This document shows, in pieces, positions 1 through 64,000 of a stretch of 64,000 nucleotides of DNA; position 1 is the first letter of the stretch; the number at the start of each line of letters is the position of its first letter. The position numbers and the translations under genes are program-made. The notes beneath the pieces were generated by a model. That model did no database searches and was not told the origin of the DNA. It was given only the letters and a program-made list of their open reading frames with translations. The stretch covers positions 1 to 64,000 of the forward strand of contig NZ_BBWQ01000006.1 of the NCBI RefSeq assembly GCF_001463885.1, written 5' to 3'. Origin of the DNA: Aureimonas altamirensis. Lineage in GTDB: Bacteria; Pseudomonadota; Alphaproteobacteria; Rhizobiales; Rhizobiaceae.

Positions 1-30
1 GGCCTGGCCGCCGCGCCATCCATGCCTTGA
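1..30 (+). CDS. 3' end of an upstream suf gene (probably sufD), partial
   Basis: The first 30 bases read in frame 1 as nine residues ending in Pro-Ser-Met-Pro and a TGA stop, 21 bases before sufS. In suf operons sufD normally lies directly before sufS, so this is probably the SufD C-terminus. Nine residues cannot prove it; the call rests on position and reading frame only. Confidence 0.35.
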   Translation, partial: GLAAAPSMP

Positions 31-51
31 AACCGAAGGACTCGACCGCCG

Positions 52-1293
52 ATGACAATCGAACTGGATAAACGCGCCCGGTACGACGTCGAGGTGATAC
101 GCCGGGATTTCCCGATCCTCGAAACGGTGGTGCACGGCAAGCCGCTCGTCTATCTCGACAATGGCGCATCGGCGCAGAAGCCGCAGCAGGTGCTGGATGT
201 GATCCAGGACACCTATGCCCATTCCTACGCGAATGTTCATCGCGGCCTGCACTTTCTGTCGAACAAGGCGACGGACGCTTTCGAGCTGTCCCGCGAAAAG
301 GTTCGCCGCTTCCTGAACGCCGGGCACGCGGACGAGATCGTCTTCACCCGCTCGGCGACGGAATCGATCAACCTCGTGTCCTATGGTCTTGCCGACGACA
401 TCGGCGAGGGCGACGAAATCGTGCTGACGGTGATGGAGCATCACTCCAACATCGTGCCGTGGCATTTTCTGCGCGAGCGCAAGGGGGCGAAGCTCGTCTT
501 CGTGCCCGTCGCCGAAGATGGCTCCATCGCGATAGAGGATTTCGCAAAGGCCATCGGCCCGCGCACGCGCCTTGTGGCGATGACGCACATGTCCAACGTG
601 CTGGGCACGGTGACGCCGGTGCGCGCGGTGGTGGAGCTGGCCCATGCGCAGGGCGTACCGGTGCTGGTGGACGGCAGCCAGGCTGCCGTGCACATGCCCG
701 TCGACGTGCAGGCGCTCGGTTGCGACTATTACGTGTTCACGGGGCACAAATTGTACGGGCCGACGGGCATCGGCATCCTGTATGGCCGGGCCGAGGCGCT
801 GGAAAGGCTGCGCCCCTTCAATGGCGGCGGCGAGATGATCTCCGAGGTGACCGAGGATTCCGTCACCTATAATGCGCCGCCGCACCGCTTCGAAGCCGGT
901 ACGCCGCCGATCGTGCAGGCCATCGGCCTTGGCGCGGCGCTGGATTATGTCGAGGCGGTGGGCCGCGAGCGGATCGCCGCCCACGAGGCGGAACTGGGCG
1001 CCTATGCCCATCAGCGCCTGTCCGCGGTCAACAGCCTGCGCATCTACGGCACGGCTCCGGGGAAGGGCGCCATCGTGTCCTTCGACCTGGAGGGCATCCA
1101 CGCGCACGACGTGTCGATGGTGATCGACCGGGAGGGCGTTGCGGTGCGCGCCGGCACGCATTGCGCGCAGCCGCTCTTGCGGCGCTTCGGCGTAACCTCC
1201 ACATGCCGGGCCTCCTTTGCTATGTACAACACCATGGGCGAAGTCGACGCACTCGCCGAGGCGCTGGAAAAAGCCAGACGCTTCTTCGCTTGA
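52..1293 (+). CDS. sufS: Cysteine desulfurase SufS
   Basis: This is a pyridoxal-phosphate enzyme that removes sulfur from cysteine and supplies persulfide to the SUF iron-sulfur scaffold in the cytosol. The 413-residue length is normal for group II cysteine desulfurases. The N-terminal YLDNGASAQKP motif, the PLP-binding lysine in TGHKLYGPTG (Lys233) and the persulfide cysteine in RAGTHCAQP (Cys371) are all present. It is followed 11 bases later by a SufT-like gene and then a sufA-type gene, which is the usual alphaproteobacterial suf tail. No SufE-like gene is seen in the window. Confidence 0.97.
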   Translation: MTIELDKRARYDVEVIRRDFPILETVVHGKPLVYLDNGASAQKPQQVLDVIQDTYAHSYANVHRGLHFLSNKATDAFELSREKVRRFLNAGHADEIVFTRSATESINLVSYGLADDIGEGDEIVLTVMEHHSNIVPWHFLRERKGAKLVFVPVAEDGSIAIEDFAKAIGPRTRLVAMTHMSNVLGTVTPVRAVVELAHAQGVPVLVDGSQAAVHMPVDVQALGCDYYVFTGHKLYGPTGIGILYGRAEALERLRPFNGGGEMISEVTEDSVTYNAPPHRFEAGTPPIVQAIGLGAALDYVEAVGRERIAAHEAELGAYAHQRLSAVNSLRIYGTAPGKGAIVSFDLEGIHAHDVSMVIDREGVAVRAGTHCAQPLLRRFGVTSTCRASFAMYNTMGEVDALAEALEKARRFFA

Positions 1294-1304
1294 AGGACGA
1301 TCCA

Positions 1305-1697
1305 ATGACGGACGCGATGGAACAGAAGGCCGATACGGCGACGGCGGACGTAACCGACGTGCCCCCGGCTTCCGCCATACCGCCGGAAGAACTCGCCCGG
1401 CTGTCGGAAGATATCGTGGCGGCCCTGAAGACGGTGTACGACCCGGAAATTCCGGCCGACATCTACGAGCTCGGGCTTATCTACAAGATCGATATCGAGG
1501 ACGACCGTACCGTCGATATCCAGATGACGCTGACCGCGCCGGGGTGCCCGGTTGCCGGCGAAATGCCCGTCTGGGTCGAGAATGCGGTAAGCTCCGTCGA
1601 GGGCATCCAACTGGTGCGTGTCGAAATCGTCTTCGACCCCCCGTGGACTCCCGAGCGGATGAGCGAGGAAGCGCAGGTCGCCGTCGGCTGGTTTTGA
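1305..1697 (+). CDS. sufT: SUF system protein, DUF59/MIP18 family (SufT-like)
   Basis: A small (130 aa) iron-sulfur maturation factor of the DUF59/MIP18 family, thought to help target clusters to apo-proteins. The conserved core with YDPEIPADIYELGLIY and the TAPGCP motif containing the family cysteine are visible from about residue 43 on; the first 30 residues are an acidic, low-complexity extension. ATG 1305 was chosen because it starts just after the sufS stop, while the open frame upstream lies inside sufS. The gene fits the operon suf...sufS-sufT-sufA. Confidence 0.92.
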   Translation: MTDAMEQKADTATADVTDVPPASAIPPEELARLSEDIVAALKTVYDPEIPADIYELGLIYKIDIEDDRTVDIQMTLTAPGCPVAGEMPVWVENAVSSVEGIQLVRVEIVFDPPWTPERMSEEAQVAVGWF

Positions 1698-1768
1698 CGC
1701 AAGATGCTTGCCTCAAGGCTCCGCCATCGCCATCTTGGGCGCAGATGTACAGGAAAGAGGGTTCGGTC

Positions 1769-2149
1769 ATGAGCCGCTTTGCCATCATGAACCTGACGGA
1801 GGCGGCCGCCGGCCGCGTCCGCGAAATCGTCGAGACGCGCGGCGGTGCGGATGGCGCCGGGCTGCGGATCGGCGTCAAGCGCGGCGGCTGCGCGGGCATG
1901 GAATATACGATCGAGTTTGCCGATGGTCCGTCTGCCGGCGAAGATGTGGTCGAGAAGGACGGCGCGCGCGTCTTCGTGTCGCCCGAGGCCGTGCTGTTTC
2001 TGCTGGGCACGGTGATGGACTTCGAGGTGTCGGTGCTGCGGACCGGCTTCGTCTTCAACAATCCCAACCAGACATCGGCTTGCGGCTGCGGCGAGTCCGT
2101 CGAACTGCGGCCGGCGGATCGCTCCCTGCTGGAGCAGGCCGGAGCCTGA
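1769..2149 (+). CDS. sufA: Iron-sulfur cluster assembly accessory protein, HesB/IscA type (SufA-like)
   Basis: An A-type carrier (126 aa) that binds and passes on iron-sulfur clusters. The conserved cysteine in GGCAG and the C-terminal CGCG pair give the three-cysteine ligand set of the HesB family. ATG 1769 has a strong ribosome binding site (AGGAAAGAGG, 8 bases upstream). An upstream in-frame ATG at 1745 would overlap that site and is less likely. It closes the suf operon. Confidence 0.95.
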   Translation: MSRFAIMNLTEAAAGRVREIVETRGGADGAGLRIGVKRGGCAGMEYTIEFADGPSAGEDVVEKDGARVFVSPEAVLFLLGTVMDFEVSVLRTGFVFNNPNQTSACGCGESVELRPADRSLLEQAGA

Positions 2150-2155
2150 TCCGGC

Positions 2156-2518
2156 ATGGAGCGCGGCGATATCGAGGAGCTGTTCCGCTCCATCGCCGAC
2201 CTTCGCATCCGCCCGCTGTTCGGTGGCAAGGGCATCTATGACGGGGAGGTCATCATCGCCCTCGTCGCCTTCGACACATTGTTTTTGAAATCCGACACGG
2301 CGGCCGAGGCGGACTATGTCGCGGCCGGGTCGACGCCCTTCGTCTACGAGGCCGCCGGGCGCAAGCCGGTGCGGATGCCCTATTATTCCTGCCCGCCCGA
2401 GGCGTTCGACGATCCGGAGATTGCCGCCGAGTGGGTTGCCACCGCCCGCGCGGCGGCGCACCGCACGGTCAGCTCCCGTCGCTCTCGCGCCAGAAGGACG
2501 GCAGGTAGTAACCGGTAA
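2156..2518 (+). CDS. TfoX N-terminal-domain protein
   Basis: A 120-residue protein with the TfoX/Sxy N-terminal domain: an opening helix, the phrase LFGGKGIYDG, then a strand with LFLKSD and a MPYYSCP segment. TfoX/Sxy is a competence activator in gammaproteobacteria, but stand-alone N-terminal domains in alphaproteobacteria have no settled role. It follows sufA by 6 bases and may be co-transcribed. Its last 50 bases overlap the end of the convergent binding-protein gene and encode a basic tail (many Arg and Ser) that looks like read-through rather than domain. Confidence 0.85.
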   Translation: MERGDIEELFRSIADLRIRPLFGGKGIYDGEVIIALVAFDTLFLKSDTAAEADYVAAGSTPFVYEAAGRKPVRMPYYSCPPEAFDDPEIAAEWVATARAAAHRTVSSRRSRARRTAGSNR

Positions 2519-4313
2519 GCGGTGTCCTGTCCGGGTGGTGGATAAAGCTCCAGCGGGCAAGCCACTGATCGGTCAGATAATACAGCGGCACGACGTAGAA
2601 CCCCGAAATGAGGATGCGGTCGTAGGCGCGGACGGCGTCGGTGTAGTCCTCGCGGGTCCGGGCCTGGACGATGGCGTCTATGGCTGCATCGACCGCCGGG
2701 TCGGCAACGCCCGAATAGTTGAATGAGCCCTGCGCATCGCGCGCGGCGCTGCCCCACCGGCCAACCTGCTCGGCGCCGGGCGACAGTGTTCCGTTGAAGG
2801 CAGAAAACAGGACATCGTAGTCGAAGCTCTGCTTGCGTAGCTGGTATTGCGCGTCGTCGGCCTGCCGGACGCCGATATCGACCCCGATGCGCGCCAGCGT
2901 GCGCTGGTAGCCGAGTGCCGCGCGCTGCTGCTCGAGCGTCTGCACGAGGATCTCGAAGGCGAGGGGGCGGCCGGTGGAATCCACGAGACGGCTTCCGTCG
3001 AAGCGGTAGCCTTCCGCTTCCAGAAGGCTCAGCGCCTCGCGCAGAATGCGCCGGTCGCTGCCGGAGCCGTCGGTAACGGGCTGCCGCCACTCTCCGGCAA
3101 GGATGCTGTCGTCGACACGGCCGGGGTATTGCGCCAGAAAGGCGCGCTCGCCGTCGCTGGCGGGACGCCCCAGGCTTGAAAGGGCCGTGTTGTCGAAGAA
3201 GCCGGATGTCCGCTCATACGCCCCGTAATAAAGGTTGGCGTTCGCCCATTCGAAGTCGAACAGCATGGACAGGGCCTGCCGAACGCGCGGATTTTCGAAG
3301 GTCTGCCGCCTTGTATTGAAGAACATGGCGTTCAGCACGGCCGGGCGGCCCGTTTCGAAGACTTCGCGGACCACCGATCCGTCATGCACCGCCGGGAAAT
3401 TGTAGGCGGTGCGCCAGTGGCGCGGGTTCGCGTCGGGATAAAGGTAGAAAAGGCCCTTCTTGAAAGCCTCGAACTGCGAGTTTGAATCGCGGAAATATTC
3501 GACGACGATCTCGTCGTAATTGTCCATCCCACGCTTGGCGGGCAGGTCCGCCGCCCAGTAATCGGGGTTGCGCCGGTAAACGATGCGCTGGCCCGGCTGC
3601 ACCGACGCGATCATATAGGGGCCGGAGCCGACAATCGGCTTCAGGGTCGTGCTGCCGAAGCCGTCGCGCGTGAAGCCGTGTTCGGGCAGAACGGGCAAAC
3701 CCGCCAGAAGCAATGGAAGCTCGCGGTCGGCCTTTTCGTTGAAGGTGAAACGGATGCCCCGCTCGCCCACCGTGTCGATGCGCGAAACGCGCGACAGCCA
3801 GTTGGTGTATTGCGGGCGCACGACGCCCTGCTGCTTGAGCATGTCGACAGTGAAGAGCACATCCGCAACGCGCACCGGCCGGCCATCGCTGAACGTCGCC
3901 TTCGGGTTGAGGGTAAACTCGACGAAGCTGCGCTCGGCATCCGTCTCGACCGATTCGGCGATCAGGCCGTAGAGCGTGAAGGGCTCGTCCGGCGAACGCA
4001 GCATCAGCGGCTCTATCACCAGGTTGCCGAACTCGGTATCGGCGAAAATGCCGCGCGCCGTTGTCAGCGCACCGCGGACCGTGACGGGGTTCAGATTGTC
4101 GAAGTCGCCGACGACGCCATACACCATGCGGCCACCCTTGGGCGCATCCTGCCGCACGAAGGGAAAGGCGGAAAAGCCGCCGGCAAGGGCAGGTTCGCCA
4201 TGCATTGCAATGGCATGCGACGAGGCCGTCCCGGCGGTGGCGGTGCCGACGAGCGAAAGAAGAAGGCAGGCCGCCAGGGCAGCGGCGTGCAAGGCTTTCG
4301 AGGCCAATGGCAT
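2469..4313 (-). CDS. ABC transporter substrate-binding protein, family 5 (YejA-like)
   Basis: A periplasmic solute-binding protein of the oligopeptide family (614 aa). It has a signal peptide (residues about 1-28, ending in an Ala-rich stretch), then MHGEPAL and FPYV-like text (FPFVRQDAPKGG) typical of YejA-type proteins, and GDFDNLNPV as in family 5. YejA relatives import peptides such as microcin C, but the ligand here is unknown. No permease or ATPase gene is adjacent, so the transporter partners must lie elsewhere. The gene ends inside the convergent TfoX-domain gene. Confidence 0.92.
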   Translation of the reverse strand: MPLASKALHAAALAACLLLSLVGTATAGTASSHAIAMHGEPALAGGFSAFPFVRQDAPKGGRMVYGVVGDFDNLNPVTVRGALTTARGIFADTEFGNLVIEPLMLRSPDEPFTLYGLIAESVETDAERSFVEFTLNPKATFSDGRPVRVADVLFTVDMLKQQGVVRPQYTNWLSRVSRIDTVGERGIRFTFNEKADRELPLLLAGLPVLPEHGFTRDGFGSTTLKPIVGSGPYMIASVQPGQRIVYRRNPDYWAADLPAKRGMDNYDEIVVEYFRDSNSQFEAFKKGLFYLYPDANPRHWRTAYNFPAVHDGSVVREVFETGRPAVLNAMFFNTRRQTFENPRVRQALSMLFDFEWANANLYYGAYERTSGFFDNTALSSLGRPASDGERAFLAQYPGRVDDSILAGEWRQPVTDGSGSDRRILREALSLLEAEGYRFDGSRLVDSTGRPLAFEILVQTLEQQRAALGYQRTLARIGVDIGVRQADDAQYQLRKQSFDYDVLFSAFNGTLSPGAEQVGRWGSAARDAQGSFNYSGVADPAVDAAIDAIVQARTREDYTDAVRAYDRILISGFYVVPLYYLTDQWLARWSFIHHPDRTPLTGYYLPSFWRESDGS

Positions 4314-4509
4314 ATCAACGGTCCCCTGGAAATCGATGCTCGCGAAATTATCGGAATATCAGCCGCTTGCCTACCGCGACGGTTGGAGCTATCGCAGCGT
4401 TCCAAGGCATCATGGGTCTTTAAACGGCCTCATTTGCGAAACACGGGCTTACCCGTTAAGGGAACGTCCAGGTGCCGGGACGACAGAATTGCCGAGAGGA
4501 AGACTGGCT

Positions 4510-5142
4510 TTGAAAACCCGCTTCATGAACTTTCACCGCCTTGCCCTTGCCACCGGCTTCGCTGTGCTGGGCACGGCTGTCCTGCCGTCGACCGACGCTA
4601 TGGCGCAGTCCGTTCCGGCCGAATGGTTCAAGGTCTGCACGCCGCAGGGCGAAAACCAGATCTGCAACACGCAGTACACGATGATCGCGGATACCCGCCA
4701 GCTCATCACCGCCGTCAACCTGATCAACGTATCGGGGCAGGTGAACCAGAAGGTGCTGCAGGCCGTCGTGCCCACGGGCCGGGTCATTCCTGCCGGCGTA
4801 CAGTTGCAGATCGACACCAACGCGGCGCAGACGCTGAACTATTCCGTCTGCTTCCCCGACCGGTGCATCGCCGAGGTCGAGCTGTCCGACGCCATGGTCA
4901 ACTCCATGAAGCGCGGCGGAACGCTGAAGGTCACGTCGACCAACTTCCAGCGCCAGCCCAACCCGATCAACGTGACGCTGCAGGGCTTCACCCAGGCCTA
5001 TGATGGCCCGGCACGCGAGCAGCCCGAGCTGGAGCAGCGCCAGCAGCAGTTGAACGAAGCTCTCCAGAACCAGGCGGAAGCCCGCCGCAAGCGGTTCGAG
5101 GACGCACAGAACCAGGCGATCGAAGGCGGCAACGCGCAGTAA
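4510..5142 (+). CDS. Invasion-associated locus B (IalB) family protein
   Basis: An exported protein (about 210 aa) of the IalB family, named after a Bartonella invasion protein but widespread in free-living Rhizobiales. It has a signal peptide ending near AMAQ, four cysteines (as KVCTPQG, QICN, SVCFPDRC) that could form disulfides, and a C-terminal Gln/Glu/Arg-rich helix likely to be a coiled coil. TTG 4510 is preferred because GAGAGGAA lies 6 bases upstream; ATG 4525 is the alternative. A strong terminator follows at 5165. Function is unknown, and no invasion role is implied. Confidence 0.85.
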   Translation: MKTRFMNFHRLALATGFAVLGTAVLPSTDAMAQSVPAEWFKVCTPQGENQICNTQYTMIADTRQLITAVNLINVSGQVNQKVLQAVVPTGRVIPAGVQLQIDTNAAQTLNYSVCFPDRCIAEVELSDAMVNSMKRGGTLKVTSTNFQRQPNPINVTLQGFTQAYDGPAREQPELEQRQQQLNEALQNQAEARRKRFEDAQNQAIEGGNAQ

Positions 5143-5164
5143 CGCGCCAACGCCTGAACGCATC

Positions 5165-5198
5165 AGGGCGCTTCGCGGCGACGCGAAGCGCCCTTTTT
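5165..5198 (+). terminator. Rho-independent terminator after the IalB-family gene
   Basis: A perfect 13-bp stem (AGGGCGCTTCGCG and its complement) with a four-base loop is followed directly by TTTT. It lies 22 bases after the IalB-family stop and before the opposing hspQ, so it probably ends the plus-strand transcript and may also slow the minus-strand one. Confidence 0.88.
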
Positions 5199-5214
5199 GC
5201 TGCCTGCATGAACC

Positions 5215-5556
5215 TCAATTGCGATGGGCGGATTTCAATCGATACTCGCCATCGATAGGGCCGTCGAACATCTCCGCCAGTTGCGGATGGTTGACGGGCG
5301 TCCCGCTTTCGTCCAGCTCCAGATTCTGCTCCGAGACATAGGCGATGTAGTCGTTTTCGGAGTTCTCGGCGAAGAGGTGGTAGAAGGGCTGGTCCTTGCG
5401 GGGGCGCGCCTCTTCGGGGATGGACAGATACCATTCCTCGGTATTGTCGAAGACGGGGTCCACGTCGAAGATGACGCCGCGAAACGGAAACATCCGGTGG
5501 CGGACGACCTGTCCGAGATGGAATCGCGCTTTCTGTATCGGCTGTTCTGGTGCCAT
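5215..5556 (-). CDS. hspQ: Heat shock protein HspQ (YccV-like)
   Basis: A 113-residue HspQ family protein. In E. coli HspQ binds hemimethylated DNA and acts as a specificity factor for Lon. The conserved core is clear: FHLGQVVRHRMFPFRGVIFDVDP, split here as FHLGQVVRHR and FPFRGVIFDV, then PFYHLFAEN and YVSEQNL. It sits 36 bases after the UbiH-like gene on the same strand and is probably co-transcribed. Heat control cannot be judged from the sequence. Confidence 0.94.
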   Translation of the reverse strand: MAPEQPIQKARFHLGQVVRHRMFPFRGVIFDVDPVFDNTEEWYLSIPEEARPRKDQPFYHLFAENSENDYIAYVSEQNLELDESGTPVNHPQLAEMFDGPIDGEYRLKSAHRN

Positions 5557-5592
5557 GTGCGACCGATAGCGCGGCCCGGCAGCCTGTTCAAG

Positions 5593-6786
5593 CTACTCGC
5601 GCCCGCCACGCAACGAACGTGGCAGCCCCGACACGCCGGCACCGGGAACGACGCCCTCCCGCATGGCGAAACGGCGCAGCGGGCTTAGTGCCGAAAGCAT
5701 GCCGAGCCCGGCCGAGCGTGCCACCTGCGCAGGCAGCATGTCGGCCAGCAAAGAGCGATTGAGCAGGTCCACGCCCACCGTGCGCAGCGTCACATCGGTC
5801 TTGCGGCTTGCCTCGTAGTTGGAAAGCATCGCGGCGCCGCCGACATCGTCGCGATGCTGCATTGCGGCCTTCACGATATCTTCCGCATCGCGCATGCCGA
5901 GGTTGAGCCCCTGGGCTCCGATGGGCGGAAAGACATGCGCAGCCTCGCCGACAAGGGCGATGCGCGGCGCGGTGAAACGCAAGGCCTGCGCACCCGAAAG
6001 CGGAAATGCCTGCATGCCGCTTTCCACCCATACGGCGCCGAGCGTGGAATGCAGACGCTCTTCCACCAGGGCCGAGAGCGCTTCGCTGGATAGCGCGCGC
6101 AGCGTCTGCGCCTCATCCGGCCGCTCCACCCACACGAGGGAAGACCGCTGGCCGGGCAGGGGAACCTGGGTGAACGGTCCCGACCGTCTGTGAAACTCGG
6201 TCGAGACGTTGCCGTGCGGACGCGCATGGCCGAAATTGAGCACGATCGCCGTCTGCGGATAGGACCAGCGCCGTATGCCGATGCCGGCGTAGGTGCGCAC
6301 GGGCGAGTTGCGGCCATCGGCCCCGACGACAAGCCCGGCCCGGATCCGCACCCCGTTTTCGAGCGTGAGGCTGACGGTATCCGCACCGCTTTCCATCGAC
6401 TGGAGCAGGCTCTCCTGCCATGTGACGCGCGGGTGCACACGCAGGCGCTCGGCCAGAAGCGCCGTCAGGTCGGCGTTCAGCACATTGATGCCGAAAGCGT
6501 CGAGGCCGATTTCGGCGGCGCGAAACTCCACCGGCGGCGCCCGCAGCAGACGGCCCGTGTCGTCGATGATTCGAAGCACGGCCAAAGGCGCGCCGCGTTC
6601 GCGGACGGGCTTCTCCAGTCTGTGGCGCTGCAGAAAGGCGACCGACCGGCCGAAAAGGGCGGTACTGCGCCCGTCGGATGGCGGCGACGGGGCCGCCAGT
6701 GCGACGTCGAATCCTTCGTCCGCAAAGGCCAGCGCAACCGACAGGCCGGCAAGGCCACCACCGATCACTGCGACGTCTCGTCTCAT
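5593..6786 (-). CDS. FAD-dependent hydroxylase, UbiH/UbiF/COQ6 family
   Basis: A flavin monooxygenase (397 aa) of the family that hydroxylates the ubiquinone ring. The FAD-binding GGGLAGLSVAL is at the N-terminus, GADGRNS in the middle and GEAAHVFPPIGAQGLNLG near residue 290, which is the typical UbiH signature. ATG 6786 puts the nucleotide-binding strand right at the start, as is usual; the frame runs further upstream without support. Which ring position it acts on cannot be told from sequence, because alphaproteobacteria use UbiL/UbiM variants with mixed specificity. Confidence 0.9.
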   Translation of the reverse strand: MRRDVAVIGGGLAGLSVALAFADEGFDVALAAPSPPSDGRSTALFGRSVAFLQRHRLEKPVRERGAPLAVLRIIDDTGRLLRAPPVEFRAAEIGLDAFGINVLNADLTALLAERLRVHPRVTWQESLLQSMESGADTVSLTLENGVRIRAGLVVGADGRNSPVRTYAGIGIRRWSYPQTAIVLNFGHARPHGNVSTEFHRRSGPFTQVPLPGQRSSLVWVERPDEAQTLRALSSEALSALVEERLHSTLGAVWVESGMQAFPLSGAQALRFTAPRIALVGEAAHVFPPIGAQGLNLGMRDAEDIVKAAMQHRDDVGGAAMLSNYEASRKTDVTLRTVGVDLLNRSLLADMLPAQVARSAGLGMLSALSPLRRFAMREGVVPGAGVSGLPRSLRGGRE

Positions 6787-6988
6787 GCCGACTCCGATCG
6801 CTCGTTCCATGCAAGGCGATGTAGCGCATACACACCGCTGTTGCGATAGAGCCAAAGCGCCACGGGAAATATGCGCGCAGGCGTTTTCAAACGCTTGCGC
6901 CTTGCACTACAAGGTGCGACCCGTGAACGTTCACGCCATAGGCTGCCCGGGTGGCGGCACAGACAACAGCGAGGCTTGGTCCGGCACC

Positions 6989-7720
6989 GTGGTGACGACA
7001 TACGAAAAATGGCGCGCATTCTCCGTGCACCTTTTGACAGCCAGCGGAGCCTTCTGGGCCTTCCTGTCCATCATCGCCGCGGCCGAGGAGCGTTGGGTTG
7101 CAATGTTCGCCTGGCTTGGGCTTGCCCTGCTGGTCGACGGGATCGACGGTCCGCTGGCGCGCAGCATCGATATCAAGCGCGTGCTGCCCGACTGGTCGGG
7201 CGACATGCTGGACTCGATCATCGACTACGCCACCTACGTGCTGATTCCGGCCTTCGCCCTGTATCAGTCGGGCCTGATCGGGCATGCCTGGTCGTTCGTC
7301 GCAGCCGCGCTGATCGTCATCACCAGCGCCATCTATTATGCCGATACGCGCATGAAGACGAAGGACAACTTCTTCCGCGGCTTCCCCGTCACCTGGAACA
7401 TGGTGGTCTTCACCCTGTTCGCGGTGCAGCCGCCGGCCATCGTCGCGTTCATCGTCGTGCTGTTCTGCGCCGTCACGACCTTTGCGCCGGTCAAGTTCCT
7501 GCATCCCGTTCGGGTGAAGCGATACCGCATCGTCAATCTCGGCATCTTCGCCGTCTGGTCGGTGCTGGGCCTGTGGGCGCTGTTCACCAATTTCGACGCG
7601 CCCGCTTTCGTGAAGGGCGGGATCGTTCTGACCAGCCTATACCTTGTTTCCATCGGCGCGATCGTCCAGTTCATGGACGGGAGCGGCGCAGACCCAGACC
7701 AGAAGGAACAGTTGGTTTGA
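6989..7720 (+). CDS. pcs: Phosphatidylcholine synthase
   Basis: An integral membrane CDP-alcohol phosphotransferase that joins choline directly to CDP-diacylglycerol, a route typical of rhizobia, Brucella and relatives. The CDP-alcohol motif is present in its Pcs form (DGIDGPLAR, then WSGDMLDSIIDY), and phrases such as FVAAALIVI, AIYYAD and FLHPVRVKR match Pcs proteins. Length from GTG 6989 is 243 aa, like rhizobial Pcs. An earlier GTG at 6923, with AAGGTG 6 bases upstream, would add 22 residues and cannot be excluded. It uses exogenous choline. Confidence 0.93.
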   Translation: MVTTYEKWRAFSVHLLTASGAFWAFLSIIAAAEERWVAMFAWLGLALLVDGIDGPLARSIDIKRVLPDWSGDMLDSIIDYATYVLIPAFALYQSGLIGHAWSFVAAALIVITSAIYYADTRMKTKDNFFRGFPVTWNMVVFTLFAVQPPAIVAFIVVLFCAVTTFAPVKFLHPVRVKRYRIVNLGIFAVWSVLGLWALFTNFDAPAFVKGGIVLTSLYLVSIGAIVQFMDGSGADPDQKEQLV

Positions 7721-8691
7721 CGAAAGCCATTGTCGTTGACGAAATCGGGGGCCCGGAAAAGCTCGTCTGGAAAGAGCATTCCGTAGCTGCCCCCGGCCCC
7801 GGACAATTGCGCATCCGCCAGAAGGCGGCGGGCCTGAACTTCATCGATGTCTACTTCCGTAACGGCACCTACAAGGCGCCGCGCTTTCCGTTCGTTCCCG
7901 GCAAGGAAGGGGCGGGCACGGTGGTTGCCGTGGGAGAGGGCGTCACCTCCTTCAAGGAAGGCGATCGCGTCGCCTATGCGGGCGGCGAGGGCACCTATGC
8001 TGAAGAGGCGCTGGTGCCGGCCGCACAGGCCGTGCACCTGCCGGACGGCATAGACGAGGAAACCGCGGCGGCGGTGATGCTGAAGGGCATGACCTCGGAG
8101 TATCTGCTGCGTCGCACGTTCAAGGTGGGGCCCGATACGGTGCTGCTGTTCCACGCCGCGGCCGGCGGTGTCGGCGTCATCGCCACGCAGTGGGCCAAGC
8201 ATCTCGGCGCCACCGTCATCGGCACGGCGGGCTCGCAGGAGAAGTGCGATATAGCCCGCGAGAATGGCTGCGATTACGTCATCAACTACCGCGAAGAGAA
8301 TTTCGTCGAGGCCGTCAAGGACATCACGCGCGGTCGCAAATGCGATGTCGTGTATGATTCCGTCGGCAGGGACACGTTTCCCGCCAGCCTGGATTGCCTG
8401 AAAAGGCAGGGCCTTTTCGTATCGTTCGGCCAGTCCTCGGGCGTGATCGAGAATTTCGATCTGGCGCTCCTGAACCAGAAAGGGTCGCTGTTTGCCACCC
8501 GCCCCAGCCTGTTCGGCTATACGGCCACCCGCGAGGAGCTGGAAGCGAGCGCCCGGGCGCTGTTCAAGGTCATCGGGTCCGGCGCGGTCAAGATAACGAT
8601 CAACCAGGTGTATCCGATCGCCGAGGCGGCGCGCGCCCATGAAGATCTGGAAAACCGCCGCACGAGCGGCCTTTCGGTTATCCGCATCTGA
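7717..8691 (+). CDS. NADPH:quinone oxidoreductase, zinc-independent MDR family (Qor-like)
   Basis: A 324-residue medium-chain dehydrogenase/reductase without the zinc ligands, like E. coli Qor. It shows GLNFIDVYFR, the PGKEGAGTV segment, and the nucleotide-binding AAAGGVGVIATQWAK. TTG 7717 overlaps the pcs stop by four bases, and AGAAGGAA lies 8 bases upstream, so the two genes are translationally coupled. Members reduce quinones by one electron or reduce enones; the physiological substrate is not known. Confidence 0.93.
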   Translation: MTKAIVVDEIGGPEKLVWKEHSVAAPGPGQLRIRQKAAGLNFIDVYFRNGTYKAPRFPFVPGKEGAGTVVAVGEGVTSFKEGDRVAYAGGEGTYAEEALVPAAQAVHLPDGIDEETAAAVMLKGMTSEYLLRRTFKVGPDTVLLFHAAAGGVGVIATQWAKHLGATVIGTAGSQEKCDIARENGCDYVINYREENFVEAVKDITRGRKCDVVYDSVGRDTFPASLDCLKRQGLFVSFGQSSGVIENFDLALLNQKGSLFATRPSLFGYTATREELEASARALFKVIGSGAVKITINQVYPIAEAARAHEDLENRRTSGLSVIRI

Positions 8692-8696
8692 GTTTG

Positions 8697-8725
8697 CATG
8701 GCGGCGGTATCGTCCCGCCGCCATG
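8697..8725. terminator. Stem-loop between convergent genes, possible bidirectional terminator
   Basis: An 11-bp perfect inverted repeat (CATGGCGGCGG and its complement) with a seven-base loop sits between the qor-like stop and the FMN reductase stop. It has no T-run, so termination is inferred from position only. Confidence 0.4.
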
Positions 8726-8735
8726 CCGCCATCCA

Positions 8736-9314
8736 TCAGGCGACAAGAACGTCCTTTTTGGCGGAGGTGCGGGCAAACTCTGCAAAGGCGCCGATAAAAT
8801 CGGTCAGTTGCCCCCGCACCTTGTCGTCCACCAGCTTGCCATCGGCGTCGAAGACGCCTTGCGCGCGCGATACCAGCAGACGCCCCTCGAAAAATGGCCT
8901 GGCACCCAGGGTGCGCAGTACAGGCAACCAGGCGTTCTGGCTGAGGATGGTGCCGAACCCGCCCATCGAGGCTCCGATGACGGCCATCGGCCGGCCGCGA
9001 TACAGAAGCGGGATGTCGGACGAGGGGCGCGTCGTCCAGTCGATCGCATTCTTGAACACGCCGGGAAGCGAATTGTTGTATTCGGGCGTGACCAGTAGAA
9101 CCCCGTCTGCATGCCGGATCCTGTCCTTCAGGGCGGCAACCGCCTGCGGAATGCCGTCAGCCGATTCCAGATCGCCATCGTAGAGCGGGATGCCGTGCAG
9201 TGTTGCCGCTTCCACGCTGACGCCCTGTGGCGCATGTTCGGCGGCCGCATGCATGAGCGCCGTGTTGAAGGAGCCCTTCCGCAGGCTGCCGGATATGGCG
9301 AGAATTCTGGTCAT
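8736..9314 (-). CDS. NADPH-dependent FMN reductase / chromate-quinone reductase type flavoprotein
   Basis: A 192-residue flavodoxin-fold reductase of the YieF/ChrR type. The FMN phosphate loop SGSLRKGSFN is at residues 8-17, and TPEYNNSLPGVFKNAIDW is the family hallmark; GASMGGFGTILSQ binds the flavin ring. Such enzymes reduce quinones, chromate or azo compounds in vitro. It follows the DUF5996 gene by 6 bases and is probably its operon partner. A paralogue lies at 27448-28032. Confidence 0.92.
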   Translation of the reverse strand: MTRILAISGSLRKGSFNTALMHAAAEHAPQGVSVEAATLHGIPLYDGDLESADGIPQAVAALKDRIRHADGVLLVTPEYNNSLPGVFKNAIDWTTRPSSDIPLLYRGRPMAVIGASMGGFGTILSQNAWLPVLRTLGARPFFEGRLLVSRAQGVFDADGKLVDDKVRGQLTDFIGAFAEFARTSAKKDVLVA

Positions 9315-9320
9315 GTCGTC

Positions 9321-10262
9321 TCAAGTCTCCACCGAGCGGGCTTCCAGCGGGCGGCCGGGTGCGCATTCCAGATTTGCCCTGTCCCATTGTCCGAGGATAG
9401 CGGCGGCATCGTAGCTTGTCTGCAGGAATGCCAGCAGCGCCTTGTCCGGATCGGGGGCGGTGCGCACGGCATCGTAGGGAAGGATGAACTCGCCGAGGGT
9501 CTGGTCGAAGCGCGCTTCCGCAGGCTCGACAATGGCTTCTGCAAAGCCATCGGGGCCGGGGTAGGCGTAGGAATAGAAGGCGGGATAGTCGATACCGCCG
9601 CCGCCCGGCCAGAAGCCGGCCGACGACACCTGATGGCTGTAGGCCTCTGCCGTCACGTCATCGGGCAGGGCCGGGACTCCGCCGGGGTGCCGTGGGGCCC
9701 TGTTGCCCGAGAACCGGGTGACGGCAATATCGAAACTGCCCCAGAAAAGGTGCACGGGGCTGACCTTTCCGATGAAGCCCGTCCGGAACTGCTTGAACAC
9801 GCGGTCGATCTGCACACAGGCCCGGAAGAAGGCGTTGACCGCCTCCGCGTCGTAGGGGCGCTCTGCCGTGTCGACCGAGAACCGAACGGCATCCGGGATT
9901 TCGTTCGGCGTATCGCTGAATTTCGGCGTACCGCCGACCTGCTCGATGATGTCGGTGAACCGAGTTCTGAAGTCCGCGATCGAACCGGGCTTGAGGGGCG
10001 TTGCCGCGATGCTGCCGGCCGTTGAGCGCGCGATGACACGGTGCTCGATCAGGTCGATCTCCACCTCGATTCCGCCAGGACCATCGGGCACGATCGAAGT
10101 GGTCAACCCGCGCGCCGTCACATACAGCGTCGCGTGCCAGGAGTGGTTCAACCATGGCGTATGCGACAGACGATACTTGCCGACGATCTGGCTGATAAGC
10201 TGAAGGTGACGGCAGCTATCCTGCCACGGCCCAAACGGTATTTCCGGCCATTTTTTAGTCAT
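9321..10262 (-). CDS. DUF5996 family protein
   Basis: A 313-residue soluble protein recognised as DUF5996 from its opening (MTKKWPEIPF, then LISQIVGKYRL and HTPWLNHSWH) and the tryptophan/tyrosine-rich C-terminal part with GFWPGG and AFYSYAYP. Function is unknown. ATG 10262 has GGAGG 6 bases upstream. The open frame runs on antisense through the glycosyltransferase gene, but that stretch is not coding. It is transcribed with the downstream FMN reductase and divergently from the glycosyltransferase gene. Confidence 0.88.
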   Translation of the reverse strand: MTKKWPEIPFGPWQDSCRHLQLISQIVGKYRLSHTPWLNHSWHATLYVTARGLTTSIVPDGPGGIEVEIDLIEHRVIARSTAGSIAATPLKPGSIADFRTRFTDIIEQVGGTPKFSDTPNEIPDAVRFSVDTAERPYDAEAVNAFFRACVQIDRVFKQFRTGFIGKVSPVHLFWGSFDIAVTRFSGNRAPRHPGGVPALPDDVTAEAYSHQVSSAGFWPGGGGIDYPAFYSYAYPGPDGFAEAIVEPAEARFDQTLGEFILPYDAVRTAPDPDKALLAFLQTSYDAAAILGQWDRANLECAPGRPLEARSVET

Positions 10263-10349
10263 TTCGCCTCCAAAATCGACTTTCTGTTCCGGACTCGAAC
10301 TAGGGCAGGACACGAGAGGATGAAGCATCATCCGAATGGGGGATCGTCC

Positions 10350-10369
10350 CAAACTCAAATGTGAGTTTG
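10350..10369. promoter_or_regulatory. Perfect 8-bp dyad in the divergent DUF5996/glycosyltransferase promoter region
   Basis: CAAACTCA and TGAGTTTG are separated by four bases, between two divergent genes. It could be an operator or a small hairpin. No matching regulator can be named from sequence. Confidence 0.35.
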
Positions 10370-10436
10370 CTTGCGAAGCGTTTTGCGCTGCATTGCAATC
10401 GCCGAAGATCGTGCCGGCTTTTAGGGATATGCGAGC

Positions 10437-11246
10437 GTGAACTATCTGTTGCTGGATGCGTGCTTGATCTTGTCGATGGCTTCCGTGGTGCCCTTCCTCG
10501 GCATGCGTTTCGTGGACGGCGACATCGAGGGCATACGCGCCGCGATCGGGCGCAGCCTCTCGACCGGCGATTTCGCCTATGCGGTCACCCCCAATGTCGA
10601 TCATGTGGTCAGCTACCACGATGGTGGAGATCGCGGCCTGCGCGAAGCCTATGACGGCGCACGCCTGCAGATATGCGACAGCCGCATTCTGTCGGTGCTG
10701 GCGCGCCCCAGCGGACGCCGCCTGATACCGACCCCGGGTTCGGACCTGACATTCGATCTTTTGCAACGCGCGATCAGCCCCGACATTCGCATGGCCGTCA
10801 TCGGCCCGTCCGAGGTGGCATTCCGGCGCCTGCAGACGCGCTTTCCCGACCGGCAGCTCGTGCACCTTCCATGCGCCGACCTGCTTGTACGCGACACGCC
10901 GGCATGGCGGTCCGCGGTGCAGGAGGCGGCGGAAGCGGAATGGGACATCCTGTTTATCTGCCTGTCGTTCCCCAAGCAGGAAGTGTTTGCCCATGATCTG
11001 GCGCTCACCGGGCGCCAGGGCGGCTTCGCCCTGTGCGTGGGGGCCAGTATCGATTTTCTGACGGGTAAGCAGAAGCGCGCACCGCGCGCCATGCAGAGGG
11101 CGGGCCTCGAGTGGCTGCATCGCCTGGCATCCGACCCCGGCCGCATGTGGCGGCGTTATCTGGTGCGCGGCCCCGTCATCTTCCGGTTGACGGCGCGCCA
11201 GTATGCCGACGATGCGCGGCGCGCCATGCGCGGCAGCCGCAGCTAA
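10437..11246 (+). CDS. WecG/TagA/CpsF family glycosyltransferase
   Basis: A GT26-family sugar transferase (269 aa) of the type that adds N-acetylmannosaminuronic acid or similar sugars to lipid-linked polysaccharide precursors. Family landmarks are VTPNVDHVV, the ICDSRILSVLAR segment, PGSDLTF, the FICLSFPKQE motif and CVGASIDFLTGKQKRAP. The C-terminal part is basic and hydrophobic and could attach to the membrane face. GTG 10437 starts the frame; an internal ATG at residue 15 is an alternative. It stands alone, without a polysaccharide cluster, and its last four bases overlap the opposing Rrf2 gene. Confidence 0.9.
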   Translation: MNYLLLDACLILSMASVVPFLGMRFVDGDIEGIRAAIGRSLSTGDFAYAVTPNVDHVVSYHDGGDRGLREAYDGARLQICDSRILSVLARPSGRRLIPTPGSDLTFDLLQRAISPDIRMAVIGPSEVAFRRLQTRFPDRQLVHLPCADLLVRDTPAWRSAVQEAAEAEWDILFICLSFPKQEVFAHDLALTGRQGGFALCVGASIDFLTGKQKRAPRAMQRAGLEWLHRLASDPGRMWRRYLVRGPVIFRLTARQYADDARRAMRGSRS

Positions 11247-11698
11247 CCGAGCGCGGCAACCGCCTCTTCGATGTCGTCCGCCGGCGAAACCTGCTGCATT
11301 TCCGCCAGGCTGCGATTGTCCAGCACTGCGGAAATGGCGTTACGCACCTCCAGCATCAGCGCCCGCACGCGGCATGTCTCTTCACTGGTGCAGTCGTCGC
11401 ATCGGCGATAGGCGGTGCGGCTGGCGCATGGCAGCGGGGCGAGCGGCCCATCCAGCACGCGCAGCACATGCCCGACGCGAATCTCTCCGGCGGGGCGGGA
11501 CAGGCGGTAGCCGCCCCCACGCCCCTTGCGCGCATCCACGAAGCCGGCGCCCCGAAGGTCGCCCAGGATGGCGTCGAGGAACTTCTTCGAAATGCCGTGC
11601 GCCGTTGCGATCTCTTCGGATTGGGTCAGCCGTTCCGCAGGCTGACCTGCAAGATGCAGCATCGCCTTGAGACCGTATTTGCCTTTCATCGTCAACAT
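11243..11698 (-). CDS. Rrf2 family transcriptional regulator with a four-cysteine cluster
   Basis: A 151-residue winged-helix regulator. The start MLTMKGKYGLKAMLHLA and the recognition segment GISKKFLDAILGDLR followed by KGRGGGYRLSRP are typical of Rrf2. Cysteines at 91, 100, 103 and 109 lie where IscR, NsrR and RirA hold an iron-sulfur cluster, so redox or iron sensing is likely, though the spacing does not decide which. ATG 11698 was chosen because the homologous region begins there; a longer frame exists. The divergent neighbour is the Na/phosphate symporter gene. Confidence 0.9.
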   Translation of the reverse strand: MLTMKGKYGLKAMLHLAGQPAERLTQSEEIATAHGISKKFLDAILGDLRGAGFVDARKGRGGGYRLSRPAGEIRVGHVLRVLDGPLAPLPCASRTAYRRCDDCTSEETCRVRALMLEVRNAISAVLDNRSLAEMQQVSPADDIEEAVAALG

Positions 11699-11877
11699 CG
11701 GAAGGAAGCGCTGCTTTCGAACGGGTGGGTAAGGACAGGAGTCCGATATAACCGGCCCTGTCGGGGATTTCCATCCCGCATGGCCACTTGCCTTGGCGCT
11801 GCCCGGTCCCATCATTTGCCGGGTGGGGGTAACATGGGTTTCGACGATCGGATAAAGGGCGTGGCCGGGGTTCCGTC

Positions 11878-13521
11878 ATGACGGCAACGCAGGTTATCGT
11901 CAGCCTTCTGGGCATTGTCGCGTTGCTGCTCTGGGGCGTCGGCCTTGTGAGCGCCGGCGTGATGGCCGGCTTTGGCCCATCCTTGAGGCAGATACTGGCG
12001 ACCCGCCTCGACAACCGGCTGGCCGCCATCGTGGGCGGTACGCTGGTCACCATGGCGCTGCAAAGCAGTACGGCGACCGCCATGATGGTTACATCCTTCA
12101 CGGCGGGCGGCCTGGTCGCCCTGGTGCCGGCCCTGTCGGTCATGCTGGGCGCCAATCTCGGCACGGCGCTGATCGTGCAGGTGCTGTCGTTCAACCTCGG
12201 GCTCATCTATCCGCTGCTGATCTTCACCGGCTACGTGCTGCAGAGGCGGCGCGCCAATCCGCGCCTGTCCGAAGTCGGCCGCATCCTTCTGGGTCTCGGA
12301 GTTATCCTCCTGTCGCTCGAACTCCTGTCGGCGCTCGTGGTGCCGCTGGAGCACGCGCCGGATGTCCGACAGGTCATGACGCTGATCGTGCGGGACCCGG
12401 TCCTTGCCATGCTGCTGGCCATCCTGTTCACCGTTCTGGCGCATTCCAGTGTCGGGGCGATCCTGTTCATCATGTCGCTGGCCGAGATCGGTATCCTGTC
12501 GGCTCCATCCACGATCGCCATGGTGGTCGGCGCCAATATCGGCAGCGCCATCAATCCGCTGCTCGCCGCCTCGGGAGGGGATCGCAGCCATTTGCGCCTG
12601 CCGGTCGGCAACCTTGCCAACCGCCTTGCCGGCGGGGTCGTGACCATGCTTCTGCTGGCGCCGATCTCCGCCTTCGCAGACCGGTTCGGCTTGCCGTTGC
12701 AACGCCTAGCGCCGGATTTCCACCTGGCCTTCAACGTGGTGATGGCGCTGGTATCGGTGCCTTTGCTGCCCGCCGCCGCCCGGCTGCTTACCCGTCTGTT
12801 TCCGGAAGACGCCAGGCCCGAAGATGCGGGCAGGCCGCTGTATCTCGATGCGGCAAGCCTGAACAGGCCGAAGGTGGCGCTGGCCAACGCGGCCCGCGAG
12901 GTTTTGCGGATGGCCGACATTGCCGAGGCCATGCTTGCCGGATCGCGCAAGGTGTTTCGCGACGCCGACCCGATAGCCCTGTCGCGTATAAGGCGCACGG
13001 ATGACGAGATCGACCGCCTCTACGGCGCCGTGCGGCGCTATCTGTCCAAGATTTCGCAGAACGACCTGACGGAATCGGACAAGCGCCGCCTGTTCGAGAT
13101 TTTGGATTTCGCCGTCAATATCGAGCATGTCGGCGATATCGTGGACGCCAACCTGATGGCGATCGCAGCGCAGCGCATAGACGACCGGCAGATCCTGAAT
13201 GAAGAGGAAATGGTCCGCATCGGCGAAATGCACGAAAGGCTGATCGCTCATCTGCGGTTGGCCGTCAGTGTACTCATCGACGGAGACGCGACATCCGCCC
13301 GGCAGCTCGTGGCCGAAAAGGAACGCTTCCGCGACTATGAGCGCGCCGCCACCGAAGAGCAGTTCCGGCAGATCCTGTCGGGCCAGCTCCCGAAGGGGCA
13401 GTCGGCAAACCGCTATCTGGATGTCGTCCGTGACCTCAAGCGGATCGAGGCGCATATCGCCGCGACCGTCTATCCGCTGCTGGAGCGCACCGGCGATTTG
13501 AAGAGCAGTCGCCTTGCCTGA
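11878..13521 (+). CDS. Na+/phosphate cotransporter family protein with PhoU-like C-terminal domain
   Basis: A 547-residue membrane protein of the NptA/SLC34-like family. Two inverted halves each carry the signature: QSSTATAMM in the first, and AHSSVGAILFI in the second. About eight to nine hydrophobic segments span residues 5-310. From about 335 to 540 there is a helical PhoU-like domain that probably regulates uptake. It may import phosphate or act in phosphate balance. It is divergent from the Rrf2 regulator. Confidence 0.92.
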   Translation: MTATQVIVSLLGIVALLLWGVGLVSAGVMAGFGPSLRQILATRLDNRLAAIVGGTLVTMALQSSTATAMMVTSFTAGGLVALVPALSVMLGANLGTALIVQVLSFNLGLIYPLLIFTGYVLQRRRANPRLSEVGRILLGLGVILLSLELLSALVVPLEHAPDVRQVMTLIVRDPVLAMLLAILFTVLAHSSVGAILFIMSLAEIGILSAPSTIAMVVGANIGSAINPLLAASGGDRSHLRLPVGNLANRLAGGVVTMLLLAPISAFADRFGLPLQRLAPDFHLAFNVVMALVSVPLLPAAARLLTRLFPEDARPEDAGRPLYLDAASLNRPKVALANAAREVLRMADIAEAMLAGSRKVFRDADPIALSRIRRTDDEIDRLYGAVRRYLSKISQNDLTESDKRRLFEILDFAVNIEHVGDIVDANLMAIAAQRIDDRQILNEEEMVRIGEMHERLIAHLRLAVSVLIDGDATSARQLVAEKERFRDYERAATEEQFRQILSGQLPKGQSANRYLDVVRDLKRIEAHIAATVYPLLERTGDLKSSRLA

Positions 13522-13591
13522 GGCAACCGATGCTTTCCCGACCGCGAAATCTACCCTAGGTAGTTGTCGGTGTGTCGCAGCAGGGGGTTCC

Positions 13592-13945
13592 ATGACACTT
13601 CGCAAACTGACCGTTCTCGCGCCGGTCCTGGCGGTTCTGTCCGCCTGCTCGCCGACGACTGTCTCGAACCTTCCGGCGGTCCCGCAGCAGACGCTGATGG
13701 ATGTACAGGTGGTCGTCGACCCGCCGGCCGGTGCGCAGTCGCTCGGCACCGTCCGGGTAACGCGGTGCCGCAACGACCTGTCGGAGTATCCGACGCCGGA
13801 GGTGACCATATTGAACGGCATGAAGGCGGAGACGCAGCGGCGCGGGGGCAATGCGGTGCGCGTCATCGGCTATCGCATGGGAGTCACGCAGTGGAGCCGC
13901 TGCTGGCACACGATCACCGGGCGGGCCGAGATGTACCGCCTCTGA
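13592..13945 (+). CDS. Small putative lipoprotein (DUF4156/RcsF-like)
   Basis: A 117-residue protein with a lipoprotein signal (basic start, hydrophobic core, LSAC lipobox at about residue 18). The mature part contains SLGTVRVTRC and a GGNAVRVIGY segment, which resembles DUF4156/RcsF-type lipoproteins; two further cysteines could be bonded. ATG 13592 has AGGGGG 5 bases upstream. The frame continues upstream but overlaps the symporter gene. Role unknown; the family match is by eye only. Confidence 0.7.
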   Translation: MTLRKLTVLAPVLAVLSACSPTTVSNLPAVPQQTLMDVQVVVDPPAGAQSLGTVRVTRCRNDLSEYPTPEVTILNGMKAETQRRGGNAVRVIGYRMGVTQWSRCWHTITGRAEMYRL

Positions 13946-13988
13946 GTACACACCGCCGCAAGGCCCTTTCGATGCCGGGGATGCTGGC

Positions 13989-15554
13989 CTAGTGCCCGCC
14001 GCCTCCACCAGCGGGGCGGGCCTGCGGCTTGTCGATGAAGATTGCCAGCGCCGCCAGCGCGCCGAACAGCACGGTGAGCACAAGGAAGACATCGGCAAAA
14101 GCCATCACATGCGCCTCCCGCATGACGATGCGCACCATGTTGGCGACGGCGCCTGCCTGTCCATCGAGGCCGGCCGCGTCGAGGCTCTGCGCCATGGAGC
14201 TCATCCGTTCCTCGGCCATCGGGTTGCCCCAGGACACGTGCTCGGCAAGGCGCTGGTAATGCAGGGTCGTGCGGTCGGTCAGCATGGTGTTGATGATGGC
14301 CAGCCCGACCGCACCGCCGAGGTTGCGCGTCAGATTGTAGAGGCCCGAAGCGCCTTTCATCTTCTGGGGTGGCAATGTGCCGAGCGCGATATTGTTGATC
14401 GGCACCATGGACAGCATCAGACCGAAACCGCGCAAAACCTGCGGGATGAACAGCTCGTGGAAGTCCCAGTCATGGGTGATGCCGCTCATCATCCATGTGC
14501 CGATGCCGAAACTGACGAAGCCGATGACCATCATCACCCGCAGGTCCATGCGGGCCGAAAGGATGCCCGCCAGCGGCGCGGTGAAGAACATGGCGAGGCC
14601 GGACACGAACATGGTCTCGCCGATCATCAGCGAGTCGTATCCGCGAATGGCCGACAGGTAGACCGGGTAGAGATAGGTGAGGCCATAGAGGCCGACGCCC
14701 ATGACGAACGAGAACAGGCTGCCCAGCGCGAAGTTGCGGTTGGTGAAGGCCGACAGGTCTACGATCGGTTCTCGCGCGGTAAAACATCGGTAGAAGAAAA
14801 CCACCGCCCCCACACAGGTGACGCACACCATCGCCGCGACGGCCCTGTCGTCCAGCCAGTCGTTTTGCGGGCCTTCTTCCAGCACGTATTCGAGGGCGCC
14901 GAGGAACGCCGCCATGGCCGCCAACCCATACCAGTCGAAATGCGGCAGCAGCGACCAGTCCGGCTTGTCGAAGTCGATCAGGTTCCACGCGGCAACGGTG
15001 ACGACCAGGCCCACCGGCAGGTTGATGAGGAAAAGCCAGTGCCAGGACATGGCATGGCTGAGATAACCGCCGATGGTGGGGCCGATCGTGGGCGCCAATG
15101 TCGCCACCAGGCCGATCATGGGGGATACGACCGCGCGTTTGGATGGCGGAAACAACGTGAAGGCCGCCGCGAAGACACTGGGGATCATGCCCCCGCCCAG
15201 GAAGCCCTGGATCGCGCGATAGACGATCATCTGGTCGATGGAGGTGGCCGTGGCGCACATCACCGAGGATAGGGTGAAGCCGCCGGCAGCCAGGGTGAAG
15301 AGGACCCGGGTCGACAGGATGCGCCCGAGCATGCCGGACAGCGGAATCATGATCACTTCGGCGATCAGGTAGGCCGTCTGCACCCAGGGTATCTCGTCGG
15401 CCGAGGCGGACAGCCCGGCCTGGATCTCGGCAAGCGATGCAGAGACGATCTGGATGTCCAGGATCGCCATGAACATGCCGAGTACCATGACCATGAAGGC
15501 GGCAATCCGGCGGGCGGGGACCGCCTCTTCCGCACCGACGGCGACGGCGGACAT
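13989..15554 (-). CDS. emrB: MFS multidrug efflux permease, DHA2 family (EmrB/QacA-like)
   Basis: A 521-residue drug:proton antiporter with about 14 hydrophobic segments. It shows DIQIVSASLAEIQ in the first helix and WVQTAYLIAEVIMIPLSG after it, which are hallmarks of EmrB-type permeases. It follows the HlyD-family gene by 9 bases, giving an emrA-emrB operon that would move compounds through the inner membrane and, with a TolC protein encoded elsewhere, out of the cell. Substrate unknown. Confidence 0.93.
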   Translation of the reverse strand: MSAVAVGAEEAVPARRIAAFMVMVLGMFMAILDIQIVSASLAEIQAGLSASADEIPWVQTAYLIAEVIMIPLSGMLGRILSTRVLFTLAAGGFTLSSVMCATATSIDQMIVYRAIQGFLGGGMIPSVFAAAFTLFPPSKRAVVSPMIGLVATLAPTIGPTIGGYLSHAMSWHWLFLINLPVGLVVTVAAWNLIDFDKPDWSLLPHFDWYGLAAMAAFLGALEYVLEEGPQNDWLDDRAVAAMVCVTCVGAVVFFYRCFTAREPIVDLSAFTNRNFALGSLFSFVMGVGLYGLTYLYPVYLSAIRGYDSLMIGETMFVSGLAMFFTAPLAGILSARMDLRVMMVIGFVSFGIGTWMMSGITHDWDFHELFIPQVLRGFGLMLSMVPINNIALGTLPPQKMKGASGLYNLTRNLGGAVGLAIINTMLTDRTTLHYQRLAEHVSWGNPMAEERMSSMAQSLDAAGLDGQAGAVANMVRIVMREAHVMAFADVFLVLTVLFGALAALAIFIDKPQARPAGGGGGH

Positions 15555-15563
15555 GGCGCGGTG

Positions 15564-16682
15564 CTACTCGACGTCGCCGGTCGTGGCCGTCCGCCTGTCG
15601 ACGGTGACCACGGCAGACAGTCCGGGCCGCAGTTTGCCGTCGGCTGCCTGAGGGTCGTCGATCCGGATGCGAACGGGGACGCGCTGGACGATCTTGGTGA
15701 AGTTGCCGGTGGCGTTGTCCGCCGGCAGGAGCGAGAAGACGGACCCGGAAGCCGGCGCGAAGGACTCGACCGTGCCTTTCAGTTCCACGCCGGGCAGGGC
15801 ATCCACCTCGATGCTGGCGGTTGCCCCGGGTGCTATCCCGCCGATCTGGGTCTCCTTGAAGTTGGCGTCGATATAGACCTTGTCGAGCGGGACGATCGTC
15901 GCCAGCCGGCGGCTGGGCGACACGAGGTCTCCCGGCTGCACCGAAAGATTGCCGATGACGCCGTCATAGGGTGCGCGCACGGTGGCGAAGGTCAGGTTGC
16001 GGGCGGCGGTGTCCCTTGCGACACGCAGCTCTGCCAGGCTGCGCCGAGCCTCGGCGATCTGGGCATCCAGCACGGACACATTGGCCTTGGCGGTGTCGAT
16101 GGCGGCGTTGCCGCCGCGCACGGATGCGGAGGCCTCCGCAAGATTGTTGCGGGCCGTATCCAACGCCGCCTGCGCGCCGGCCCCGGTGCGGGCAAGATCG
16201 GCCGCACGGTCGAAGGTGCGCTGGGCCTCGGTTTCGGCCGCCTGCAGCGCTTCGAGCTGCGCCTCTGCCTGGACGACAGCGGCGCCGCCGGCCCGGCGCT
16301 GCGCGTCGATGCGATCGATGGCGGCCTCCTGAGTCGCGATCCGCGCCTCGGCCGCATCCAGATCGAGTTGCAGGTCGCCCGGGTCGATCTCGACGACAGG
16401 CTGTCCCGCCTTGACGGCCTGGTTCTCCGAAACGGGCAACGACGTGACATAGCCGTTCACGCGGGCGGTCAGCACCGCCATGTCGGCGGCGATGTAGGCG
16501 TCGTCCGTCTCGATCAGGAAACGGCCCTCCGTCCACCAGTAGATACCGAATGCAGCGCCTGCCGCAACGAACAGCAGCGCGAGCAGGGGAAAGACGAGCT
16601 TCCTGCGCGAGCGCTCAGGCTTTTGAGCCATCGCATCCGCATCGCGGGGGAGCGCGTCCGTATCCGAAACTTTCTTGAGCAT
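15564..16682 (-). CDS. emrA: HlyD family efflux adaptor (EmrA-like)
   Basis: A 372-residue periplasmic adaptor. There is one N-terminal membrane helix (about residues 27-48), the lipoyl-type motif near TARVNGYVTSLPVSENQAVK, long Ala-rich coiled-coil hairpin segments (about 95-200) and a beta-barrel part with TVRAPYDGVIG. ATG 16682 has GAGGG 8 bases upstream and is preferred over a TTG ten codons earlier. It is the first gene of the emrAB pair. Confidence 0.93.
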   Translation of the reverse strand: MLKKVSDTDALPRDADAMAQKPERSRRKLVFPLLALLFVAAGAAFGIYWWTEGRFLIETDDAYIAADMAVLTARVNGYVTSLPVSENQAVKAGQPVVEIDPGDLQLDLDAAEARIATQEAAIDRIDAQRRAGGAAVVQAEAQLEALQAAETEAQRTFDRAADLARTGAGAQAALDTARNNLAEASASVRGGNAAIDTAKANVSVLDAQIAEARRSLAELRVARDTAARNLTFATVRAPYDGVIGNLSVQPGDLVSPSRRLATIVPLDKVYIDANFKETQIGGIAPGATASIEVDALPGVELKGTVESFAPASGSVFSLLPADNATGNFTKIVQRVPVRIRIDDPQAADGKLRPGLSAVVTVDRRTATTGDVE

Positions 16683-16829
16683 CGCCAAACCCTCGGCGGG
16701 GGGATAATGCAAACGCCCTATTGCGCCCCGCGGCCAGATGCAAGCTAAATGGTAAGCTTTGCCTATCGTCGCAAGATCATGCCTTTCGACCTGCTTCGCG
16801 CGGCGATAGCGGCTGTCTTCGCTGTATTA

Positions 16830-16844
16830 TCAATCTGCGATTGA
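16830..16844. promoter_or_regulatory. Inverted repeat upstream of the DeoR-type regulator gene, candidate operator
   Basis: TCAATC-TGC-GATTGA is a perfect 6-bp dyad with a 3-base centre, about 50 bases before the regulator gene that opens the catabolic operon. It overlaps a TTGACT that could be a -35 box (16841-16846), so a bound repressor could block the promoter. The -10 match is poor, so the promoter itself is uncertain. Confidence 0.4.
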
Positions 16845-16893
16845 CTCCATCAAAACGATCACTAATCATCATCCTCCTAGTCGGAGGAGGGGC

Positions 16894-17655
16894 ATGCAGC
16901 AGCGTTTCCCGCAGCAGCGCCAGCGGCGCATGGCCGGACTGATTGCCGAGCGAGGCAGCCTTACGGTTGCGCAACTCGCGCGTCACTTCGATGCTTCGGA
17001 ACCGACGATCCGCCGCGACCTCGCACTGCTGGAACAAGCCGGACTTGCCGCACGCACGCATGGCGGCGTGGTGGCGCCGCGTAAGGGCGAAGCCATCGAG
17101 CCGCTGTTTCTGGAAAAGCTGCGCGTCCAGCAGGGCGCCAAGAAGCGGATCGGCAGGGCCGCCGCCGCGCATGTGGGCAAGAACAGAAGCATATTGCTGG
17201 ATTCCGGCACGACCATGCTGGCCCTGGCACAGGAACTGGCCGGGCGGGCCATCAGCATCGTCGCGCTCGACCTCAAGGTCGCCGAAGCGGCGGCCGTGGG
17301 CGCCACCCAGGTGCACATGCCGGCCGGCCAGGTGCGCAACGGCTATTTTTCCATCGTCGGCACGCCGGCCATCGAGGCCATCTCGGGCTTCACATTCGAC
17401 CTTTTCTTCATGGCCGCCGATGCGATCGACAGCGACGGCATCTCCAACTCCACGCGCGACGAGGCGGATGTGAAGCTGGCGGCCATATCGCGGGCCGGGC
17501 AGACCATCCTTCTTGCCGACCATACCAAGCTTGGCCGCCGGGCGCTGGTGCCGGTGTGTCCGCTGGACAGCATATCCCGGTTGATCACCGACACGGGTGC
17601 CGCAAGGGCGGTCGCGCCCTACCGAAACAGTATCACAGATATAGAAATTTGCTGA
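16894..17655 (+). CDS. DeoR family transcriptional regulator (SgcR-like position)
   Basis: A 253-residue sugar-phosphate-responsive regulator. The N-terminal winged helix (residues about 10-62) has SLTVAQLARHFDASEPTIRRD, shown here in parts LTVAQLARHF and PTIRRDLALLE, followed by RTHGGV. The DeoRC sensor part has SILLDSGTTMLALAQEL and FFMAADAID. It is the first gene of the ten-gene operon and probably represses it until a phosphorylated intermediate appears. The ribosome site GGAGGAGGGG is strong but partly paired in a hairpin with an upstream TCCTCC. Confidence 0.92.
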   Translation: MQQRFPQQRQRRMAGLIAERGSLTVAQLARHFDASEPTIRRDLALLEQAGLAARTHGGVVAPRKGEAIEPLFLEKLRVQQGAKKRIGRAAAAHVGKNRSILLDSGTTMLALAQELAGRAISIVALDLKVAEAAAVGATQVHMPAGQVRNGYFSIVGTPAIEAISGFTFDLFFMAADAIDSDGISNSTRDEADVKLAAISRAGQTILLADHTKLGRRALVPVCPLDSISRLITDTGAARAVAPYRNSITDIEIC

Positions 17656-17692
17656 TTTGTCATCGGCTTATCAAAGAAAGACGCGTGCTGAC

Positions 17693-18502
17693 ATGAAGAA
17701 TTTCCGGTCCGTATTCGGCGACAAGAAACCGGTGATCGCCATGGTGCATCTGTTGCCGCTGCCTGGCACGCCACTCTACGATGCTGAGGGCGGCGTCGAC
17801 GCCATCGTCGACGCCGCGCGCAAGGACCTTAAGGCCTTGCAGGATGCGGATGTCGATGCGGTGATGTTCGGCAACGAAAACGACCGTCCCTACGAGCTGA
17901 GCGTCGACACCGCCTCTACGGCAACCATGGCCTATGTCATCGGTCAACTGCGCGGCGACATCGCCAAGCCTTTCGGCGTCAACGTCCTCTGGGACCCGAA
18001 ATCCACCGTGGCGCTGGCGGCAGCCACGGGCGCCTCTTTCCTGCGGGAAATCCTGACGGGAACCTATGCGTCCGACATGGGCCCGTGGACGCCCAATGCC
18101 GGAGAGGCGATGCGTTATCTGCACCGGCTGAGGCGGCCCGATGTGGCGATGCTTGCCAATGTCTCTGCCGAATTTGCCTGGTCGCTCGACCGCCGGGAGC
18201 TGGCCGACCGCGCGCGCTCTGCCGTCTTCTCGTCGATCCCGGACGCGATCCTTGTGTCCGGCGCCATCACGGGCGAAGCGGCAGAGATGGGCGATCTCCA
18301 GTCCGTGAAGGCCGCGTTGCCCAATACGCCGGTGCTGGCCAATACGGGCGTACGGCACAACACGGTGGCCGATGTCCTCAGCGTCGCCGATGGATGCGTG
18401 GTCGGCTCCTCGCTCAAGGTGGATGGCGATACGTGGAAGCCCGTCGACGCCGCGCGCGCCGCCGAGTTCATGCGGCTGGCGAAAGCGGCGCGCGGGGAAT
18501 AA
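17693..18502 (+). CDS. BtpA/SgcQ family protein
   Basis: A 269-residue TIM-barrel-like protein of the BtpA family; SgcQ of E. coli is a member. Landmarks are IAMVHLLPLPGTP, DAVMFGNENDRPY, PFGVNVLWDP and the C-terminal ADGCVVGSSLK, which looks like a phosphate-binding loop. BtpA was named for photosystem I stability in cyanobacteria, but in heterotrophs these genes sit in sugar operons and the chemistry is unsettled. ATG 17693 starts the conserved part. Second gene of the operon. Confidence 0.9.
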   Translation: MKNFRSVFGDKKPVIAMVHLLPLPGTPLYDAEGGVDAIVDAARKDLKALQDADVDAVMFGNENDRPYELSVDTASTATMAYVIGQLRGDIAKPFGVNVLWDPKSTVALAAATGASFLREILTGTYASDMGPWTPNAGEAMRYLHRLRRPDVAMLANVSAEFAWSLDRRELADRARSAVFSSIPDAILVSGAITGEAAEMGDLQSVKAALPNTPVLANTGVRHNTVADVLSVADGCVVGSSLKVDGDTWKPVDAARAAEFMRLAKAARGE

Positions 18503-18523
18503 TCGAAAAGGGAGGGCGCCGGC

Positions 18524-19513
18524 ATGGCGGGATCGGCGAGACGGCAGGATACGACAAGGCCTTACGTCGCCAGCCTCGCCGTTCTGGCGGTGGCCATCTT
18601 CGCGGCGCTGGCGCTTGCCTCGCCGCATTTTCTAAGCCGCGCCAACCTCGTGTCCATGGGGTCGCAGTTTCCCGAATTCGGGCTCCTGGCGCTTGCCGTG
18701 CTGCCGACGATGGTATCCGGCGGCATCGACCTTTCGGTGGTTGCGACGGCAAACCTGGCCTCCATCGTTGCCGCGGTCATGATGCGCGCCAGCCCCGAAC
18801 TGGCAGTGCTGGCCATTCCGGCGGCGCTGCTGACAGGGCTTTTGTGCGGCGCCTTCAACGGCGTGCTGATCGCCTATCTGCGGTTGCCGCCCATCCTGGC
18901 GACGCTCGGCACGCTGCAGCTTTACGGCGGTCTCGGCATCGTCATCACGCGCGGGCCGGCCATCACCGGCCTGCCGGGCTGGTACGGCGAAACCTTCAAC
19001 GCATCGCTGGGGGGGCTGGTGCCGGTTCCCCTGATCGTGTTTGCGCTGGTTGCGATGGCGCTCGGCGCTCTCATGCGGTTCACCGCGACGGGGGTGCGCC
19101 TTCGGCTGTACGGCGCCAACCCGCTGGCAGCGCGCTTTGCCGGCATGCGCGAGCCGCGCCTGATCATCCGCATCTATGCCATCGCCGGTTTGGTGGCGGC
19201 ACTGGCCGGGCTGGTGATCCTGGCGCGTACCAACTCGGCCAATGCCGATTATGGCGGCTCCTATCTGCTGCTGGTCATTCTCATCAACATCCTCGCCGGC
19301 GTCAGCCCGTTCGGCGGCTTCGGCTCCACGCTCGGCGTGGTGCTGGCCGTCATCACGCTCCAACTCATCTCCAGCGGCCTCAACTTCCTCGCCTTCACGG
19401 CCTTCGCACGCGACCTCTTCTTCGGCGGACTGCTCGTCGTCGTCATGTCGGCAAGGGCGCTGCTGGAGCGCGGATTGTTGCCGCGTCCGCGCTTCGGGAA
19501 ACCAAGACCATGA
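18524..19513 (+). CDS. Sugar ABC transporter permease 1 (RbsC-like)
   Basis: A 329-residue inner-membrane permease of the ribose/autoinducer-2 type, with about eight to ten hydrophobic segments. The motif LAVLPTMVSGGIDLSVVATANL and the loop with FGGFGSTLG match the BPD_transp_2 family. GGGAGG precedes the ATG. Its last four bases overlap the start of the M42 gene (ATGA), so translation is coupled. It probably pairs with the second permease at 24704. Confidence 0.93.
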   Translation: MAGSARRQDTTRPYVASLAVLAVAIFAALALASPHFLSRANLVSMGSQFPEFGLLALAVLPTMVSGGIDLSVVATANLASIVAAVMMRASPELAVLAIPAALLTGLLCGAFNGVLIAYLRLPPILATLGTLQLYGGLGIVITRGPAITGLPGWYGETFNASLGGLVPVPLIVFALVAMALGALMRFTATGVRLRLYGANPLAARFAGMREPRLIIRIYAIAGLVAALAGLVILARTNSANADYGGSYLLLVILINILAGVSPFGGFGSTLGVVLAVITLQLISSGLNFLAFTAFARDLFFGGLLVVVMSARALLERGLLPRPRFGKPRP

Positions 19514-20610
19514 AAGACAAGCTGCGCCAAAGCCTGAGCGACCTGATGATGCTGCCGGGCCTGTCCGGCCACGAAGACCGGGTGCGGCGGGCCATCAAGA
19601 AGCGGCTGGATGCCGCCGGCATCGCCAGCCGCACGGACAGGCTCGGCAATCTGATCGCCACGGTGGAGGGAGACCCGGAGGCGCCCTCCGTGATGCTGTT
19701 TGCCCACACCGACCAGCTCGGCTTCATCACCCGCAAGATCGAGCCGAACGGGCTGGTGCGCGTGGAGCGGCTGGGCGGCGTCCCCGAAAAGGCGCTGCCC
19801 GCGCAAGCCGTGCTCTTCTGTGTCGGGGAGGGCCGCGACGTCGGCGGCGTGATCGCCAACAAAAGCCATCATGCCACGCCGGCGGATGAGAAATACAAGG
19901 TGACGCCCTACCAGGACCTGTTCATCGATGTGGGAACGGACAGTGCCGAGGCGACACGCGCGCTGGGCATAGAGATCGGAACGCCGGTCGTATACCAGCC
20001 GAGGGTCATGCACCTGAACGAGGATCGCGTGGCCGGCACCTCCGTCGACGACAGGGCCGGTTGCGCCGTCGTGCTACAGGCGGCGTTGGAGCTGCAAGGC
20101 GCGCCGGGTCTGCCGACCGTGCATTACGTCTTCGCCGTTCTGGAGGAGTTCAACCTGCGCGGCGCCATGGTTGCGGCGCAATCCCTGCAGCCGGATATCG
20201 CCGTGCAGCTCGATCTGGCGCTGACATCCGACACGCCCGACATGGCCCATCGCGGCGAGGTCGCCATGGGAGCGGGGCCGGCGATGGCGCTCTACTCGTT
20301 CCATGGGCGCGGCACGCTGAACGGGACCATTCCGCACCCGGCCCTGACCCGGCTTTTCGAGACGACGGCGTCGGAGGAAGGACTGCCCCTGCAGCGCACC
20401 GCGCATGTGGGCGCACTGACCGACTCCTCCTATGTCCAACTGGTGGGCGAGGGCGTTGCCGTCGTCGACCTGTGTTTCCCCAGCCGCTACACGCACACCG
20501 CGCTGGAACTGTGCGATCTGCGCGATCTGGAGGGGCTGACGCGGCTTGTCTGCGGCGGCATCCGGCGCATGGGGCGCGGCTTCGATCTGAACCGGGATCT
20601 CTACACGTGA
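19510..20610 (+). CDS. M42 family metallo-hydrolase (FrvX/SgcX-like)
   Basis: A 366-residue member of the M42 family, whose biochemically studied members are dinuclear-metal aminopeptidases; some were annotated as endoglucanases. The expected ligands and catalytic residues are present: His66 (FAHTD), Asp180 (TSVDDRAG), Glu212-Glu213 (VLEEFN), Asp235 and His329 (SRYTHTALE). It lies inside a sugar operon, as E. coli sgcX does in the sgc operon, so its real substrate may be a glycosylated or amide-linked compound. Overlaps both neighbours by four bases. Confidence 0.9.
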   Translation: MKDKLRQSLSDLMMLPGLSGHEDRVRRAIKKRLDAAGIASRTDRLGNLIATVEGDPEAPSVMLFAHTDQLGFITRKIEPNGLVRVERLGGVPEKALPAQAVLFCVGEGRDVGGVIANKSHHATPADEKYKVTPYQDLFIDVGTDSAEATRALGIEIGTPVVYQPRVMHLNEDRVAGTSVDDRAGCAVVLQAALELQGAPGLPTVHYVFAVLEEFNLRGAMVAAQSLQPDIAVQLDLALTSDTPDMAHRGEVAMGAGPAMALYSFHGRGTLNGTIPHPALTRLFETTASEEGLPLQRTAHVGALTDSSYVQLVGEGVAVVDLCFPSRYTHTALELCDLRDLEGLTRLVCGGIRRMGRGFDLNRDLYT

Positions 20611-22127
20611 GCGCCTGTTATCTCGGGATAGATGTCGGCACCTACGAGACCAAGGGCGTCATCGTGAAGGCCACGGGCGACGTGCTGGCCGAGGCGCGCC
20701 GTACCCACCGCATGCAGGTGCCGCAGCCGGGTTATGCCGAGCACGACGCCGAGCGCGACTGGTGGGGCGAGTTCGCCGATATCTGCGCCGAGATGATCGC
20801 GACGGGCGGCCTTGCGCCCGGCGACGTGCGGGCCGTCGGTGCAAGCGGCATCGGCCCCTGCATGCTGCCGGTGGATGCAGAGGGCAATCCGCTGATGAAC
20901 GCCGTGCTTTATGGCGTCGATACGCGGGCCGCCGCCGAGATCGAGGAACTGACGGCAGAGATCGGGGCGGACAAGCTGCTGGCCACCGGCGGCAACGCGC
21001 TGACCTCGCAATCGGTGGGCCCGAAAATCCTGTGGCTGCAGCGCAACCGGCCGGATGTCTTCGAGCGGGCAGCCTATTTCCTCAACTCCACATCCTTCCT
21101 GGTGCGGCGGCTGACGGGCGAAACGGTGATCGACCACTATTCCGCCGCCGGCTTCAGCCCGCTCTACGATGTCGCCCGGATGGATTGGGTCGATAGCTGC
21201 GCCGCATCCATTTGCGGGCGTGACAGGCTGGCACGGCTGGCCTGGACGACCGAAATCGTCGGCGGCGTGACAGCGGAGGCGGCCCGCCGCACCGGCCTTG
21301 CGGCAGGAACGCCCGTCATCGCGGGGACGATCGACGCGGCGGCGGAGGCGGTCAGCGTTGGCGTCCGGCGTCCGGGGCAGATGATGCTGATGTATGGCTC
21401 TACCGTCTTCGGTATCGAGGTGACGGCCGAGCGGGTGCAGGACCCGCGCCTCTGGTACGCCCCGTGGCTGTTTGCCGGCCAGCATGCCTCCATGTCGGGG
21501 CTGGCGACGAGCGGCACGCTGACGCGCTGGTTTATCCAGAATTTCGCCCGCGAGCTGGACCCGCAGGAGGCCATGGGACTTTTGGCGCAGGAGGCTGCCG
21601 CCTCGCCGCCCGGTGCGCGGGGCCTGGTCGTGCTTCCCTATTTCTCGGGCGAGCGGACCCCGCTGCACGACCCACATGCCAAGGGCATGATCTTCGGGCT
21701 CGACCTCACGCATGGACGCGGAGACGTCTATCGCGCCTTGATCGAGGGGATCGCCTATGGGGTCCGGCATATCCTCGACACCTACGATGATGCCGGGGCC
21801 CGTCCCGACAGCCTGACGGCGGTAGGCGGCGGAACGCGCAACCCGGTCTGGCTGCAGGCGGTGTCCGACATCACCACACGCAGCCAGTCGGTGCGCCGCC
21901 ACTCTTTCGGAGCCAGCTACGGCAACGCCTTCCTGGCGGCGGTGGGCGTCGGCGATGCGGATGCCGGCGACATCGACGAGTGGAACCCGGTGGCCCGCGA
22001 CATCCATCCGAATGCCGGCCTTTCGTCGCTCTACGATGCGGGGTCCGGCACCTATCGGCAACTCTATGCCCGCACCAAAGAGCTGATGCGGGCAGGCGAA
22101 ACCATAACCGGCGCAAGGCGCGCCTGA
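20607..22127 (+). CDS. FGGY family carbohydrate kinase
   Basis: A 506-residue sugar kinase of the xylulokinase/glycerol kinase group. The N-terminal phosphate loop LGIDVGTYETKGVIV, the PGYAEHDAERDWW segment, and the C-terminal GGGTRNPVWLQAVSDI nucleotide-binding part are intact. It probably phosphorylates the imported sugar or polyol. An LsrK-type role in autoinducer-2 processing is possible because the binding protein next door is LsrB-like, but no lsrF or lsrG gene accompanies it. GTG 20607 overlaps the M42 stop. Confidence 0.92.
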   Translation: MSACYLGIDVGTYETKGVIVKATGDVLAEARRTHRMQVPQPGYAEHDAERDWWGEFADICAEMIATGGLAPGDVRAVGASGIGPCMLPVDAEGNPLMNAVLYGVDTRAAAEIEELTAEIGADKLLATGGNALTSQSVGPKILWLQRNRPDVFERAAYFLNSTSFLVRRLTGETVIDHYSAAGFSPLYDVARMDWVDSCAASICGRDRLARLAWTTEIVGGVTAEAARRTGLAAGTPVIAGTIDAAAEAVSVGVRRPGQMMLMYGSTVFGIEVTAERVQDPRLWYAPWLFAGQHASMSGLATSGTLTRWFIQNFARELDPQEAMGLLAQEAAASPPGARGLVVLPYFSGERTPLHDPHAKGMIFGLDLTHGRGDVYRALIEGIAYGVRHILDTYDDAGARPDSLTAVGGGTRNPVWLQAVSDITTRSQSVRRHSFGASYGNAFLAAVGVGDADAGDIDEWNPVARDIHPNAGLSSLYDAGSGTYRQLYARTKELMRAGETITGARRA

Positions 22128-22145
22128 AGCAGAGGGAGAAGGCAT

Positions 22146-23144
22146 ATGCAGGGCAGGTTCAGGACAATCGTCGCCGGCGCGCTTCTGGGCACGGCGCTTC
22201 TGGCGGGTGCGGCCGGCGTGGCCGGGGCGCAGGACGCCAAGCATACCATCGTCACGGTGGTGAAGCTTTCGGGCATCGCCTGGTTCAACCGCATGGAGGA
22301 GGGCGTCAAGGAGTTTGCCGCCGATACCGGCAACGATGCGACGCAGGTTGGCGCGGCGACCGCCGATGCGGCGCTGCAGATCCAGCTTATCGAAGACCTG
22401 ATCGCGCGGGGCGTGGACGCGATCACCGTTGTTCCCAATTCTCCGCAGGCGCTGGAGCCGGTGCTGAAACGGGCGCTGGACAACGATATCGTGGTCGTCG
22501 GCCACGAGGGCGCCGACCTCCAGAACATCACCTACGATATCGAGGCCTTCGACAACGCCGCCTATGGCGAGCATCTGATGGAGCGACTGGCGACGGAGAT
22601 GGGCGGCGAGGGCGAATATGCCGTCTTCGTCGGCTACCTGACCTCCAATACGCATAATCAGTGGGTGGATGCCGCCATCGCCTACCAGAAAGAGAAGTAC
22701 CCCAACATGACGCTTGTCGTGGACAAGCTGGAATCCGAAGAGCAGCAGCAGACGGCCTACCAGAAAACCCGCGAGCTGCTTCGCACCCATCCGAACCTGA
22801 AGGGCATCCAGGGCTCTGCCGGCGAAGACGTCGTCGGGGCGGCCATCGCCGTGGAAGAAGCCGGCCTGTCCGGCAAGGTCAAGATCGTCGGCACCAGCCT
22901 GCCGTCCGTCTCGGGCCCCTATCTGGAGTCCGGCGAGATCGCCATGATCTCCTTCTGGGACCCCGCCAAGGCAGGCTACGCCATGAATGTCGTGGCGGCG
23001 AAGGCGCTGAACGGGGAAAGCATCGAGGACGGCTCCGACCTCGGCGTCGAGGGCTATGACAAGGTCAAGCTGGACGGCAAGGTCATCTATGGCCAGGCCT
23101 GGGTGGACGTGACCGCCGAGAACATGGACCAGTACGACTTCTGA
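22146..23144 (+). CDS. Periplasmic sugar-binding protein (LsrB/RhaS-like)
   Basis: A 332-residue type I periplasmic binding protein. The signal peptide ends near AGAQ (residue about 28). The mature part follows LsrB/RhaS layout: two Rossmann lobes with VPNSPQALEPVLKRAL and NTHNQWVDAAIAY, and the C-terminus ENMDQYDF matches the KYDF ending of LsrB. It delivers the ligand to the ABC transporter encoded around it. Ligand unknown; the fit to a four- or five-carbon sugar or polyol is inferred from the operon. Confidence 0.92.
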   Translation: MQGRFRTIVAGALLGTALLAGAAGVAGAQDAKHTIVTVVKLSGIAWFNRMEEGVKEFAADTGNDATQVGAATADAALQIQLIEDLIARGVDAITVVPNSPQALEPVLKRALDNDIVVVGHEGADLQNITYDIEAFDNAAYGEHLMERLATEMGGEGEYAVFVGYLTSNTHNQWVDAAIAYQKEKYPNMTLVVDKLESEEQQQTAYQKTRELLRTHPNLKGIQGSAGEDVVGAAIAVEEAGLSGKVKIVGTSLPSVSGPYLESGEIAMISFWDPAKAGYAMNVVAAKALNGESIEDGSDLGVEGYDKVKLDGKVIYGQAWVDVTAENMDQYDF

Positions 23145-23210
23145 TACGCGCCGCAACGAGGGGCGGCCGCCTGGCCGCCCCGTCATCTCAACCGGAACGG
23201 AGGTACGCGC

Positions 23211-24704
23211 TTGGCCGAAACGATGTCCATGTCCGGCATCCGAAAATCCTATGGGCCGGTGCGGGTGCTGGAAGATGTCAGCCTGACCCTGGAGCCGGGC
23301 GAAGTGCGCTGCCTTGCCGGCGAGAACGGCTCCGGCAAGTCGACGCTAATTAAGATATTGTCCGGCGTCGTGGCCACGGATGCGGGCCGGGTGGAGATCG
23401 GCGGGCGCCCCGTTGCCGGCGATGCGCGCGCTGCCATCGATGCCGGGCTGGCGGTTATCTACCAGGATTTCTCGTTGTTCCCCAATCTCGGCGTCGCGGA
23501 AAACATCGCGATGCTTCAGGCGGTTTCATCCGGCACGCGCCTGCACCGTGGCCGGGCGCAGAGGCGGCTGGCCGAGAGTGTGCTGGAGCGCATGGGCGTG
23601 ACGCTGGACCCTTCCATGCTGGTGGAGCTTCTGCCCGTCGCGTCCAAGCAGCTCGTGGCCATCGCCCGAGCCCTGGCCAACGACGCGCGCATCATCGTCA
23701 TGGACGAGCCGACCACGGCGCTGACCCGAAGCGAGGTGCGGCGGCTGGCCGAGATCGTCGCCACGCTGAAGGCGGATGGTGTCTCGTTTCTGTTCGTCAG
23801 TCACAAGACGGAAGAAGTCTTCGCCTTTTCCGATACGGTCACCGTCTTGCGTGACGGGCGCGTCGTCGCCGAAGGGCGCGCCGGCGAGTTCGACGCCGAA
23901 AGGCTGGGCCGCGAGATGACCGGGCGCAGCGTGGACAGCCAGCGGCTGGACCGCCCGCCCGTGGTGCCCGCCGCTCCATTCCTGAGAATGCGGGGCCTGT
24001 CGCGCCGTGGCGAATACGAGGACATCGACCTCGACCTCTTCCCAGGCGAGATCGTCTCCATCGTCGGACTTCTCGGCTCGGGCCGGACGGAACTTGCCCT
24101 GACGCTGTTCGGCATGATGCAGTCCGACGCGGGAACGATCGAGATCGACGGCCGGTCGGCGCATCTTTCGAGCCCTGTTGCCGCAGTGGAGGCCGGTATC
24201 GCCTATGTGCCGGAGGACCGGCTGACCGAAGGGCTCTTCCTCGACCAGCCCATTGCCGACAACATCCTGGTTTCCAGCCTTGAAAACTCGCTTGCGGGCG
24301 GCCTTCTCGACAGGCGGTCTTTGGCGGCGCGCGCACGCAGCGCGGTCACACGGCTGCGCATCAAGACGCCGGGGATAGAGCCGGCGGTTGCGACCCTTTC
24401 GGGCGGCAACCAGCAGCGGGTCGTGCTGGCGCGCTGGATGGAGCGCGCGCCCCGGCTGATGATCCTCAACGGGCCGACGGTCGGCGTCGACATCGGCTCC
24501 AAGCGCGAGATCCACGAACTGCTTCTTGCGCTTCGCCGCGACGGTACGGCGCTGATGGTGGTGACCGACGACATAGGCGAGGCCACGGCGATTTCCGACC
24601 GCATCATGGTGATGGTGAAGGGCCGGATGACCGGCCCCTACGACCCCGAAACCGTCGATGACGAGGCCATATACGCGGCCGTCACACAGGAAGGAGGGCG
24701 CTGA
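23211..24704 (+). CDS. Sugar ABC transporter ATP-binding protein (RbsA/MglA-like)
   Basis: A 497-residue double ATPase. The first half has Walker A GENGSGKST, Walker B IIVMDEPTTAL and the degenerate signature of this family; the second has the weak Walker A VGLLGSGRTE and the good signature LSGGNQQRVVLARW. This asymmetry is normal for RbsA/MglA proteins. TTG 23211 has GGAGGT 5 bases upstream. It ends one base into the start of the second permease gene. Confidence 0.94.
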   Translation: MAETMSMSGIRKSYGPVRVLEDVSLTLEPGEVRCLAGENGSGKSTLIKILSGVVATDAGRVEIGGRPVAGDARAAIDAGLAVIYQDFSLFPNLGVAENIAMLQAVSSGTRLHRGRAQRRLAESVLERMGVTLDPSMLVELLPVASKQLVAIARALANDARIIVMDEPTTALTRSEVRRLAEIVATLKADGVSFLFVSHKTEEVFAFSDTVTVLRDGRVVAEGRAGEFDAERLGREMTGRSVDSQRLDRPPVVPAAPFLRMRGLSRRGEYEDIDLDLFPGEIVSIVGLLGSGRTELALTLFGMMQSDAGTIEIDGRSAHLSSPVAAVEAGIAYVPEDRLTEGLFLDQPIADNILVSSLENSLAGGLLDRRSLAARARSAVTRLRIKTPGIEPAVATLSGGNQQRVVLARWMERAPRLMILNGPTVGVDIGSKREIHELLLALRRDGTALMVVTDDIGEATAISDRIMVMVKGRMTGPYDPETVDDEAIYAAVTQEGGR

Positions 24705-25714
24705 TGCGGCGTGCAGTCCAGCTTCTCGCTTCGCCGCAGGGCATCGTCCTGGTTTTCGCGCTGCTCTTCGCGCTGGGCGTCGGCACGATCAATCCCGGCT
24801 TTCTCTCGGCGGCCACCATCGTCGATCTTCTGCGCAATTCGATCGTCACGGGGATCTTCGCGCTGGGCGTCATGATGATCCTGGCATCCGGCGGCATCGA
24901 CGTATCCTTCACCGCCATCGGCGCCTTCGCGATGTATACGACGACCGTGCTCATCATGGGCGTCGACCTCGACATACCCATCATCGGCTATTTCGTCGTC
25001 AGCGCCCTGATCGGCGCCGCGCTGGGCCTCGTCAACGGCATCCTCATCGGCGGCCTCGGCCTGCCGACGCTGATCGTGACCCTGGGCACGCTCAGCTTTA
25101 TCCGGGGCGCGCTGCTGACCTTCGTCGGCACGACCTACATCACCAACGTCCCGCGTGAGGTGATCGGTTTCGCGCGCACGGTGATCCTGCGGCTGGAAAA
25201 CGCCGTGGGCCAACTCGTTTCGCTGCCGCTCTCCTTCGTGGTTCTCGTCGTCGTCGCGCTGTTCGTCGCCGTCCTGATGAACGTTACCCTGTTCGGCAGG
25301 AAGATCTACGCGATCGGTGGCTCGGAAGAGGGTGCGCGGCGTATCGGCATCGACGTCGCCCGCGTCAAACTGCTGATCTATGTCATTGCCGGCGGCATCG
25401 CGGGCCTTGCCGGTATGACGCACATGACGCTGTCGCGCATGGCCAATCCATTCGACCTGGTCGGCTCGGAGCTCGACGTGATCGCGGCCGTGGTGCTGGG
25501 CGGCGCGCGCATACAGGGCGGCCACGGCACCGTCGTGGGCACGCTGATCGGCGCGCTGGTGATCACCATGATCAATACGTCGCTGCTCAGTGCCGGCGTG
25601 CCGTCCTACTGGCAGAAGGTCGTCATCGGCATCCTGATCATCGTCGGCACGAGCCTGCCGATCCTGATCGAAACCTATCGCAAGCATCATGAAAGGCTGG
25701 CGCGGGCCGGCTGA
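24704..25714 (+). CDS. Sugar ABC transporter permease 2 (RbsC-like)
   Basis: A 336-residue inner-membrane permease, paralogous to the one at 18524. It contains ILASGGIDVSFTAIGAFAMY and VLGGARIQGGHGTVVGTLIG, both family signatures. Two unequal permeases with one fused ATPase match the LsrC/LsrD and RhaP/RhaQ arrangement, so the two probably form a heterodimer. Its ATG shares a base with the ATPase stop. Confidence 0.94.
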   Translation: MRRAVQLLASPQGIVLVFALLFALGVGTINPGFLSAATIVDLLRNSIVTGIFALGVMMILASGGIDVSFTAIGAFAMYTTTVLIMGVDLDIPIIGYFVVSALIGAALGLVNGILIGGLGLPTLIVTLGTLSFIRGALLTFVGTTYITNVPREVIGFARTVILRLENAVGQLVSLPLSFVVLVVVALFVAVLMNVTLFGRKIYAIGGSEEGARRIGIDVARVKLLIYVIAGGIAGLAGMTHMTLSRMANPFDLVGSELDVIAAVVLGGARIQGGHGTVVGTLIGALVITMINTSLLSAGVPSYWQKVVIGILIIVGTSLPILIETYRKHHERLARAG

Positions 25715-25733
25715 CAGAAAGGGGAGGCCATCC

Positions 25734-26732
25734 TTGAAGAAAATCCTGAACGCACCGGGAGCCTATGTCGACGAGATGCTGGATGGCTTCGTCGCGGCGC
25801 ATCCGCAGTATTATGCCCGGCCCGAACCCCGCGTGATCCTACGGGCCGACGGCGCTTCGGAGGGGCGCGTCGGCATCGTCACGGGCGGGGGCTCGGGCCA
25901 TATGCCGGTCTTCACAGGCTATGTCGGGCGCGGCTTCCTGACGGCATGCGCGATCGGCGATGTCTTCGCCAGCCCGTCGGCCGAGCAGATGGCCACCGCC
26001 ATCCGCCTGTCGGATGGCGGGGCGGGCGTGCTGCGCCTTTACGGAAATTACGGCGGCGATGTCATGAATTTCGACATGGCCGGCGAGATGGTGGAAATGG
26101 AGCACGATATCGCCACCACCACGGTCCTGCTTGCCGACGACATCGTGTCCGCCCCGAAGGAAGAAGCAGACAAGCGCCGGGGCGTCGCCGGCATGGTCTA
26201 TGCGTTCAAGATCGCGGGTGCCGCGGCCGAAGCCATGGCCGATCTTGGCGAAGTGACGCGCGTTGCCCAGAAGGCGGCGGACGCCTGCCGCTCCATCGGC
26301 ATGGCGCTGACGCCGTGCATCGTGCCTCAGGCCGGCAAGCCGACCTTCGAACTGGGGCCCGACGAGATGGAGATGGGCATGGGCATTCATGGCGAGCCCG
26401 GAATCTGGCGCGACACCCTGAAGCCGGCGGATGCCATCGTGGACGAGATGGTGGACCGGCTTCTGGCCGACCAGTCGCTCGGACGCGGCGACAGGGTCTC
26501 GGTTCTCGTCAACTCTCTCGGGGCGACCCCGCTCGAAGAATTGTACATCATGTATCGCCGCGTGAAGCAGCGCCTCGACGGCGAGGGGATCGACATCGTC
26601 ATGCCCCTGGTAGGCCGCTACGCGACGTCGATGGAAATGACCGGCGCCACCATCACCACGCTGGCGCTCGACGGCGAGCTGGAGACCCTCCTGCAGGCGC
26701 CGGCCGAATGTGCCTATTGGCGGGTCGGTTGA
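25734..26732 (+). CDS. dhaK: Dihydroxyacetone kinase subunit DhaK-like protein
   Basis: A 332-residue sugar-binding subunit of the DhaK family. The residues that hold dihydroxyacetone in E. coli DhaK are conserved: His56 in GGGSGHMP, Asp109 in YGGDVMNFD, and the covalent histidine (His219 here) in MGIHGEPG. TTG 25734 has AGGGGAGG 6 bases upstream. Related DhaK proteins in polyol operons phosphorylate erythrulose rather than dihydroxyacetone, so the substrate is open. It overlaps dhaL by one base. Confidence 0.9.
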   Translation: MKKILNAPGAYVDEMLDGFVAAHPQYYARPEPRVILRADGASEGRVGIVTGGGSGHMPVFTGYVGRGFLTACAIGDVFASPSAEQMATAIRLSDGGAGVLRLYGNYGGDVMNFDMAGEMVEMEHDIATTTVLLADDIVSAPKEEADKRRGVAGMVYAFKIAGAAAEAMADLGEVTRVAQKAADACRSIGMALTPCIVPQAGKPTFELGPDEMEMGMGIHGEPGIWRDTLKPADAIVDEMVDRLLADQSLGRGDRVSVLVNSLGATPLEELYIMYRRVKQRLDGEGIDIVMPLVGRYATSMEMTGATITTLALDGELETLLQAPAECAYWRVG

Positions 26733-27346
26733 TGGGTGTTGCACCGATGAGCGATCGAATCGATACCGCCGCGCTGCACGGCGCGCTTGTCCGGGTTGCC
26801 GCCGCCGCCGAGGCCGCGGCGCCGGAGCTGAATGCGGCCGACGGCGCGCTGGGTGACGGAGACCTTGGCATCACCGTCTCGAAAGGCTTCGCGGCTGCGG
26901 CTGCGGCGGATCTGCCGGACGATATCGGCCTGGCCTTCCTGGAATGCGCCAAGGCATTCCAGCGGGTTTCCTCTTCGTCCTACGGCACTTTGGTCGCCAC
27001 CGGCTTCATGGCGGCGGCCAAGGCAACGAAAGGGCGGAGCGATATCGCCGCCGAAGAGGTGCCTGAACTGGTCGCCGCCGCGCGCGATGCGATGATGGCG
27101 CGCGGCAAGGGGCAACTGGGCGACAAGACCGTGCTCGATGGCCTGGATGCCATCGCCTCGGCACTTAAAGGCATGGACGGTGGCGGCATGCGGCGCCAGG
27201 CGGTGGAAGCGGTGGAGGCCACCCTGCAGGCGTTCAAGGGGCGGCCTTGCAAGCTGGGGCGCGCGCGCATGTTTGCTGAAAAGAGCGCCATGCTGGACGA
27301 TCCCGGGCAGCTTGCGCTGCTGCATATCGTGCGCGGCTTATACTGA
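26732..27346 (+). CDS. dhaL: Dihydroxyacetone kinase subunit DhaL-like protein
   Basis: A 204-residue nucleotide-binding subunit. The acidic Mg-ADP motif is present as ADGALGDGDLGITV, with SSSYGTLVATGF in the phosphate-binding helix region and a C-terminal DPGQLAL segment. No DhaM phosphotransferase gene is next to it, so either ATP exchanges directly, as in fused ATP-dependent kinases, or a PTS protein elsewhere serves it. Last gene of the catabolic operon; ATG 26747 is an alternative start. Confidence 0.9.
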   Translation: MGVAPMSDRIDTAALHGALVRVAAAAEAAAPELNAADGALGDGDLGITVSKGFAAAAAADLPDDIGLAFLECAKAFQRVSSSSYGTLVATGFMAAAKATKGRSDIAAEEVPELVAAARDAMMARGKGQLGDKTVLDGLDAIASALKGMDGGGMRRQAVEAVEATLQAFKGRPCKLGRARMFAEKSAMLDDPGQLALLHIVRGLY

Positions 27347-27386
27347 CTGTTCATTGTGGAAAGACGCAGTGTCGCCAAGGCATCGA

Positions 27387-27412
27387 TTGACGGACCACGC
27401 CTGTGGCGTCAA
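27387..27412. other. Interrupted stem-loop between the catabolic operon and the FMN reductase gene
   Basis: TTGACG pairs with CGTCAA, and inside it CCAC pairs with GTGG around a four-base loop, with a two-base bulge. There is no T-run. It may be an operator for the next gene or a weak terminator for the operon. Confidence 0.3.
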
Positions 27413-27447
27413 CACCCCCGGTAGATGACTCTTCCCAAGGAGCGGAC

Positions 27448-28032
27448 ATGAAGCGCGTTGCAGTTTTCAACGGATCCCTGCGCAAGGAATCCATCAATCG
27501 CAAGTTTGCGGAAAGCATCGCCCGGCTCGCCTCCGGCAAGCTCGAGTTTCACTTCGTCGAGATCGGCGACCTGCCCCTCTACAATGACGACCTGATGGCC
27601 GATGGGGTGCCCGCTTCGGTTGCGCGCGTGAAGGCCGAGATCGAGGCTGCCGACGCCGTGCTGTTCGTCACGCCCGAGTATAACCGTGCCTACACGCCCG
27701 CCATCAAGAACGTGATCGACTGGGCATCGCGGCCCTACGGCAAGAATTCTTGGAGCGCGAAGCCCTCGGCCGTCATCGGCACCACGCCCGGAGCCACCGG
27801 CACGGCGGCTGCGCAGAACTCGCTGAAGGGCCTTCTGACGGTCGTGGACACGGTCCTGATGGGGCAGCCGGAAGTGTACTTCACCTACAAGCCGGAGCTG
27901 TTCGACGCCGAAGGCTCGGTGGTGGACGCCTCGACGCGCAATTTCCTGACCGCCTGGGTGGACCGTTTCTCCGCCTGGATCGAGCGGACATCCGAGCGCA
28001 AGACGCAGGATCAGGCCGGCCCGGCACGATAA
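27448..28032 (+). CDS. NAD(P)H-dependent FMN reductase family protein
   Basis: A 194-residue flavodoxin-fold reductase with the phosphate loop NGSLRKESIN, the TPEYNRAYTPAIKNVIDW signature and GTTPGATGTAAAQ near the flavin. ATG 27448 has AAGGAG 6 bases upstream. It is paralogous to the reductase at 8736. It is separated from the catabolic operon by about 100 bases and probably has its own promoter. Confidence 0.92.
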   Translation: MKRVAVFNGSLRKESINRKFAESIARLASGKLEFHFVEIGDLPLYNDDLMADGVPASVARVKAEIEAADAVLFVTPEYNRAYTPAIKNVIDWASRPYGKNSWSAKPSAVIGTTPGATGTAAAQNSLKGLLTVVDTVLMGQPEVYFTYKPELFDAEGSVVDASTRNFLTAWVDRFSAWIERTSERKTQDQAGPAR

Positions 28033-28105
28033 TCGCCGGCCCGATAATCGCCGGAATGCGGCGGCAGGGTGCGCCGACTGCATGTTCGAGTATCAGGGAT
28101 GTTTC

Positions 28106-28663
28106 ATGGCCAAGCGTAGACGGATAACCATCGCAACTCTTGCGGTGCTGGCCATACCTGCCGTCACGGGCATCCACATGGCGCTCGGACAGATGACCGG
28201 CAACTTCCACGAGGTGCTGCCGGGGCAACTCTACCGTTCGGCCCAGCCGGACGGGGAGGACATAGACGAGATGGTGCGCGTTCATGGCGTGCGCACCATC
28301 ATCAACCTGCGCGACGAGGCGCATGGAAGCTGGTACGCGGAGGCCGGTTCGGCGGCTGCGCGCAACGGCGTCCGGATGGTCGATTTCCCGATGAGCTCGG
28401 CGCAGGAAGTGCCCGTCGACAGGTTGCAGCAACTGGCTGCCATCATGCGGGATGCCGAAAAGCCGGTGCTGATCCACTGCGAGCATGGTGCCAACCGCAC
28501 CGGGCTGGCCTCGGCGGTCTATGTCGGTGCCGTCGCCGGCAGAAGCGAGTTGTTCTCCGAGTTCCAGCTTTCGCCTTTTTACGGGCATGTCCCCATCCCG
28601 GGGATCGGTCGCTACGAGATGTACAGCTCGTGGGACAAGTTCGAGGAAACCATCGGTTTCTGA
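28106..28663 (+). CDS. Membrane-anchored or exported protein tyrosine/dual-specificity phosphatase
   Basis: A 185-residue cysteine phosphatase. The P-loop HCEHGANRTG supplies the catalytic Cys125 and Arg131. YRSAQPDGEDID and VRTIINLRDE are typical of bacterial dual-specificity phosphatases. Residues 7-28 are a hydrophobic stretch after Arg-rich residues, so the protein is exported or anchored. ATG 28106 has AGGGAT upstream; ATG 28082 would add eight residues. It precedes the cyclic-di-GMP genes, but a link is not shown. Confidence 0.85.
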   Translation: MAKRRRITIATLAVLAIPAVTGIHMALGQMTGNFHEVLPGQLYRSAQPDGEDIDEMVRVHGVRTIINLRDEAHGSWYAEAGSAAARNGVRMVDFPMSSAQEVPVDRLQQLAAIMRDAEKPVLIHCEHGANRTGLASAVYVGAVAGRSELFSEFQLSPFYGHVPIPGIGRYEMYSSWDKFEETIGF

Positions 28664-28674
28664 CGATCCGTTTG

Positions 28675-28682
28675 TTACCGGT
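28675..28682. promoter_or_regulatory. TTACCGGT element upstream of the diguanylate cyclase gene
   Basis: The same eight bases recur before the REC-PAS-GGDEF-EAL gene (30004-30011), and a related full dyad TTTACTGGTAAA lies before the surface-protein gene (45955-45966). A shared operator is a guess. Confidence 0.2.
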
Positions 28683-28741
28683 TGGTAGACAAGCTCCGAT
28701 TGCAGTATGAATAGGTGGCTAACGCTGGATTGGGGAGCCGC

Positions 28742-29917
28742 TTGAAGAACCATCGGGCCTCGACTGCCTTCAAGGGCTACTCCCTTCCGAAGACGGCGTT
28801 GGGCCGCTGGCTTGGCCATATTTCGGAAGATGCACCCCTGGACGTCAAAGGCCGGCTTCTGGGCGGCCTCTTCGGCACCATCCCCATCTTCCTGGGCGGT
28901 GTGGTCAACACCATTCTCGTAGCCGCGTTCATCGCAATCCGCATCGATGCGCCACGCTTCTATGTCTGGGTCGGCCTCGAGATCGTCATCTGTCTGGCCC
29001 GTGTCTATCTGCTGGTCCGCTCCAGGCGGATGGCGCAGCTTGGCCGCGACACCAATACCGACGGCATGATCATGCTGGCGCTCGCCTGGGCGGCCGGCGT
29101 CGGCTACGGCAGCTTCATATGCCTCCTGTCCGGCGATTGGGTCGCCTCCACCATGGCGATGATGTCGTCGGCCGCCATGATCGGCGGTATCTGCATCCGC
29201 AATTTCGGCACGCCGCGCCTGGCCTCGGCCATGATGGTGCTGGCCTTCGGCCCCGCCTGCTTTGCGCTGCCCTTTACCGGAGAGCCGCTGCTGCTGCTCG
29301 GGCTGGTGCAGATACCCTTCTATATCTTCAGCATGTGCCGCGCCGCCTATGTGCTGAAATCCACTCTCGTCACCACCATGATGGCCGAGCGCCAGCACGC
29401 GCTTCTATCCAGCCACGACGCGCTGACGGGCCTTCTCAACCGGGTAGGGCTTGCTGCCGAACTGCGTCGTATCGCCACCCGGGCGCAGGCGTCCGGACGG
29501 CTGGTCGCCTTCATGTACATGGACCTCGACGGCTTCAAGGCGGTCAATGACGGCTACGGCCACGATGTCGGCGACGCCGTCTTGAGCGCTGCCGCGGACC
29601 GGCTCCAGGACCATTGTTCCGCCGAAGCGGGAGCGGCGCGCATAGGGGGCGACGAGTTCGTCTTCGTCTGCCTGTGCGACGACGCGGCATCGGCCGAAAG
29701 GGTGGCCGTGCGCCTGATGCAGGATCTGCAGGCCCCCTACGAGATTGCGGGCATCGACATCGACTCCATCGGCGTCAGCATCGGCATTGCGTTCGCCGAG
29801 CCAGATGCAGCCGGGCGGGTCGAGCTGAAGCCACTGCTGCGGGCCGCCGACAGCGCGCTCTATGCGGCCAAGAGAAGCGGCAAGGGCAAGTTTACGCGGG
29901 CTGCGGACCCTGTATAA
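28742..29917 (+). CDS. Membrane diguanylate cyclase (GGDEF)
   Basis: A roughly 391-residue protein: about six hydrophobic segments in the first 210 residues (a membrane sensor of no named family), then a GGDEF domain with SSHDALTGLLNRVG, MDLDGFKAVNDGYGH and the intact RIGGDEF active loop. It should make cyclic di-GMP from GTP. No RxxD inhibitory site precedes the loop. TTG 28742 has GGGGAG 4 bases upstream; GTG 28715 is the alternative. It lies upstream of the REC-PAS-GGDEF-EAL gene. Confidence 0.9.
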   Translation: MKNHRASTAFKGYSLPKTALGRWLGHISEDAPLDVKGRLLGGLFGTIPIFLGGVVNTILVAAFIAIRIDAPRFYVWVGLEIVICLARVYLLVRSRRMAQLGRDTNTDGMIMLALAWAAGVGYGSFICLLSGDWVASTMAMMSSAAMIGGICIRNFGTPRLASAMMVLAFGPACFALPFTGEPLLLLGLVQIPFYIFSMCRAAYVLKSTLVTTMMAERQHALLSSHDALTGLLNRVGLAAELRRIATRAQASGRLVAFMYMDLDGFKAVNDGYGHDVGDAVLSAAADRLQDHCSAEAGAARIGGDEFVFVCLCDDAASAERVAVRLMQDLQAPYEIAGIDIDSIGVSIGIAFAEPDAAGRVELKPLLRAADSALYAAKRSGKGKFTRAADPV

Positions 29918-29975
29918 GACCTTTTGGCAGCGTGCCGTGCCGATTGTAATTCCATTTTCCTTCCTTTGGCCGAAA

Positions 29976-30009
29976 CGGTAAAGTAAGTTTTTACTTGGCC
30001 CGTTTACCG
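29976..30009. promoter_or_regulatory. Nested dyads before the REC-PAS-GGDEF-EAL gene
   Basis: An outer repeat CGGTAAA...TTTACCG encloses an inner one, AAGTAA-GTTT-TTACTT. The two compete for the same bases. They lie 54 bases before the likely start of the downstream gene, so they could be an operator region or a weak terminator of the diguanylate cyclase gene. Confidence 0.35.
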
Positions 30010-30062
30010 GTGCCGAAACAGCACTCCGGATGTCGGAGCGGTTAAACAAGGCGTTCGCACTC

Positions 30063-32213
30063 ATGTCATTGATAGTCGTTGTTGATGATCAAGGCAGCAA
30101 CCAAAGGATATACTCTCGCCTGTCGAAGCTCGCGGGCGAGGACGTCAACGTCAAAACCTTTGCAAGTCCGTTCCGGATGCTCGACTGGCTCGAAGAAGGC
30201 GAGCCGGACCTCATCATCACGGACTACAAGATGCCGGGCATGGACGGTGCGCAGCTAACCCGTCGCCTTCGCGACATGCCCAATTCCGCCGACGTTCCCA
30301 TCATCGTGCTGACGGCCTACGAAGATCTCAGCTTCCGCCTCATGGCCCTCGAGGCCGGCGCGACGGACTTCCTGCAGACGCCCGTCAACCACGAAGAATT
30401 CGTCAGCCGGGCACGCAATTTCCTGAAGTTCCGCCGCCAGCAGCAGAGCGTCAAGCTGAAGGCGCAGGCGCTGGAGCGCCGTCTGCTGGATTCCGAGTAT
30501 TTCCGCCAGATTGCCGTGCGCGACAGCCGCGAGCAACTGGCGCAGGTCATCGATACGGTGCCGGCGCTGATCAGCGCCACCGACCGCGATGGCCGATGCG
30601 TCTTCGTGAATGCGATGTTTGCCGTCTATTCCGGCCGCGATCCGGCCGCCTGCGTCGGCCTTCCTGCCGAAACGCTGCTGGCAGGCACCGACGTGACACG
30701 GCTTCGGCAGGTGGAGCGCAGCGTGCTGACGCGCGGCCTGCCGCACCCTGCCTACGAGGAAGCGATCCAATCTCCCGAAGGGAGCGAGCGCTACTTCCTG
30801 ACGACGAAGTCGCCGCTGATGGACGCCAACAGCAAGGTCGTCGGCGTCCTGACCTCATCGCTGGACGTCAGCGAGCAGAAGATGGCGCATGAGCGGCTGC
30901 GGGAGCTGGCCCTTCATGACGGGCTCACCGGCCTGCCCAACCGGACCTATCTATCGAACCGCGTCCAGTCGCTGCTGCTGGAGCCGGCGCGGCCGGGGCG
31001 CATGCATGCGCTGCACCTTCTGGATATCGACCGCTTCAAGACCGTCAACGATACGCTCGGCCATTATGTCGGCGACCAGCTCCTGCAGTCTATCGCCCAG
31101 AGGCTGAAGCTGCTGATCGACGAAAACACGACCTTGTCCCGCCTCGGCGGCGACGAGTTCGCCTTCCTGCAGGAGGGGATCACCGACGTGTCGGAGGCGG
31201 AAGCGCTGGCCCGCCGCATCGTCTCCACCCTGTCCGATCCGATCGATGTCGCCCGCCACCGGGTCAACGCCACGGCAAGCCTCGGCATTGCGCTCATCGG
31301 CCCGCATGGGCAGGACGTGAACGAAATTCTCAAGAATGCCGATCTGGCCATGTATCAGGCCAAATCCGAAGGCCGTAACCGATACAGCGTCTTCGCCGCC
31401 GATTTGCGGGCCCGCATCAAGGAATCCTCCCTGCTCGAGGCCGCCATGCGCGATGCGCTGGCGCGTGGAGAGTTCGTGCTGCATTACCAGCCGCAGGTGG
31501 ATATCGCCTCGCGCCGCATCGCCGGCGTGGAGGCGCTAATCCGCTGGCAGCATCCGCAGCGCGGGCTTTTGTCGCCGGCCGAATTCCTGAGCGTCGCCGA
31601 AGAGACGGGGTTGATCGCGCCCATCTCCGACTGGGTCCTGCGCGAGGCGTGCCGCCAGGCGCAGGAGTGGCGCACCATGGGCTTCGAAAGCCTCACCATG
31701 GCCGTCAATTTGGCGCCGGTGCAGTTCAATTACGACGACATTCCGAAGATGGTGTCGCGCGTGCTGGCCGACACCGGCCTGCCATCGGCCAATCTGGAAC
31801 TGGAACTGACGGAGAACACCTTCTTCGATCCGGTCCAGAACCCGTCTCCGCGCTTGGCGGTGCTGCACAACATGGGCATCCGGCTGACCCTCGACGATTT
31901 CGGAACGGGGTATTCCTCGCTGCTGCGGGTCAAGATGCTGCCCATCGACGCGATCAAGATCGATCGCGGGTTTCTGGAGGCCATCCCGGGCAGCGAGGCG
32001 GACGCCGCCATCGTGCGTGCGATCATCCGGCTGGCTCATGGCCTGAAGCTGCAGGTGGTTGCCGAAGGTGTCGAAACCGCCGAGCAACTCGCCTTCCTCG
32101 CGGATGAAGGATGCGAACTGGTGCAGGGTTTCTATCTCGGGCGTCCGGTGGCAGCCGACGCCTGCCTGAAGGCGCTGCTCGACAACAGGCAGGCAGTCGG
32201 CAACGCCGCATAA
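30063..32213 (+). CDS. REC-PAS-GGDEF-EAL response regulator (cyclic-di-GMP turnover), probable partner of the RpfC-like kinase
   Basis: About 716 residues: receiver (1-120) with phosphorylatable Asp54 in ITDYKMPGMDG, PAS (about 165-275), GGDEF (about 285-445, LGGDEF intact, no RxxD site) and EAL (about 455-700). The EAL domain keeps EALIRW, ELTEN, DDFGTGYSS, IKIDRGF, AEGVET and QGFYLGRP, so phosphodiesterase activity is likely; both activities may exist. The receiver has Thr where the conserved Lys before Pro is expected (DFLQTPV). It lies 42 bases before the RpfC-like kinase, the place RpfG would hold. ATG 30030 is an alternative start. Confidence 0.93.
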   Translation: MSLIVVVDDQGSNQRIYSRLSKLAGEDVNVKTFASPFRMLDWLEEGEPDLIITDYKMPGMDGAQLTRRLRDMPNSADVPIIVLTAYEDLSFRLMALEAGATDFLQTPVNHEEFVSRARNFLKFRRQQQSVKLKAQALERRLLDSEYFRQIAVRDSREQLAQVIDTVPALISATDRDGRCVFVNAMFAVYSGRDPAACVGLPAETLLAGTDVTRLRQVERSVLTRGLPHPAYEEAIQSPEGSERYFLTTKSPLMDANSKVVGVLTSSLDVSEQKMAHERLRELALHDGLTGLPNRTYLSNRVQSLLLEPARPGRMHALHLLDIDRFKTVNDTLGHYVGDQLLQSIAQRLKLLIDENTTLSRLGGDEFAFLQEGITDVSEAEALARRIVSTLSDPIDVARHRVNATASLGIALIGPHGQDVNEILKNADLAMYQAKSEGRNRYSVFAADLRARIKESSLLEAAMRDALARGEFVLHYQPQVDIASRRIAGVEALIRWQHPQRGLLSPAEFLSVAEETGLIAPISDWVLREACRQAQEWRTMGFESLTMAVNLAPVQFNYDDIPKMVSRVLADTGLPSANLELELTENTFFDPVQNPSPRLAVLHNMGIRLTLDDFGTGYSSLLRVKMLPIDAIKIDRGFLEAIPGSEADAAIVRAIIRLAHGLKLQVVAEGVETAEQLAFLADEGCELVQGFYLGRPVAADACLKALLDNRQAVGNAA

Positions 32214-32255
32214 AAAAACAAAGTAGAACGGCTTAACGGCGGATCAGAACGAGCT

Positions 32256-34802
32256 TTGAGTGTGATTATCAAAGAATGGGCGGCCTGGTTTCGCAGGCGC
32301 CCAGATCGCGAGCACGAGATCACGCTCAATCGTGCCGGCATCTCTCTGGCAATCCTGATCTTCACGCTGTTCTTCATGCCACACGGCGAAACCGCCTTCG
32401 CCGCGCGTCTGATCTCCGTGCTTTACCTTGTCTCGGCCATGATCCTTCTGGCGCATCTGATATGGCGGCCGGAAGTATCCAATGTCCGGCGCATCGTCGC
32501 GATGGCCGTCGACCTGGTGCTCCTGTCCTGCGGCCTCGCCATCGGGCAGGGCTCCGTCGCCATTCTCTACCCGTTCTATTACTGGATCATCCTCGGCAAC
32601 GGCTTCCGTTATGGCGAGGGCTATCTCTATTCCGCAACGGTGGCCGGTACGCTCGGCTTTCTGACGGTCATCCTGACCTCGCCTTACTGGCAGAGCCAGC
32701 CGCTTCTGTCGGGTGGCCTTCTCGGCGGCATCGTCATCCTGCCCCTCTACGCCGCAACGCTGATCCGCAGCCTGTCACGCGCCAAGGAAGCCGCCGAGCA
32801 GGCAAACCGGGCAAAATCCGCCTTCCTGACCAGCGTCAGCCACGAATTGCGCACGCCGCTCAACGCCATCATGGGGTCGACGGACCTCCTGGTGGATACC
32901 ACGCTCCGGCGCGATCAACGCGACATGGTGGACACGATCCGGGTCGCCTCCAGTGCGCTCCTGTCGCAGATCAACGATCTTCTCGATCTGTCCAGCATCG
33001 AATCCGGCCGGCTACAGCTGACGCCCGTCACCTTCGACCCGCTGGACCTTCTGGCCGGGGTGCGCGATGTCGGCGCCGTGCAGGCGCGGGCAAAAGACAT
33101 CGAGTTTCATCTGTTCGCGACCGCACGCACGCCATCGCTGCTGACCGCCGACGAGCGGCGCATGCGCGAGGTTCTCATCAACCTCGTCGGCAATGCCATC
33201 AAGTTCACCGAGACCGGGTCGGTGACCCTGTCGGTCGACTATGTCGAGGGCAAGGGCGCTCCGTCGCTGGTGTTCGAGGTGGAGGATACCGGCATCGGCA
33301 TGACCGATGACGAGCAGGAAGTCATCTTCAAGCGGTTCACGCAGGCCAACGCCACCATTCTCAATCGCTTCGGAGGGACCGGGCTGGGCCTTGCCATCGT
33401 GCGGGAACTGGTGGAGCTGCAGCGCGGCGATATCGAGGTTAGCAGCACCCCGGGCAAGGGCAGCCTGTTCCGGGTGCGCATTCCCGTGCGCAAGGCGAGC
33501 GAAGCGGAAGCGCCCACAGGTTCGCTTCTGGCCGAGACGAAGGTGATCCTTCTCGATCCGTCGGATGTCTATGGCGGCGTCGTACCGCCCGTGATACAGC
33601 GCAACAGCGGAATTGCCGTAATTGCCGGGACGGTAGAGCAGGCGGTGACGCAGATCGTGCTGCCGGCCCCGGATGAGATCCGGCATCGCGTGGTGCTGCT
33701 GGTTGAGGTGGAGACCGGCTGGCCGGAGGACGCCGACCCGGCGCAGTTCGTGGCCCATCTGAGGACAGCCGCTCCGACAGGCATATTCGGCTTGACGCGC
33801 CGGCCCAACGGGCTTCCGGCGGCGTCTATCAGACGCGTCGTTCCCTGCATCGTCGGCGAGGAGCGGTTCAGGGAGGATCTCATGCAGGCAATGCGACTGA
33901 TCAGGCGCGCTACGGAAGCCGCATCGGGCAGCCATTCCACCATCGTGCGCCGCGAGAAGGGCCTCCGCATACTTCTGGCCGACGACAACCGCGTCAACCA
34001 GAAGGTCATCAGCCGGATTCTCGAGGCGGGCGGGCACTACGTCAGGGTGGTCGTCGATGGCGAAGCGGCCCTCGACGCCATGGAGGCGGGCGGCATCGAT
34101 TTTGTGCTGATGGACCTGAACATGCCGGGCATGGACGGCGTGGAATCCACCAAGCTGTTTCGCATGATGTCGCTTGGCCGGCCGCATCTGCCGATTGTCG
34201 GCCTGACGGCCGACGCAACGAAGGCGGCAAGCGACCGGGCAGTGGAAGCCGGCATGGACGCCTGTCTGACAAAGCCCGTCAACGGGCCCACCCTGCTCGA
34301 CAAGATCGATCTTCTGTTTGCCGAGCACGGCGACGGTGCCGCTTTGGACGCGGATCGACGGCCCGTGGCGGACCTGAAGCTGGTAAGCGAGACGGAGGTG
34401 CCGTCGGCACGCGCCGGCGAAGGCGACCAGCATGTCGACACCGCAATGCTTAAGAACCTGGAGACCCTAGGTGGCCCGGCCTTCGTTGCGGCGGTCATAT
34501 CCGACTTCCTGACCGACGGCAGCGCTCTGCTGCTGGAGCTTCGGGAGGTTGTCGCGGCGGGCGATGTCGCCGGCTATGCGGAAAAGGCGCACGCGCTTCA
34601 AAGCGGCGCGGGCAATATCGGTGTGCTCCGGGTGGCGGAATCGTGCCGGAGCTGGCGTCCCCAATCGTCGCAGGAACTGGTCAAGGCCGGGCCCGCCGTC
34701 GTGGAAAGGATCGAGCAGGAGTTTGAAACCGCCCGCTCGATCCTGTTGCGTCAGCATGCGCGTCGTCCGCTTCTGATCTCCGACCGCGATCAGGGCGCCT
34801 GA
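32256..34802 (+). CDS. rpfC: RpfC-type hybrid sensor histidine kinase (DSF receptor)
   Basis: An 848-residue kinase. Residues 1-175 hold a basic N-terminus and about five membrane helices that align by eye with Xanthomonas RpfC (ILGNGFRYG, SPYWQSQPLLS, PLYAATLIRS). Then HisKA (His196, SHELRTPLN), an ATPase domain (VGNAIKF, DTGIGM, FGGTGLGL), an unusual stretch at 430-555 that looks like a degenerate receiver, a true receiver (Asp620, Lys673) and an Hpt domain (His779 in AHALQSGAGNIG). RpfC senses the fatty-acid signal DSF made by RpfF. TTG 32256 starts the frame. The convergent rpfF-like gene ends 5 bases away. Confidence 0.92.
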   Translation: MSVIIKEWAAWFRRRPDREHEITLNRAGISLAILIFTLFFMPHGETAFAARLISVLYLVSAMILLAHLIWRPEVSNVRRIVAMAVDLVLLSCGLAIGQGSVAILYPFYYWIILGNGFRYGEGYLYSATVAGTLGFLTVILTSPYWQSQPLLSGGLLGGIVILPLYAATLIRSLSRAKEAAEQANRAKSAFLTSVSHELRTPLNAIMGSTDLLVDTTLRRDQRDMVDTIRVASSALLSQINDLLDLSSIESGRLQLTPVTFDPLDLLAGVRDVGAVQARAKDIEFHLFATARTPSLLTADERRMREVLINLVGNAIKFTETGSVTLSVDYVEGKGAPSLVFEVEDTGIGMTDDEQEVIFKRFTQANATILNRFGGTGLGLAIVRELVELQRGDIEVSSTPGKGSLFRVRIPVRKASEAEAPTGSLLAETKVILLDPSDVYGGVVPPVIQRNSGIAVIAGTVEQAVTQIVLPAPDEIRHRVVLLVEVETGWPEDADPAQFVAHLRTAAPTGIFGLTRRPNGLPAASIRRVVPCIVGEERFREDLMQAMRLIRRATEAASGSHSTIVRREKGLRILLADDNRVNQKVISRILEAGGHYVRVVVDGEAALDAMEAGGIDFVLMDLNMPGMDGVESTKLFRMMSLGRPHLPIVGLTADATKAASDRAVEAGMDACLTKPVNGPTLLDKIDLLFAEHGDGAALDADRRPVADLKLVSETEVPSARAGEGDQHVDTAMLKNLETLGGPAFVAAVISDFLTDGSALLLELREVVAAGDVAGYAEKAHALQSGAGNIGVLRVAESCRSWRPQSSQELVKAGPAVVERIEQEFETARSILLRQHARRPLLISDRDQGA

Positions 34803-34807
34803 CGGCC

Positions 34808-35752
34808 TCATTCAGCGGCGATCAGCGCGTCCTGCTCGCGGCCTATGTTGCAGCGACGATCCTGGGCGGCTGCAAGGCGCTCCATCTTCTTCAGGTCGGA
34901 CGGCGCAAGGCGCATCGCGGCATCGACCCAGATGTCGACGACATCGCGCAGCTCCTGCAGGGAGATGCCGGCAACCCGGTTGCGGGTGCGGAACACCGCC
35001 TGCATGGCGTTGTGGCTGCGCGACTGCCGTGCGCACCATGCGCGCAACGCCGCTTCGCCTTCTCCGTCTTCCGCCAGAACGTCGACAAGCCCGATGCGGT
35101 GCAGCTCTTCCGCGGTGTAGATACGGCCGCTGAGGATCATGCGCTCGGCTTCGACGGCACAGATGCGGCGCGCGATCAGGCTATAGGCGCCCATGCCGGG
35201 GAACAGGTTGAACAGCACCTCCGGCAGGCCGAAACGGGCGCTGCGCTCGGCCACGATGACGTTGCATGACAAGGCCGTCTCGAAGCCGCCGCCCAGCGCA
35301 TCACCCTGCACGAGCGCCATGGTGACGACCGGCTGGTCGTAGCTGACCACGTTGTTCCAGACAATGTCGACGCAGGAATGGGCATACTTCTGGAGTAGAA
35401 GCTTGTGGCCCTTGCGGACGGCATCGGCGAAGAGGCGCAGGTCGCCGCCGAGGTTGAAGATGCCCGTGGACCGCGAGGCGACAACGAAATACTTGAATGG
35501 CAGCTCATTTTCGGGCGTCTGCGCCATGCGGTTGCGCAGGAAAGACTGCATCGATGTTACGTCCCGAAGCAGCTCCGGCGTGACGCTGGGCCGGGATTGC
35601 GGCTGCAGGTGACACCAGTAGATGCCGGCATCGCGGTCGAGCGAAAGATCGACATCGGAGTAAAGCGGCGTCCATGCGTCGCGGTCCTGCAGGCCGATGC
35701 CGGCCGTGGAGAGCAGGGAGGTCTGGGAAGGGTTCAAGAACTGGAAGGTCAT
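34808..35752 (-). CDS. rpfF: DSF synthase RpfF (crotonase family)
   Basis: A 314-residue crotonase-fold enzyme matching RpfF, which makes cis-2-unsaturated fatty acid signals from acyl carrier protein thioesters by dehydration and thioester cleavage. The oxyanion-hole segment is GIFNLGGDLRLF. Both catalytic glutamates are present and spaced as in Xanthomonas (20 residues apart): Glu158 in GDALGGGFETAL and Glu178 in FGLPEVLFNLFPGMGAY. The C-terminal helix with DIWVDAAM also matches. It converges on the rpfC-like gene rather than forming an operon. AGGAG lies 8 bases before the ATG. Confidence 0.94.
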   Translation of the reverse strand: MTFQFLNPSQTSLLSTAGIGLQDRDAWTPLYSDVDLSLDRDAGIYWCHLQPQSRPSVTPELLRDVTSMQSFLRNRMAQTPENELPFKYFVVASRSTGIFNLGGDLRLFADAVRKGHKLLLQKYAHSCVDIVWNNVVSYDQPVVTMALVQGDALGGGFETALSCNVIVAERSARFGLPEVLFNLFPGMGAYSLIARRICAVEAERMILSGRIYTAEELHRIGLVDVLAEDGEGEAALRAWCARQSRSHNAMQAVFRTRNRVAGISLQELRDVVDIWVDAAMRLAPSDLKKMERLAAAQDRRCNIGREQDALIAAE

Positions 35753-36112
35753 CGGGAGGCTCCTGGTGCGATGGGAGGATGTGCTGGGACTTGTCCGGAC
35801 GATAGTACACCGCCCTTATTGTGTTGTAACGCGGAAGTGCATCAATGCCCTTCGGACCACAAATAGTTGCAACTGAGTCACTTCTTTTGATCCTGCTGTC
35901 GAACGACTCTGGATGATCGATTTCTTGCCGCCGCCGGGACAGGCTGCATGCCTTCCTGGCGCGCTGGTATGACAGACGGACGACCATGGTCCTCCGAAGG
36001 ACAAAACAGTTATCCTGTAAACAAAAACTTGCAATTGATTCGTTGCGCTTGTCCCATATTCGGCGCCGTGTCACACCGGGGCCGCCGAAACGATTTTGGG
36101 ATTGGGCACGCG
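35753..36112. other. 360-base divergent promoter region between rpfF and the CoA-transferase gene
   Basis: No convincing gene is present. The stretch is more A/T-rich than its neighbours near 35,860-35,890 and 36,000-36,050, as expected for promoters of the two divergent genes. I see no strong -35/-10 pair and no clear operator. The frame of the CoA-transferase gene stays open through part of it but lacks a ribosome site and homologous sequence. Confidence 0.5.
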
Positions 36113-37303
36113 ATGCAAGCACCGGTTGCCGGCCTTCGGGTCGTCGAATTTGCCAGGATTCTCGCTGGGCCCTGGATCGGCCAGACGCTGGCCGACCTAG
36201 GCGCGGACGTCGTCAAGGTCGAGGCGCCGGGCGGCGACGACACGCGAAGCTGGGGCCCGCCATTCGTGCCCGGTATCGATGGCGACCACCTCAGCGCGGC
36301 ATATTTTCATGCCTGCAACCGTGGAAAACGGTCGATCGTACTCGACTTTTCGACGGAGCATGGGCGCGATGCCGCCCGCCGCCTGGCGGCCGACGCAGAT
36401 GTCGTCATCGAAAACTTCAAGCTGGGCGGCCTCAAGAAGTACGGCCTCGACTATGAAAGCCTCTCGGCGCTGAACCCCCGGCTCGTCTACTGCTCCATCA
36501 CCGGCTTCGGCCAGGATGGGCCTTATGCGCACCGCGCCGGCTACGATTACATCGTGCAGGGGCTTGGCGGCATCATGGACCTGACCGGCGATCCGCAGGG
36601 CGAGCCGCAGAAGGTCGGCGTCGCCTTCGCCGATATCTTTACCGGGCTCTACGGCGTCATCGCCATCCAGGCAGCCCTTGCCCAGCGGGAGCGGACGGGC
36701 AGGGGGCAGCATATCGACATGGCCCTTCTGGACTGCATGACAGGCGTTCTGGCCAACCAGGCGCTCAACTATCTGGTCTCGGGGGCCAGCCCGCATCGCA
36801 TGGGCAATGCCCATCCCAACATAGCGCCCTATCAGGTCTTCGCCGTCGCCGACGGCCACATCATCCTTGCCGTCGGCAACGACGGTCAGTTCGCAAGATT
36901 GTGTGAAGCGCTGGGGCAATCCGGCCTTGCCGCACAGCCGGACTTTGCCACCAATGCCGCTCGTGTCGGACAGCGGGACCGGCTTACCGCGCTTCTGGCG
37001 CCCTTGATCGCCGCCCACGGGCGCGACGACTTCCTGGCCATGATGGAGGCCGCCGGGGTTCCGGCCGGGCCGATCAACAGCGTATCCGATGTCTTCGCAG
37101 ATCCGCAGATTGTGGCGCGTGGCATGCGCATCGACATGGCGGAGGATGCCGCGCTCGGTGGCTCCGTACCCGGCGTCAGGACCCCGATCCGCTTTTCCGA
37201 CGCGGAGCTGGCCCTGTCGCGGCCATCGCCGAGGCTGGGGCAGCACACGCAGGAGATACTGGCCGAAATCGGCATGGATGCCGCGTCACGAGGCGGCGCG
37301 TGA
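36113..37303 (+). CDS. CaiB/BaiF family CoA-transferase
   Basis: A 396-residue class III CoA-transferase. The N-terminus (GLRVVEFARILAGPW, LADLGADVVKVEAP in parts) and the catalytic aspartate in FADIFTGLYG are typical. These enzymes move CoA between carboxylic acids, for example in succinate-, formate- or carnitine-linked pathways. No neighbouring acyl-CoA gene points to a substrate. ATG 36113 starts at the conserved N-terminus. Its last 18 bases overlap the opposing cobH. Confidence 0.93.
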   Translation: MQAPVAGLRVVEFARILAGPWIGQTLADLGADVVKVEAPGGDDTRSWGPPFVPGIDGDHLSAAYFHACNRGKRSIVLDFSTEHGRDAARRLAADADVVIENFKLGGLKKYGLDYESLSALNPRLVYCSITGFGQDGPYAHRAGYDYIVQGLGGIMDLTGDPQGEPQKVGVAFADIFTGLYGVIAIQAALAQRERTGRGQHIDMALLDCMTGVLANQALNYLVSGASPHRMGNAHPNIAPYQVFAVADGHIILAVGNDGQFARLCEALGQSGLAAQPDFATNAARVGQRDRLTALLAPLIAAHGRDDFLAMMEAAGVPAGPINSVSDVFADPQIVARGMRIDMAEDAALGGSVPGVRTPIRFSDAELALSRPSPRLGQHTQEILAEIGMDAASRGGA

Positions 37304-37939
37304 CAGGATGGCGATGGCGTTGACGGTTGCGGCGGCCATGGCGCTGCCGCCCCGTCGCCCGTGAACGATGATGGATGCCAGCTCATGGCGCTCGGCCAGG
37401 GCCTGCTTGGATTCCACTGCGCCCACGAAGCCGACCGGCATGCCGACCACCAGCGCCGGTTGCGCGCCTGCCTGCGACACGCATTCCAGCAGCCGGAAGA
37501 GTGCCGTGGGGGCATTGCCGAATACCAGGATGGCGCCGTCGATGCGGTTGGCCCACAGGTCCACCGCAGCGGCGCTGCGCGTGGTCTGCAGGGCCTGGGC
37601 GTGGTCGGCCACCCCGGCATCGTCGAGGGTGCAGGCAATGTCCACGCCCGGCGGCAGCAGCCTCTGGATGATGCCACGCGCCACCATTTGGACATCGCAC
37701 AGGATGGCTCGTCCGGCCCGCATCGCCTGCATGCCGGCAGCGACCGCGCCGGGGGTGAAACCTACGTCCGCAGCGATATCCACCATGCCGCAGGCGTGGA
37801 TGATGCGGGTGGCGACATCGGCCTCTTCGGCGGTGAAGCGCGACAGGTCCGCTTCCATCCGGATGGTTTCGAAGGATCTGGCATAGATCGCCTCCGGATT
37901 GCGCAGATAGTCGTAGGGCCGCTCTATGAAACCGCTCAT
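37286..37939 (-). CDS. cobH: Precorrin-8X methylmutase (CobH)
   Basis: A 217-residue enzyme that converts precorrin-8X to hydrogenobyrinic acid in cobalamin synthesis. Recognisable parts are IERPYDYLRNPEAIY, the RIIHACGMVD motif with the catalytic histidine, and PVGFVGAVESK. It stands alone here; in many relatives it sits in a long cob cluster. No cobalamin riboswitch is visible upstream. The other genes may be elsewhere in the genome. Confidence 0.93.
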   Translation of the reverse strand: MSGFIERPYDYLRNPEAIYARSFETIRMEADLSRFTAEEADVATRIIHACGMVDIAADVGFTPGAVAAGMQAMRAGRAILCDVQMVARGIIQRLLPPGVDIACTLDDAGVADHAQALQTTRSAAAVDLWANRIDGAILVFGNAPTALFRLLECVSQAGAQPALVVGMPVGFVGAVESKQALAERHELASIIVHGRRGGSAMAAATVNAIAILSRAAS

Positions 37940-38093
37940 GGTCCGCCATGTGTTGCAGTGCCGCGTCGCCGGGGCATTCTTCGTCTCCGCATGGGGTAAA
38001 CCGCGTGATTAAGGGGTGCAACATGCGGTGCGGAAATGTAGGTGCGTGCTTGTCCGGTTCGTTTCACAGGGGGTGCCGTTGGCCGAAGGCGAC

Positions 38094-39497
38094 ATGAACG
38101 AAATCCCCGAGGTTGAAACCCCGGCGGCATCCGGCATCTACGACGACGAGGGCAACATGCTCCAATCGTTCATGGACCGCGTCCGCGAGGCGCTGGCCAG
38201 GGACGACGCGTTCGAGCTGCGCGAAGCCATCGGCGGCCTGCACGAGACCGAACTCGGCGAAGTCCTCGGCTATCTGACGACGGAGCAGCGCCAGGCCCTG
38301 GTTCGCCTGATGGGCGAGGATTTCGACTATACCGCGCTGACCGAGGTGGACGAGGCCATCCGCCTCGAGATGATCCACGCCATGCCGCCCGAGCAGGTCG
38401 CCGTCGCGGTATCGGAGCTCGCATCGGACGATGCCGTCTACATCCTGGAGGATCTGGACGCGCAGGACCGCGACGAGATCCTCAGGCGGCTGCCCTTCCG
38501 CGAAAGGCTTCGCCTTCGCCGGGCGCTGGAGTATCCGGAAGAATCCGCCGGTCGCCGCATGCAGACCGAGTTCGTCGCGGTGCCGCCCTTCTGGACCGTC
38601 GGCCAGACCATAGACTACGTGCGCGAAGACGACGATCTGCCCGAGACCTTTTCCGAGGTCTTCGTGGTGGACCCCTCGTTCAAGCTGCGCGGGGCGGTGG
38701 CGCTGCATGAGATCCTCCGGGCCAAGCGGCCCGAGAAGATCGAATCCATCATGCATCCGACGCGCCACGCCATCCCGGCCGTAATGGACCAGGAAGAGGC
38801 CGCGCAGATCTTCGAGCAGTACGATCTTCTGTCGGCTGCCGTGGTGGACGAAAACGAAACGCTTGTCGGGGTGCTGACGATCGACGATATCGTCGACGTG
38901 ATCCAGGAAGAAGCGGAAGAAGATTTCCGTCGCCTCGGCGGCGTCGGCGACGAAGAGATATCCGACACCGTCCTGACGGCGGCGCGCTCGCGCTTCGCCT
39001 GGCTGTTCGTCAACCTGTTCACGGCCTTTCTGGCGGCATCCGTCATCGGGCTTTTCGACGGGACCATCCAGCAGATGGTGGCGCTGGCCGCGCTGATGCC
39101 GATCGTCGCCTCGATGGGCGGAAACGCGGCGGCACAGACCATGACGGTGACCGTGCGCGCCATCGCCACCCGCGACATTAACATTCATAATTCCGGGCGC
39201 ATCCTGCGGCGCGAGGTGCTTGTTGGCCTTCTGAACGGCACGGTGATCGCCTTCCTGATCGGGCTGGTCGTCACGCTGTGGTTCGGAGAGACGAGCCTCG
39301 GCATAGTCATCGCGGTCGCCATGATCATCAACATGCTGGCCGCGGCGCTGGCCGGCATCTTGATCCCGCTGCTTCTGAACCGCGCCGGTGCAGACCCCGC
39401 AATCGCCTCCGCCGTCTTCGTGACGGCGGTCACCGACGTCGTGGGTTTCTTCGGCTTTCTGGGGCTGGCCTCGTGGTGGTTCGGACTGGCGCGCTGA
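38094..39497 (+). CDS. mgtE: Magnesium transporter MgtE
   Basis: A 467-residue Mg2+ channel. It has the cytosolic MgtE N-domain (about 10-140), two CBS domains (about 145-275) with YDLLSAAVVDEN and GVLTIDDIVDVI, the plug helix, and five membrane helices. The pore helix sequence PIVASMGGNAAAQT and AVFVTAVTDVVGF are conserved. Gating by magnesium through the N and CBS domains is known for the family. ATG 38094 has AAGG 5 bases upstream; starts further up at 38073-38079 are possible. Confidence 0.93.
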   Translation: MNEIPEVETPAASGIYDDEGNMLQSFMDRVREALARDDAFELREAIGGLHETELGEVLGYLTTEQRQALVRLMGEDFDYTALTEVDEAIRLEMIHAMPPEQVAVAVSELASDDAVYILEDLDAQDRDEILRRLPFRERLRLRRALEYPEESAGRRMQTEFVAVPPFWTVGQTIDYVREDDDLPETFSEVFVVDPSFKLRGAVALHEILRAKRPEKIESIMHPTRHAIPAVMDQEEAAQIFEQYDLLSAAVVDENETLVGVLTIDDIVDVIQEEAEEDFRRLGGVGDEEISDTVLTAARSRFAWLFVNLFTAFLAASVIGLFDGTIQQMVALAALMPIVASMGGNAAAQTMTVTVRAIATRDINIHNSGRILRREVLVGLLNGTVIAFLIGLVVTLWFGETSLGIVIAVAMIINMLAAALAGILIPLLLNRAGADPAIASAVFVTAVTDVVGFFGFLGLASWWFGLAR

Positions 39498-39510
39498 TGC
39501 GTGGCGGTAA

Positions 39511-39536
39511 TTGACTTTTACGTAAATCTGATAAGA
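39511..39536. promoter_or_regulatory. Promoter with a TTTACGTAAA palindrome before the MerR-type regulator gene
   Basis: TTGACT (39511-39516) could be a -35 box. The perfect palindrome TTTACGTAAA (39517-39526) lies directly after it, where MerR-family regulators bind between promoter elements. It resembles sites reported for LiuR-type regulators, so the gene may control itself. The -10 box is not clear. Confidence 0.45.
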
Positions 39537-39565
39537 AAGAACCCAGGATTACGCTGGAGAGTTCG

Positions 39566-39958
39566 ATGCGCGATTACTACACCATCACCGAGCTGACGCG
39601 CGAGTTCGACATCTCCACGCGTACGATCCGCTTCTACGAGGATGAGGGGCTCCTGTCGCCCATCCGGCGCGGTCGGACGCGCCTGTTCCGCCATTCGGAC
39701 CGGCAGCTCCTGAAAAACGTTCTGCGCGGCAAGCGGCTGGGCTTTTCGATTGCTGAGATCCGCGAGATCATCGGAATGTATCGCTCTCCGCCCGGGGAGT
39801 CCGGGCAATTGCGTGCCATCGTGCGGCGCATCAACGAGCGCCGCGCCGAGCTGGAGCAGAAGCGCCGCGATATCCAGGAGCTTCTGGCCGAGCTGGATCA
39901 GGCGGAAGAGGCCTGCCTGACCCGGATGGCCGAGCTGGGTATCGCCCCCAACGGCTGA
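39566..39958 (+). CDS. MerR family regulator (LiuR-like)
   Basis: A 130-residue regulator. The N-terminal helix-turn-helix has YTITELTREFDISTRTIRFYEDEGLL, shown as YTITELTREF and RTIRFYEDEG, then RRGRTRLF, which closely fits LiuR, the regulator of branched-chain amino acid and fatty acid breakdown. The C-terminal half is a long dimerising helix (residues 75-120) ending with one cysteine. No liu genes are nearby, so targets would be elsewhere. GGAGAG precedes the ATG. Confidence 0.9.
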   Translation: MRDYYTITELTREFDISTRTIRFYEDEGLLSPIRRGRTRLFRHSDRQLLKNVLRGKRLGFSIAEIREIIGMYRSPPGESGQLRAIVRRINERRAELEQKRRDIQELLAELDQAEEACLTRMAELGIAPNG

Positions 39959-39965
39959 TGACGCA

Positions 39966-40928
39966 TCAGGGCAGGGTGCGCATCGTGCACATGGAGATCT
40001 TGTCCTGGAAATCGCCGGTCTGATCTTCCGTCAACCGGTTTGCCAGATAGGGCTCCATAAGGCCGGCATCGGAGAGTTCGGTTTCGACGCAGCCGCAATA
40101 GCTTTCGCAAATCTGCTCCGGCTGCTGCGCGGTGCAGGCGGCGATGCATTCTTGCCGGAAGACGCCTGTCAGGTCCGGCGGCATCACGTAGGACCACGCC
40201 GCGATCACCGCAATGTTGACCGGCTGGTGGATCAGGTAGAAGGCCAGCGAATGACTGCCGATGAAGCGGAGCGGGGCCGTCAGCGGCGTGGACAGGATTG
40301 CCGGGTTGAGCATCTTCAGCTTCAGCCAGCCTTCGTTTCGTGCCAGCCAGAGGCCGCAGCCGATGCCCAGAAGGATGATGCCCGTCCAGGGAAAGATCGG
40401 CACGATGTCGTTGGACATCGGCTCCTGTGCGGCAAAGCCGATCCAGGCCAGATATCGCGGGTTCATCGCGGCGGTCGTGTAGAGGTTGGGCAACGCGATC
40501 ACCAGAATGCCGGCGGCCACCGCCAGCCATGTCGAGCGGCGGACGAAGGCAAGGCCGATCAGGCTGCCGACGGCGATCTGGTGCAGGATGCCGAAAAACA
40601 CGAAGCTGCCGGGCGTGAACAGAAGCGTCGCGACCGTGATCGCCGTCGCACCGGCAGCGATCTGCGCCAGCCGCGTCAGGAAAGGCTGCCACCGGATGCC
40701 GCGCAGATGCGCCAGCACCAGCGAAAGACCCACGAGGAACAGGAAACTCGATGCGATCCCGCGGGCGAACAGACGCCAGCCACCGCTGTTCGCCGTTCCG
40801 CGTGCGATGTAGCCGAAGAATTCGAGATCCCAGGTGAAGTGATAGACCGCCATGGCGATCAGGGCGATGCCGCGCAACAGGTCCAGCACCTCGATGCGGC
40901 CTCGTTTCCTGCCCGCTGTTGCCGTCAT
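39966..40928 (-). CDS. Membrane protein with heparan-alpha-glucosaminide acetyltransferase-like (DUF1624) domain
   Basis: A 320-residue protein with about eight to nine hydrophobic segments. The start RIEVLDLLRGIALIAMAVYHFTWDL and the HQPVNIAVI helix match the DUF1624 acetyltransferase family, whose members move acetyl groups across membranes to sugars. The C-terminal 60 residues are soluble and contain seven cysteines, an unusual addition that may be periplasmic or bind metal. ATG 40928 has GAGGA 6 bases upstream. Confidence 0.87.
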   Translation of the reverse strand: MTATAGRKRGRIEVLDLLRGIALIAMAVYHFTWDLEFFGYIARGTANSGGWRLFARGIASSFLFLVGLSLVLAHLRGIRWQPFLTRLAQIAAGATAITVATLLFTPGSFVFFGILHQIAVGSLIGLAFVRRSTWLAVAAGILVIALPNLYTTAAMNPRYLAWIGFAAQEPMSNDIVPIFPWTGIILLGIGCGLWLARNEGWLKLKMLNPAILSTPLTAPLRFIGSHSLAFYLIHQPVNIAVIAAWSYVMPPDLTGVFRQECIAACTAQQPEQICESYCGCVETELSDAGLMEPYLANRLTEDQTGDFQDKISMCTMRTLP

Positions 40929-41069
40929 CGCCATTCCTCGCTTTGCCACAGGCTGTTTGTAACCTTTCCGGCCTTTCCGCAAGCCCGGTCCGGGGTAGCC
41001 GACCACGTTCGCGACAGGCTTGCGTGGTAGACGGGGCATCGTTCCTCAAGCGGTGGTTTCTGGCGAAGC

Positions 41070-41861
41070 ATGTTCTTTTATCTGTCCAAGATTTTCTGGT
41101 TCGTCGTTCAGCCGCTGTCGCTCGTGATGATCCTGATCGCCTTCGGGTTGGTTGCGGGGCTCGTCGGCTGGCGCAAGCTGTCGGCCTGGCTGACAGGCGT
41201 CGGTCTTGCATCGCTGCTGGTGATCGGGCTCTCGCCGCTCGGGCTATTGATGATGAACGGGCTGGAAGACCGTATCCCGCGGCCACCGCTGCCCGAACGG
41301 GTGGACGGGATCATCATTCTCGGCGGCGCACTGGACACCCGCGTCTCGGGCTCGCGCGGTGAACCCGAGTTGAACGACGCGGCAGACCGGGTCACCGAGG
41401 GCGTTGCCCTGGCACGGCGCTTTCCGCAGGCCCGGGTGATCTTTTCTGGCGGCAATGCAAGCGTCTTCGCCGACGATATCAGCGAGGCGGGTGTTGCCGG
41501 CCGGCTGATGGAAAGCCTTGGGCTGGAGCCTGGCCGGATCGAGCTGGAGGACCGCTCGCGCGATACGTACGAGAATGCCGTGCAGACCCGGCAGATGGCC
41601 GAGCCGCAGCCCGGAGAGGTCTGGCTTCTGGTTACCTCCGCCTTCCACATGCCGCGTGCCGTCGGCTGCTTCCGGGTGGCCGGCTTCGACGTGGTCCCCT
41701 GGCCGGTGGATTATCGCACGCCCACGGGTGCGGCGGTGTGGCGGCCATCGGCTGCCAACATCCGCAACGTCGAGAAGGTGCATTTCGCCATTCGCGAATA
41801 TATCGGGCTTGCGGCCTACTGGCTGTCCGGGCGCACCGACGCGCTGCTACCGCGCGCCTGA
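41070..41861 (+). CDS. YdcF/ElyC/SanA family protein (DUF218)
   Basis: A 263-residue protein with two N-terminal membrane helices (about 5-55) and a DUF218 domain: DGIIILGGAL, RFPQARVIFSGGN, RDTYENAVQ and VTSAFHMPRAVG are the conserved loops. ElyC and SanA affect envelope integrity and peptidoglycan precursor supply in E. coli, so an envelope role is likely but the reaction is unknown. Its last 15 bases overlap the convergent DUF3253 gene. Confidence 0.9.
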   Translation: MFFYLSKIFWFVVQPLSLVMILIAFGLVAGLVGWRKLSAWLTGVGLASLLVIGLSPLGLLMMNGLEDRIPRPPLPERVDGIIILGGALDTRVSGSRGEPELNDAADRVTEGVALARRFPQARVIFSGGNASVFADDISEAGVAGRLMESLGLEPGRIELEDRSRDTYENAVQTRQMAEPQPGEVWLLVTSAFHMPRAVGCFRVAGFDVVPWPVDYRTPTGAAVWRPSAANIRNVEKVHFAIREYIGLAAYWLSGRTDALLPRA

Positions 41862-42134
41862 CCCGCCGTCCGGCCGTCCGATACGGTAGATCCCCTTGAA
41901 GTCCTGCGGATCGACGGGACGTCCCTTGCGATAGACGCCGACCTGGCCTTCGCCGGCCAGTTCCACGACCGCCCGTCGCACCGGCTGCATCAGCAGCCGC
42001 CAGACCTTTTCATCCGACCCCGCCAGCGCACGGGCAACTTCGGACGGGCAGACTGTCTTGGGGGCCTCGCGTTCGTCCAGCATGCGCAGGATCGTGTCGC
42101 GGATATCGGAATGGGAGGTGATGCGCTGGGTCAA
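41847..42134 (-). CDS. DUF3253 family small winged-helix protein
   Basis: A 95-residue protein with TVCPSEVARAL, VWRLLMQPVRRAVVELA and the end part VGVYRKGRPVDPQDFKGIYRI, in pieces that match DUF3253, a predicted winged-helix family. TTG 42134 overlaps the stop of the DUF599 gene (TTGA), suggesting coupled translation; the frame is open further upstream but overlaps that gene. Function unknown. Confidence 0.82.
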   Translation of the reverse strand: MTQRITSHSDIRDTILRMLDEREAPKTVCPSEVARALAGSDEKVWRLLMQPVRRAVVELAGEGQVGVYRKGRPVDPQDFKGIYRIGRPDGGSGAR

Positions 42135-42841
42135 TGGTTGGGTCCGGAAGGTGCAAGGGCGCGGAGCGCATCGGAAAAGTACTGGCGGCGAAACAGAATG
42201 ATGGTCAGGCCGATGGTGGTTGCGATCAGCACATAGGGCCCCAGGAACCAGCCGAGATAGGCGACCCCGAAGAAAATGGTACGCAGCCCGGTGTTGAAGT
42301 GTCGGCCGGCAATGACGTTCATGCGCGTGGCGCGTTCCAGCGCCATTGCCGCCGCATCGGGGTCGGCGTCGGCTTCCATCCGCATGGGGATCGCACCGAC
42401 GAGTATGGTGCAGTAGTTGAACAGCCGGTAGGCCCAGCCGAACCGGAAGAAGGCAAGGGCGAAGATGGCCATGACGCCCAAGAGCTTCAACTCCACCTGC
42501 GCGCGGTCCGCCAGGCCGGACAGGGGAAGGTCCTGGGCGATGACGGCGATCTGCTCCGCAGACCCCATGAGGGCGAAGCAGCCGCCGATTGCAAAGATGC
42601 AGCTCGATGCGAAGAACGCCGTTCCCTGCTGCAACCCGGCCATGATGGCCGTATCGATCATCCGCAGGTCGCGGCGCATCAGGGTCTGCATCCAGACCGA
42701 TCGTTGCTCGTTCATGCGCGCCGTCAGGCCGCGCCGGCTCATCGGGCTGCGGTCGGCGACGTAGCTGTAGACGATCCAGCCCCCGACGAAGACCAGGAAG
42801 GCAATCTGGTTGAGCGTATCGAATGGCGCGAGGAAGCTCAT
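42131..42841 (-). CDS. DUF599 family membrane protein
   Basis: A 236-residue inner-membrane protein with about four hydrophobic segments. RMNEQRSVWMQTLMRRDLRMID and the FRFGWAYRLFNYC and RHFNTGLRTIFFGVAYLGWF stretches, cited in parts, identify DUF599. Function unknown. ATG 42841 has AAGAAGG about 9 bases upstream. It is transcribed before the small DUF3253 gene. Confidence 0.88.
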   Translation of the reverse strand: MSFLAPFDTLNQIAFLVFVGGWIVYSYVADRSPMSRRGLTARMNEQRSVWMQTLMRRDLRMIDTAIMAGLQQGTAFFASSCIFAIGGCFALMGSAEQIAVIAQDLPLSGLADRAQVELKLLGVMAIFALAFFRFGWAYRLFNYCTILVGAIPMRMEADADPDAAAMALERATRMNVIAGRHFNTGLRTIFFGVAYLGWFLGPYVLIATTIGLTIILFRRQYFSDALRALAPSGPNH

Positions 42842-42924
42842 CGGGGCATACCTTCTTCTGCGTGACCGGCCCTTTCGCGGCACCCTGTCTTGACCGCGAT
42901 CCTTGCGGACGGCAAGACGCTGGC

Positions 42925-43362
42925 ATGGTGCTCAACATGATAAAGCTGTGCGTCGGCGTCGACACGGTCGAAGATCTGGAAAGCCACGTCGCCTTGCGGC
43001 TGGCCGCCGCCCGTGCGGCCGGATTGCCGGCCGAGCAGACGCATCGAACCCGCGTGACGCCCAAGCGCGCGGCCGAGATACTCGACGGCGGCTCGCTGTA
43101 CTGGGTCATCAAGGGCAATGTCCAGCTTCGACAGCCGATCCGCCGTTTCGACGCGGTTACCGAGGCCGACGGCATAGAGCGTTGTCATATCGTGCTGGAG
43201 CCTGTCTTCCAGCGTACGGCGTGGCAGCCGCGCCGTGCCTTTCAGGGCTGGCGGTATTTGACAGGCGAGGATGCGCCGCCCGACCTTGGTGCGGACGATG
43301 CCTCGATTGCGGCCCTGCCGCCCGAACTCAGGCGGGAGCTTGCCGCACTCGGCCTCTTGTAG
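42925..43362 (+). CDS. DUF1489 family protein
   Basis: A 145-residue protein with the DUF1489 features: the opening IKLCVGVDTVEDL, then THRTRVTPKRAAEIL, GSLYWVIKG and RAFQGWRYL. The family is common in alphaproteobacteria and has no known function. ATG 42925 gives the expected N-terminus. It is divergent from the DUF599 gene. Confidence 0.88.
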   Translation: MVLNMIKLCVGVDTVEDLESHVALRLAAARAAGLPAEQTHRTRVTPKRAAEILDGGSLYWVIKGNVQLRQPIRRFDAVTEADGIERCHIVLEPVFQRTAWQPRRAFQGWRYLTGEDAPPDLGADDASIAALPPELRRELAALGLL

Positions 43363-43364
43363 TT

Positions 43365-43640
43365 TCAGCCCTTGGCGCTGCCCATGCGCAGCGACAATGC
43401 CCGTCCGCCGAGCGGCGAGCCGACCCGTATGCGAACCCGCGTGGTCGGCTGCGACGACCGCCAGGCACGTGCGCCATGGCACAGCAACAGGCTGACGAGG
43501 TCTTTGGCGCGCAGCCGCGAGCGGCCATCGCGCAGTTCCGACAGATGGGCGGCGGCATCGCCGATGAATGTGCCTCCCATTGCCGGGCGCGCATTCGCGA
43601 CCGTTTCGGTGGCCTTGGATTCGGGTTCAGCCGTCAGCAT
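43365..43640 (-). CDS. Hypothetical small basic protein
   Basis: A 91-residue reading frame directly after the D,D-carboxypeptidase gene (29 bases) with GAAGGTG 5 bases before its ATG. It fills the gap up to the DUF1489 stop. The product is Arg/Ser/Ala-rich with no membrane segment or motif I recognise. The ribosome site and spacing favour a real gene; the lack of homology recognised by eye leaves doubt. Confidence 0.45.
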   Translation of the reverse strand: MLTAEPESKATETVANARPAMGGTFIGDAAAHLSELRDGRSRLRAKDLVSLLLCHGARAWRSSQPTTRVRIRVGSPLGGRALSLRMGSAKG

Positions 43641-43669
43641 GGTGCACCTTCGTCTCGTCTGGTCTGTGG

Positions 43670-45241
43670 TCAGTTGGCGACTGCGTAGCAGGGGTAGGAT
43701 CGGGTCTGCAGCGCGCTGCAGGCCGCGTCGGCTTCCGCCTTGGACTCGAAGCCTGCGAAGCGTGCGCGGTAAAGCTTGTCGTTGCCGTTGGCGACGATCT
43801 CGGTGACCGGGCGGGCGTTTGCCAGGGCGGCGCCTGCAATCAGTCGAGCCTCGTCAAGCATGGCGTCCGCCGTTTCGCGGGCGGGTGTCGCCGCGATCTG
43901 CACAACCCAGCTGCGCGACTTGACCGCTTCCGCCACGGGAGAGGCGATGGAGCCGGTGGGCGAATGGTCGATGGATGCGGACGGAATCGGCGCCCGGGGG
44001 ATCGGCGCGCCCGGCATGCCGCTGCGTGCCGGCGCCATCTGTGGCGCTTCCAGCGGGCGGGTGGCGCGGGCGGGGCGGCTCGGCTCGGCTGCGAGGGCGT
44101 TGGCCGTCGGAACCGAAAGGCGCTGGGCCTGGCTGCGCTCGTTCATGGCGGCGCGAAGCGCATCCCGGCCCATCGAGGGGCGGCCTGATGGCGTCGCGAT
44201 GGCGTCGGCCACTGCGCCGGCGGCATTGGTGCCGTAGGCGGTCGCCACGCGGCTGTCGATCGATTCGGAACGCAGGGTCGGCAGCGGTCCCGTCTTCGGC
44301 AGGTCCGCGACGCGGGATGTAGAGGCCACCGCGCCCGGAGCGGCGCTGCGGCCCGTGGGCGACCAGGATGCGACCAGCGGCCCGCCGGAGCGCCCGCTGG
44401 CCTGCGGCAGATATGTCTTGATGAGCTCGGCCATGTGCGCATCGCGGGAGGCGCCTGTGCGACCGCCCATCACCACGGCGACGAGCTTCTTGTTGCCGGT
44501 CGCGACAGAGCTGACGAGGTTGTAGCCCGAGGCGTTGATATAGCCGGTCTTGATGCCGTCCACGCCGTCGATCCGGCCGAGCAGGCGGTTGTGGCCATTG
44601 ATCGTCTGCCCGCGGAAATTAAAGGAGCGGGTCGAGAAGTATTTGTAATATTGCGGGAAATGCTCCCGAAGCGCGATGCCGAGCGTCGCCATGTCGCGCG
44701 CCGTCGTCTGCTGGCCGGCATTGGGCAGGCCGTGCGGATTGCGGAACGTGGTGCGCGACATTCCAAGGCCACGCGCCTTGGACGTCATCATTTCGGCAAA
44801 GCGCGTTTCGGTGCCGCCCAGATACTCGGCGATTACCATGGAGGCATCGTTGGCCGAGCGGGTGATGAGGCCGTAGATGGCTTCTTCCACCGTCAGGGTG
44901 CCACCGGCGCGCACGCCGAGCTTGGTGGGCGGCCGGGACGAGGCATAGGCCGACACCTTCATCGGCGTCGAAAGCTTGGCGCGCCCGGTCTCCAGCGCCT
45001 CGAACATCAGGTACAGCGTCATCATCTTGGTCAGCGACGCCGGGTAGCGCAGATCGTCGCCGAAGCGGTTGAAGAGAACCTTGCCGTTATTCGCGTCGAC
45101 GACGAAAGCGGCATATTTCTCGTTCGCCGATGCCGAGCCCGCGGTTGCAGACAGGGCGATGCCGGTGCCCACCAAGGCCACCGCGCAGGTGCGCACCAGA
45201 CCGGTCAGGGCGGCTTTCAGACGTGTACGGAAGACTGGCAC
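43670..45241 (-). CDS. D-alanyl-D-alanine carboxypeptidase with C-terminal SPOR domain
   Basis: A 523-residue penicillin-binding protein of the S11 family. A signal peptide (about 1-39) is followed by the three active-site motifs: Ser69-x-x-Lys72 (PASLTK), Ser129-Ala-Asn131 and Lys231-Thr-Gly. A Pro/Ala/Ser-rich linker (about 290-435) leads to a SPOR domain (about 440-523), which binds denuded peptidoglycan at division sites. The enzyme trims the terminal D-Ala of stem peptides in the periplasm. GTG 45241 was chosen because the signal peptide begins there. Confidence 0.93.
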   Translation of the reverse strand: MPVFRTRLKAALTGLVRTCAVALVGTGIALSATAGSASANEKYAAFVVDANNGKVLFNRFGDDLRYPASLTKMMTLYLMFEALETGRAKLSTPMKVSAYASSRPPTKLGVRAGGTLTVEEAIYGLITRSANDASMVIAEYLGGTETRFAEMMTSKARGLGMSRTTFRNPHGLPNAGQQTTARDMATLGIALREHFPQYYKYFSTRSFNFRGQTINGHNRLLGRIDGVDGIKTGYINASGYNLVSSVATGNKKLVAVVMGGRTGASRDAHMAELIKTYLPQASGRSGGPLVASWSPTGRSAAPGAVASTSRVADLPKTGPLPTLRSESIDSRVATAYGTNAAGAVADAIATPSGRPSMGRDALRAAMNERSQAQRLSVPTANALAAEPSRPARATRPLEAPQMAPARSGMPGAPIPRAPIPSASIDHSPTGSIASPVAEAVKSRSWVVQIAATPARETADAMLDEARLIAGAALANARPVTEIVANGNDKLYRARFAGFESKAEADAACSALQTRSYPCYAVAN

Positions 45242-45448
45242 GTTCGAGGCTCTCTTGCTTCGGGTGGCGCCACGGCGGCGAGTCGCCGGGGCATTTCTGC
45301 AACTGTCACCGTCCAACCGTAGAGAGGCAGCCTTACCAATCCGTTTATGGTTGAAGGTTCGTTTGCAACTTCCACCGAATTCCCATGGCCGCCCTACGGC
45401 GCACCTTAACCGTCCGCGATTCCCCCTTTGGCCGCAACGCACAATCGG

Positions 45449-45477
45449 TTGCGTTTTATTGTGCAATGCAATATACT
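45449..45477 (+). promoter_or_regulatory. Sigma-70-type promoter of the phasin gene
   Basis: TTGCGT (45449-45454) and TATACT (45472-45477) are separated by exactly 17 bases, about 50 bases upstream of the phasin start. The spacer contains TGCAATGCA, a probable regulator site. Confidence 0.65.
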
Positions 45478-45499
45478 GGCGGGGTATTGTTGCATTGCA
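45462..45499. promoter_or_regulatory. Pair of inverted TGCAATGCA sites at the phasin promoter, probable PhaR operators
   Basis: TGCAATGCA (45462-45470) lies in the promoter spacer, and its reverse complement TGCATTGCA (45491-45499) lies just past the -10 box. TGC/GCA-rich short dyads at phasin promoters are the known targets of PhaR repressors, which leave DNA when polyhydroxyalkanoate granules form. PhaR control is inferred from this. Confidence 0.55.
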
Positions 45500-45526
45500 G
45501 CACATTCAATCGAAGGGAGTGAGGAC

Positions 45527-45874
45527 ATGACGGCATACGACGACACCAGCCGCATCGGCAAAGAGGCGATGGACGGCGCGTTGAAATTGGTTTCTGCCAT
45601 GACGCGCGGATTTCAGATGCTGGCTTCGGAGACGGGTGACTACACCAAGCGCTCCTACGAGCAGTCCACCGAGCTGATGGAGAAGATGACGCAGGTCCGC
45701 ACCCTGGACAAGGTGTTCGAGCTGCAGGCCGATTATGCCAAGGCGGCTTACGAGGGCTGGGTCTCGCAGGCGACGAAGATGAGCGAAATCTGCTCGGACA
45801 TGGCGCGCGAAAGCTACAAGCCCTTCGAAGGCGTCCTGAATAGCTTCCCCAAGCCGCAGGCTTTCAAGGCCTGA
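45527..45874 (+). CDS. Phasin family protein
   Basis: A 115-residue phasin, a small amphipathic protein that coats polyhydroxyalkanoate granules. The helix pattern and the segment KRSYEQSTELMEKMTQVRTLDKVFELQADYAKAAYEGW, cited by its core QADYAKAAYEGW, are typical of the phasin_2 family. AAGGGAGTGAGG precedes ATG 45527. A strong promoter with likely PhaR sites and a terminator frame the gene as a single unit. Confidence 0.93.
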   Translation: MTAYDDTSRIGKEAMDGALKLVSAMTRGFQMLASETGDYTKRSYEQSTELMEKMTQVRTLDKVFELQADYAKAAYEGWVSQATKMSEICSDMARESYKPFEGVLNSFPKPQAFKA

Positions 45875-45920
45875 CCATCCGGCAGGGTGCGCACTACGCG
45901 CACCGCCAGACACATCCTGC

Positions 45921-45952
45921 AAACCGCGTCCGGCAACGGGCGCGGTTTTTTT
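45921..45952 (+). terminator. Rho-independent terminator after the phasin gene
   Basis: A 12-bp stem (eight pairs AAACCGCG/CGCGGTTT continued by four inner pairs, one a G-T wobble) carries a GCAA tetraloop and runs into TTTTTTT. Confidence 0.88.
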
Positions 45953-45954
45953 GC

Positions 45955-45966
45955 TTTACTGGTAAA
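45955..45966. promoter_or_regulatory. TTTACTGGTAAA dyad before the surface-protein gene
   Basis: Arms TTTAC and GTAAA flank a two-base centre, 57 bases upstream of the lower-GC surface-protein gene and directly after the phasin terminator. A related half-site recurs before two cyclic-di-GMP genes. Function unproven. Confidence 0.3.
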
Positions 45967-46022
45967 CATTCGAACGTTAGAGCGCATAAGATATCGTTAT
46001 GAATGATGGTGGTTAAAGCGTT

Positions 46023-48713
46023 ATGGCCATTAAGAAGCTTGTCGGGCCGGCAACGGCGCCGAGTTCAGATGTCTTTCTGTGGGATGGATCCGGCGCCGTC
46101 AGGGTTGTGGCGGGGTCGACTGTGTCGATCCAGGCCAAACGCGGCATTCGTTATCGTTTGCAGAACAGCATGGATCCGAACGGCAAGCTATTCAAGGGAG
46201 ACGTTTTCGCTCTCAGGGACAATGACGACAATCTCGTCGTGCTTTTGCAGGACCACACGAAGATCGTCCTTGAGGACTTCTTCCTGGCTTGCGACGATGC
46301 GGCCTGTGCCATCGAACTGCCAAGCGTGGAAAACCACCTCAAGATGATCGATGGTGGCACCGACACCCCGATGATCGCCAAGGATGGTACGCAGTACATC
46401 TATTCGTTTTCGGCGTCGAACGAACCGATGTCGATGATCAATGCGTTTTCCACGCAATACGGCATCACAAAAGAGGTCGGCGATCTGGTTGCCAATGTGT
46501 CGCTGCAGCGGCCGATGTACCTTCCGGTTCTCGGTGGGCTGGGCGGGCTTGGCGTTGCCGGCGCAACGCTGGGCGGTGGCTCCGGCGGCGGGTCTGACGC
46601 CGGGTACGTTGTTACGACTGTCACGACGCCGCCCCTGGTCTCAGAGGCCAAAAGCATGCACGTATACGGGAACGTGATCGCGGGCCCGGTTATCGATGGT
46701 CACGGTCTGGAAGTCAGCTTTTACGATCTGGACGGCCACCTCATTCTCGGCCCGATCGCCATCGCCAGTGACGGGACATTCGAGACGGACTTGCCTAAGG
46801 GGTACCGCGGCGTTCTGCTGGCTCGTGTTTCAGACAAATCCGATGGCCCAGACTACCTTGATGAAGCGACGGGGAAGCCAGTCGACCTTCCGGGAGAGCT
46901 TCGTCTCTATCTCTTTGTGAATGGCGCGGGGTCCACCGCGGTTACGGTGTCGCCTCTTTCGGAACTGGCGGTCCGTTACGCAGAGAAGACCGCGGGCCAA
47001 GGGGTTGTCGCGGAAAGCGCGGCCAAAGCGGCAAATGATTACGTTGCTGCCGCTCTCGGTATTCAAGGTGAAATTCATCAGCCGGCAGCAGCCGTCATCG
47101 ACAGGTCAGGGCAGGTCAGCACCGGCTCCAATTATGTCGGCAAGCTTCTGGCGTCGATGTCCGGGCTATCGGCGAATTTCGGTTATGAGCAATCATTCGA
47201 GTATATGCTGCTGGCCTTGGACAAGAACGACCTGAACACCCCGGCTTACGTGCTTTCCTTTGGCGCGCACGCGGTCGACAAGGCAAATCCAGATGTGCAT
47301 CTCGTCGATTCCATCGCCAGTGGCTCGCCGATTTTCGCGCAGGCGAACGAGGTTCGCCTGGCGGCAATGGATGCGATACAGCGCGATATAAGAATCTACG
47401 TTCTGTCTAACATCGGCCCCGACGATGCGGCGAAGATGTCTGCTGATACGCTGAGCCATCTGTCGGCGGAAGATATGGAGTACATTCCAGCCGAAGCCCT
47501 GGCGCATATCGACGCGTCTCGATTGGCAGCAGCTCAGTTGACGTTTCTGTCGAGCGAGCAGATGCAAGCCCTTTATGGGCTGCACGTCCAGACCCAGGAT
47601 TTCGGTACGGGCTTTGATTTCACGCTCAACAGGCGTCCCGAATTGTTCGGCACATTGAGTGCGCCACTACCACAGGGCGCATCCTTGACGATCATGGTTG
47701 ATGACGAACAGATCGGGTTTGCGACATTGTCGGAGGATCGTCTGAGATGGACATTCAATCCATCCCTGGACCTCTACACAACTTCAAATTCCCTCAGTGT
47801 TGCTGTGAGTACGCCGGAGATGTCGTCCCTGCAACCAGGCGAGCCGCTGAACATCGACATCCGCAGCGTCGCCATGCTGTATACGAGCGAGATCGGACAG
47901 TTGCCGGCAGATTATTTAAGCAATGTCAACGCCGGATCCTTTGATGGGCTGACGGTCGAGCAGCTTAAGGCGCTGACCGTTGCTCAACTGACTGTAATGA
48001 GCAACGAGCAGAAACTGCATGCCTTTTCTCCCAGTATCGACAGTCTCTTTTCCAATGGACATCAGTCCACGTCACTTCAGGTCTCCGCTGACGGATTGGA
48101 GCTTCATGGAAGCGTGAAGGCGCCCATTCCCGACGGGGTAAGTCTTCGCGTGCCGATGTTCGAGGACGGGCAAATGGTCGGTGAGGTCGATGTGACCGGT
48201 GAGACATGGATTTGGAAGCCGACTGGCCCGTTGGAAAACGGTCCGCATTACTTTACTGCCGGTAGCGCGATCAGTGCCAATACGGTGATTGCGATGGTGG
48301 ATTCGATCGATCCCCACATCAGCAACGTAATGGCGCGTGTGAATGGGGCCTCGAGCTTGTCAGCACAGGTCGGGAACGAGCTGAAATTCTTGGTGTCGAT
48401 GACCGAGCCAGTCACCGTCGATACAACGGCCGGAACCCCGACGCTGAACATCGTTATCGGATCTACCGTGCGTCATCTGGCGATGGCATCTGTGACCAGC
48501 TCACTGCTGGAATTCACCTATCAGGTTGCCGACGGTGATGTTGATATGGACGGCATTACGCTTGGTGAGGAGACGCTATCGTTGAATGGTGCCAGCATTC
48601 GTGACCTCGCCGGAAATGACTTGGCGCTGGATGGCCAGATCCACTTTTACGGCAGCATGAAGATCGGGGTCGCCAACTCGGCGTATCCCGATCAATCGCC
48701 ATTCCCGGTCTAG
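46023..48713 (+). CDS. BapA-like surface/adhesin protein of lower GC content
   Basis: An 896-residue protein. The first 190 residues resemble the BapA prefix domain of large adhesins (IVLEDFF and a Gly-rich hydrophobic YLPVLGGLGGLG stretch). The middle has an Ig-like part with TVSPLSELAVRYA and two tracts of short helical repeats of the type L-T/S-x-E-Q-L/M (residues about 465-530 and 635-670). The C-terminal domain (about 760-885) has TPTLNIVIG, FTYQVADGDVDMDGI and IRDLAGNDLAL, as in repeat units of giant surface proteins. There is no classical signal peptide or RTX repeat. Base composition is more A/T-rich than neighbours, suggesting transfer. Confidence 0.7.
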   Translation: MAIKKLVGPATAPSSDVFLWDGSGAVRVVAGSTVSIQAKRGIRYRLQNSMDPNGKLFKGDVFALRDNDDNLVVLLQDHTKIVLEDFFLACDDAACAIELPSVENHLKMIDGGTDTPMIAKDGTQYIYSFSASNEPMSMINAFSTQYGITKEVGDLVANVSLQRPMYLPVLGGLGGLGVAGATLGGGSGGGSDAGYVVTTVTTPPLVSEAKSMHVYGNVIAGPVIDGHGLEVSFYDLDGHLILGPIAIASDGTFETDLPKGYRGVLLARVSDKSDGPDYLDEATGKPVDLPGELRLYLFVNGAGSTAVTVSPLSELAVRYAEKTAGQGVVAESAAKAANDYVAAALGIQGEIHQPAAAVIDRSGQVSTGSNYVGKLLASMSGLSANFGYEQSFEYMLLALDKNDLNTPAYVLSFGAHAVDKANPDVHLVDSIASGSPIFAQANEVRLAAMDAIQRDIRIYVLSNIGPDDAAKMSADTLSHLSAEDMEYIPAEALAHIDASRLAAAQLTFLSSEQMQALYGLHVQTQDFGTGFDFTLNRRPELFGTLSAPLPQGASLTIMVDDEQIGFATLSEDRLRWTFNPSLDLYTTSNSLSVAVSTPEMSSLQPGEPLNIDIRSVAMLYTSEIGQLPADYLSNVNAGSFDGLTVEQLKALTVAQLTVMSNEQKLHAFSPSIDSLFSNGHQSTSLQVSADGLELHGSVKAPIPDGVSLRVPMFEDGQMVGEVDVTGETWIWKPTGPLENGPHYFTAGSAISANTVIAMVDSIDPHISNVMARVNGASSLSAQVGNELKFLVSMTEPVTVDTTAGTPTLNIVIGSTVRHLAMASVTSSLLEFTYQVADGDVDMDGITLGEETLSLNGASIRDLAGNDLALDGQIHFYGSMKIGVANSAYPDQSPFPV

Positions 48714-49007
48714 GCCTTTATCGTATCGACCCCTCGCGATCATTGACTGCCGGGCCGGAAGCGGCTCGGCAGTATGCGTTTCGGCGTCTTTTCGACAGTG
48801 CCGATATGGCTTCGGTGCAAGTTTTCGGTCGTGCCCTTGCGCCCACCGTCAAACGGGGCGACCATCCATTTCGTGGTTGGGACCATGGCGTCGACATATC
48901 GCATCGGCGAATGCCTTAAAATGGCGTCGCTAATGCTTACATATCGATCCATGACGATGGTGGCATTGAGAGACACGGACTTGGTCGAGGCGCAATCGGT
49001 AATCATC

Positions 49008-49337
49008 ATGCAAGCCGGGCAGGCGGGCGACGGCGACACGGATCGCGGTACGTCCGTCATCACGCGCACAAAGACGAAAACCAAAAGGCCGAGTCTTTAC
49101 AGGGTCCTTCTGCTCAACGACGATTATACCCCGATGGAGTTCGTCGTTCATGTTCTCGAACGCTTCTTCCAGAAGGACAGGGAAGCAGCCACCCGTATCA
49201 TGTTGCACGTGCACAAGCATGGTGTCGGTGAGTGCGGAGTTTACACATACGAGGTCGCGGAGACGAAGGTCACGCAGGTCATGGATTTCGCCCGTCAGCA
49301 CCAACATCCGCTGCAATGCGTGATGGAAAAGAATTGA
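49008..49337 (+). CDS. clpS: ATP-dependent Clp protease adaptor ClpS
   Basis: A 109-residue N-end-rule adaptor that hands substrates to ClpA. The core [20 protein letters not shown], cited as [13 protein letters not shown], the [13 protein letters not shown] segment and the end HPLQCVMEK are conserved. ATG 49008 gives the usual rhizobial length and the short T/K-rich lead; upstream ATGs would add unmatched residues. ClpA follows after 8 bases. Confidence 0.93.
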
Positions 49338-49345
49338 GGTGAAGC

Positions 49346-51832
49346 TTGCCTACATTTTCTCCCAGTCTCGAACGGTCGCTCCATCAGGCGTTGACATTCG
49401 CCAATGAGCGTCACCAAGAGTTCGCCACCCTGGAACATCTTCTTCTGGCGCTGCTGGAAGATGCCGACGCGGCGGCCGTGCTGCGTGGATGCAGTGTCGA
49501 TATCGACACGCTGCGCGGAGCCCTTGTCGACTATATCGATACCGAACTTGCGAACCTCGTCACCGGCAGCGACGAGGATTCCAAACCGACGGCCGGTTTC
49601 CACCGGGTCATCCAGCGGGCCGTCATCCATGTCCAGTCTTCCGGCCGCGAAGAGGTGACGGGCGCCAACGTGCTTGTCGCCATCTTCGCCGAACGCGAAA
49701 GCCATGCCGCCTTCTTCCTGCAAGAGCAGGAGATGACCCGATACGATGCCGTTAATTTCATTTCCCACGGAATTTCCAAGCGACCCGGTGGCGCCGAAAG
49801 CCGATCCGTTCGCGGAGCTGAGGACGAGCAATCGACCATGGGGCAATCGCACGAGGAAGAAGGACGCCGCAAGGAGAAGCAGGATGCGCTCAGCGCCTAC
49901 TGCGTCAACCTGAACGAGAAGGCGCGCACCGGGCGGATAGACCCGCTGATCGGCCGCGCCGACGAGATCAACCGCACCATCCAGGTGCTGTGCCGCCGCT
50001 CCAAGAACAACCCGCTCTATGTGGGCGATCCGGGCGTCGGCAAGACGGCGATCGCCGAGGGCCTGGCCAAGCGCATCGTGGAAGGCGACGTGCCCGAGGT
50101 GCTGGCCGATGCCACCATCTTCTCTCTGGATATGGGTACGTTGCTGGCCGGCACGCGCTATCGCGGCGATTTCGAGGAGCGGCTGAAGCAGGTCGTGAAG
50201 GAGCTCGAGGATTATCCCGGCGCCGTCCTCTTCATCGACGAGATCCACACCGTCATCGGTGCGGGCGCCACCTCGGGCGGCGCGATGGACGCGTCCAACC
50301 TGTTGAAGCCGGCCTTGTCCTCGGGGGCGATCCGCTGCATCGGATCAACCACTTACAAGGAGTATCGCCAGTTCTTCGAGAAGGACCGGGCCCTGGTGCG
50401 CCGCTTCCAGAAGATCGACGTCAAGGAGCCCAGCATCGACGATGCGGTGTCGATCCTGAAGGGATTGAAGCCCTATTTCGAGGAGTTCCACCACGTTCGG
50501 TTCACCAACGAGGCGATCCGTTCTGCCGTGGAGCTGTCGGCCCGCTACATCAATGACCGCAAGTTGCCCGACAAGGCGATCGACGTCATCGACGAAACGG
50601 GTGCGTCCCAGATGCTGCTGCCGGAGTCCCGGCGCAAGAAGCAGATCGGTGTCAAGGAGATCGAGGCCACCGTTGCCACCATGGCGCGGATACCGCCGAA
50701 ATCGGTTTCCAAAGACGACGAGGCGGTGCTGGCCAATCTCGACGCGCAGCTCAAGCGGGTCGTGTATGGGCAGGATACGGCCATCGACATGCTGACGGCC
50801 GCGATCAAGCTGTCGCGGGCCGGCCTGCGCGAGCCCGAGAAGCCGATCGGCAGCTATCTGTTTTCGGGCCCCACGGGTGTCGGCAAGACGGAAGTGGCCA
50901 AGCAGCTTGCGGCTTCGCTAGGCATCGAGCTTCTACGCTTCGACATGTCGGAATACATGGAGCGGCACACGGTTTCGCGGCTCATCGGGGCACCTCCCGG
51001 ATATGTCGGCTTCGACCAGGGCGGGCTTCTGACCGATGGCGTCGACCAGCATCCGCACTGCGTGCTGCTGCTGGACGAGATCGAGAAGGCGCATCCAGAC
51101 CTGTTCAACATCCTTCTGCAGGTTATGGACCATGGCAAGCTGACGGATCACAACGGCAAGCGTATCGATTTCCGCAACGTCATCCTGATCATGACAACCA
51201 ATGCCGGCGCGGCTGATATGCAGAAGGCGTCCATCGGCTTTACCTCCGCCAAGCGGAGGGGGGACGATATGGAAGCGATCAACCGGCTGTTCACGCCGGA
51301 GTTCCGCAACCGTCTGGATGCGATCATTCCGTTCGCACCCTTGCCGACGCCGGTCATCCATGAAGTGGTCCAGAAGTTCGTCATGCAGCTCGAGGCGCAG
51401 CTTTCGGATCGTGGCGTGACCTTCGAGCTTGAGCCGGAAGCCATCAAGTGGCTGGCCGAAAAGGGCTATGATGAGAATATGGGTGCCCGGCCTCTGGGGC
51501 GGGTGATCCAGAAATACATCAAGACGCCGCTGGCGGACGAGGTCCTGTTCGGAAAGCTGAAGCGGGGCGGCACCGTCAAGGTGTCGGTTGTGGATGGCGC
51601 CGACGGGCAGGAACTGAAGCTTGAGGCGATTGCCGACGAGGCGCCGGCGCGCCGCAAGTCTGCCGAGAGCCGGAACCGCCGCCAGGCCCGTGTCGAGGAA
51701 GAGCAGGATGATTACGATGGCGGCGATGTCGCCGTCGCATCCCCGCCGAAAGCCGCGTCGCGGCCCGACGCGAAGCAGTCCGAGGCACGGCGCGGCGGCA
51801 CGGTGCCGAAGGTCCCGCGCAACAAGCAATAA
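49346..51832 (+). CDS. clpA: ATP-dependent Clp protease ATPase subunit ClpA
   Basis: An 828-residue AAA+ unfoldase. The N-domain (about 1-145) binds ClpS; D1 has Walker [11 protein letters not shown] and D2 has [10 protein letters not shown], with [17 protein letters not shown] and arginine-finger regions intact. After residue about 745 there is a 70-residue, Lys/Arg/Asp-rich tail that is longer than in E. coli ClpA. TTG 49346 has GAGGTG 5 bases upstream. It works with ClpP, which is not in the window. Confidence 0.95.
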
Positions 51833-51855
51833 CCACGCATTGTGACGTGGATGGG

Positions 51856-51884
51856 GAAGGGGCCTTGCGGCCCCTTCTTCGTTT
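51856..51884 (+). terminator. Probable terminator after clpA
   Basis: A 9-bp stem (GAAGGGGCC and complement) with a TTGC loop is followed by TTCGTTT, 23 bases after the clpA stop. Confidence 0.6.
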
Positions 51885-51955
51885 GCGGTGCTATTTCGGG
51901 TAGCAAGTCACCCTTACCAAGTGTAGGTGATGACGGTCTTGGAGGGGCCGTGGCG

Positions 51956-52684
51956 ATGGGGACTGTGCCGGGGGGAGATGCGTCGGGGGCCGCCTGGTTC
52001 CTGCGGGGAATGCGGGGCATTCTGTCGGTGCCGGCGCTGATCCTGACCGTGTCGATGGTCGGCTTTGCAGGGCTTGCCCGCGAGGCGGGCATAGACTGGC
52101 TCCACGCAGCTTTCATGACGTTCACCATCTGGGCGCTGCCGGCCAAGATCATCGTGGTCGGCGCCATCACGGCAGGACTTTCCCTGCCGGCTGCCGCGCT
52201 TGCCGTGGCTTTGTCTTCCGTTCGCCTGATGCCGATGGTCGTGGCGCTGATGCCCGAATTGCGCGCACCGCGCAGCAGCCGCTGGAGCATGCTCTTCCTG
52301 TCGCATTTCGTGGCGATCACCTGTTGGGTCTTTGCTATGGAGCATCTGCACGCCGTGCCACGCGACAGGCGGCCGATATTCTTTGCCGGGTTCGCCGTAA
52401 CGCTGACGCTGATCAACACGATAGTGGTTGCCATCGCGTTCAACCTGATGGGCCATTTTCCACCGCTGGTGGCCGGAGCCCTGGCGTTTCTGACGCCGGT
52501 CTACTTCCTGTTGTCGCTCTTCGGATCGGCGCGGGAAGCCTCCGGCCGCTACGGCCTCTTCGTCGGCATGGCGCTCCTGCCTGTCGCGCACTGGCTTGCC
52601 CCCGGCTTCGACATCCTGATCGCCGGCATCGTCGGCGGGCTCATCGCCTTCGCCATCGGCCGGATGGAGGCAAGGAATGGGTGA
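51956..52684 (+). CDS. azlC: AzlC family branched-chain amino acid exporter subunit
   Basis: A 242-residue membrane protein with about six hydrophobic segments. The AzlC signatures are visible: VGFAGLAREAG, SSVRLMPMVVAL and LTPVYFLLSLFG. With AzlD it forms a branched-chain amino acid (or azaleucine) efflux unit. ATG 51956 has GGAGGGG 8 bases upstream; the open frame further up lacks support. It overlaps azlD by eight bases. Confidence 0.9.
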   Translation: MGTVPGGDASGAAWFLRGMRGILSVPALILTVSMVGFAGLAREAGIDWLHAAFMTFTIWALPAKIIVVGAITAGLSLPAAALAVALSSVRLMPMVVALMPELRAPRSSRWSMLFLSHFVAITCWVFAMEHLHAVPRDRRPIFFAGFAVTLTLINTIVVAIAFNLMGHFPPLVAGALAFLTPVYFLLSLFGSAREASGRYGLFVGMALLPVAHWLAPGFDILIAGIVGGLIAFAIGRMEARNG

Positions 52685-53042
52685 GCTGACGTTTTTCGGC
52701 CTGCAGCAGCCGTGGTGGCCCTATCTCTTCATCCTTCTTGCAGGATGGCTGCCAACCGATATCTGGCGCTTTCTCGGCGTGCTGTCGGCCGGCCGCATGT
52801 CGGAACGCTCGCCCGGCATCGCGCTGGTGCGCGCCGTGGCCACCGCGCTGGTGGCGGCCGTCATCGCGCGGCTGGTCCTTCATCCCGGCGGCACGCTGGA
52901 GGAAATCGCGATGGCGTGGCGCGTCGGCGCTGTCTGCATCGGCTTTGCGGTCTACATGGCCGGCCGGCGCAGCATCGTTGCAGGCATCCTGGCCTCGCAG
53001 GTCGTTTTGCTGACGGGCGCCTGGCAGGCCGGGCTTATCTGA
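52677..53042 (+). CDS. azlD: AzlD family protein, small exporter subunit
   Basis: A 121-residue protein with four hydrophobic segments, the usual partner of AzlC. WLPTDIWRFLGVL and VRAVATALVAAVIAR fit the AzlD family. Translation is coupled to azlC by overlap. Its last eight bases overlap the convergent HIT gene. Confidence 0.9.
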   Translation: MGELTFFGLQQPWWPYLFILLAGWLPTDIWRFLGVLSAGRMSERSPGIALVRAVATALVAAVIARLVLHPGGTLEEIAMAWRVGAVCIGFAVYMAGRRSIVAGILASQVVLLTGAWQAGLI

Positions 53043-53460
53043 ACGCCGCGCGGATCCTGCGCGCCTGCTCCTCGAGAAGGGCGCTATCGGCCATTCCGGA
53101 CGCGTGTGATTTCAATTCCACGCCCTCGTAGCGGGGGACCACATGGATATGGAGGTGGAATACCGTCTGCCCGCCGGCCGCCTCGTTGAACTGGGACACC
53201 ACGATTCCGTCGGCGCCCATGCCTTCCTTCACCGCGCGGGCCAACCGCGCAACGATGGGCAGAAGCTGCGCCAGGGTCTGCTCTTCTGCATCGAGCAGGT
53301 TGCGCGACGGCGCCTTGGGCAGCACGAGGCAATGACCGGGCGATTGCGGCATCACGTCCATGATCCCGATGGCCTCGGGCAGATCGAACAGCTTGATGGA
53401 GGGGATCTCACCCTTGAGGATGCGGGCGAAGATATTGTCGTCCTGATACGCTGTCGTCAT
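53035..53460 (-). CDS. HIT family nucleotide-binding protein
   Basis: A 141-residue histidine-triad protein: DDNIFARILKGEIPS at the start and the active-site HLHIHVVPRY near residue 100. HIT proteins hydrolyse or transfer nucleoside phosphoramidates and similar bonds. ATG 53460 fits the family start and has AGGG upstream; ATG 53499, which overlaps the stop of the upstream FemAB-like gene, is an alternative and would couple the two. Confidence 0.92.
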   Translation of the reverse strand: MTTAYQDDNIFARILKGEIPSIKLFDLPEAIGIMDVMPQSPGHCLVLPKAPSRNLLDAEEQTLAQLLPIVARLARAVKEGMGADGIVVSQFNEAAGGQTVFHLHIHVVPRYEGVELKSHASGMADSALLEEQARRIRAAFR

Positions 53461-53495
53461 GCTCAAACCCTGTCCCTGATATTCGCCAGTCACTG

Positions 53496-54683
53496 TCATT
53501 CACCTTTGCGGAACGGTGTTTCCGCCGCAAGGGAGGCCTGCTCGGCGATCATGGCGCGCCGCTCGCGCACAAGATGCTCATCCACGGCCCGCCGCAGCCC
53601 CTGATGTGCCAAATAGTGGTAGGATCGCGTCAGGACCGGCTCGTAGCCCCTGGCGATCTTGTGATCGCCCTGCGCGCCGGCTTCGACGACCTCCAGCCCA
53701 TGCGCCAGCGCGTAGTCGATCGCCTGGTTATAGCAAAGCTCGAAATGCAGGAAGGGATGGTCTTCGATACAGCCCCAGTAGCGACCGTAAAGGCGATTTG
53801 GGCCGATGACGTTCATGGCGCCGGCGATATATCGCCCATCGCGGCGCGCCATGATGAGCAGAATTTCGTCGGGCATCGTTTCGGCAATGATGCGGAAAAA
53901 CCGCCTGTTCAGATAGGGGCGTCCCCATTTGCGGCTGCCGGTGTCCATGTAGAAGGCGAACATGGCGTCCAGCGCTTCTTCCGTCAGCGTAGAGCCGCTG
54001 AGCCATTCGACCTCGATGCCCTCGGTCAACGCGTCCCGCCGCTCTCGTTTAAGAGATTTTCTCTTGCGAGAGGAAAGATTTGCAAGAAAATCCTCATACG
54101 TTGCGTAACCGCGATTGAAGAAGTGATACTGGATGTCGAGGCGCTCCAGCAGCCCGGCCTCGGCAAAGGCCGCGGCGTCTTCCTCCAAGACGAATGTCGC
54201 GTGAGCTGAGGATAAACCGGTCTGGCCGACATAGGCGATGATGGAGCGCGCCAGGAGTTCGCGCGCGGCGTCGTCCGCCTTGCCGGCCAGAAGGCGCGGG
54301 CCGGTGACGGGAGTGAACGGAACGGCGACCTGAAGCTTTGGATAATACTGCCCGCCGGCGCGCTCGAAGGCGTCGGCCCAGCCGTGGTCGAAGACATATT
54401 CGCCCTGGCTGTGCAGCTTCAGATAGGCGGGGACCGCGCCGATCACAACGCCATCGCGTTCCAGCAGCAGATGCTGGGGAAGCCACCCTGTCTCTTCGCC
54501 GACGCTTCCCGATTGCTCCAGCGCATCCAGGAAAGCGTGGCGCAGAAACGGGTTGCCGCGCCCGTCCGGGGCGGCAAGCGCGTTCCAGCGGCCCGCATCC
54601 AGTGCCATGATACGGTCGGCCACGCGAAGGGTAAGGCCGCTCGACGCGCCGCCGGAACGGTTCTCATCTCGGTTGACGGGCAT
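53496..54683 (-). CDS. GNAT/FemAB-like acyltransferase (peptidogalycan biosynthesis family, PF04339)
   Basis: A 395-residue protein of the DUF482/PF04339 family, which has a FemAB-like double GNAT fold. Landmarks are NPFLRHAFLDALEQSGS, cited as NPFLRHAFL, LSSRKRKSLKRER, FYMDTGSRKWG, YGRYWGC and HFELCYNQAIDYA. The family is predicted to use aminoacyl-tRNA or acyl-CoA donors, but substrates are not established. ATG 54683 has GGGAGA 5 bases upstream. Confidence 0.88.
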   Translation of the reverse strand: MPVNRDENRSGGASSGLTLRVADRIMALDAGRWNALAAPDGRGNPFLRHAFLDALEQSGSVGEETGWLPQHLLLERDGVVIGAVPAYLKLHSQGEYVFDHGWADAFERAGGQYYPKLQVAVPFTPVTGPRLLAGKADDAARELLARSIIAYVGQTGLSSAHATFVLEEDAAAFAEAGLLERLDIQYHFFNRGYATYEDFLANLSSRKRKSLKRERRDALTEGIEVEWLSGSTLTEEALDAMFAFYMDTGSRKWGRPYLNRRFFRIIAETMPDEILLIMARRDGRYIAGAMNVIGPNRLYGRYWGCIEDHPFLHFELCYNQAIDYALAHGLEVVEAGAQGDHKIARGYEPVLTRSYHYLAHQGLRRAVDEHLVRERRAMIAEQASLAAETPFRKGE

Positions 54684-54730
54684 GGAATCTCCCGACCTGT
54701 CGTGGGCCGCCGGAAACGACAGGCCAAAAC

Positions 54731-55462
54731 CTATCGTGGGAGGAAGCCCTCGAACGTCATCTGATCGACATAGGCGTGGCTGCGCTCCACATCGTCCGGT
54801 GTGCGCACAGTCCAGCTTATGACGGGTAGATGGAGTTCCTGCCGCACCCATTCAACGAAGGGATTGGGCAGGTGATGCACATTGTAGGAAACGAAGTCGC
54901 AGCCCCGCTCCACGATCGCGCGGTGCGCGGCCAGCTTTTCGTCGCGCGTGCCCTCGGCGGTCAGACCCAGCGGCACCTTGCGACGCAGCGGCAGGGCATC
55001 TGCAAGCAGCCAGTCGTCGAAGGACATGAGCGCGAGCGGCCCATCATAAGCTTCGATCGTCGGCGTCAAAGCCTGCACGAAACCGGTGTCCGCCGCCGCA
55101 CTTGTGCCCTTCATCTCGACGACGAGTGGAACGCGTCCCGCAACCAGCTCCAGCAGGGCGGCGAGCGTCGGTATGCCATCCTGAGTACCGGCCAGCTCTA
55201 TCGCCCCCAGCTCGGCCGAACCGAGGCTCGATACCGCCGTCTCCATGCCGGCCATGCGGGCGAGATCGCCATCGTGAAACACCACCGGAACGCCGTCGGC
55301 CGCGATGTGGATGTCGCATTCGATGGCAAAGCCCGCCTCCATGGCGGCGCGGAACGCCGCCATGGAGTTTTCAGCGATTGTCTTGTTGCCGTCGTGCAGG
55401 CCGCGATGGGCGATGGGACGCCGCGTCAGCCAGTCGAACGCGGATAGGGGGCTGTCAGGCAA
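54731..55462 (-). CDS. Glycerophosphodiester phosphodiesterase family protein
   Basis: A 243-residue TIM-barrel phosphodiesterase. The catalytic motif IAHRGLHD with AENSMAAF, the metal ligands in ECDIHIAADG and FHDGDLARM, and the glutamate in VVEMKG are present. It would split glycerophosphodiesters into glycerol-3-phosphate and an alcohol such as choline, which fits a phosphatidylcholine-making cell. No signal peptide is seen, so it is cytosolic. TTG 55462 overlaps the end of the RidA gene by eight bases and keeps the frame. Confidence 0.9.
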   Translation of the reverse strand: MPDSPLSAFDWLTRRPIAHRGLHDGNKTIAENSMAAFRAAMEAGFAIECDIHIAADGVPVVFHDGDLARMAGMETAVSSLGSAELGAIELAGTQDGIPTLAALLELVAGRVPLVVEMKGTSAAADTGFVQALTPTIEAYDGPLALMSFDDWLLADALPLRRKVPLGLTAEGTRDEKLAAHRAIVERGCDFVSYNVHHLPNPFVEWVRQELHLPVISWTVRTPDDVERSHAYVDQMTFEGFLPR

Positions 55463-55922
55463 TCTCGAACACAGCCTCGATCTCGACCGCGGCTCCCATC
55501 GGAAGCGCCGGAACGCCGACCGCGGAGCGCGAATGCTTGCCGATATCGCCCAGAAGCTCGACCAGCAGGTCGGATGCGCCGTTGGCAACCTTGTGCTGAT
55601 CGGTAAAGGAGGGCGCGCTGGCCACGAAGACGGTGAGCTTCAGCAGGCGGCGAATCCGCGTGAGGTCTCCGTCGAGGGCGGCCTTGGCCTGGGCCAGGAT
55701 GTTCAACGCACAATGGCGGGCGGCTTCCTGCCCCTGTTCCAGGCTCACGTTTTCGCCCAGCGTACCCGTGACCGCAAGGCCACCATCGGCCATCGGTAGC
55801 TGTCCGGATGTCTGGAGGATGTTGCCATAGGTGACATAAGCGACATAATTGGCCGCCGGCGCCGCTGCGGCGGGAAGCTTGAGGCCCTTAGCGGCAAGAC
55901 GGCTTTCAAGGGAATCTGTCAT
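55455..55922 (-). CDS. RidA family protein (reactive enamine/imine deaminase type)
   Basis: A 155-residue YjgF/RidA member of the longer subgroup. NILQTSGQLP, HCALNILAQAKAAL and the end VPALPMGAAVEIEAVFEIA, cited in parts, match. The catalytic arginine found in true RidA (in the C-terminal strand) is not obvious in VGVPALPMG, so the enamine deaminase activity is uncertain. ATG 55922 is divergent from the eipB-like gene. Confidence 0.88.
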   Translation of the reverse strand: MTDSLESRLAAKGLKLPAAAAPAANYVAYVTYGNILQTSGQLPMADGGLAVTGTLGENVSLEQGQEAARHCALNILAQAKAALDGDLTRIRRLLKLTVFVASAPSFTDQHKVANGASDLLVELLGDIGKHSRSAVGVPALPMGAAVEIEAVFEIA

Positions 55923-55951
55923 GGATACTCCGACTGCATGTTGCGGGGCGA

Positions 55952-56806
55952 ATGTCCAACGGCGCGTCCAATAAGGCAAGGGGATCGAAGGTTTTGCCGA
56001 GCATCCACAACGGAACCCGCTTCGCCATCGTGGCCCTTGGCCTGCTTGCGGCCAGCCTTCCGGCTGCCGCCGCGCCGCTGCGGCCGCATCAGGCGGTCTA
56101 CGACCTGTCGCTTGCCGGGCAGACGGAAGATATCCTTGCCGTCGAGGGGCGCATCGCCTTTACGCTCAACGCCAAGGCCTGCGGCGACTATGACCTCGAT
56201 TATCGGTTTGCGGCGCGGTTCCATAAGGATGGGGAGATGACCCTGACGGACCAGCGGACCCGGTCCACCGAACGCGCCCATGGAAAGGAATTCTCGTTCG
56301 AGACGACGACCTTCGTCGACGGGCTCGACCAGGGGGCGGTAAAGGGCGCGGCGGTCAATGTGCCGGACGGCACCGATGTGACGCTGAAAGAGCCGGTCAT
56401 CCGCGATTTCAAGCTTCCGCTGTCGCGCTTCCCGCTGAGCCATACGGAAGAACTCATCACCCAGGGCCGTAAGGGAACCCGCTTCTTCGAGGCGCGCCTG
56501 TTCGATGGCGACCCGGAGGCCGAAAAGCTGCTGACGACCACATCCGTCATCCTGCCGGTCAATGACGGCACGCCACCGGCGGAGGGCGGCCGCACGGCTG
56601 AGGAGCTGGCCGGGCTCAAATCCTGGATGATCGACGAATCCTACTTCAACAGCGATTCCGACGAGGACGGCCAACCCGTGTTCCGCGCCCGCTACCGGCT
56701 TTACGAAAACGGCGTGTCGGATCAGATGCTGCTGGATTTCGGCGCCTACGAGTTGAAAGGCGACCTTGCAAACCTTAAATATCTGACGTCGCCGGACTGC
56801 GAATAA
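55952..56806 (+). CDS. eipB: Cell envelope integrity protein EipB family (DUF1849)
   Basis: A periplasmic beta-spiral protein of up to 284 residues. It matches Brucella EipB throughout: LRPHQAVYDLSL, the conserved cysteine in NAKACGDY, TTTFVDG, HTEELI, FFEARLFDG and the C-terminal cysteine in SPDCE; the two cysteines form a disulfide in the family. A signal peptide ends at AAAAP (residue about 41). In Brucella EipB supports envelope integrity and virulence. ATG 55952 is taken; TTG 55994 would give a shorter, also plausible, signal peptide. Confidence 0.9.
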   Translation: MSNGASNKARGSKVLPSIHNGTRFAIVALGLLAASLPAAAAPLRPHQAVYDLSLAGQTEDILAVEGRIAFTLNAKACGDYDLDYRFAARFHKDGEMTLTDQRTRSTERAHGKEFSFETTTFVDGLDQGAVKGAAVNVPDGTDVTLKEPVIRDFKLPLSRFPLSHTEELITQGRKGTRFFEARLFDGDPEAEKLLTTTSVILPVNDGTPPAEGGRTAEELAGLKSWMIDESYFNSDSDEDGQPVFRARYRLYENGVSDQMLLDFGAYELKGDLANLKYLTSPDCE

Positions 56807-56995
56807 AAAGCCATCCGGCGCCATACCAGACGCGGTGACCGTGTTGTCCGGCTTGCCTTTGCGGCCGGCATGTTGTATGCGCCGCGCTATTCCACACACG
56901 GATATCGGGTTCTGTCGCGAGGCGGCGGCTCCCACCGGTGGCGGTTCAACCGCTTCTATCCGTGGAGGTTAAACCGGTCAAAAGGATAGATCGAT

Positions 56996-57784
56996 ATGGC
57001 TCTGCCAGATTATTCCATGCGCCAGCTTCTCGAAGCCGGCGTTCATTTCGGGCACCAGACCCACCGCTGGAACCCGCGCATGGCGCCGTACATCTTCGGC
57101 GCGCGCAACAACATCCACATCATGGACCTGTCGCAGACGGTTCCGATGCTGCACAAGGCGCTGCAGACGGTGTCCGACACCGTTGCCCGTGGCGGCCGCG
57201 TGCTGTTCGTCGGCACCAAGCGTCAGGCATCCGAGCTGGTGGCCGATGCGGCCAACCGTTCGGCCCAGTACTACGTCAATGCGCGCTGGCTCGGCGGCAT
57301 GCTGACCAACTGGAAGACGATCTCCAACTCCATCCAGCGTCTGCGCAAGCTCGACGAGATCCTGACCGGCGAAGCCCAGGGTTTCACCAAGAAGGAGCGC
57401 CTGACCCTGCAGCGCGAGCGCGACAAGCTCGACCGCGCGCTGGGCGGCATCAAGGACATGGGCGGCGTTCCGGACCTGATCTTCATCGTCGACACCAACA
57501 AGGAAGCGATCGCCATCGACGAGGCCAAGCGCCTCAACATTCCGGTCGTCGCCGTCGTCGATTCCAACAGCGATCCTTCCCGCATCGATTTCCCGATCCC
57601 GGGCAATGACGATGCATCGCGCGCCATCGCGCTGTATTGCGACCTCATCGCCCGCGCGGCGGTCGACGGCATCGCTCGCCAGCAGGGCGCCATGGGCGTC
57701 GATGTCGGTGCGATGGAGACCGCCCCTGAAGAGGCGGCCGCTGCAGAAGAGGCCGAGACCGGCGAACAGAGCGCCGCGGCCTGA
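56996..57784 (+). CDS. rpsB: 30S ribosomal protein S2
   Basis: A 262-residue S2 protein: [24 protein letters not shown], cited as [34 protein letters not shown] and [11 protein letters not shown] are the family signatures. The C-terminal 25 residues form the acidic Ala/Glu-rich tail seen in alphaproteobacteria. AAAAGGATAG precedes the ATG. It is followed by tsf, with a hairpin region between them. Confidence 0.97.
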
Positions 57785-57845
57785 GGCCAACCGGCCGCTA
57801 GCCTTTCCAGATCGATGGCGCCCGTAATGCGGGCGTCATCTTCGT

Positions 57846-57880
57846 GGCGCACCTTCCCCCGGACCGGTGCGCCCGTTTGT
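57846..57880 (+). terminator. Hairpin in the rpsB-tsf gap, possible attenuator or terminator
   Basis: GGCGCACC pairs with GGTGCGCC around a 12-base loop, followed by CGTTTGTTT. A second stem (CGCCCG/CGGGCG extended by GATG/CATC) lies just upstream near 57814-57840. The 207-base gap thus has more structure than a plain spacer and may set the rpsB:tsf ratio. Confidence 0.45.
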
Positions 57881-57991
57881 TTCCGGGGGTGGCATGCCGG
57901 ACATCCGCTCCCTTAAATTGATACAATAGAAGCAGGATCCGGCATCCCGAACCGGGTGCCGCCGAACCTGCCCCAGCCCAAAGGCCTATCC

Positions 57992-58918
57992 ATGACAATT
58001 ACCGCTTCGATGGTGAAGGAACTGCGCGAGAAGACCGGCGCGGGCATGATGGACTGCAAGACCGCTCTTGCCGAGACGAATGGCGACATGGAAGCCGCCA
58101 TCGACTGGCTGCGTGCCAAGGGCATCGCCAAGGCCGACAAGAAGGCCGGCCGCACGGCCGCCGAGGGTCTGGTCGGCGTTGCCGCCGGTGACAACAAGGC
58201 CATCGTCGTAGAGGTCAACTCCGAAACGGACTTCGTCGCCCGCAACGATGCCTTCCAGGCGCTGGTGCGCGACATCGCCGAAGTCGGCCTTGCCACCGAA
58301 GGCTCCACCGATGCGGTCGCTTCCGCAACGATGCCGGGCAGCGGCAAGTCGGTCTCCGACACCGTCAAGGATGCGGTCGCTACCATCGGCGAGAATCTCG
58401 GCCTGCGCCGCACCGCCATGCTGAGCGTCTCCAACGGCGTCGTCGCAACCTACATTCACAACCAGGTTGCCGACGGCCTCGGCAAGCTCGGCGTGCTCGT
58501 GGCCATCGAGTCGGACGGCGACAAAGCCGCTCTGACGCAGTTCGGTCGCCAGGTGGCGATGCATGTCGCCGCGACGAACCCGCTTGCCCTCAGCAACGAC
58601 GAAGTCGACAGCGCGACCGTCGAGCGCGAGCGCGCGATCTTCATCGATCAGTCGCGTCAGTCCGGCAAGCCCGAGAACATCATCGAAAAGATGGTCGAAG
58701 GCCGCATGCGCAAGTTCTTCGAAGAGGTCGTGCTGACGAGCCAGGCGTTCGTCGTCAACCCCGACCTCACCGTCGGCGCCGCGCTTAAGCAGGCCGAAGG
58801 AACGTTCGGCGCCCCGGCGCGCATCACCGGCTTCATCCGTTTCGCGCTGGGCGAGGGCATCGAGCGTGAAGAAAGCGACTTCGCCGCCGAAGTCGCCGCT
58901 GCCGCCGGCAAGAAGTAA
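57992..58918 (+). CDS. tsf: Translation elongation factor Ts
   Basis: A 308-residue nucleotide exchange factor for EF-Tu. The N-terminal domain has [16 protein letters not shown] and the core has [11 protein letters not shown], both signatures. The length is normal. ATG 57992 has AAAGG 7 bases upstream. A terminator-like stem follows. Confidence 0.97.
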
Positions 58919-58944
58919 TCAACCGTTACGAATGTGGATTGGAG

Positions 58945-58975
58945 GGGCGTCCGCTTGGCAAGCGGACGCCCTTCC
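58945..58975 (+). terminator. Probable terminator after tsf
   Basis: A perfect 12-bp stem (GGGCGTCCGCTT and complement) with a three-base loop, then TTCC. It starts 26 bases after tsf. The T-run is short, so partial read-through into pyrH is likely. Confidence 0.6.
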
Positions 58976-59057
58976 TGTATCGCAAGCCAACGTTACGTCG
59001 CGCTGTCAGGTCCAGGTTGGAAATCGTTTTCCGCCGACGGTCCGTGACGGTCGGACC

Positions 59058-59789
59058 ATGGCTCGACAGGGAAGACTGACCTTGCGTTACAAAAGCGTAC
59101 TTCTGAAAGTATCCGGCGAAGCGCTCATGGGCGCGCAGGGATTCGGCATCGACGTCGCCGTCGCAGACCGGATCGCAGCCGACATCCGCCAGGTGCGCGA
59201 ACTCGGCGTCAAGATCTCCGTCGTCATCGGCGGCGGCAACATCTTCCGCGGCGTCGCCGTGGCGTCCAAGGGCGGAGACCGCGTCACGGGCGACCACATG
59301 GGCATGCTCGCCACCGTCATCAACGCCCTCGCGTTGCGGACCTCCCTCACCAAGATCGGCGTCGACGCCATCGTGCTGTCGGCCATCGCCATGCCGGAGA
59401 TCTGCGAAAGCTTTTCCCAGAGGGCGGCGCTTGCCCATGCGCAGGCCGGCCGTGTCGTCATCTTTGCCGGCGGGACGGGCAACCCCTTCTTCACCACCGA
59501 TTCCGCTGCCGCCCTGCGCGCTGCCGAGATGGGAGTGGAAGCGCTGTTCAAGGGCACCCAGGTCGATGGCATCTATAGCGCCGACCCCAAGATCCATCCC
59601 GATGCCGAGCGCTACGAAACGCTGACGCACGATGAAATCCTGCGCAAGGGCCTGGCCGTGATGGATATCGCGGCCGTGGCGCTGGCGCGCGAAAACCATA
59701 TCCCCATCGTGGTCTTCTCGATCCACGAAGGCGGCGAATTCGCCCGGATCATATCCGGGCAGGGGCGCGCGACCATCGTGTCCGACTGA
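59058..59789 (+). CDS. pyrH: UMP kinase
   Basis: A 243-residue bacterial UMP kinase. The amino-acid-kinase fold shows VLLKVSGEALMG, VIGGGNIFRG, GDHMGMLATVINALAL, FAGGTGNPFFTTD and VDGIYSADPK. It phosphorylates UMP to UDP. A TTG at 59082 has a better ribosome site (AGGGAAGA, 6 bases) and would shorten the protein by eight residues; both starts fit the family. Neighbours tsf and frr give the conserved translation cluster. Confidence 0.95.
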   Translation: MARQGRLTLRYKSVLLKVSGEALMGAQGFGIDVAVADRIAADIRQVRELGVKISVVIGGGNIFRGVAVASKGGDRVTGDHMGMLATVINALALRTSLTKIGVDAIVLSAIAMPEICESFSQRAALAHAQAGRVVIFAGGTGNPFFTTDSAAALRAAEMGVEALFKGTQVDGIYSADPKIHPDAERYETLTHDEILRKGLAVMDIAAVALARENHIPIVVFSIHEGGEFARIISGQGRATIVSD

Positions 59790-59825
59790 CGCGCCGCCAC
59801 ACACATTTCCAAAAGAGGACAGAAC

Positions 59826-60383
59826 ATGGCCGACTTCGACGTCAATGAAATCAAGCGCCGCATGGATGGAGCCGTGAGCGCCTTCAAAAGCGATCTTGCC
59901 GGACTTCGTACGGGGCGGGCCTCCGCTAATCTTCTCGATCCCATCACGGTCGATGCCTATGGGTCATCCATGCCGATCAACCAGGTCGCCAACGTCACCG
60001 TGCCGGAATCCCGCATGATCGCCGTGTCCGTATGGGACAAGTCGATGGTGGGTGCGGTGGAGCGCGCTATCCGCGAAAGCAATCTGGGCCTCAACCCGAT
60101 CACCGACGGAACCACGCTGCGCATTCCGCTGCCCGAGTTGAACGAGCAACGCCGCAAGGAACTGGTCAAGGTTGCGCACCAGTATGCCGAGAACGCCCGT
60201 GTGGCCGCGCGCCATGTGCGCCGCGACGGAATGGAAACCTTGAAGAAGATGGAGAAGGACGGCGACATCGGGCAGGATGACAGCCGCCAGACGTCCGACA
60301 AGGTCCAGAAGATGACCGACGACACCGTGTCGGAGATCGACAGGCTGCTGACCGCCAAGGAAGGCGAGATCATGCAGGTCTGA
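59826..60383 (+). CDS. frr: Ribosome recycling factor
   Basis: A 185-residue factor that splits post-termination ribosomes with EF-G. The three-helix part and the hinge are clear: [28 protein letters not shown] and RREELV-type text ([14 protein letters not shown]). AAAAGAGGA lies upstream of the ATG. Length is standard. Confidence 0.97.
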
Positions 60384-60421
60384 CCGGGCGCCGGCTGGGT
60401 TCGAAGAAAAGGCAGGTCGAC

Positions 60422-61138
60422 GTGCGGCACCCCCGACATATCGCGATCATCATGGACGGTAACGGCCGCTGGGCAAAGGCCCGTGGCCTGCCGCGCACCA
60501 TGGGGCACCGCCGTGGGGTGGAAGCGCTGCGCGAAGCCGTGCGCGCTGTCGGTCAACTGGGCATCGAGGTTCTGACCCTGTTTGCCTTCTCTTCGGAAAA
60601 CTGGCGCCGGCCCCAGGACGAAGTCAGCGAATTGATGTCGCTGCTCAAGATATTCATCCGGCGGGATCTGGCGGAACTGCATCGTGAGGGCGTGCGCGTG
60701 CGCATCATCGGCGCCCGCGACAATCTTCCGGCCGATATTCTCGGCCTTCTGGAAGAGGCCGAAAGCCTGACGCGCGGCAATACCGGGACGACGCTGGTGA
60801 TCGCCTTCAATTACGGCGCGCGCGACGAGATCGCACGGGCCGCGCGGCGCATCGCCGAGCGCGTCGCGGCCGGCGAACTGCGCAGCGAAGATGTCGACGC
60901 TTCCACGATGGACGCTCACATGGATACGGCGGGGCTGCCCGAGCTCGACCTTATCATCCGCACCAGCGGCGAGCAGCGGCTGTCCAACTTTCTTCTTTGG
61001 CAGTCGGCCTATGCCGAACTGGTTTTCCTGCCTTGCCTATGGCCCGATTTCGACCGCGCCGCGCTGCAGGGCGCACTGGATGAATATGCCTCGCGAGATC
61101 GCCGCTTCGGCGCCGTCTCGCAAGAGATCGCGTCCTGA
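60422..61138 (+). CDS. uppS: Undecaprenyl diphosphate synthase
   Basis: A 238-residue cis-prenyltransferase that makes the C55 lipid carrier for peptidoglycan. [17 protein letters not shown] holds the catalytic aspartate; [23 protein letters not shown] and [18 protein letters not shown], cited in parts, follow. GTG 60422 starts the frame. cdsA begins 3 bases after the stop. Confidence 0.96.
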
Positions 61139-61141
61139 TCG

Positions 61142-61993
61142 ATGGGCCTGGAGATCGGACGGTTCCTGCGTGTGAAATCCTGGGGCGATCTCAAGCCGCG
61201 CCTGATCTCCGCCGTCATCCTGGGTCTGGCGGTTCTGGCACTGGCCATCCTGGGCGGGCTGCCGTTCCGTATCCTGTGCGTCGTCACCGGTTTCATCGTC
61301 TTCGATGAGTGGACGCGCATCACCGGTGCCAGGCGCGCCGGGCCGCTGTTCGACGTCGCGCGGAACGCGCTTGCCCTGTCGCTTCTGGCCTTCCTGTTTC
61401 ATTTCGAGCTGCTGGCGCTCGCCATCGTAGCCTTCGTCGCAGTGTTCATCGCCTTCGTCGACCGGCGCGAAAAGCGGGCCGACTGGGTGGCCGGCGGCCT
61501 CGTCTACGCCGCCATCGCCGGGCTTGCGCCGGGTATGGTGCGGGGCGAGGATGTCGAGGGCCTGGCGGCGCTCGGTCTGGTCATCTGCGTCGTCTGGTCT
61601 ACCGACATCGCGGCCTATTTCAGCGGTCGCACGTTCGGCGGTCCGAAGCTGATGCCGCTGGTCTCGCCCAAGAAGACGATTTCCGGCGCGGTTGGCGGGC
61701 TTGTCGCCGGCGTCCTGGCCGGGTGGCTCTACACCCATCTCGTCAGCGGCGATGTCGGTTTCGGCATCCTGTTGCTTTCAGCCGTCCTGTCGGCTGTAGG
61801 GCAGGCGGGCGACCTCTATGAATCCTGGGTCAAGCGCCGTTTCGGCGTCAAGGATTCCGGCCGCCTGATCCCCGGCCATGGCGGCCTGATGGACAGGATC
61901 GACGCCCTTATCTTCGCCACGGCCGTCCTATGGCTTACGGGGCTGTTCGCCAGCGAGCTTGAAGAACCCGCGCGCGCCATATTTCACCTTTAG
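61142..61993 (+). CDS. cdsA: Phosphatidate cytidylyltransferase
   Basis: A 283-residue membrane enzyme that makes CDP-diacylglycerol, the substrate of phosphatidylcholine synthase and of the other phospholipid routes. About seven hydrophobic segments and the C-terminal signature [18 protein letters not shown] are present. It lies between uppS and rseP; dxr, often found here in relatives, is missing. Confidence 0.95.
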
Positions 61994-62029
61994 GTTTTTC
62001 GTACATCCTCATCTGGAGATTGCCACGTC

Positions 62030-63169
62030 ATGGAAGCAGCGGGCGCACTCGGTGCGATCTGGGACAGCGCTCTCGTCAAGGTCGTTCCGTTTCTTTTCGT
62101 CCTGACGGTCATCGTCTTCTTCCACGAGCTCGGCCATTATCTGGTCGGTCGCTGGTGCGGCATTCGCATCCTGGCTTTCTCGGTCGGCTTCGGCAAGGAA
62201 CTGGTCGGCTTCACCGACAGGCACGGCACCCGCTGGAAGCTCTGCATGATTCCGCTGGGCGGATACGTGAAGTTCCTGGGTGACGAGAACGCCGGCAGCA
62301 TGCCCGACAGGGACGCGCTGGAGCGCATGGACGACGCCGACCGCCGTGGTGCGTTCCACGCAAAAAGCGTCGGGCGCCGCGCCCTGACGGTGGCTGCGGG
62401 TCCGGTCGCCAACTTTATCCTGGCCATCGCGATCTTCGCGGCAGTCGCCTATTTCAACGGACGTGTCGTCGGCGATCCGGTGGTTGCCGAAGTGCAGGTG
62501 GATTCGCCGGCCGCAACCGCGGGTATATTGCCGGGTGACAGGATCGTCAGCGCGGATGGCCAGGACATCGCCTATTTCGGCGACTTCCAGCGTCACGTCG
62601 CCTCGCGCGCCAATATCCCGATCGCGATCGTCGTAGAGCGTGGCGGCGCGCAAGTGCCGCTGACCGTAACCCCGCAGGAGCGGACCCAGACCGATCCGTT
62701 CGGTAACGAATACACCATGCCGGTCGTCGGCATCGTGGCCACGGATGCCGCGTCATCCTTCCGGGTCGAGGAATTGACGGTCCTGCAATCGCTGCAGTTC
62801 GGCGTGTCGCAAACCTGGTTCGTGACCGAGCGCACGGTGGACTTCATCGGCGGGCTGTTCCGTGGCGCTCAGCCGGTGGACCAGATCGGCGGGCCGATCC
62901 GCATCGCGCAGATGTCGAGCCAGGCGGCGACACTTGGCTTTGCCACTCTTCTCAACATGGCGGCCTTGCTGTCCATCTCGATCGGCCTCTTGAACCTGCT
63001 GCCGATTCCCATCCTCGACGGTGGCCATCTGCTGTTCTACGCGGCCGAGGCGATCCGCGGAAAACCGCTGAGCGAACGCACGCAGGAGATCGGTTTCCGA
63101 ATCGGGCTGGTGCTTGTAATGGGGCTCATGGTATTCGCATTCTCGAACGATCTCCTGCGGCTCGGCTAA
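62030..63169 (+). CDS. rseP: Site-2 protease RseP (M50 family)
   Basis: A 379-residue intramembrane zinc protease. The zinc motif HELGH lies in the first membrane helix, one PDZ domain spans about 120-210 (VDSPAATAGILPGDRI), and the third ligand is in LLPIPILDGGHL. Four membrane helices are expected. In relatives it cleaves anti-sigma factors in the envelope stress response. It lies directly before bamA, as usual. Confidence 0.95.
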   Translation: MEAAGALGAIWDSALVKVVPFLFVLTVIVFFHELGHYLVGRWCGIRILAFSVGFGKELVGFTDRHGTRWKLCMIPLGGYVKFLGDENAGSMPDRDALERMDDADRRGAFHAKSVGRRALTVAAGPVANFILAIAIFAAVAYFNGRVVGDPVVAEVQVDSPAATAGILPGDRIVSADGQDIAYFGDFQRHVASRANIPIAIVVERGGAQVPLTVTPQERTQTDPFGNEYTMPVVGIVATDAASSFRVEELTVLQSLQFGVSQTWFVTERTVDFIGGLFRGAQPVDQIGGPIRIAQMSSQAATLGFATLLNMAALLSISIGLLNLLPIPILDGGHLLFYAAEAIRGKPLSERTQEIGFRIGLVLVMGLMVFAFSNDLLRLG

Positions 63170-63378
63170 GCTGCGCCGCAAGGGGTCAGGGGACATCAGG
63201 GGGTTTGCCGATCGTTAACCATACGGGGCCGTTGCCGTGTCGATTTCGCAACGCTTTCGTGAATCCTAAACGGATTCAGGCCCAGTCTGGTTGAACGCAT
63301 CCGCAAAGCCGATACAAGGCATGTGACGTATCCTGTCACGCGTCCTGCTCGGCAGAAGTATAAAAGGTGGTTAGGCCT

Positions 63379-64000
63379 ATGACGGCTGGTTCGAAGCTTC
63401 TCAACGCCTTGTCGGCGGCGGCGCTTTCCTCGACGATCCTGACGGCATCCACTGTCGGTATCCAGCTCGGGGTCATGAGCGCTGCGCACGCGGCCGTCGT
63501 CAATCGGATCGAGGTTCGCGGTACATCGCGCGTCGATGCCGACACGGTCCGCAACCTCAGCCAGATCCGCACGGGCCAGAATGTGACCCCGGCAGAAATG
63601 GATCAGGTGGTAACGCGGCTCTTCGCGACCGGCCTGTTCTCGGATGTCCGTGTCAGCCAGTCGGGCGGCACGATGATCGTCCAGGTCGACGAGAACCAGA
63701 TCGTCAACGAGGTCGTCTTCCAGGGTAACTCCAAGGTCAAGAACGAGCAGCTCGAATCCGTCGTGCAGACGGCGCCGCGCGCAGCCTACAACGCGTCGAC
63801 CGCGCAGGCAGACGTGGATGCCATCCGCAGCGTGTATTCCCGCGTGGGCCGCAGCGACGCCCAGGTTTCGGTGCGCACGCTTCCGGCCGATGGCAACCGC
63901 GTCAACGTGGTGTTCGAGATCGTCGAGGGTGATCGCACCCGCATCGCGCAGATCAACTTCGTTGGCAACAACGCCTTCGGCGACCGCCGCCTGAAAGAGG
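63379..64000 (+). CDS. bamA: Outer membrane protein assembly factor BamA, 5' part
   Basis: The first 207 codons of bamA, cut by the window edge. A signal peptide (about 1-39, ending SAAHA) is followed by POTRA1 (VVNRIEVRGTSRVDADTVR, cited as IEVRGTSRVD) and POTRA2 (VFQGNSKVKNEQL); POTRA3 begins at INFVGNNAFGDRRL. BamA folds and inserts beta-barrel proteins. AAAGGTGG lies upstream of ATG 63379. The 209-base gap before it has no visible gene. Confidence 0.95.
   Translation, partial: MTAGSKLLNALSAAALSSTILTASTVGIQLGVMSAAHAAVVNRIEVRGTSRVDADTVRNLSQIRTGQNVTPAEMDQVVTRLFATGLFSDVRVSQSGGTMIVQVDENQIVNEVVFQGNSKVKNEQLESVVQTAPRAAYNASTAQADVDAIRSVYSRVGRSDAQVSVRTLPADGNRVNVVFEIVEGDRTRIAQINFVGNNAFGDRRLKE

What the first reader, a model, noticed from the sequence alone, without database searches (positions are those of the whole stretch)
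30063..35752. A complete DSF-type quorum-sensing circuit in a Rhizobiales-type genome, with a GGDEF-EAL output instead of RpfG
Seen: an RpfF-type crotonase with both catalytic glutamates at the correct 20-residue spacing, a hybrid kinase whose five-helix sensor region matches RpfC by eye over its length (not just the kinase core), and a REC-PAS-GGDEF-EAL protein directly upstream of the kinase. Known: in Xanthomonas rpfF makes the fatty-acid signal DSF, RpfC senses it and RpfG (REC-HD-GYP) breaks down cyclic di-GMP. Inference: here the RpfC phosphorelay ends on a protein that can both make and break cyclic di-GMP, so the signal could act in either direction. The gene order (rpfF convergent on rpfC) also differs from the classical cluster.
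Basis: partly seen in the sequence, partly recalled or inferred. Interest (0 to 1): 0.9.

Follow-up and report, generated by a model that had tools for sequence, protein, structure and literature searches.

The report
DSF signalling circuit with swapped output
This bacterium appears to carry a fatty-acid cell-to-cell signalling circuit like that of Xanthomonas, in which the sensor's partner protein could both make and break the messenger cyclic di-GMP, and related bacteria have the same circuit with other partner proteins, so it looks like a signalling cassette with a replaceable output.

Summary
In detail: a REC-PAS-GGDEF-EAL protein (30063-32213 +), an RpfC-type hybrid kinase (32256-34802 +) and an RpfF-type crotonase (34808-35752 -). 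One interpretive point is wrong: convergent rpfF and rpfC are the classical Xanthomonas layout. The locus keeps the rpfG-rpfC-rpfF order with HD-GYP replaced; PF13487 finds nothing in the genome at E<=0.001. In the genus the three genes share the same 5 of 21 genomes. Of 80 named loci found through the sensor, 52 have the full layout. Catalytic residues of both cyclic di-GMP enzymes are kept in 67 of 67 outputs. Output receivers form one clade with HD-GYP RpfG receivers, apart from the other receivers sampled: the receiver stayed, the effector changed. A third effector exists: 17 of 23 further alphaproteobacterial loci have REC-PAS-histidine kinase directly upstream of the sensor kinase. Sensor residues R15, D17 and E19 are kept, but Q22 is M, I or L in this lineage. 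Signal chemistry and direction of the cyclic di-GMP effect are untested. New variant of a known kind.

The parts
30063..32213 (+). output gene in the rpfG position: REC-PAS-GGDEF-EAL protein (716 aa from the ATG at 30063; ORF open from 30030, and residue numbers in this report count from 30030)
   Evidence: catalytic residues
30072..30413 (+). receiver domain, of the RpfG receiver lineage
   Evidence: Pfam PF00072; trees
30534..30881 (+). PAS domain (PAS_4/PAS)
30909..31382 (+). GGDEF domain, motif GGDEF intact, no RxxD inhibitory site in the window copy
31443..32147 (+). EAL domain, the catalytic positions checked are intact
32256..34802 (+). rpfC-type hybrid histidine kinase (848 aa from a TTG start): sensor-HisKA-HATPase-REC-Hpt
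32256..32771 (+). multi-helix membrane sensor region with N-terminal RRPDREHEI motif
33969..34307 (+). receiver domain of the kinase (counterpart of the part of RpfC that is bound to RpfF in 3m6m)
34494..34730 (+). Hpt domain, phospho-accepting H779
34808..35752 (-). rpfF-type crotonase (314 aa), convergent on rpfC, 5 bases between the two genes' ends
28715..29917 (+). 400-aa GGDEF protein just upstream; a GGDEF protein of 395 and 402 aa stands at the same place in L073 (A. altamirensis) and L075; membership of the circuit uncertain

Best explanation
This is an alphaproteobacterial form of the RpfF/RpfC DSF circuit. Inferred working: RpfF makes a cis-2-unsaturated fatty acid. The RpfC-type kinase senses it through its short N-terminal tail and membrane helices, autophosphorylates, and relays phosphate through its own receiver and Hpt domain to the receiver of the neighbouring REC-PAS-GGDEF-EAL protein. 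That changes the balance of its cyclic di-GMP synthesis and breakdown. In relatives the same receiver lineage is joined to HD-GYP (non-alphaproteobacteria) or to a histidine kinase (other alphaproteobacteria), so the synthase, sensor and receiver behave as one cassette with an exchangeable effector. Shown here by sequence: domains, kept catalytic and phosphorelay residues, conserved synteny, co-occurrence, shared receiver ancestry, no HD-GYP match in the genome. Inferred: signal identity, phosphotransfer, direction of the cyclic di-GMP change, and any RpfF-RpfC contact.
For: Domains. Order-wide sample: RpfF in 39 of 297 genomes; of the 38 besides the window, 12 have exactly this three-gene layout. 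Named loci: 52 of 80. Genus: the three genes occur in the same 5 of 21 genomes; in the four besides the window identity is 79-98% (RpfF), 69-91% (sensor) and 89-100% (REC-PAS). D375 and E376 of GGDEF and E501, N560, E592, D622, D623, K643, E679, Q699 of EAL are kept in 67 of 67; receiver D65 in 66 of 67, the last a gap. Kinase H196, D620, Hpt H779 and RpfF E158, E178 are kept in 67 of 67. Sensor R15 63/67, D17 64/67, E19 67/67, which in X. campestris RpfC matter for DSF sensing (PMC5391125, abstract and passages). The 67 sets hold a few copies of the same or nearly the same genome (L144 and L038, L118 and L039; L090 nearly repeats another row). Output and RpfG receivers lie in one clade: 99/93 against 30 receivers of the window's genome plus 27 RpfC receivers, 0.999 among 105 rows, 0.998 among 127. 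No PF13487 in the genome at E<=0.001; the four above-cut-off PF01966 proteins are GlnD-like, a phosphohydrolase with HD_assoc, RelA/SpoT and YfbR-like.
Against: Nothing here shows that a DSF is made. RpfF scores 219 against NCBIfam's RpfF equivalog (cut-off 550); six RpfF proteins from HD-GYP clusters score 226-367 and also fail, so this excludes nothing. Q22, whose replacement lowers DSF sensing in X. campestris, is I here, and S18 is R. In 4 of 38 order relatives the kinase stands beside RpfF with no such output gene within about four genes, in 6 of 38 RpfF stands without any of these partners, and in 14 of 38 it stands by a GGDEF-EAL protein lacking this receiver. In 5 of 80 named loci output and kinase stand together without RpfF next door. 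The RpfF tree does not make the RpfFs with this output one group (8 changes). One further genome of the genus, G663, has a distant sensor match (32%, E 6e-15) and two have a 33% RpfF, none with the rest. rpfB was not sought.
Confidence: 0.78

Rival explanations
1. An RpfR-type circuit: the GGDEF-EAL protein senses the fatty acid itself through its PAS domain, as RpfR does, and the kinase is a bystander.
For: RpfR is a PAS-GGDEF-EAL protein convergent with rpfF in Burkholderia; 14 of 38 order relatives have RpfF beside a GGDEF-EAL protein without this receiver.
Against: The window protein begins with a receiver. Eleven of those 14 neighbours form their own GGDEF-EAL clade (0.976), while the cluster outputs, leaving out L167, form one clade with L306, L307 and L309 (0.999 and 100). 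The window's PAS matched none of the 14 at E 1e-3. The kinase is conserved beside the output gene.
Confidence: 0.1
2. RpfF and RpfC stand together but the sensed or made compound is another fatty acid, or RpfF is a house-keeping crotonase, so this is not DSF signalling in the strict sense.
For: Sensor position 22 is M, I or L in 67 of 67 kinases with this layout but Q in 13 of 13 non-alphaproteobacterial ones and 22 of 24 sensors of other alphaproteobacteria; S18 is R in the window.
Against: R15, D17 and E19 and both RpfF glutamates are kept; the fold is closest to RpfF/DfsA and not to general crotonases; the genes co-occur.
Confidence: 0.15
3. The neighbours are unrelated signalling genes placed together by chance.
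For: Such genes are common: 6 EAL and 46 receiver matches in this genome.
Against: Same order and orientation in 52 of 80 named loci and 12 of 38 order relatives; the same 5 of 21 genomes; receivers form one lineage.
Confidence: 0.02

Closest known systems
Xanthomonas RpfF-RpfC-RpfG (rpfGHC convergent on rpfF)
   Same: synthase with both glutamates, sensor tail motif, HK-REC-Hpt kinase, receiver lineage, gene order and convergence; sensor-only ORFs between output and rpfC in Inquilinus-type loci recall rpfH. The receiver and motif comparisons used unnamed HD-GYP clusters, not X. campestris itself
   Different: output is PAS-GGDEF-EAL, not HD-GYP; sensor Q22 replaced; no HD-GYP match in the genome
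Burkholderia RpfF-RpfR (PAS-GGDEF-EAL, convergent with rpfF)
   Same: rpfF beside a PAS-GGDEF-EAL protein
   Different: here a receiver heads the protein and an RpfC kinase stands between; the GGDEF-EAL region is not of the clade of the RpfR-like neighbours seen in the order; Burkholderia RpfR itself was not in the tree
Leptospirillum rpfFCG
   Same: RpfF, RpfC and a receiver protein clustered (PMC8357829, passages)
   Different: there a one-directional operon with HD-GYP RpfG

Membership tests
RpfF (DSF synthase) | crotonase fold closest to RpfF/DfsA, glutamates equivalent to E141 and E161 | tested here: met
RpfF (DSF synthase) | NCBIfam NF053515 cut-off of 550 | tested here: not met
   219.1; six of six RpfF of HD-GYP clusters also fail, 226-367, so the model is narrower than the family; the PRK08788 cut-off of 177 is met (359)
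RpfF (DSF synthase) | makes cis-2-unsaturated fatty acid | not testable with these tools
   needs LC-MS
RpfC | membrane sensor homologous to that of kinases in rpfG-rpfC-rpfF clusters | tested here: met
   the sensor profile finds kinases beside REC-HD-GYP and RpfF
RpfC | the five N-terminal residues that matter for DSF sensing (R15, D17, S18, E19, Q22) | tested here: inconclusive
   R15, D17, E19 present; S18 is R and Q22 is I in the window
RpfC | HisKA-HATPase-REC-Hpt with phospho-sites | tested here: met
RpfG | receiver joined to HD-GYP | tested here: not met
   output is PAS-GGDEF-EAL; no PF13487 in the genome
RpfG | receiver of the RpfG lineage in the gene upstream of rpfC | tested here: met
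RpfR | PAS-GGDEF-EAL protein with an N-terminal RpfF-binding domain and no receiver | tested here: not met
   receiver at residues 15-128. The RpfF-binding (FI) domain of RpfR is recalled; the title of 6dgn names one

The most novel reading that the evidence does not exclude
The rpf locus is a quorum-sensing cassette with an interchangeable output: RpfF, RpfC and one receiver lineage are inherited together while the effector fused to that receiver has been exchanged between at least three enzymes (HD-GYP, GGDEF-EAL, histidine kinase) and in some Roseomonas is reduced to REC-PAS. So the same kind of signal may lower cyclic di-GMP in one clade, raise or lower it in another, and feed a second phosphorelay in a third. 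In the mainly Hyphomicrobiales and Acetobacteraceae lineage of the window the DSF-sensing residue Q22 has also changed to M, I or L, which predicts a different preferred fatty acid.
Probability: 0.5. Interest if true: 0.78.

Novelty: new variant of a known kind. Interest (0 to 1): 0.64.

Why it matters
DSF signalling has been described as two core pathways, RpfC-RpfG and RpfR (review PMC4504480, passages). The sequences here point to a further, widespread alphaproteobacterial branch that joins the RpfC sensor to other outputs. If it works as inferred, bacteria such as Aureimonas, Roseomonas, Kaistia, Acidocella and Inquilinus (record titles) may speak and hear DSF-like signals with outcomes opposite to, or different from, those in Xanthomonas. 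It also gives a natural set for testing how a phosphorelay keeps its partner while the effector is exchanged, and a testable residue (22) for fatty-acid selectivity. Ten searches of the open-access library (listings only, and searches listed 20 of 25 and 25 of 1,442 papers) showed no title or abstract start reporting this arrangement. Passages of three more papers also did not: PMC9040811, a survey of 83 acidophiles including Acidiphilium, names complete DSF systems only in Acidithiobacillus and Leptospirillum in the passages I saw; PMC9409198; PMC10226988, on a DSF-inactivating FadD in Bradyrhizobium. Subscription journals were not searchable.

Tried and rejected
Rejected: convergence as an unusual feature. 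Rejected: output protein as the order's RpfR-like protein with a receiver added. Rejected: failure of the NCBIfam RpfF cut-off as evidence against RpfF. Rejected: an HD-GYP partner elsewhere in the genome; L177, a sub-cut-off PF01966 match at E 0.265, was not family-scanned. Led nowhere: PDB fold search of the sensor model, no match at E<=0.001; promoter and terminator scan, fewer matches than the shuffle means (1 against 1.7, 2 against 5.2); RpfF tree does not make the class with this output one group (8 changes), so RpfF alone does not date the exchange; PDB search of an RpfR-like neighbour (L054) matched only its GGDEF-EAL part among the 60 rows shown, so 'RpfR-like' rests on layout alone.

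Limits: classes rest on longest-ORF picks, single-sequence phmmer queries from the window and a recalled motif pattern for HD-GYP. In one search sensor-only ORFs between output and kinase were skipped over (L108, L114, L128, L130). Long N-terminal extensions in L037, L040, L047 and L048 may be over-extended ORFs. The 80 named loci are the best 80 of 317 by likeness to the window's sensor, hence biased toward this layout, and some are the same genomes as in the order sample. Background receivers come mainly from three genomes (the 30 best loci of 46 matches in the window's, the 30 best of 132 in two others), plus two receivers of HD-GYP proteins outside rpf loci from a fourth. Rows left out: trees used 26 of 66 output receivers, 13 and 21 of 67 GGDEF-EAL regions (with duplicates dropped); 20 of 30 background EAL loci passed the length filter. 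The tree was flagged as having few columns and an unsettled bootstrap; one long-branched receiver of the genome (L213) is drawn next to, outside, the supported clade, and the order of branching inside the clade is unresolved.
Full report
What is there. The window lies on contig C6 of a 4.19 Mb genome. The best named relatives of its sensor are in Aureimonas: A. altamirensis 88%, A. frigidaquae 78%, A. fodinaquatilis 69% identity, so the genome is most likely an Aureimonas. Three genes form the finding: 30063-32213 + (REC-PAS-GGDEF-EAL), 32256-34802 + (sensor-HisKA-HATPase-REC-Hpt) and 34808-35752 - (crotonase). The second and third converge, with 5 bases between their ends. A 400-aa GGDEF protein (28715-29917 +) stands just upstream; L073 and L075 have one there too.

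The synthase. The closest solved structure by sequence is RpfF of 3m6m (E 1.5e-54), followed by 7zq7, 5fus and 6dgn. The predicted structure (mean pLDDT 86.5) has RpfF/DfsA chains of these same entries and 3m6n as its top twelve PDB matches, with E of 4e-26 to 2e-22; the next crotonase is at 2.6e-16. E158 and E178 are kept in 67 of 67 RpfFs of loci with this layout; in 13 non-alphaproteobacterial ones E158 is kept in 13 and E178 in 12, the other being D. The NCBIfam RpfF model is not passed (219 of 550), nor by six of six RpfFs standing beside REC-HD-GYP (226-367).

The sensor. A profile of 19 sensor regions (A1) matches 70 of 398 genomes of the phylum at E<=1e-10. I took one stretch from each of 20 of these genomes. 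Nine show REC-HD-GYP, then the sensor kinase, then convergent RpfF; four more have convergent RpfF without HD-GYP next door; one has this report's output without RpfF next door; one has the full layout (L167); five, among them a second locus of the window's own genome, have no full kinase by my criterion. Cai et al. 2017 (PMC5391125, abstract and passages) report that R15, D17, S18, E19 and Q22 of X. campestris RpfC matter for DSF sensing. Counting the window from its TTG start, R15, D17 and E19 fall at the same numbers. Over 67 kinases of the layout R15 is kept in 63, D17 in 64, E19 in 67; position 18 is S 35, T 14, G 10, R 8 (R in the window); position 22 is M 53, I 8, L 6 (I in the window). 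In the 13 non-alphaproteobacterial kinases position 22 is Q in 13, and in 24 sensors of 23 loci of other alphaproteobacteria it is Q in 22 and M in 2 (L288, L289). The residue does not simply follow the output: L306, L307 and L309 have GGDEF-EAL outputs and Q22, and L288 and L289 have a REC-PAS-kinase nearby and M22. The window's lineage has thus lost a residue whose replacement reduces DSF sensing elsewhere. This is the best lead for a different ligand, and also the best point against calling it a plain DSF sensor.

The output. D375 and E376 of GGDEF, E501 of EAL and the other catalytic positions checked are identical in 67 of 67 proteins; the full GGDEF letters stand in 66, one having E for the first G; receiver D65 stands in 66 of 67, the last a gap. 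The window copy lacks the RxxD inhibitory site (positions 364-367 are D-E-N-T), while R stands at 364 in 37 and D at 367 in 46 of 67 (the motif is recalled). Both activities are therefore predicted; which one dominates is open. The 67 rows are the window, 52 named loci, L129, L167 and 12 loci of the order sample; at least L144 and L118 repeat genomes of that sample (contig lengths), and L073 is nearly the window.

Conservation. In the order, RpfF is found in 39 of 297 genomes at E<=1e-20. Besides the window, 38 neighbourhoods divide by my reading into 12 with exactly this layout, 4 with the kinase and convergent RpfF but no such output nearby, 14 with a GGDEF-EAL protein lacking this receiver (one, L053, cut by a contig end), 2 with REC-PAS-histidine kinase, and 6 with RpfF alone (one, L062, near a contig end). 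Among 80 named loci, 52 have the full layout and one (L129) has it with RpfF in the same direction. Five have output and kinase without RpfF next door, one has the output on the opposite strand, and three have a 253-254-aa REC-PAS protein in the output's place. The rest are other arrangements or cut by contig ends. By record titles they are mainly Hyphomicrobiales, Acetobacteraceae and Inquilinus; a few titles are odd for this group (L095 Burkholderiales, L142 Terriglobia, L128 Mycobacterium) and may be misassigned. In the genus, all three genes occur in the same 5 of 21 genomes; two further genomes have a 33% RpfF and one a 32% sensor match without the rest.

The effector exchange. A receiver tree with 26 output receivers, 9 RpfG receivers, 2 REC-PAS-kinase receivers, 27 RpfC receivers and 30 others of the window's genome puts the first three kinds in one clade (99/93). 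Adding 44 background receivers from other genomes, among them two from HD-GYP proteins outside rpf loci, leaves the clade intact (0.999, 105 rows, with 13 outputs; the one extra row inside is itself an output of this layout). Adding 19 more REC-PAS-kinase receivers and three more outputs keeps it, with no other row inside (0.998, 127 rows). A class-wide sample finds the sensor in 24 of 385 genomes at E<=1e-25. Of the 23 besides the window, 17 have REC-PAS-histidine kinase directly upstream of the sensor kinase, 14 of them with convergent RpfF and 3 cut at the contig start; 2 have one nearby in another orientation, 3 have REC-PAS-GGDEF-EAL and 1 has neither. Pfam on seven of the 19 kinase outputs shows six with HisKA and HATPase and one (L289) with HisKA but no HATPase match; a simple H-box pattern was found in 18 of 19, not in L302, which Pfam does give HisKA. 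The GGDEF-EAL regions, leaving out L167, form one clade with those of L306, L307 and L309 and apart from 11 RpfR-like proteins and 20 other GGDEF-EAL proteins (0.999 and 100). With L167 the outputs are not one clade; it may be a separate acquisition or a long-branch error.

No hidden rpfG. PF13487 finds nothing in the genome at E<=0.001, while its controls ring in 4 of 14 genomes; the four PF01966 proteins above cut-off are other enzymes.

Mechanism and verdict. By analogy with X. campestris (PMC4504480, passages) the signal should activate the kinase, and phosphate should pass to the receiver of the neighbouring gene. Each step beyond sequence is inference. I rate it a new variant of a known kind. 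It is interesting because the same synthase-sensor-receiver set is found with three different effectors.

Noticed in passing
L288-L303, L305, L308, L310: REC-PAS(-PAS)-histidine kinase in or near the rpfG position beside RpfC-type kinases in 19 of 23 alphaproteobacterial loci outside the order: a second kinase as the partner of a DSF-type sensor.
   Followed up: partly
L108, L114, L128, L130, L102: Inquilinus-type loci carry one or two sensor-only ORFs (sensor with a short kinase start) between output gene and rpfC, recalling rpfH of Xanthomonas; in L102 the kinase itself is split.
   Followed up: no
L099, L121, L138: Roseomonas loci with a 253-254-aa REC-PAS protein, without GGDEF-EAL, upstream of rpfC; L133 has a REC-PAS-GAF-PAS protein on the far side of rpfF.
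   Followed up: partly
L170:6348-8570 (own genome contig C11): A second kinase with a sensor region like RpfC's (E 4.9e-24), with a REC match but no Hpt match and no RpfF match in the neighbouring genes listed.
   Followed up: partly
L153, L155, L156: Kinase with two sensor regions in tandem in one protein of 910 aa.
   Followed up: no
L182, L183: Two genomes of the window's genus hold a distant RpfF (33% identity) without the kinase or output genes of this cluster.
   Followed up: no
window 28715-29917: 400-aa GGDEF protein directly upstream of the output gene, with a GGDEF protein at the same place in L073 and L075.
   Followed up: partly
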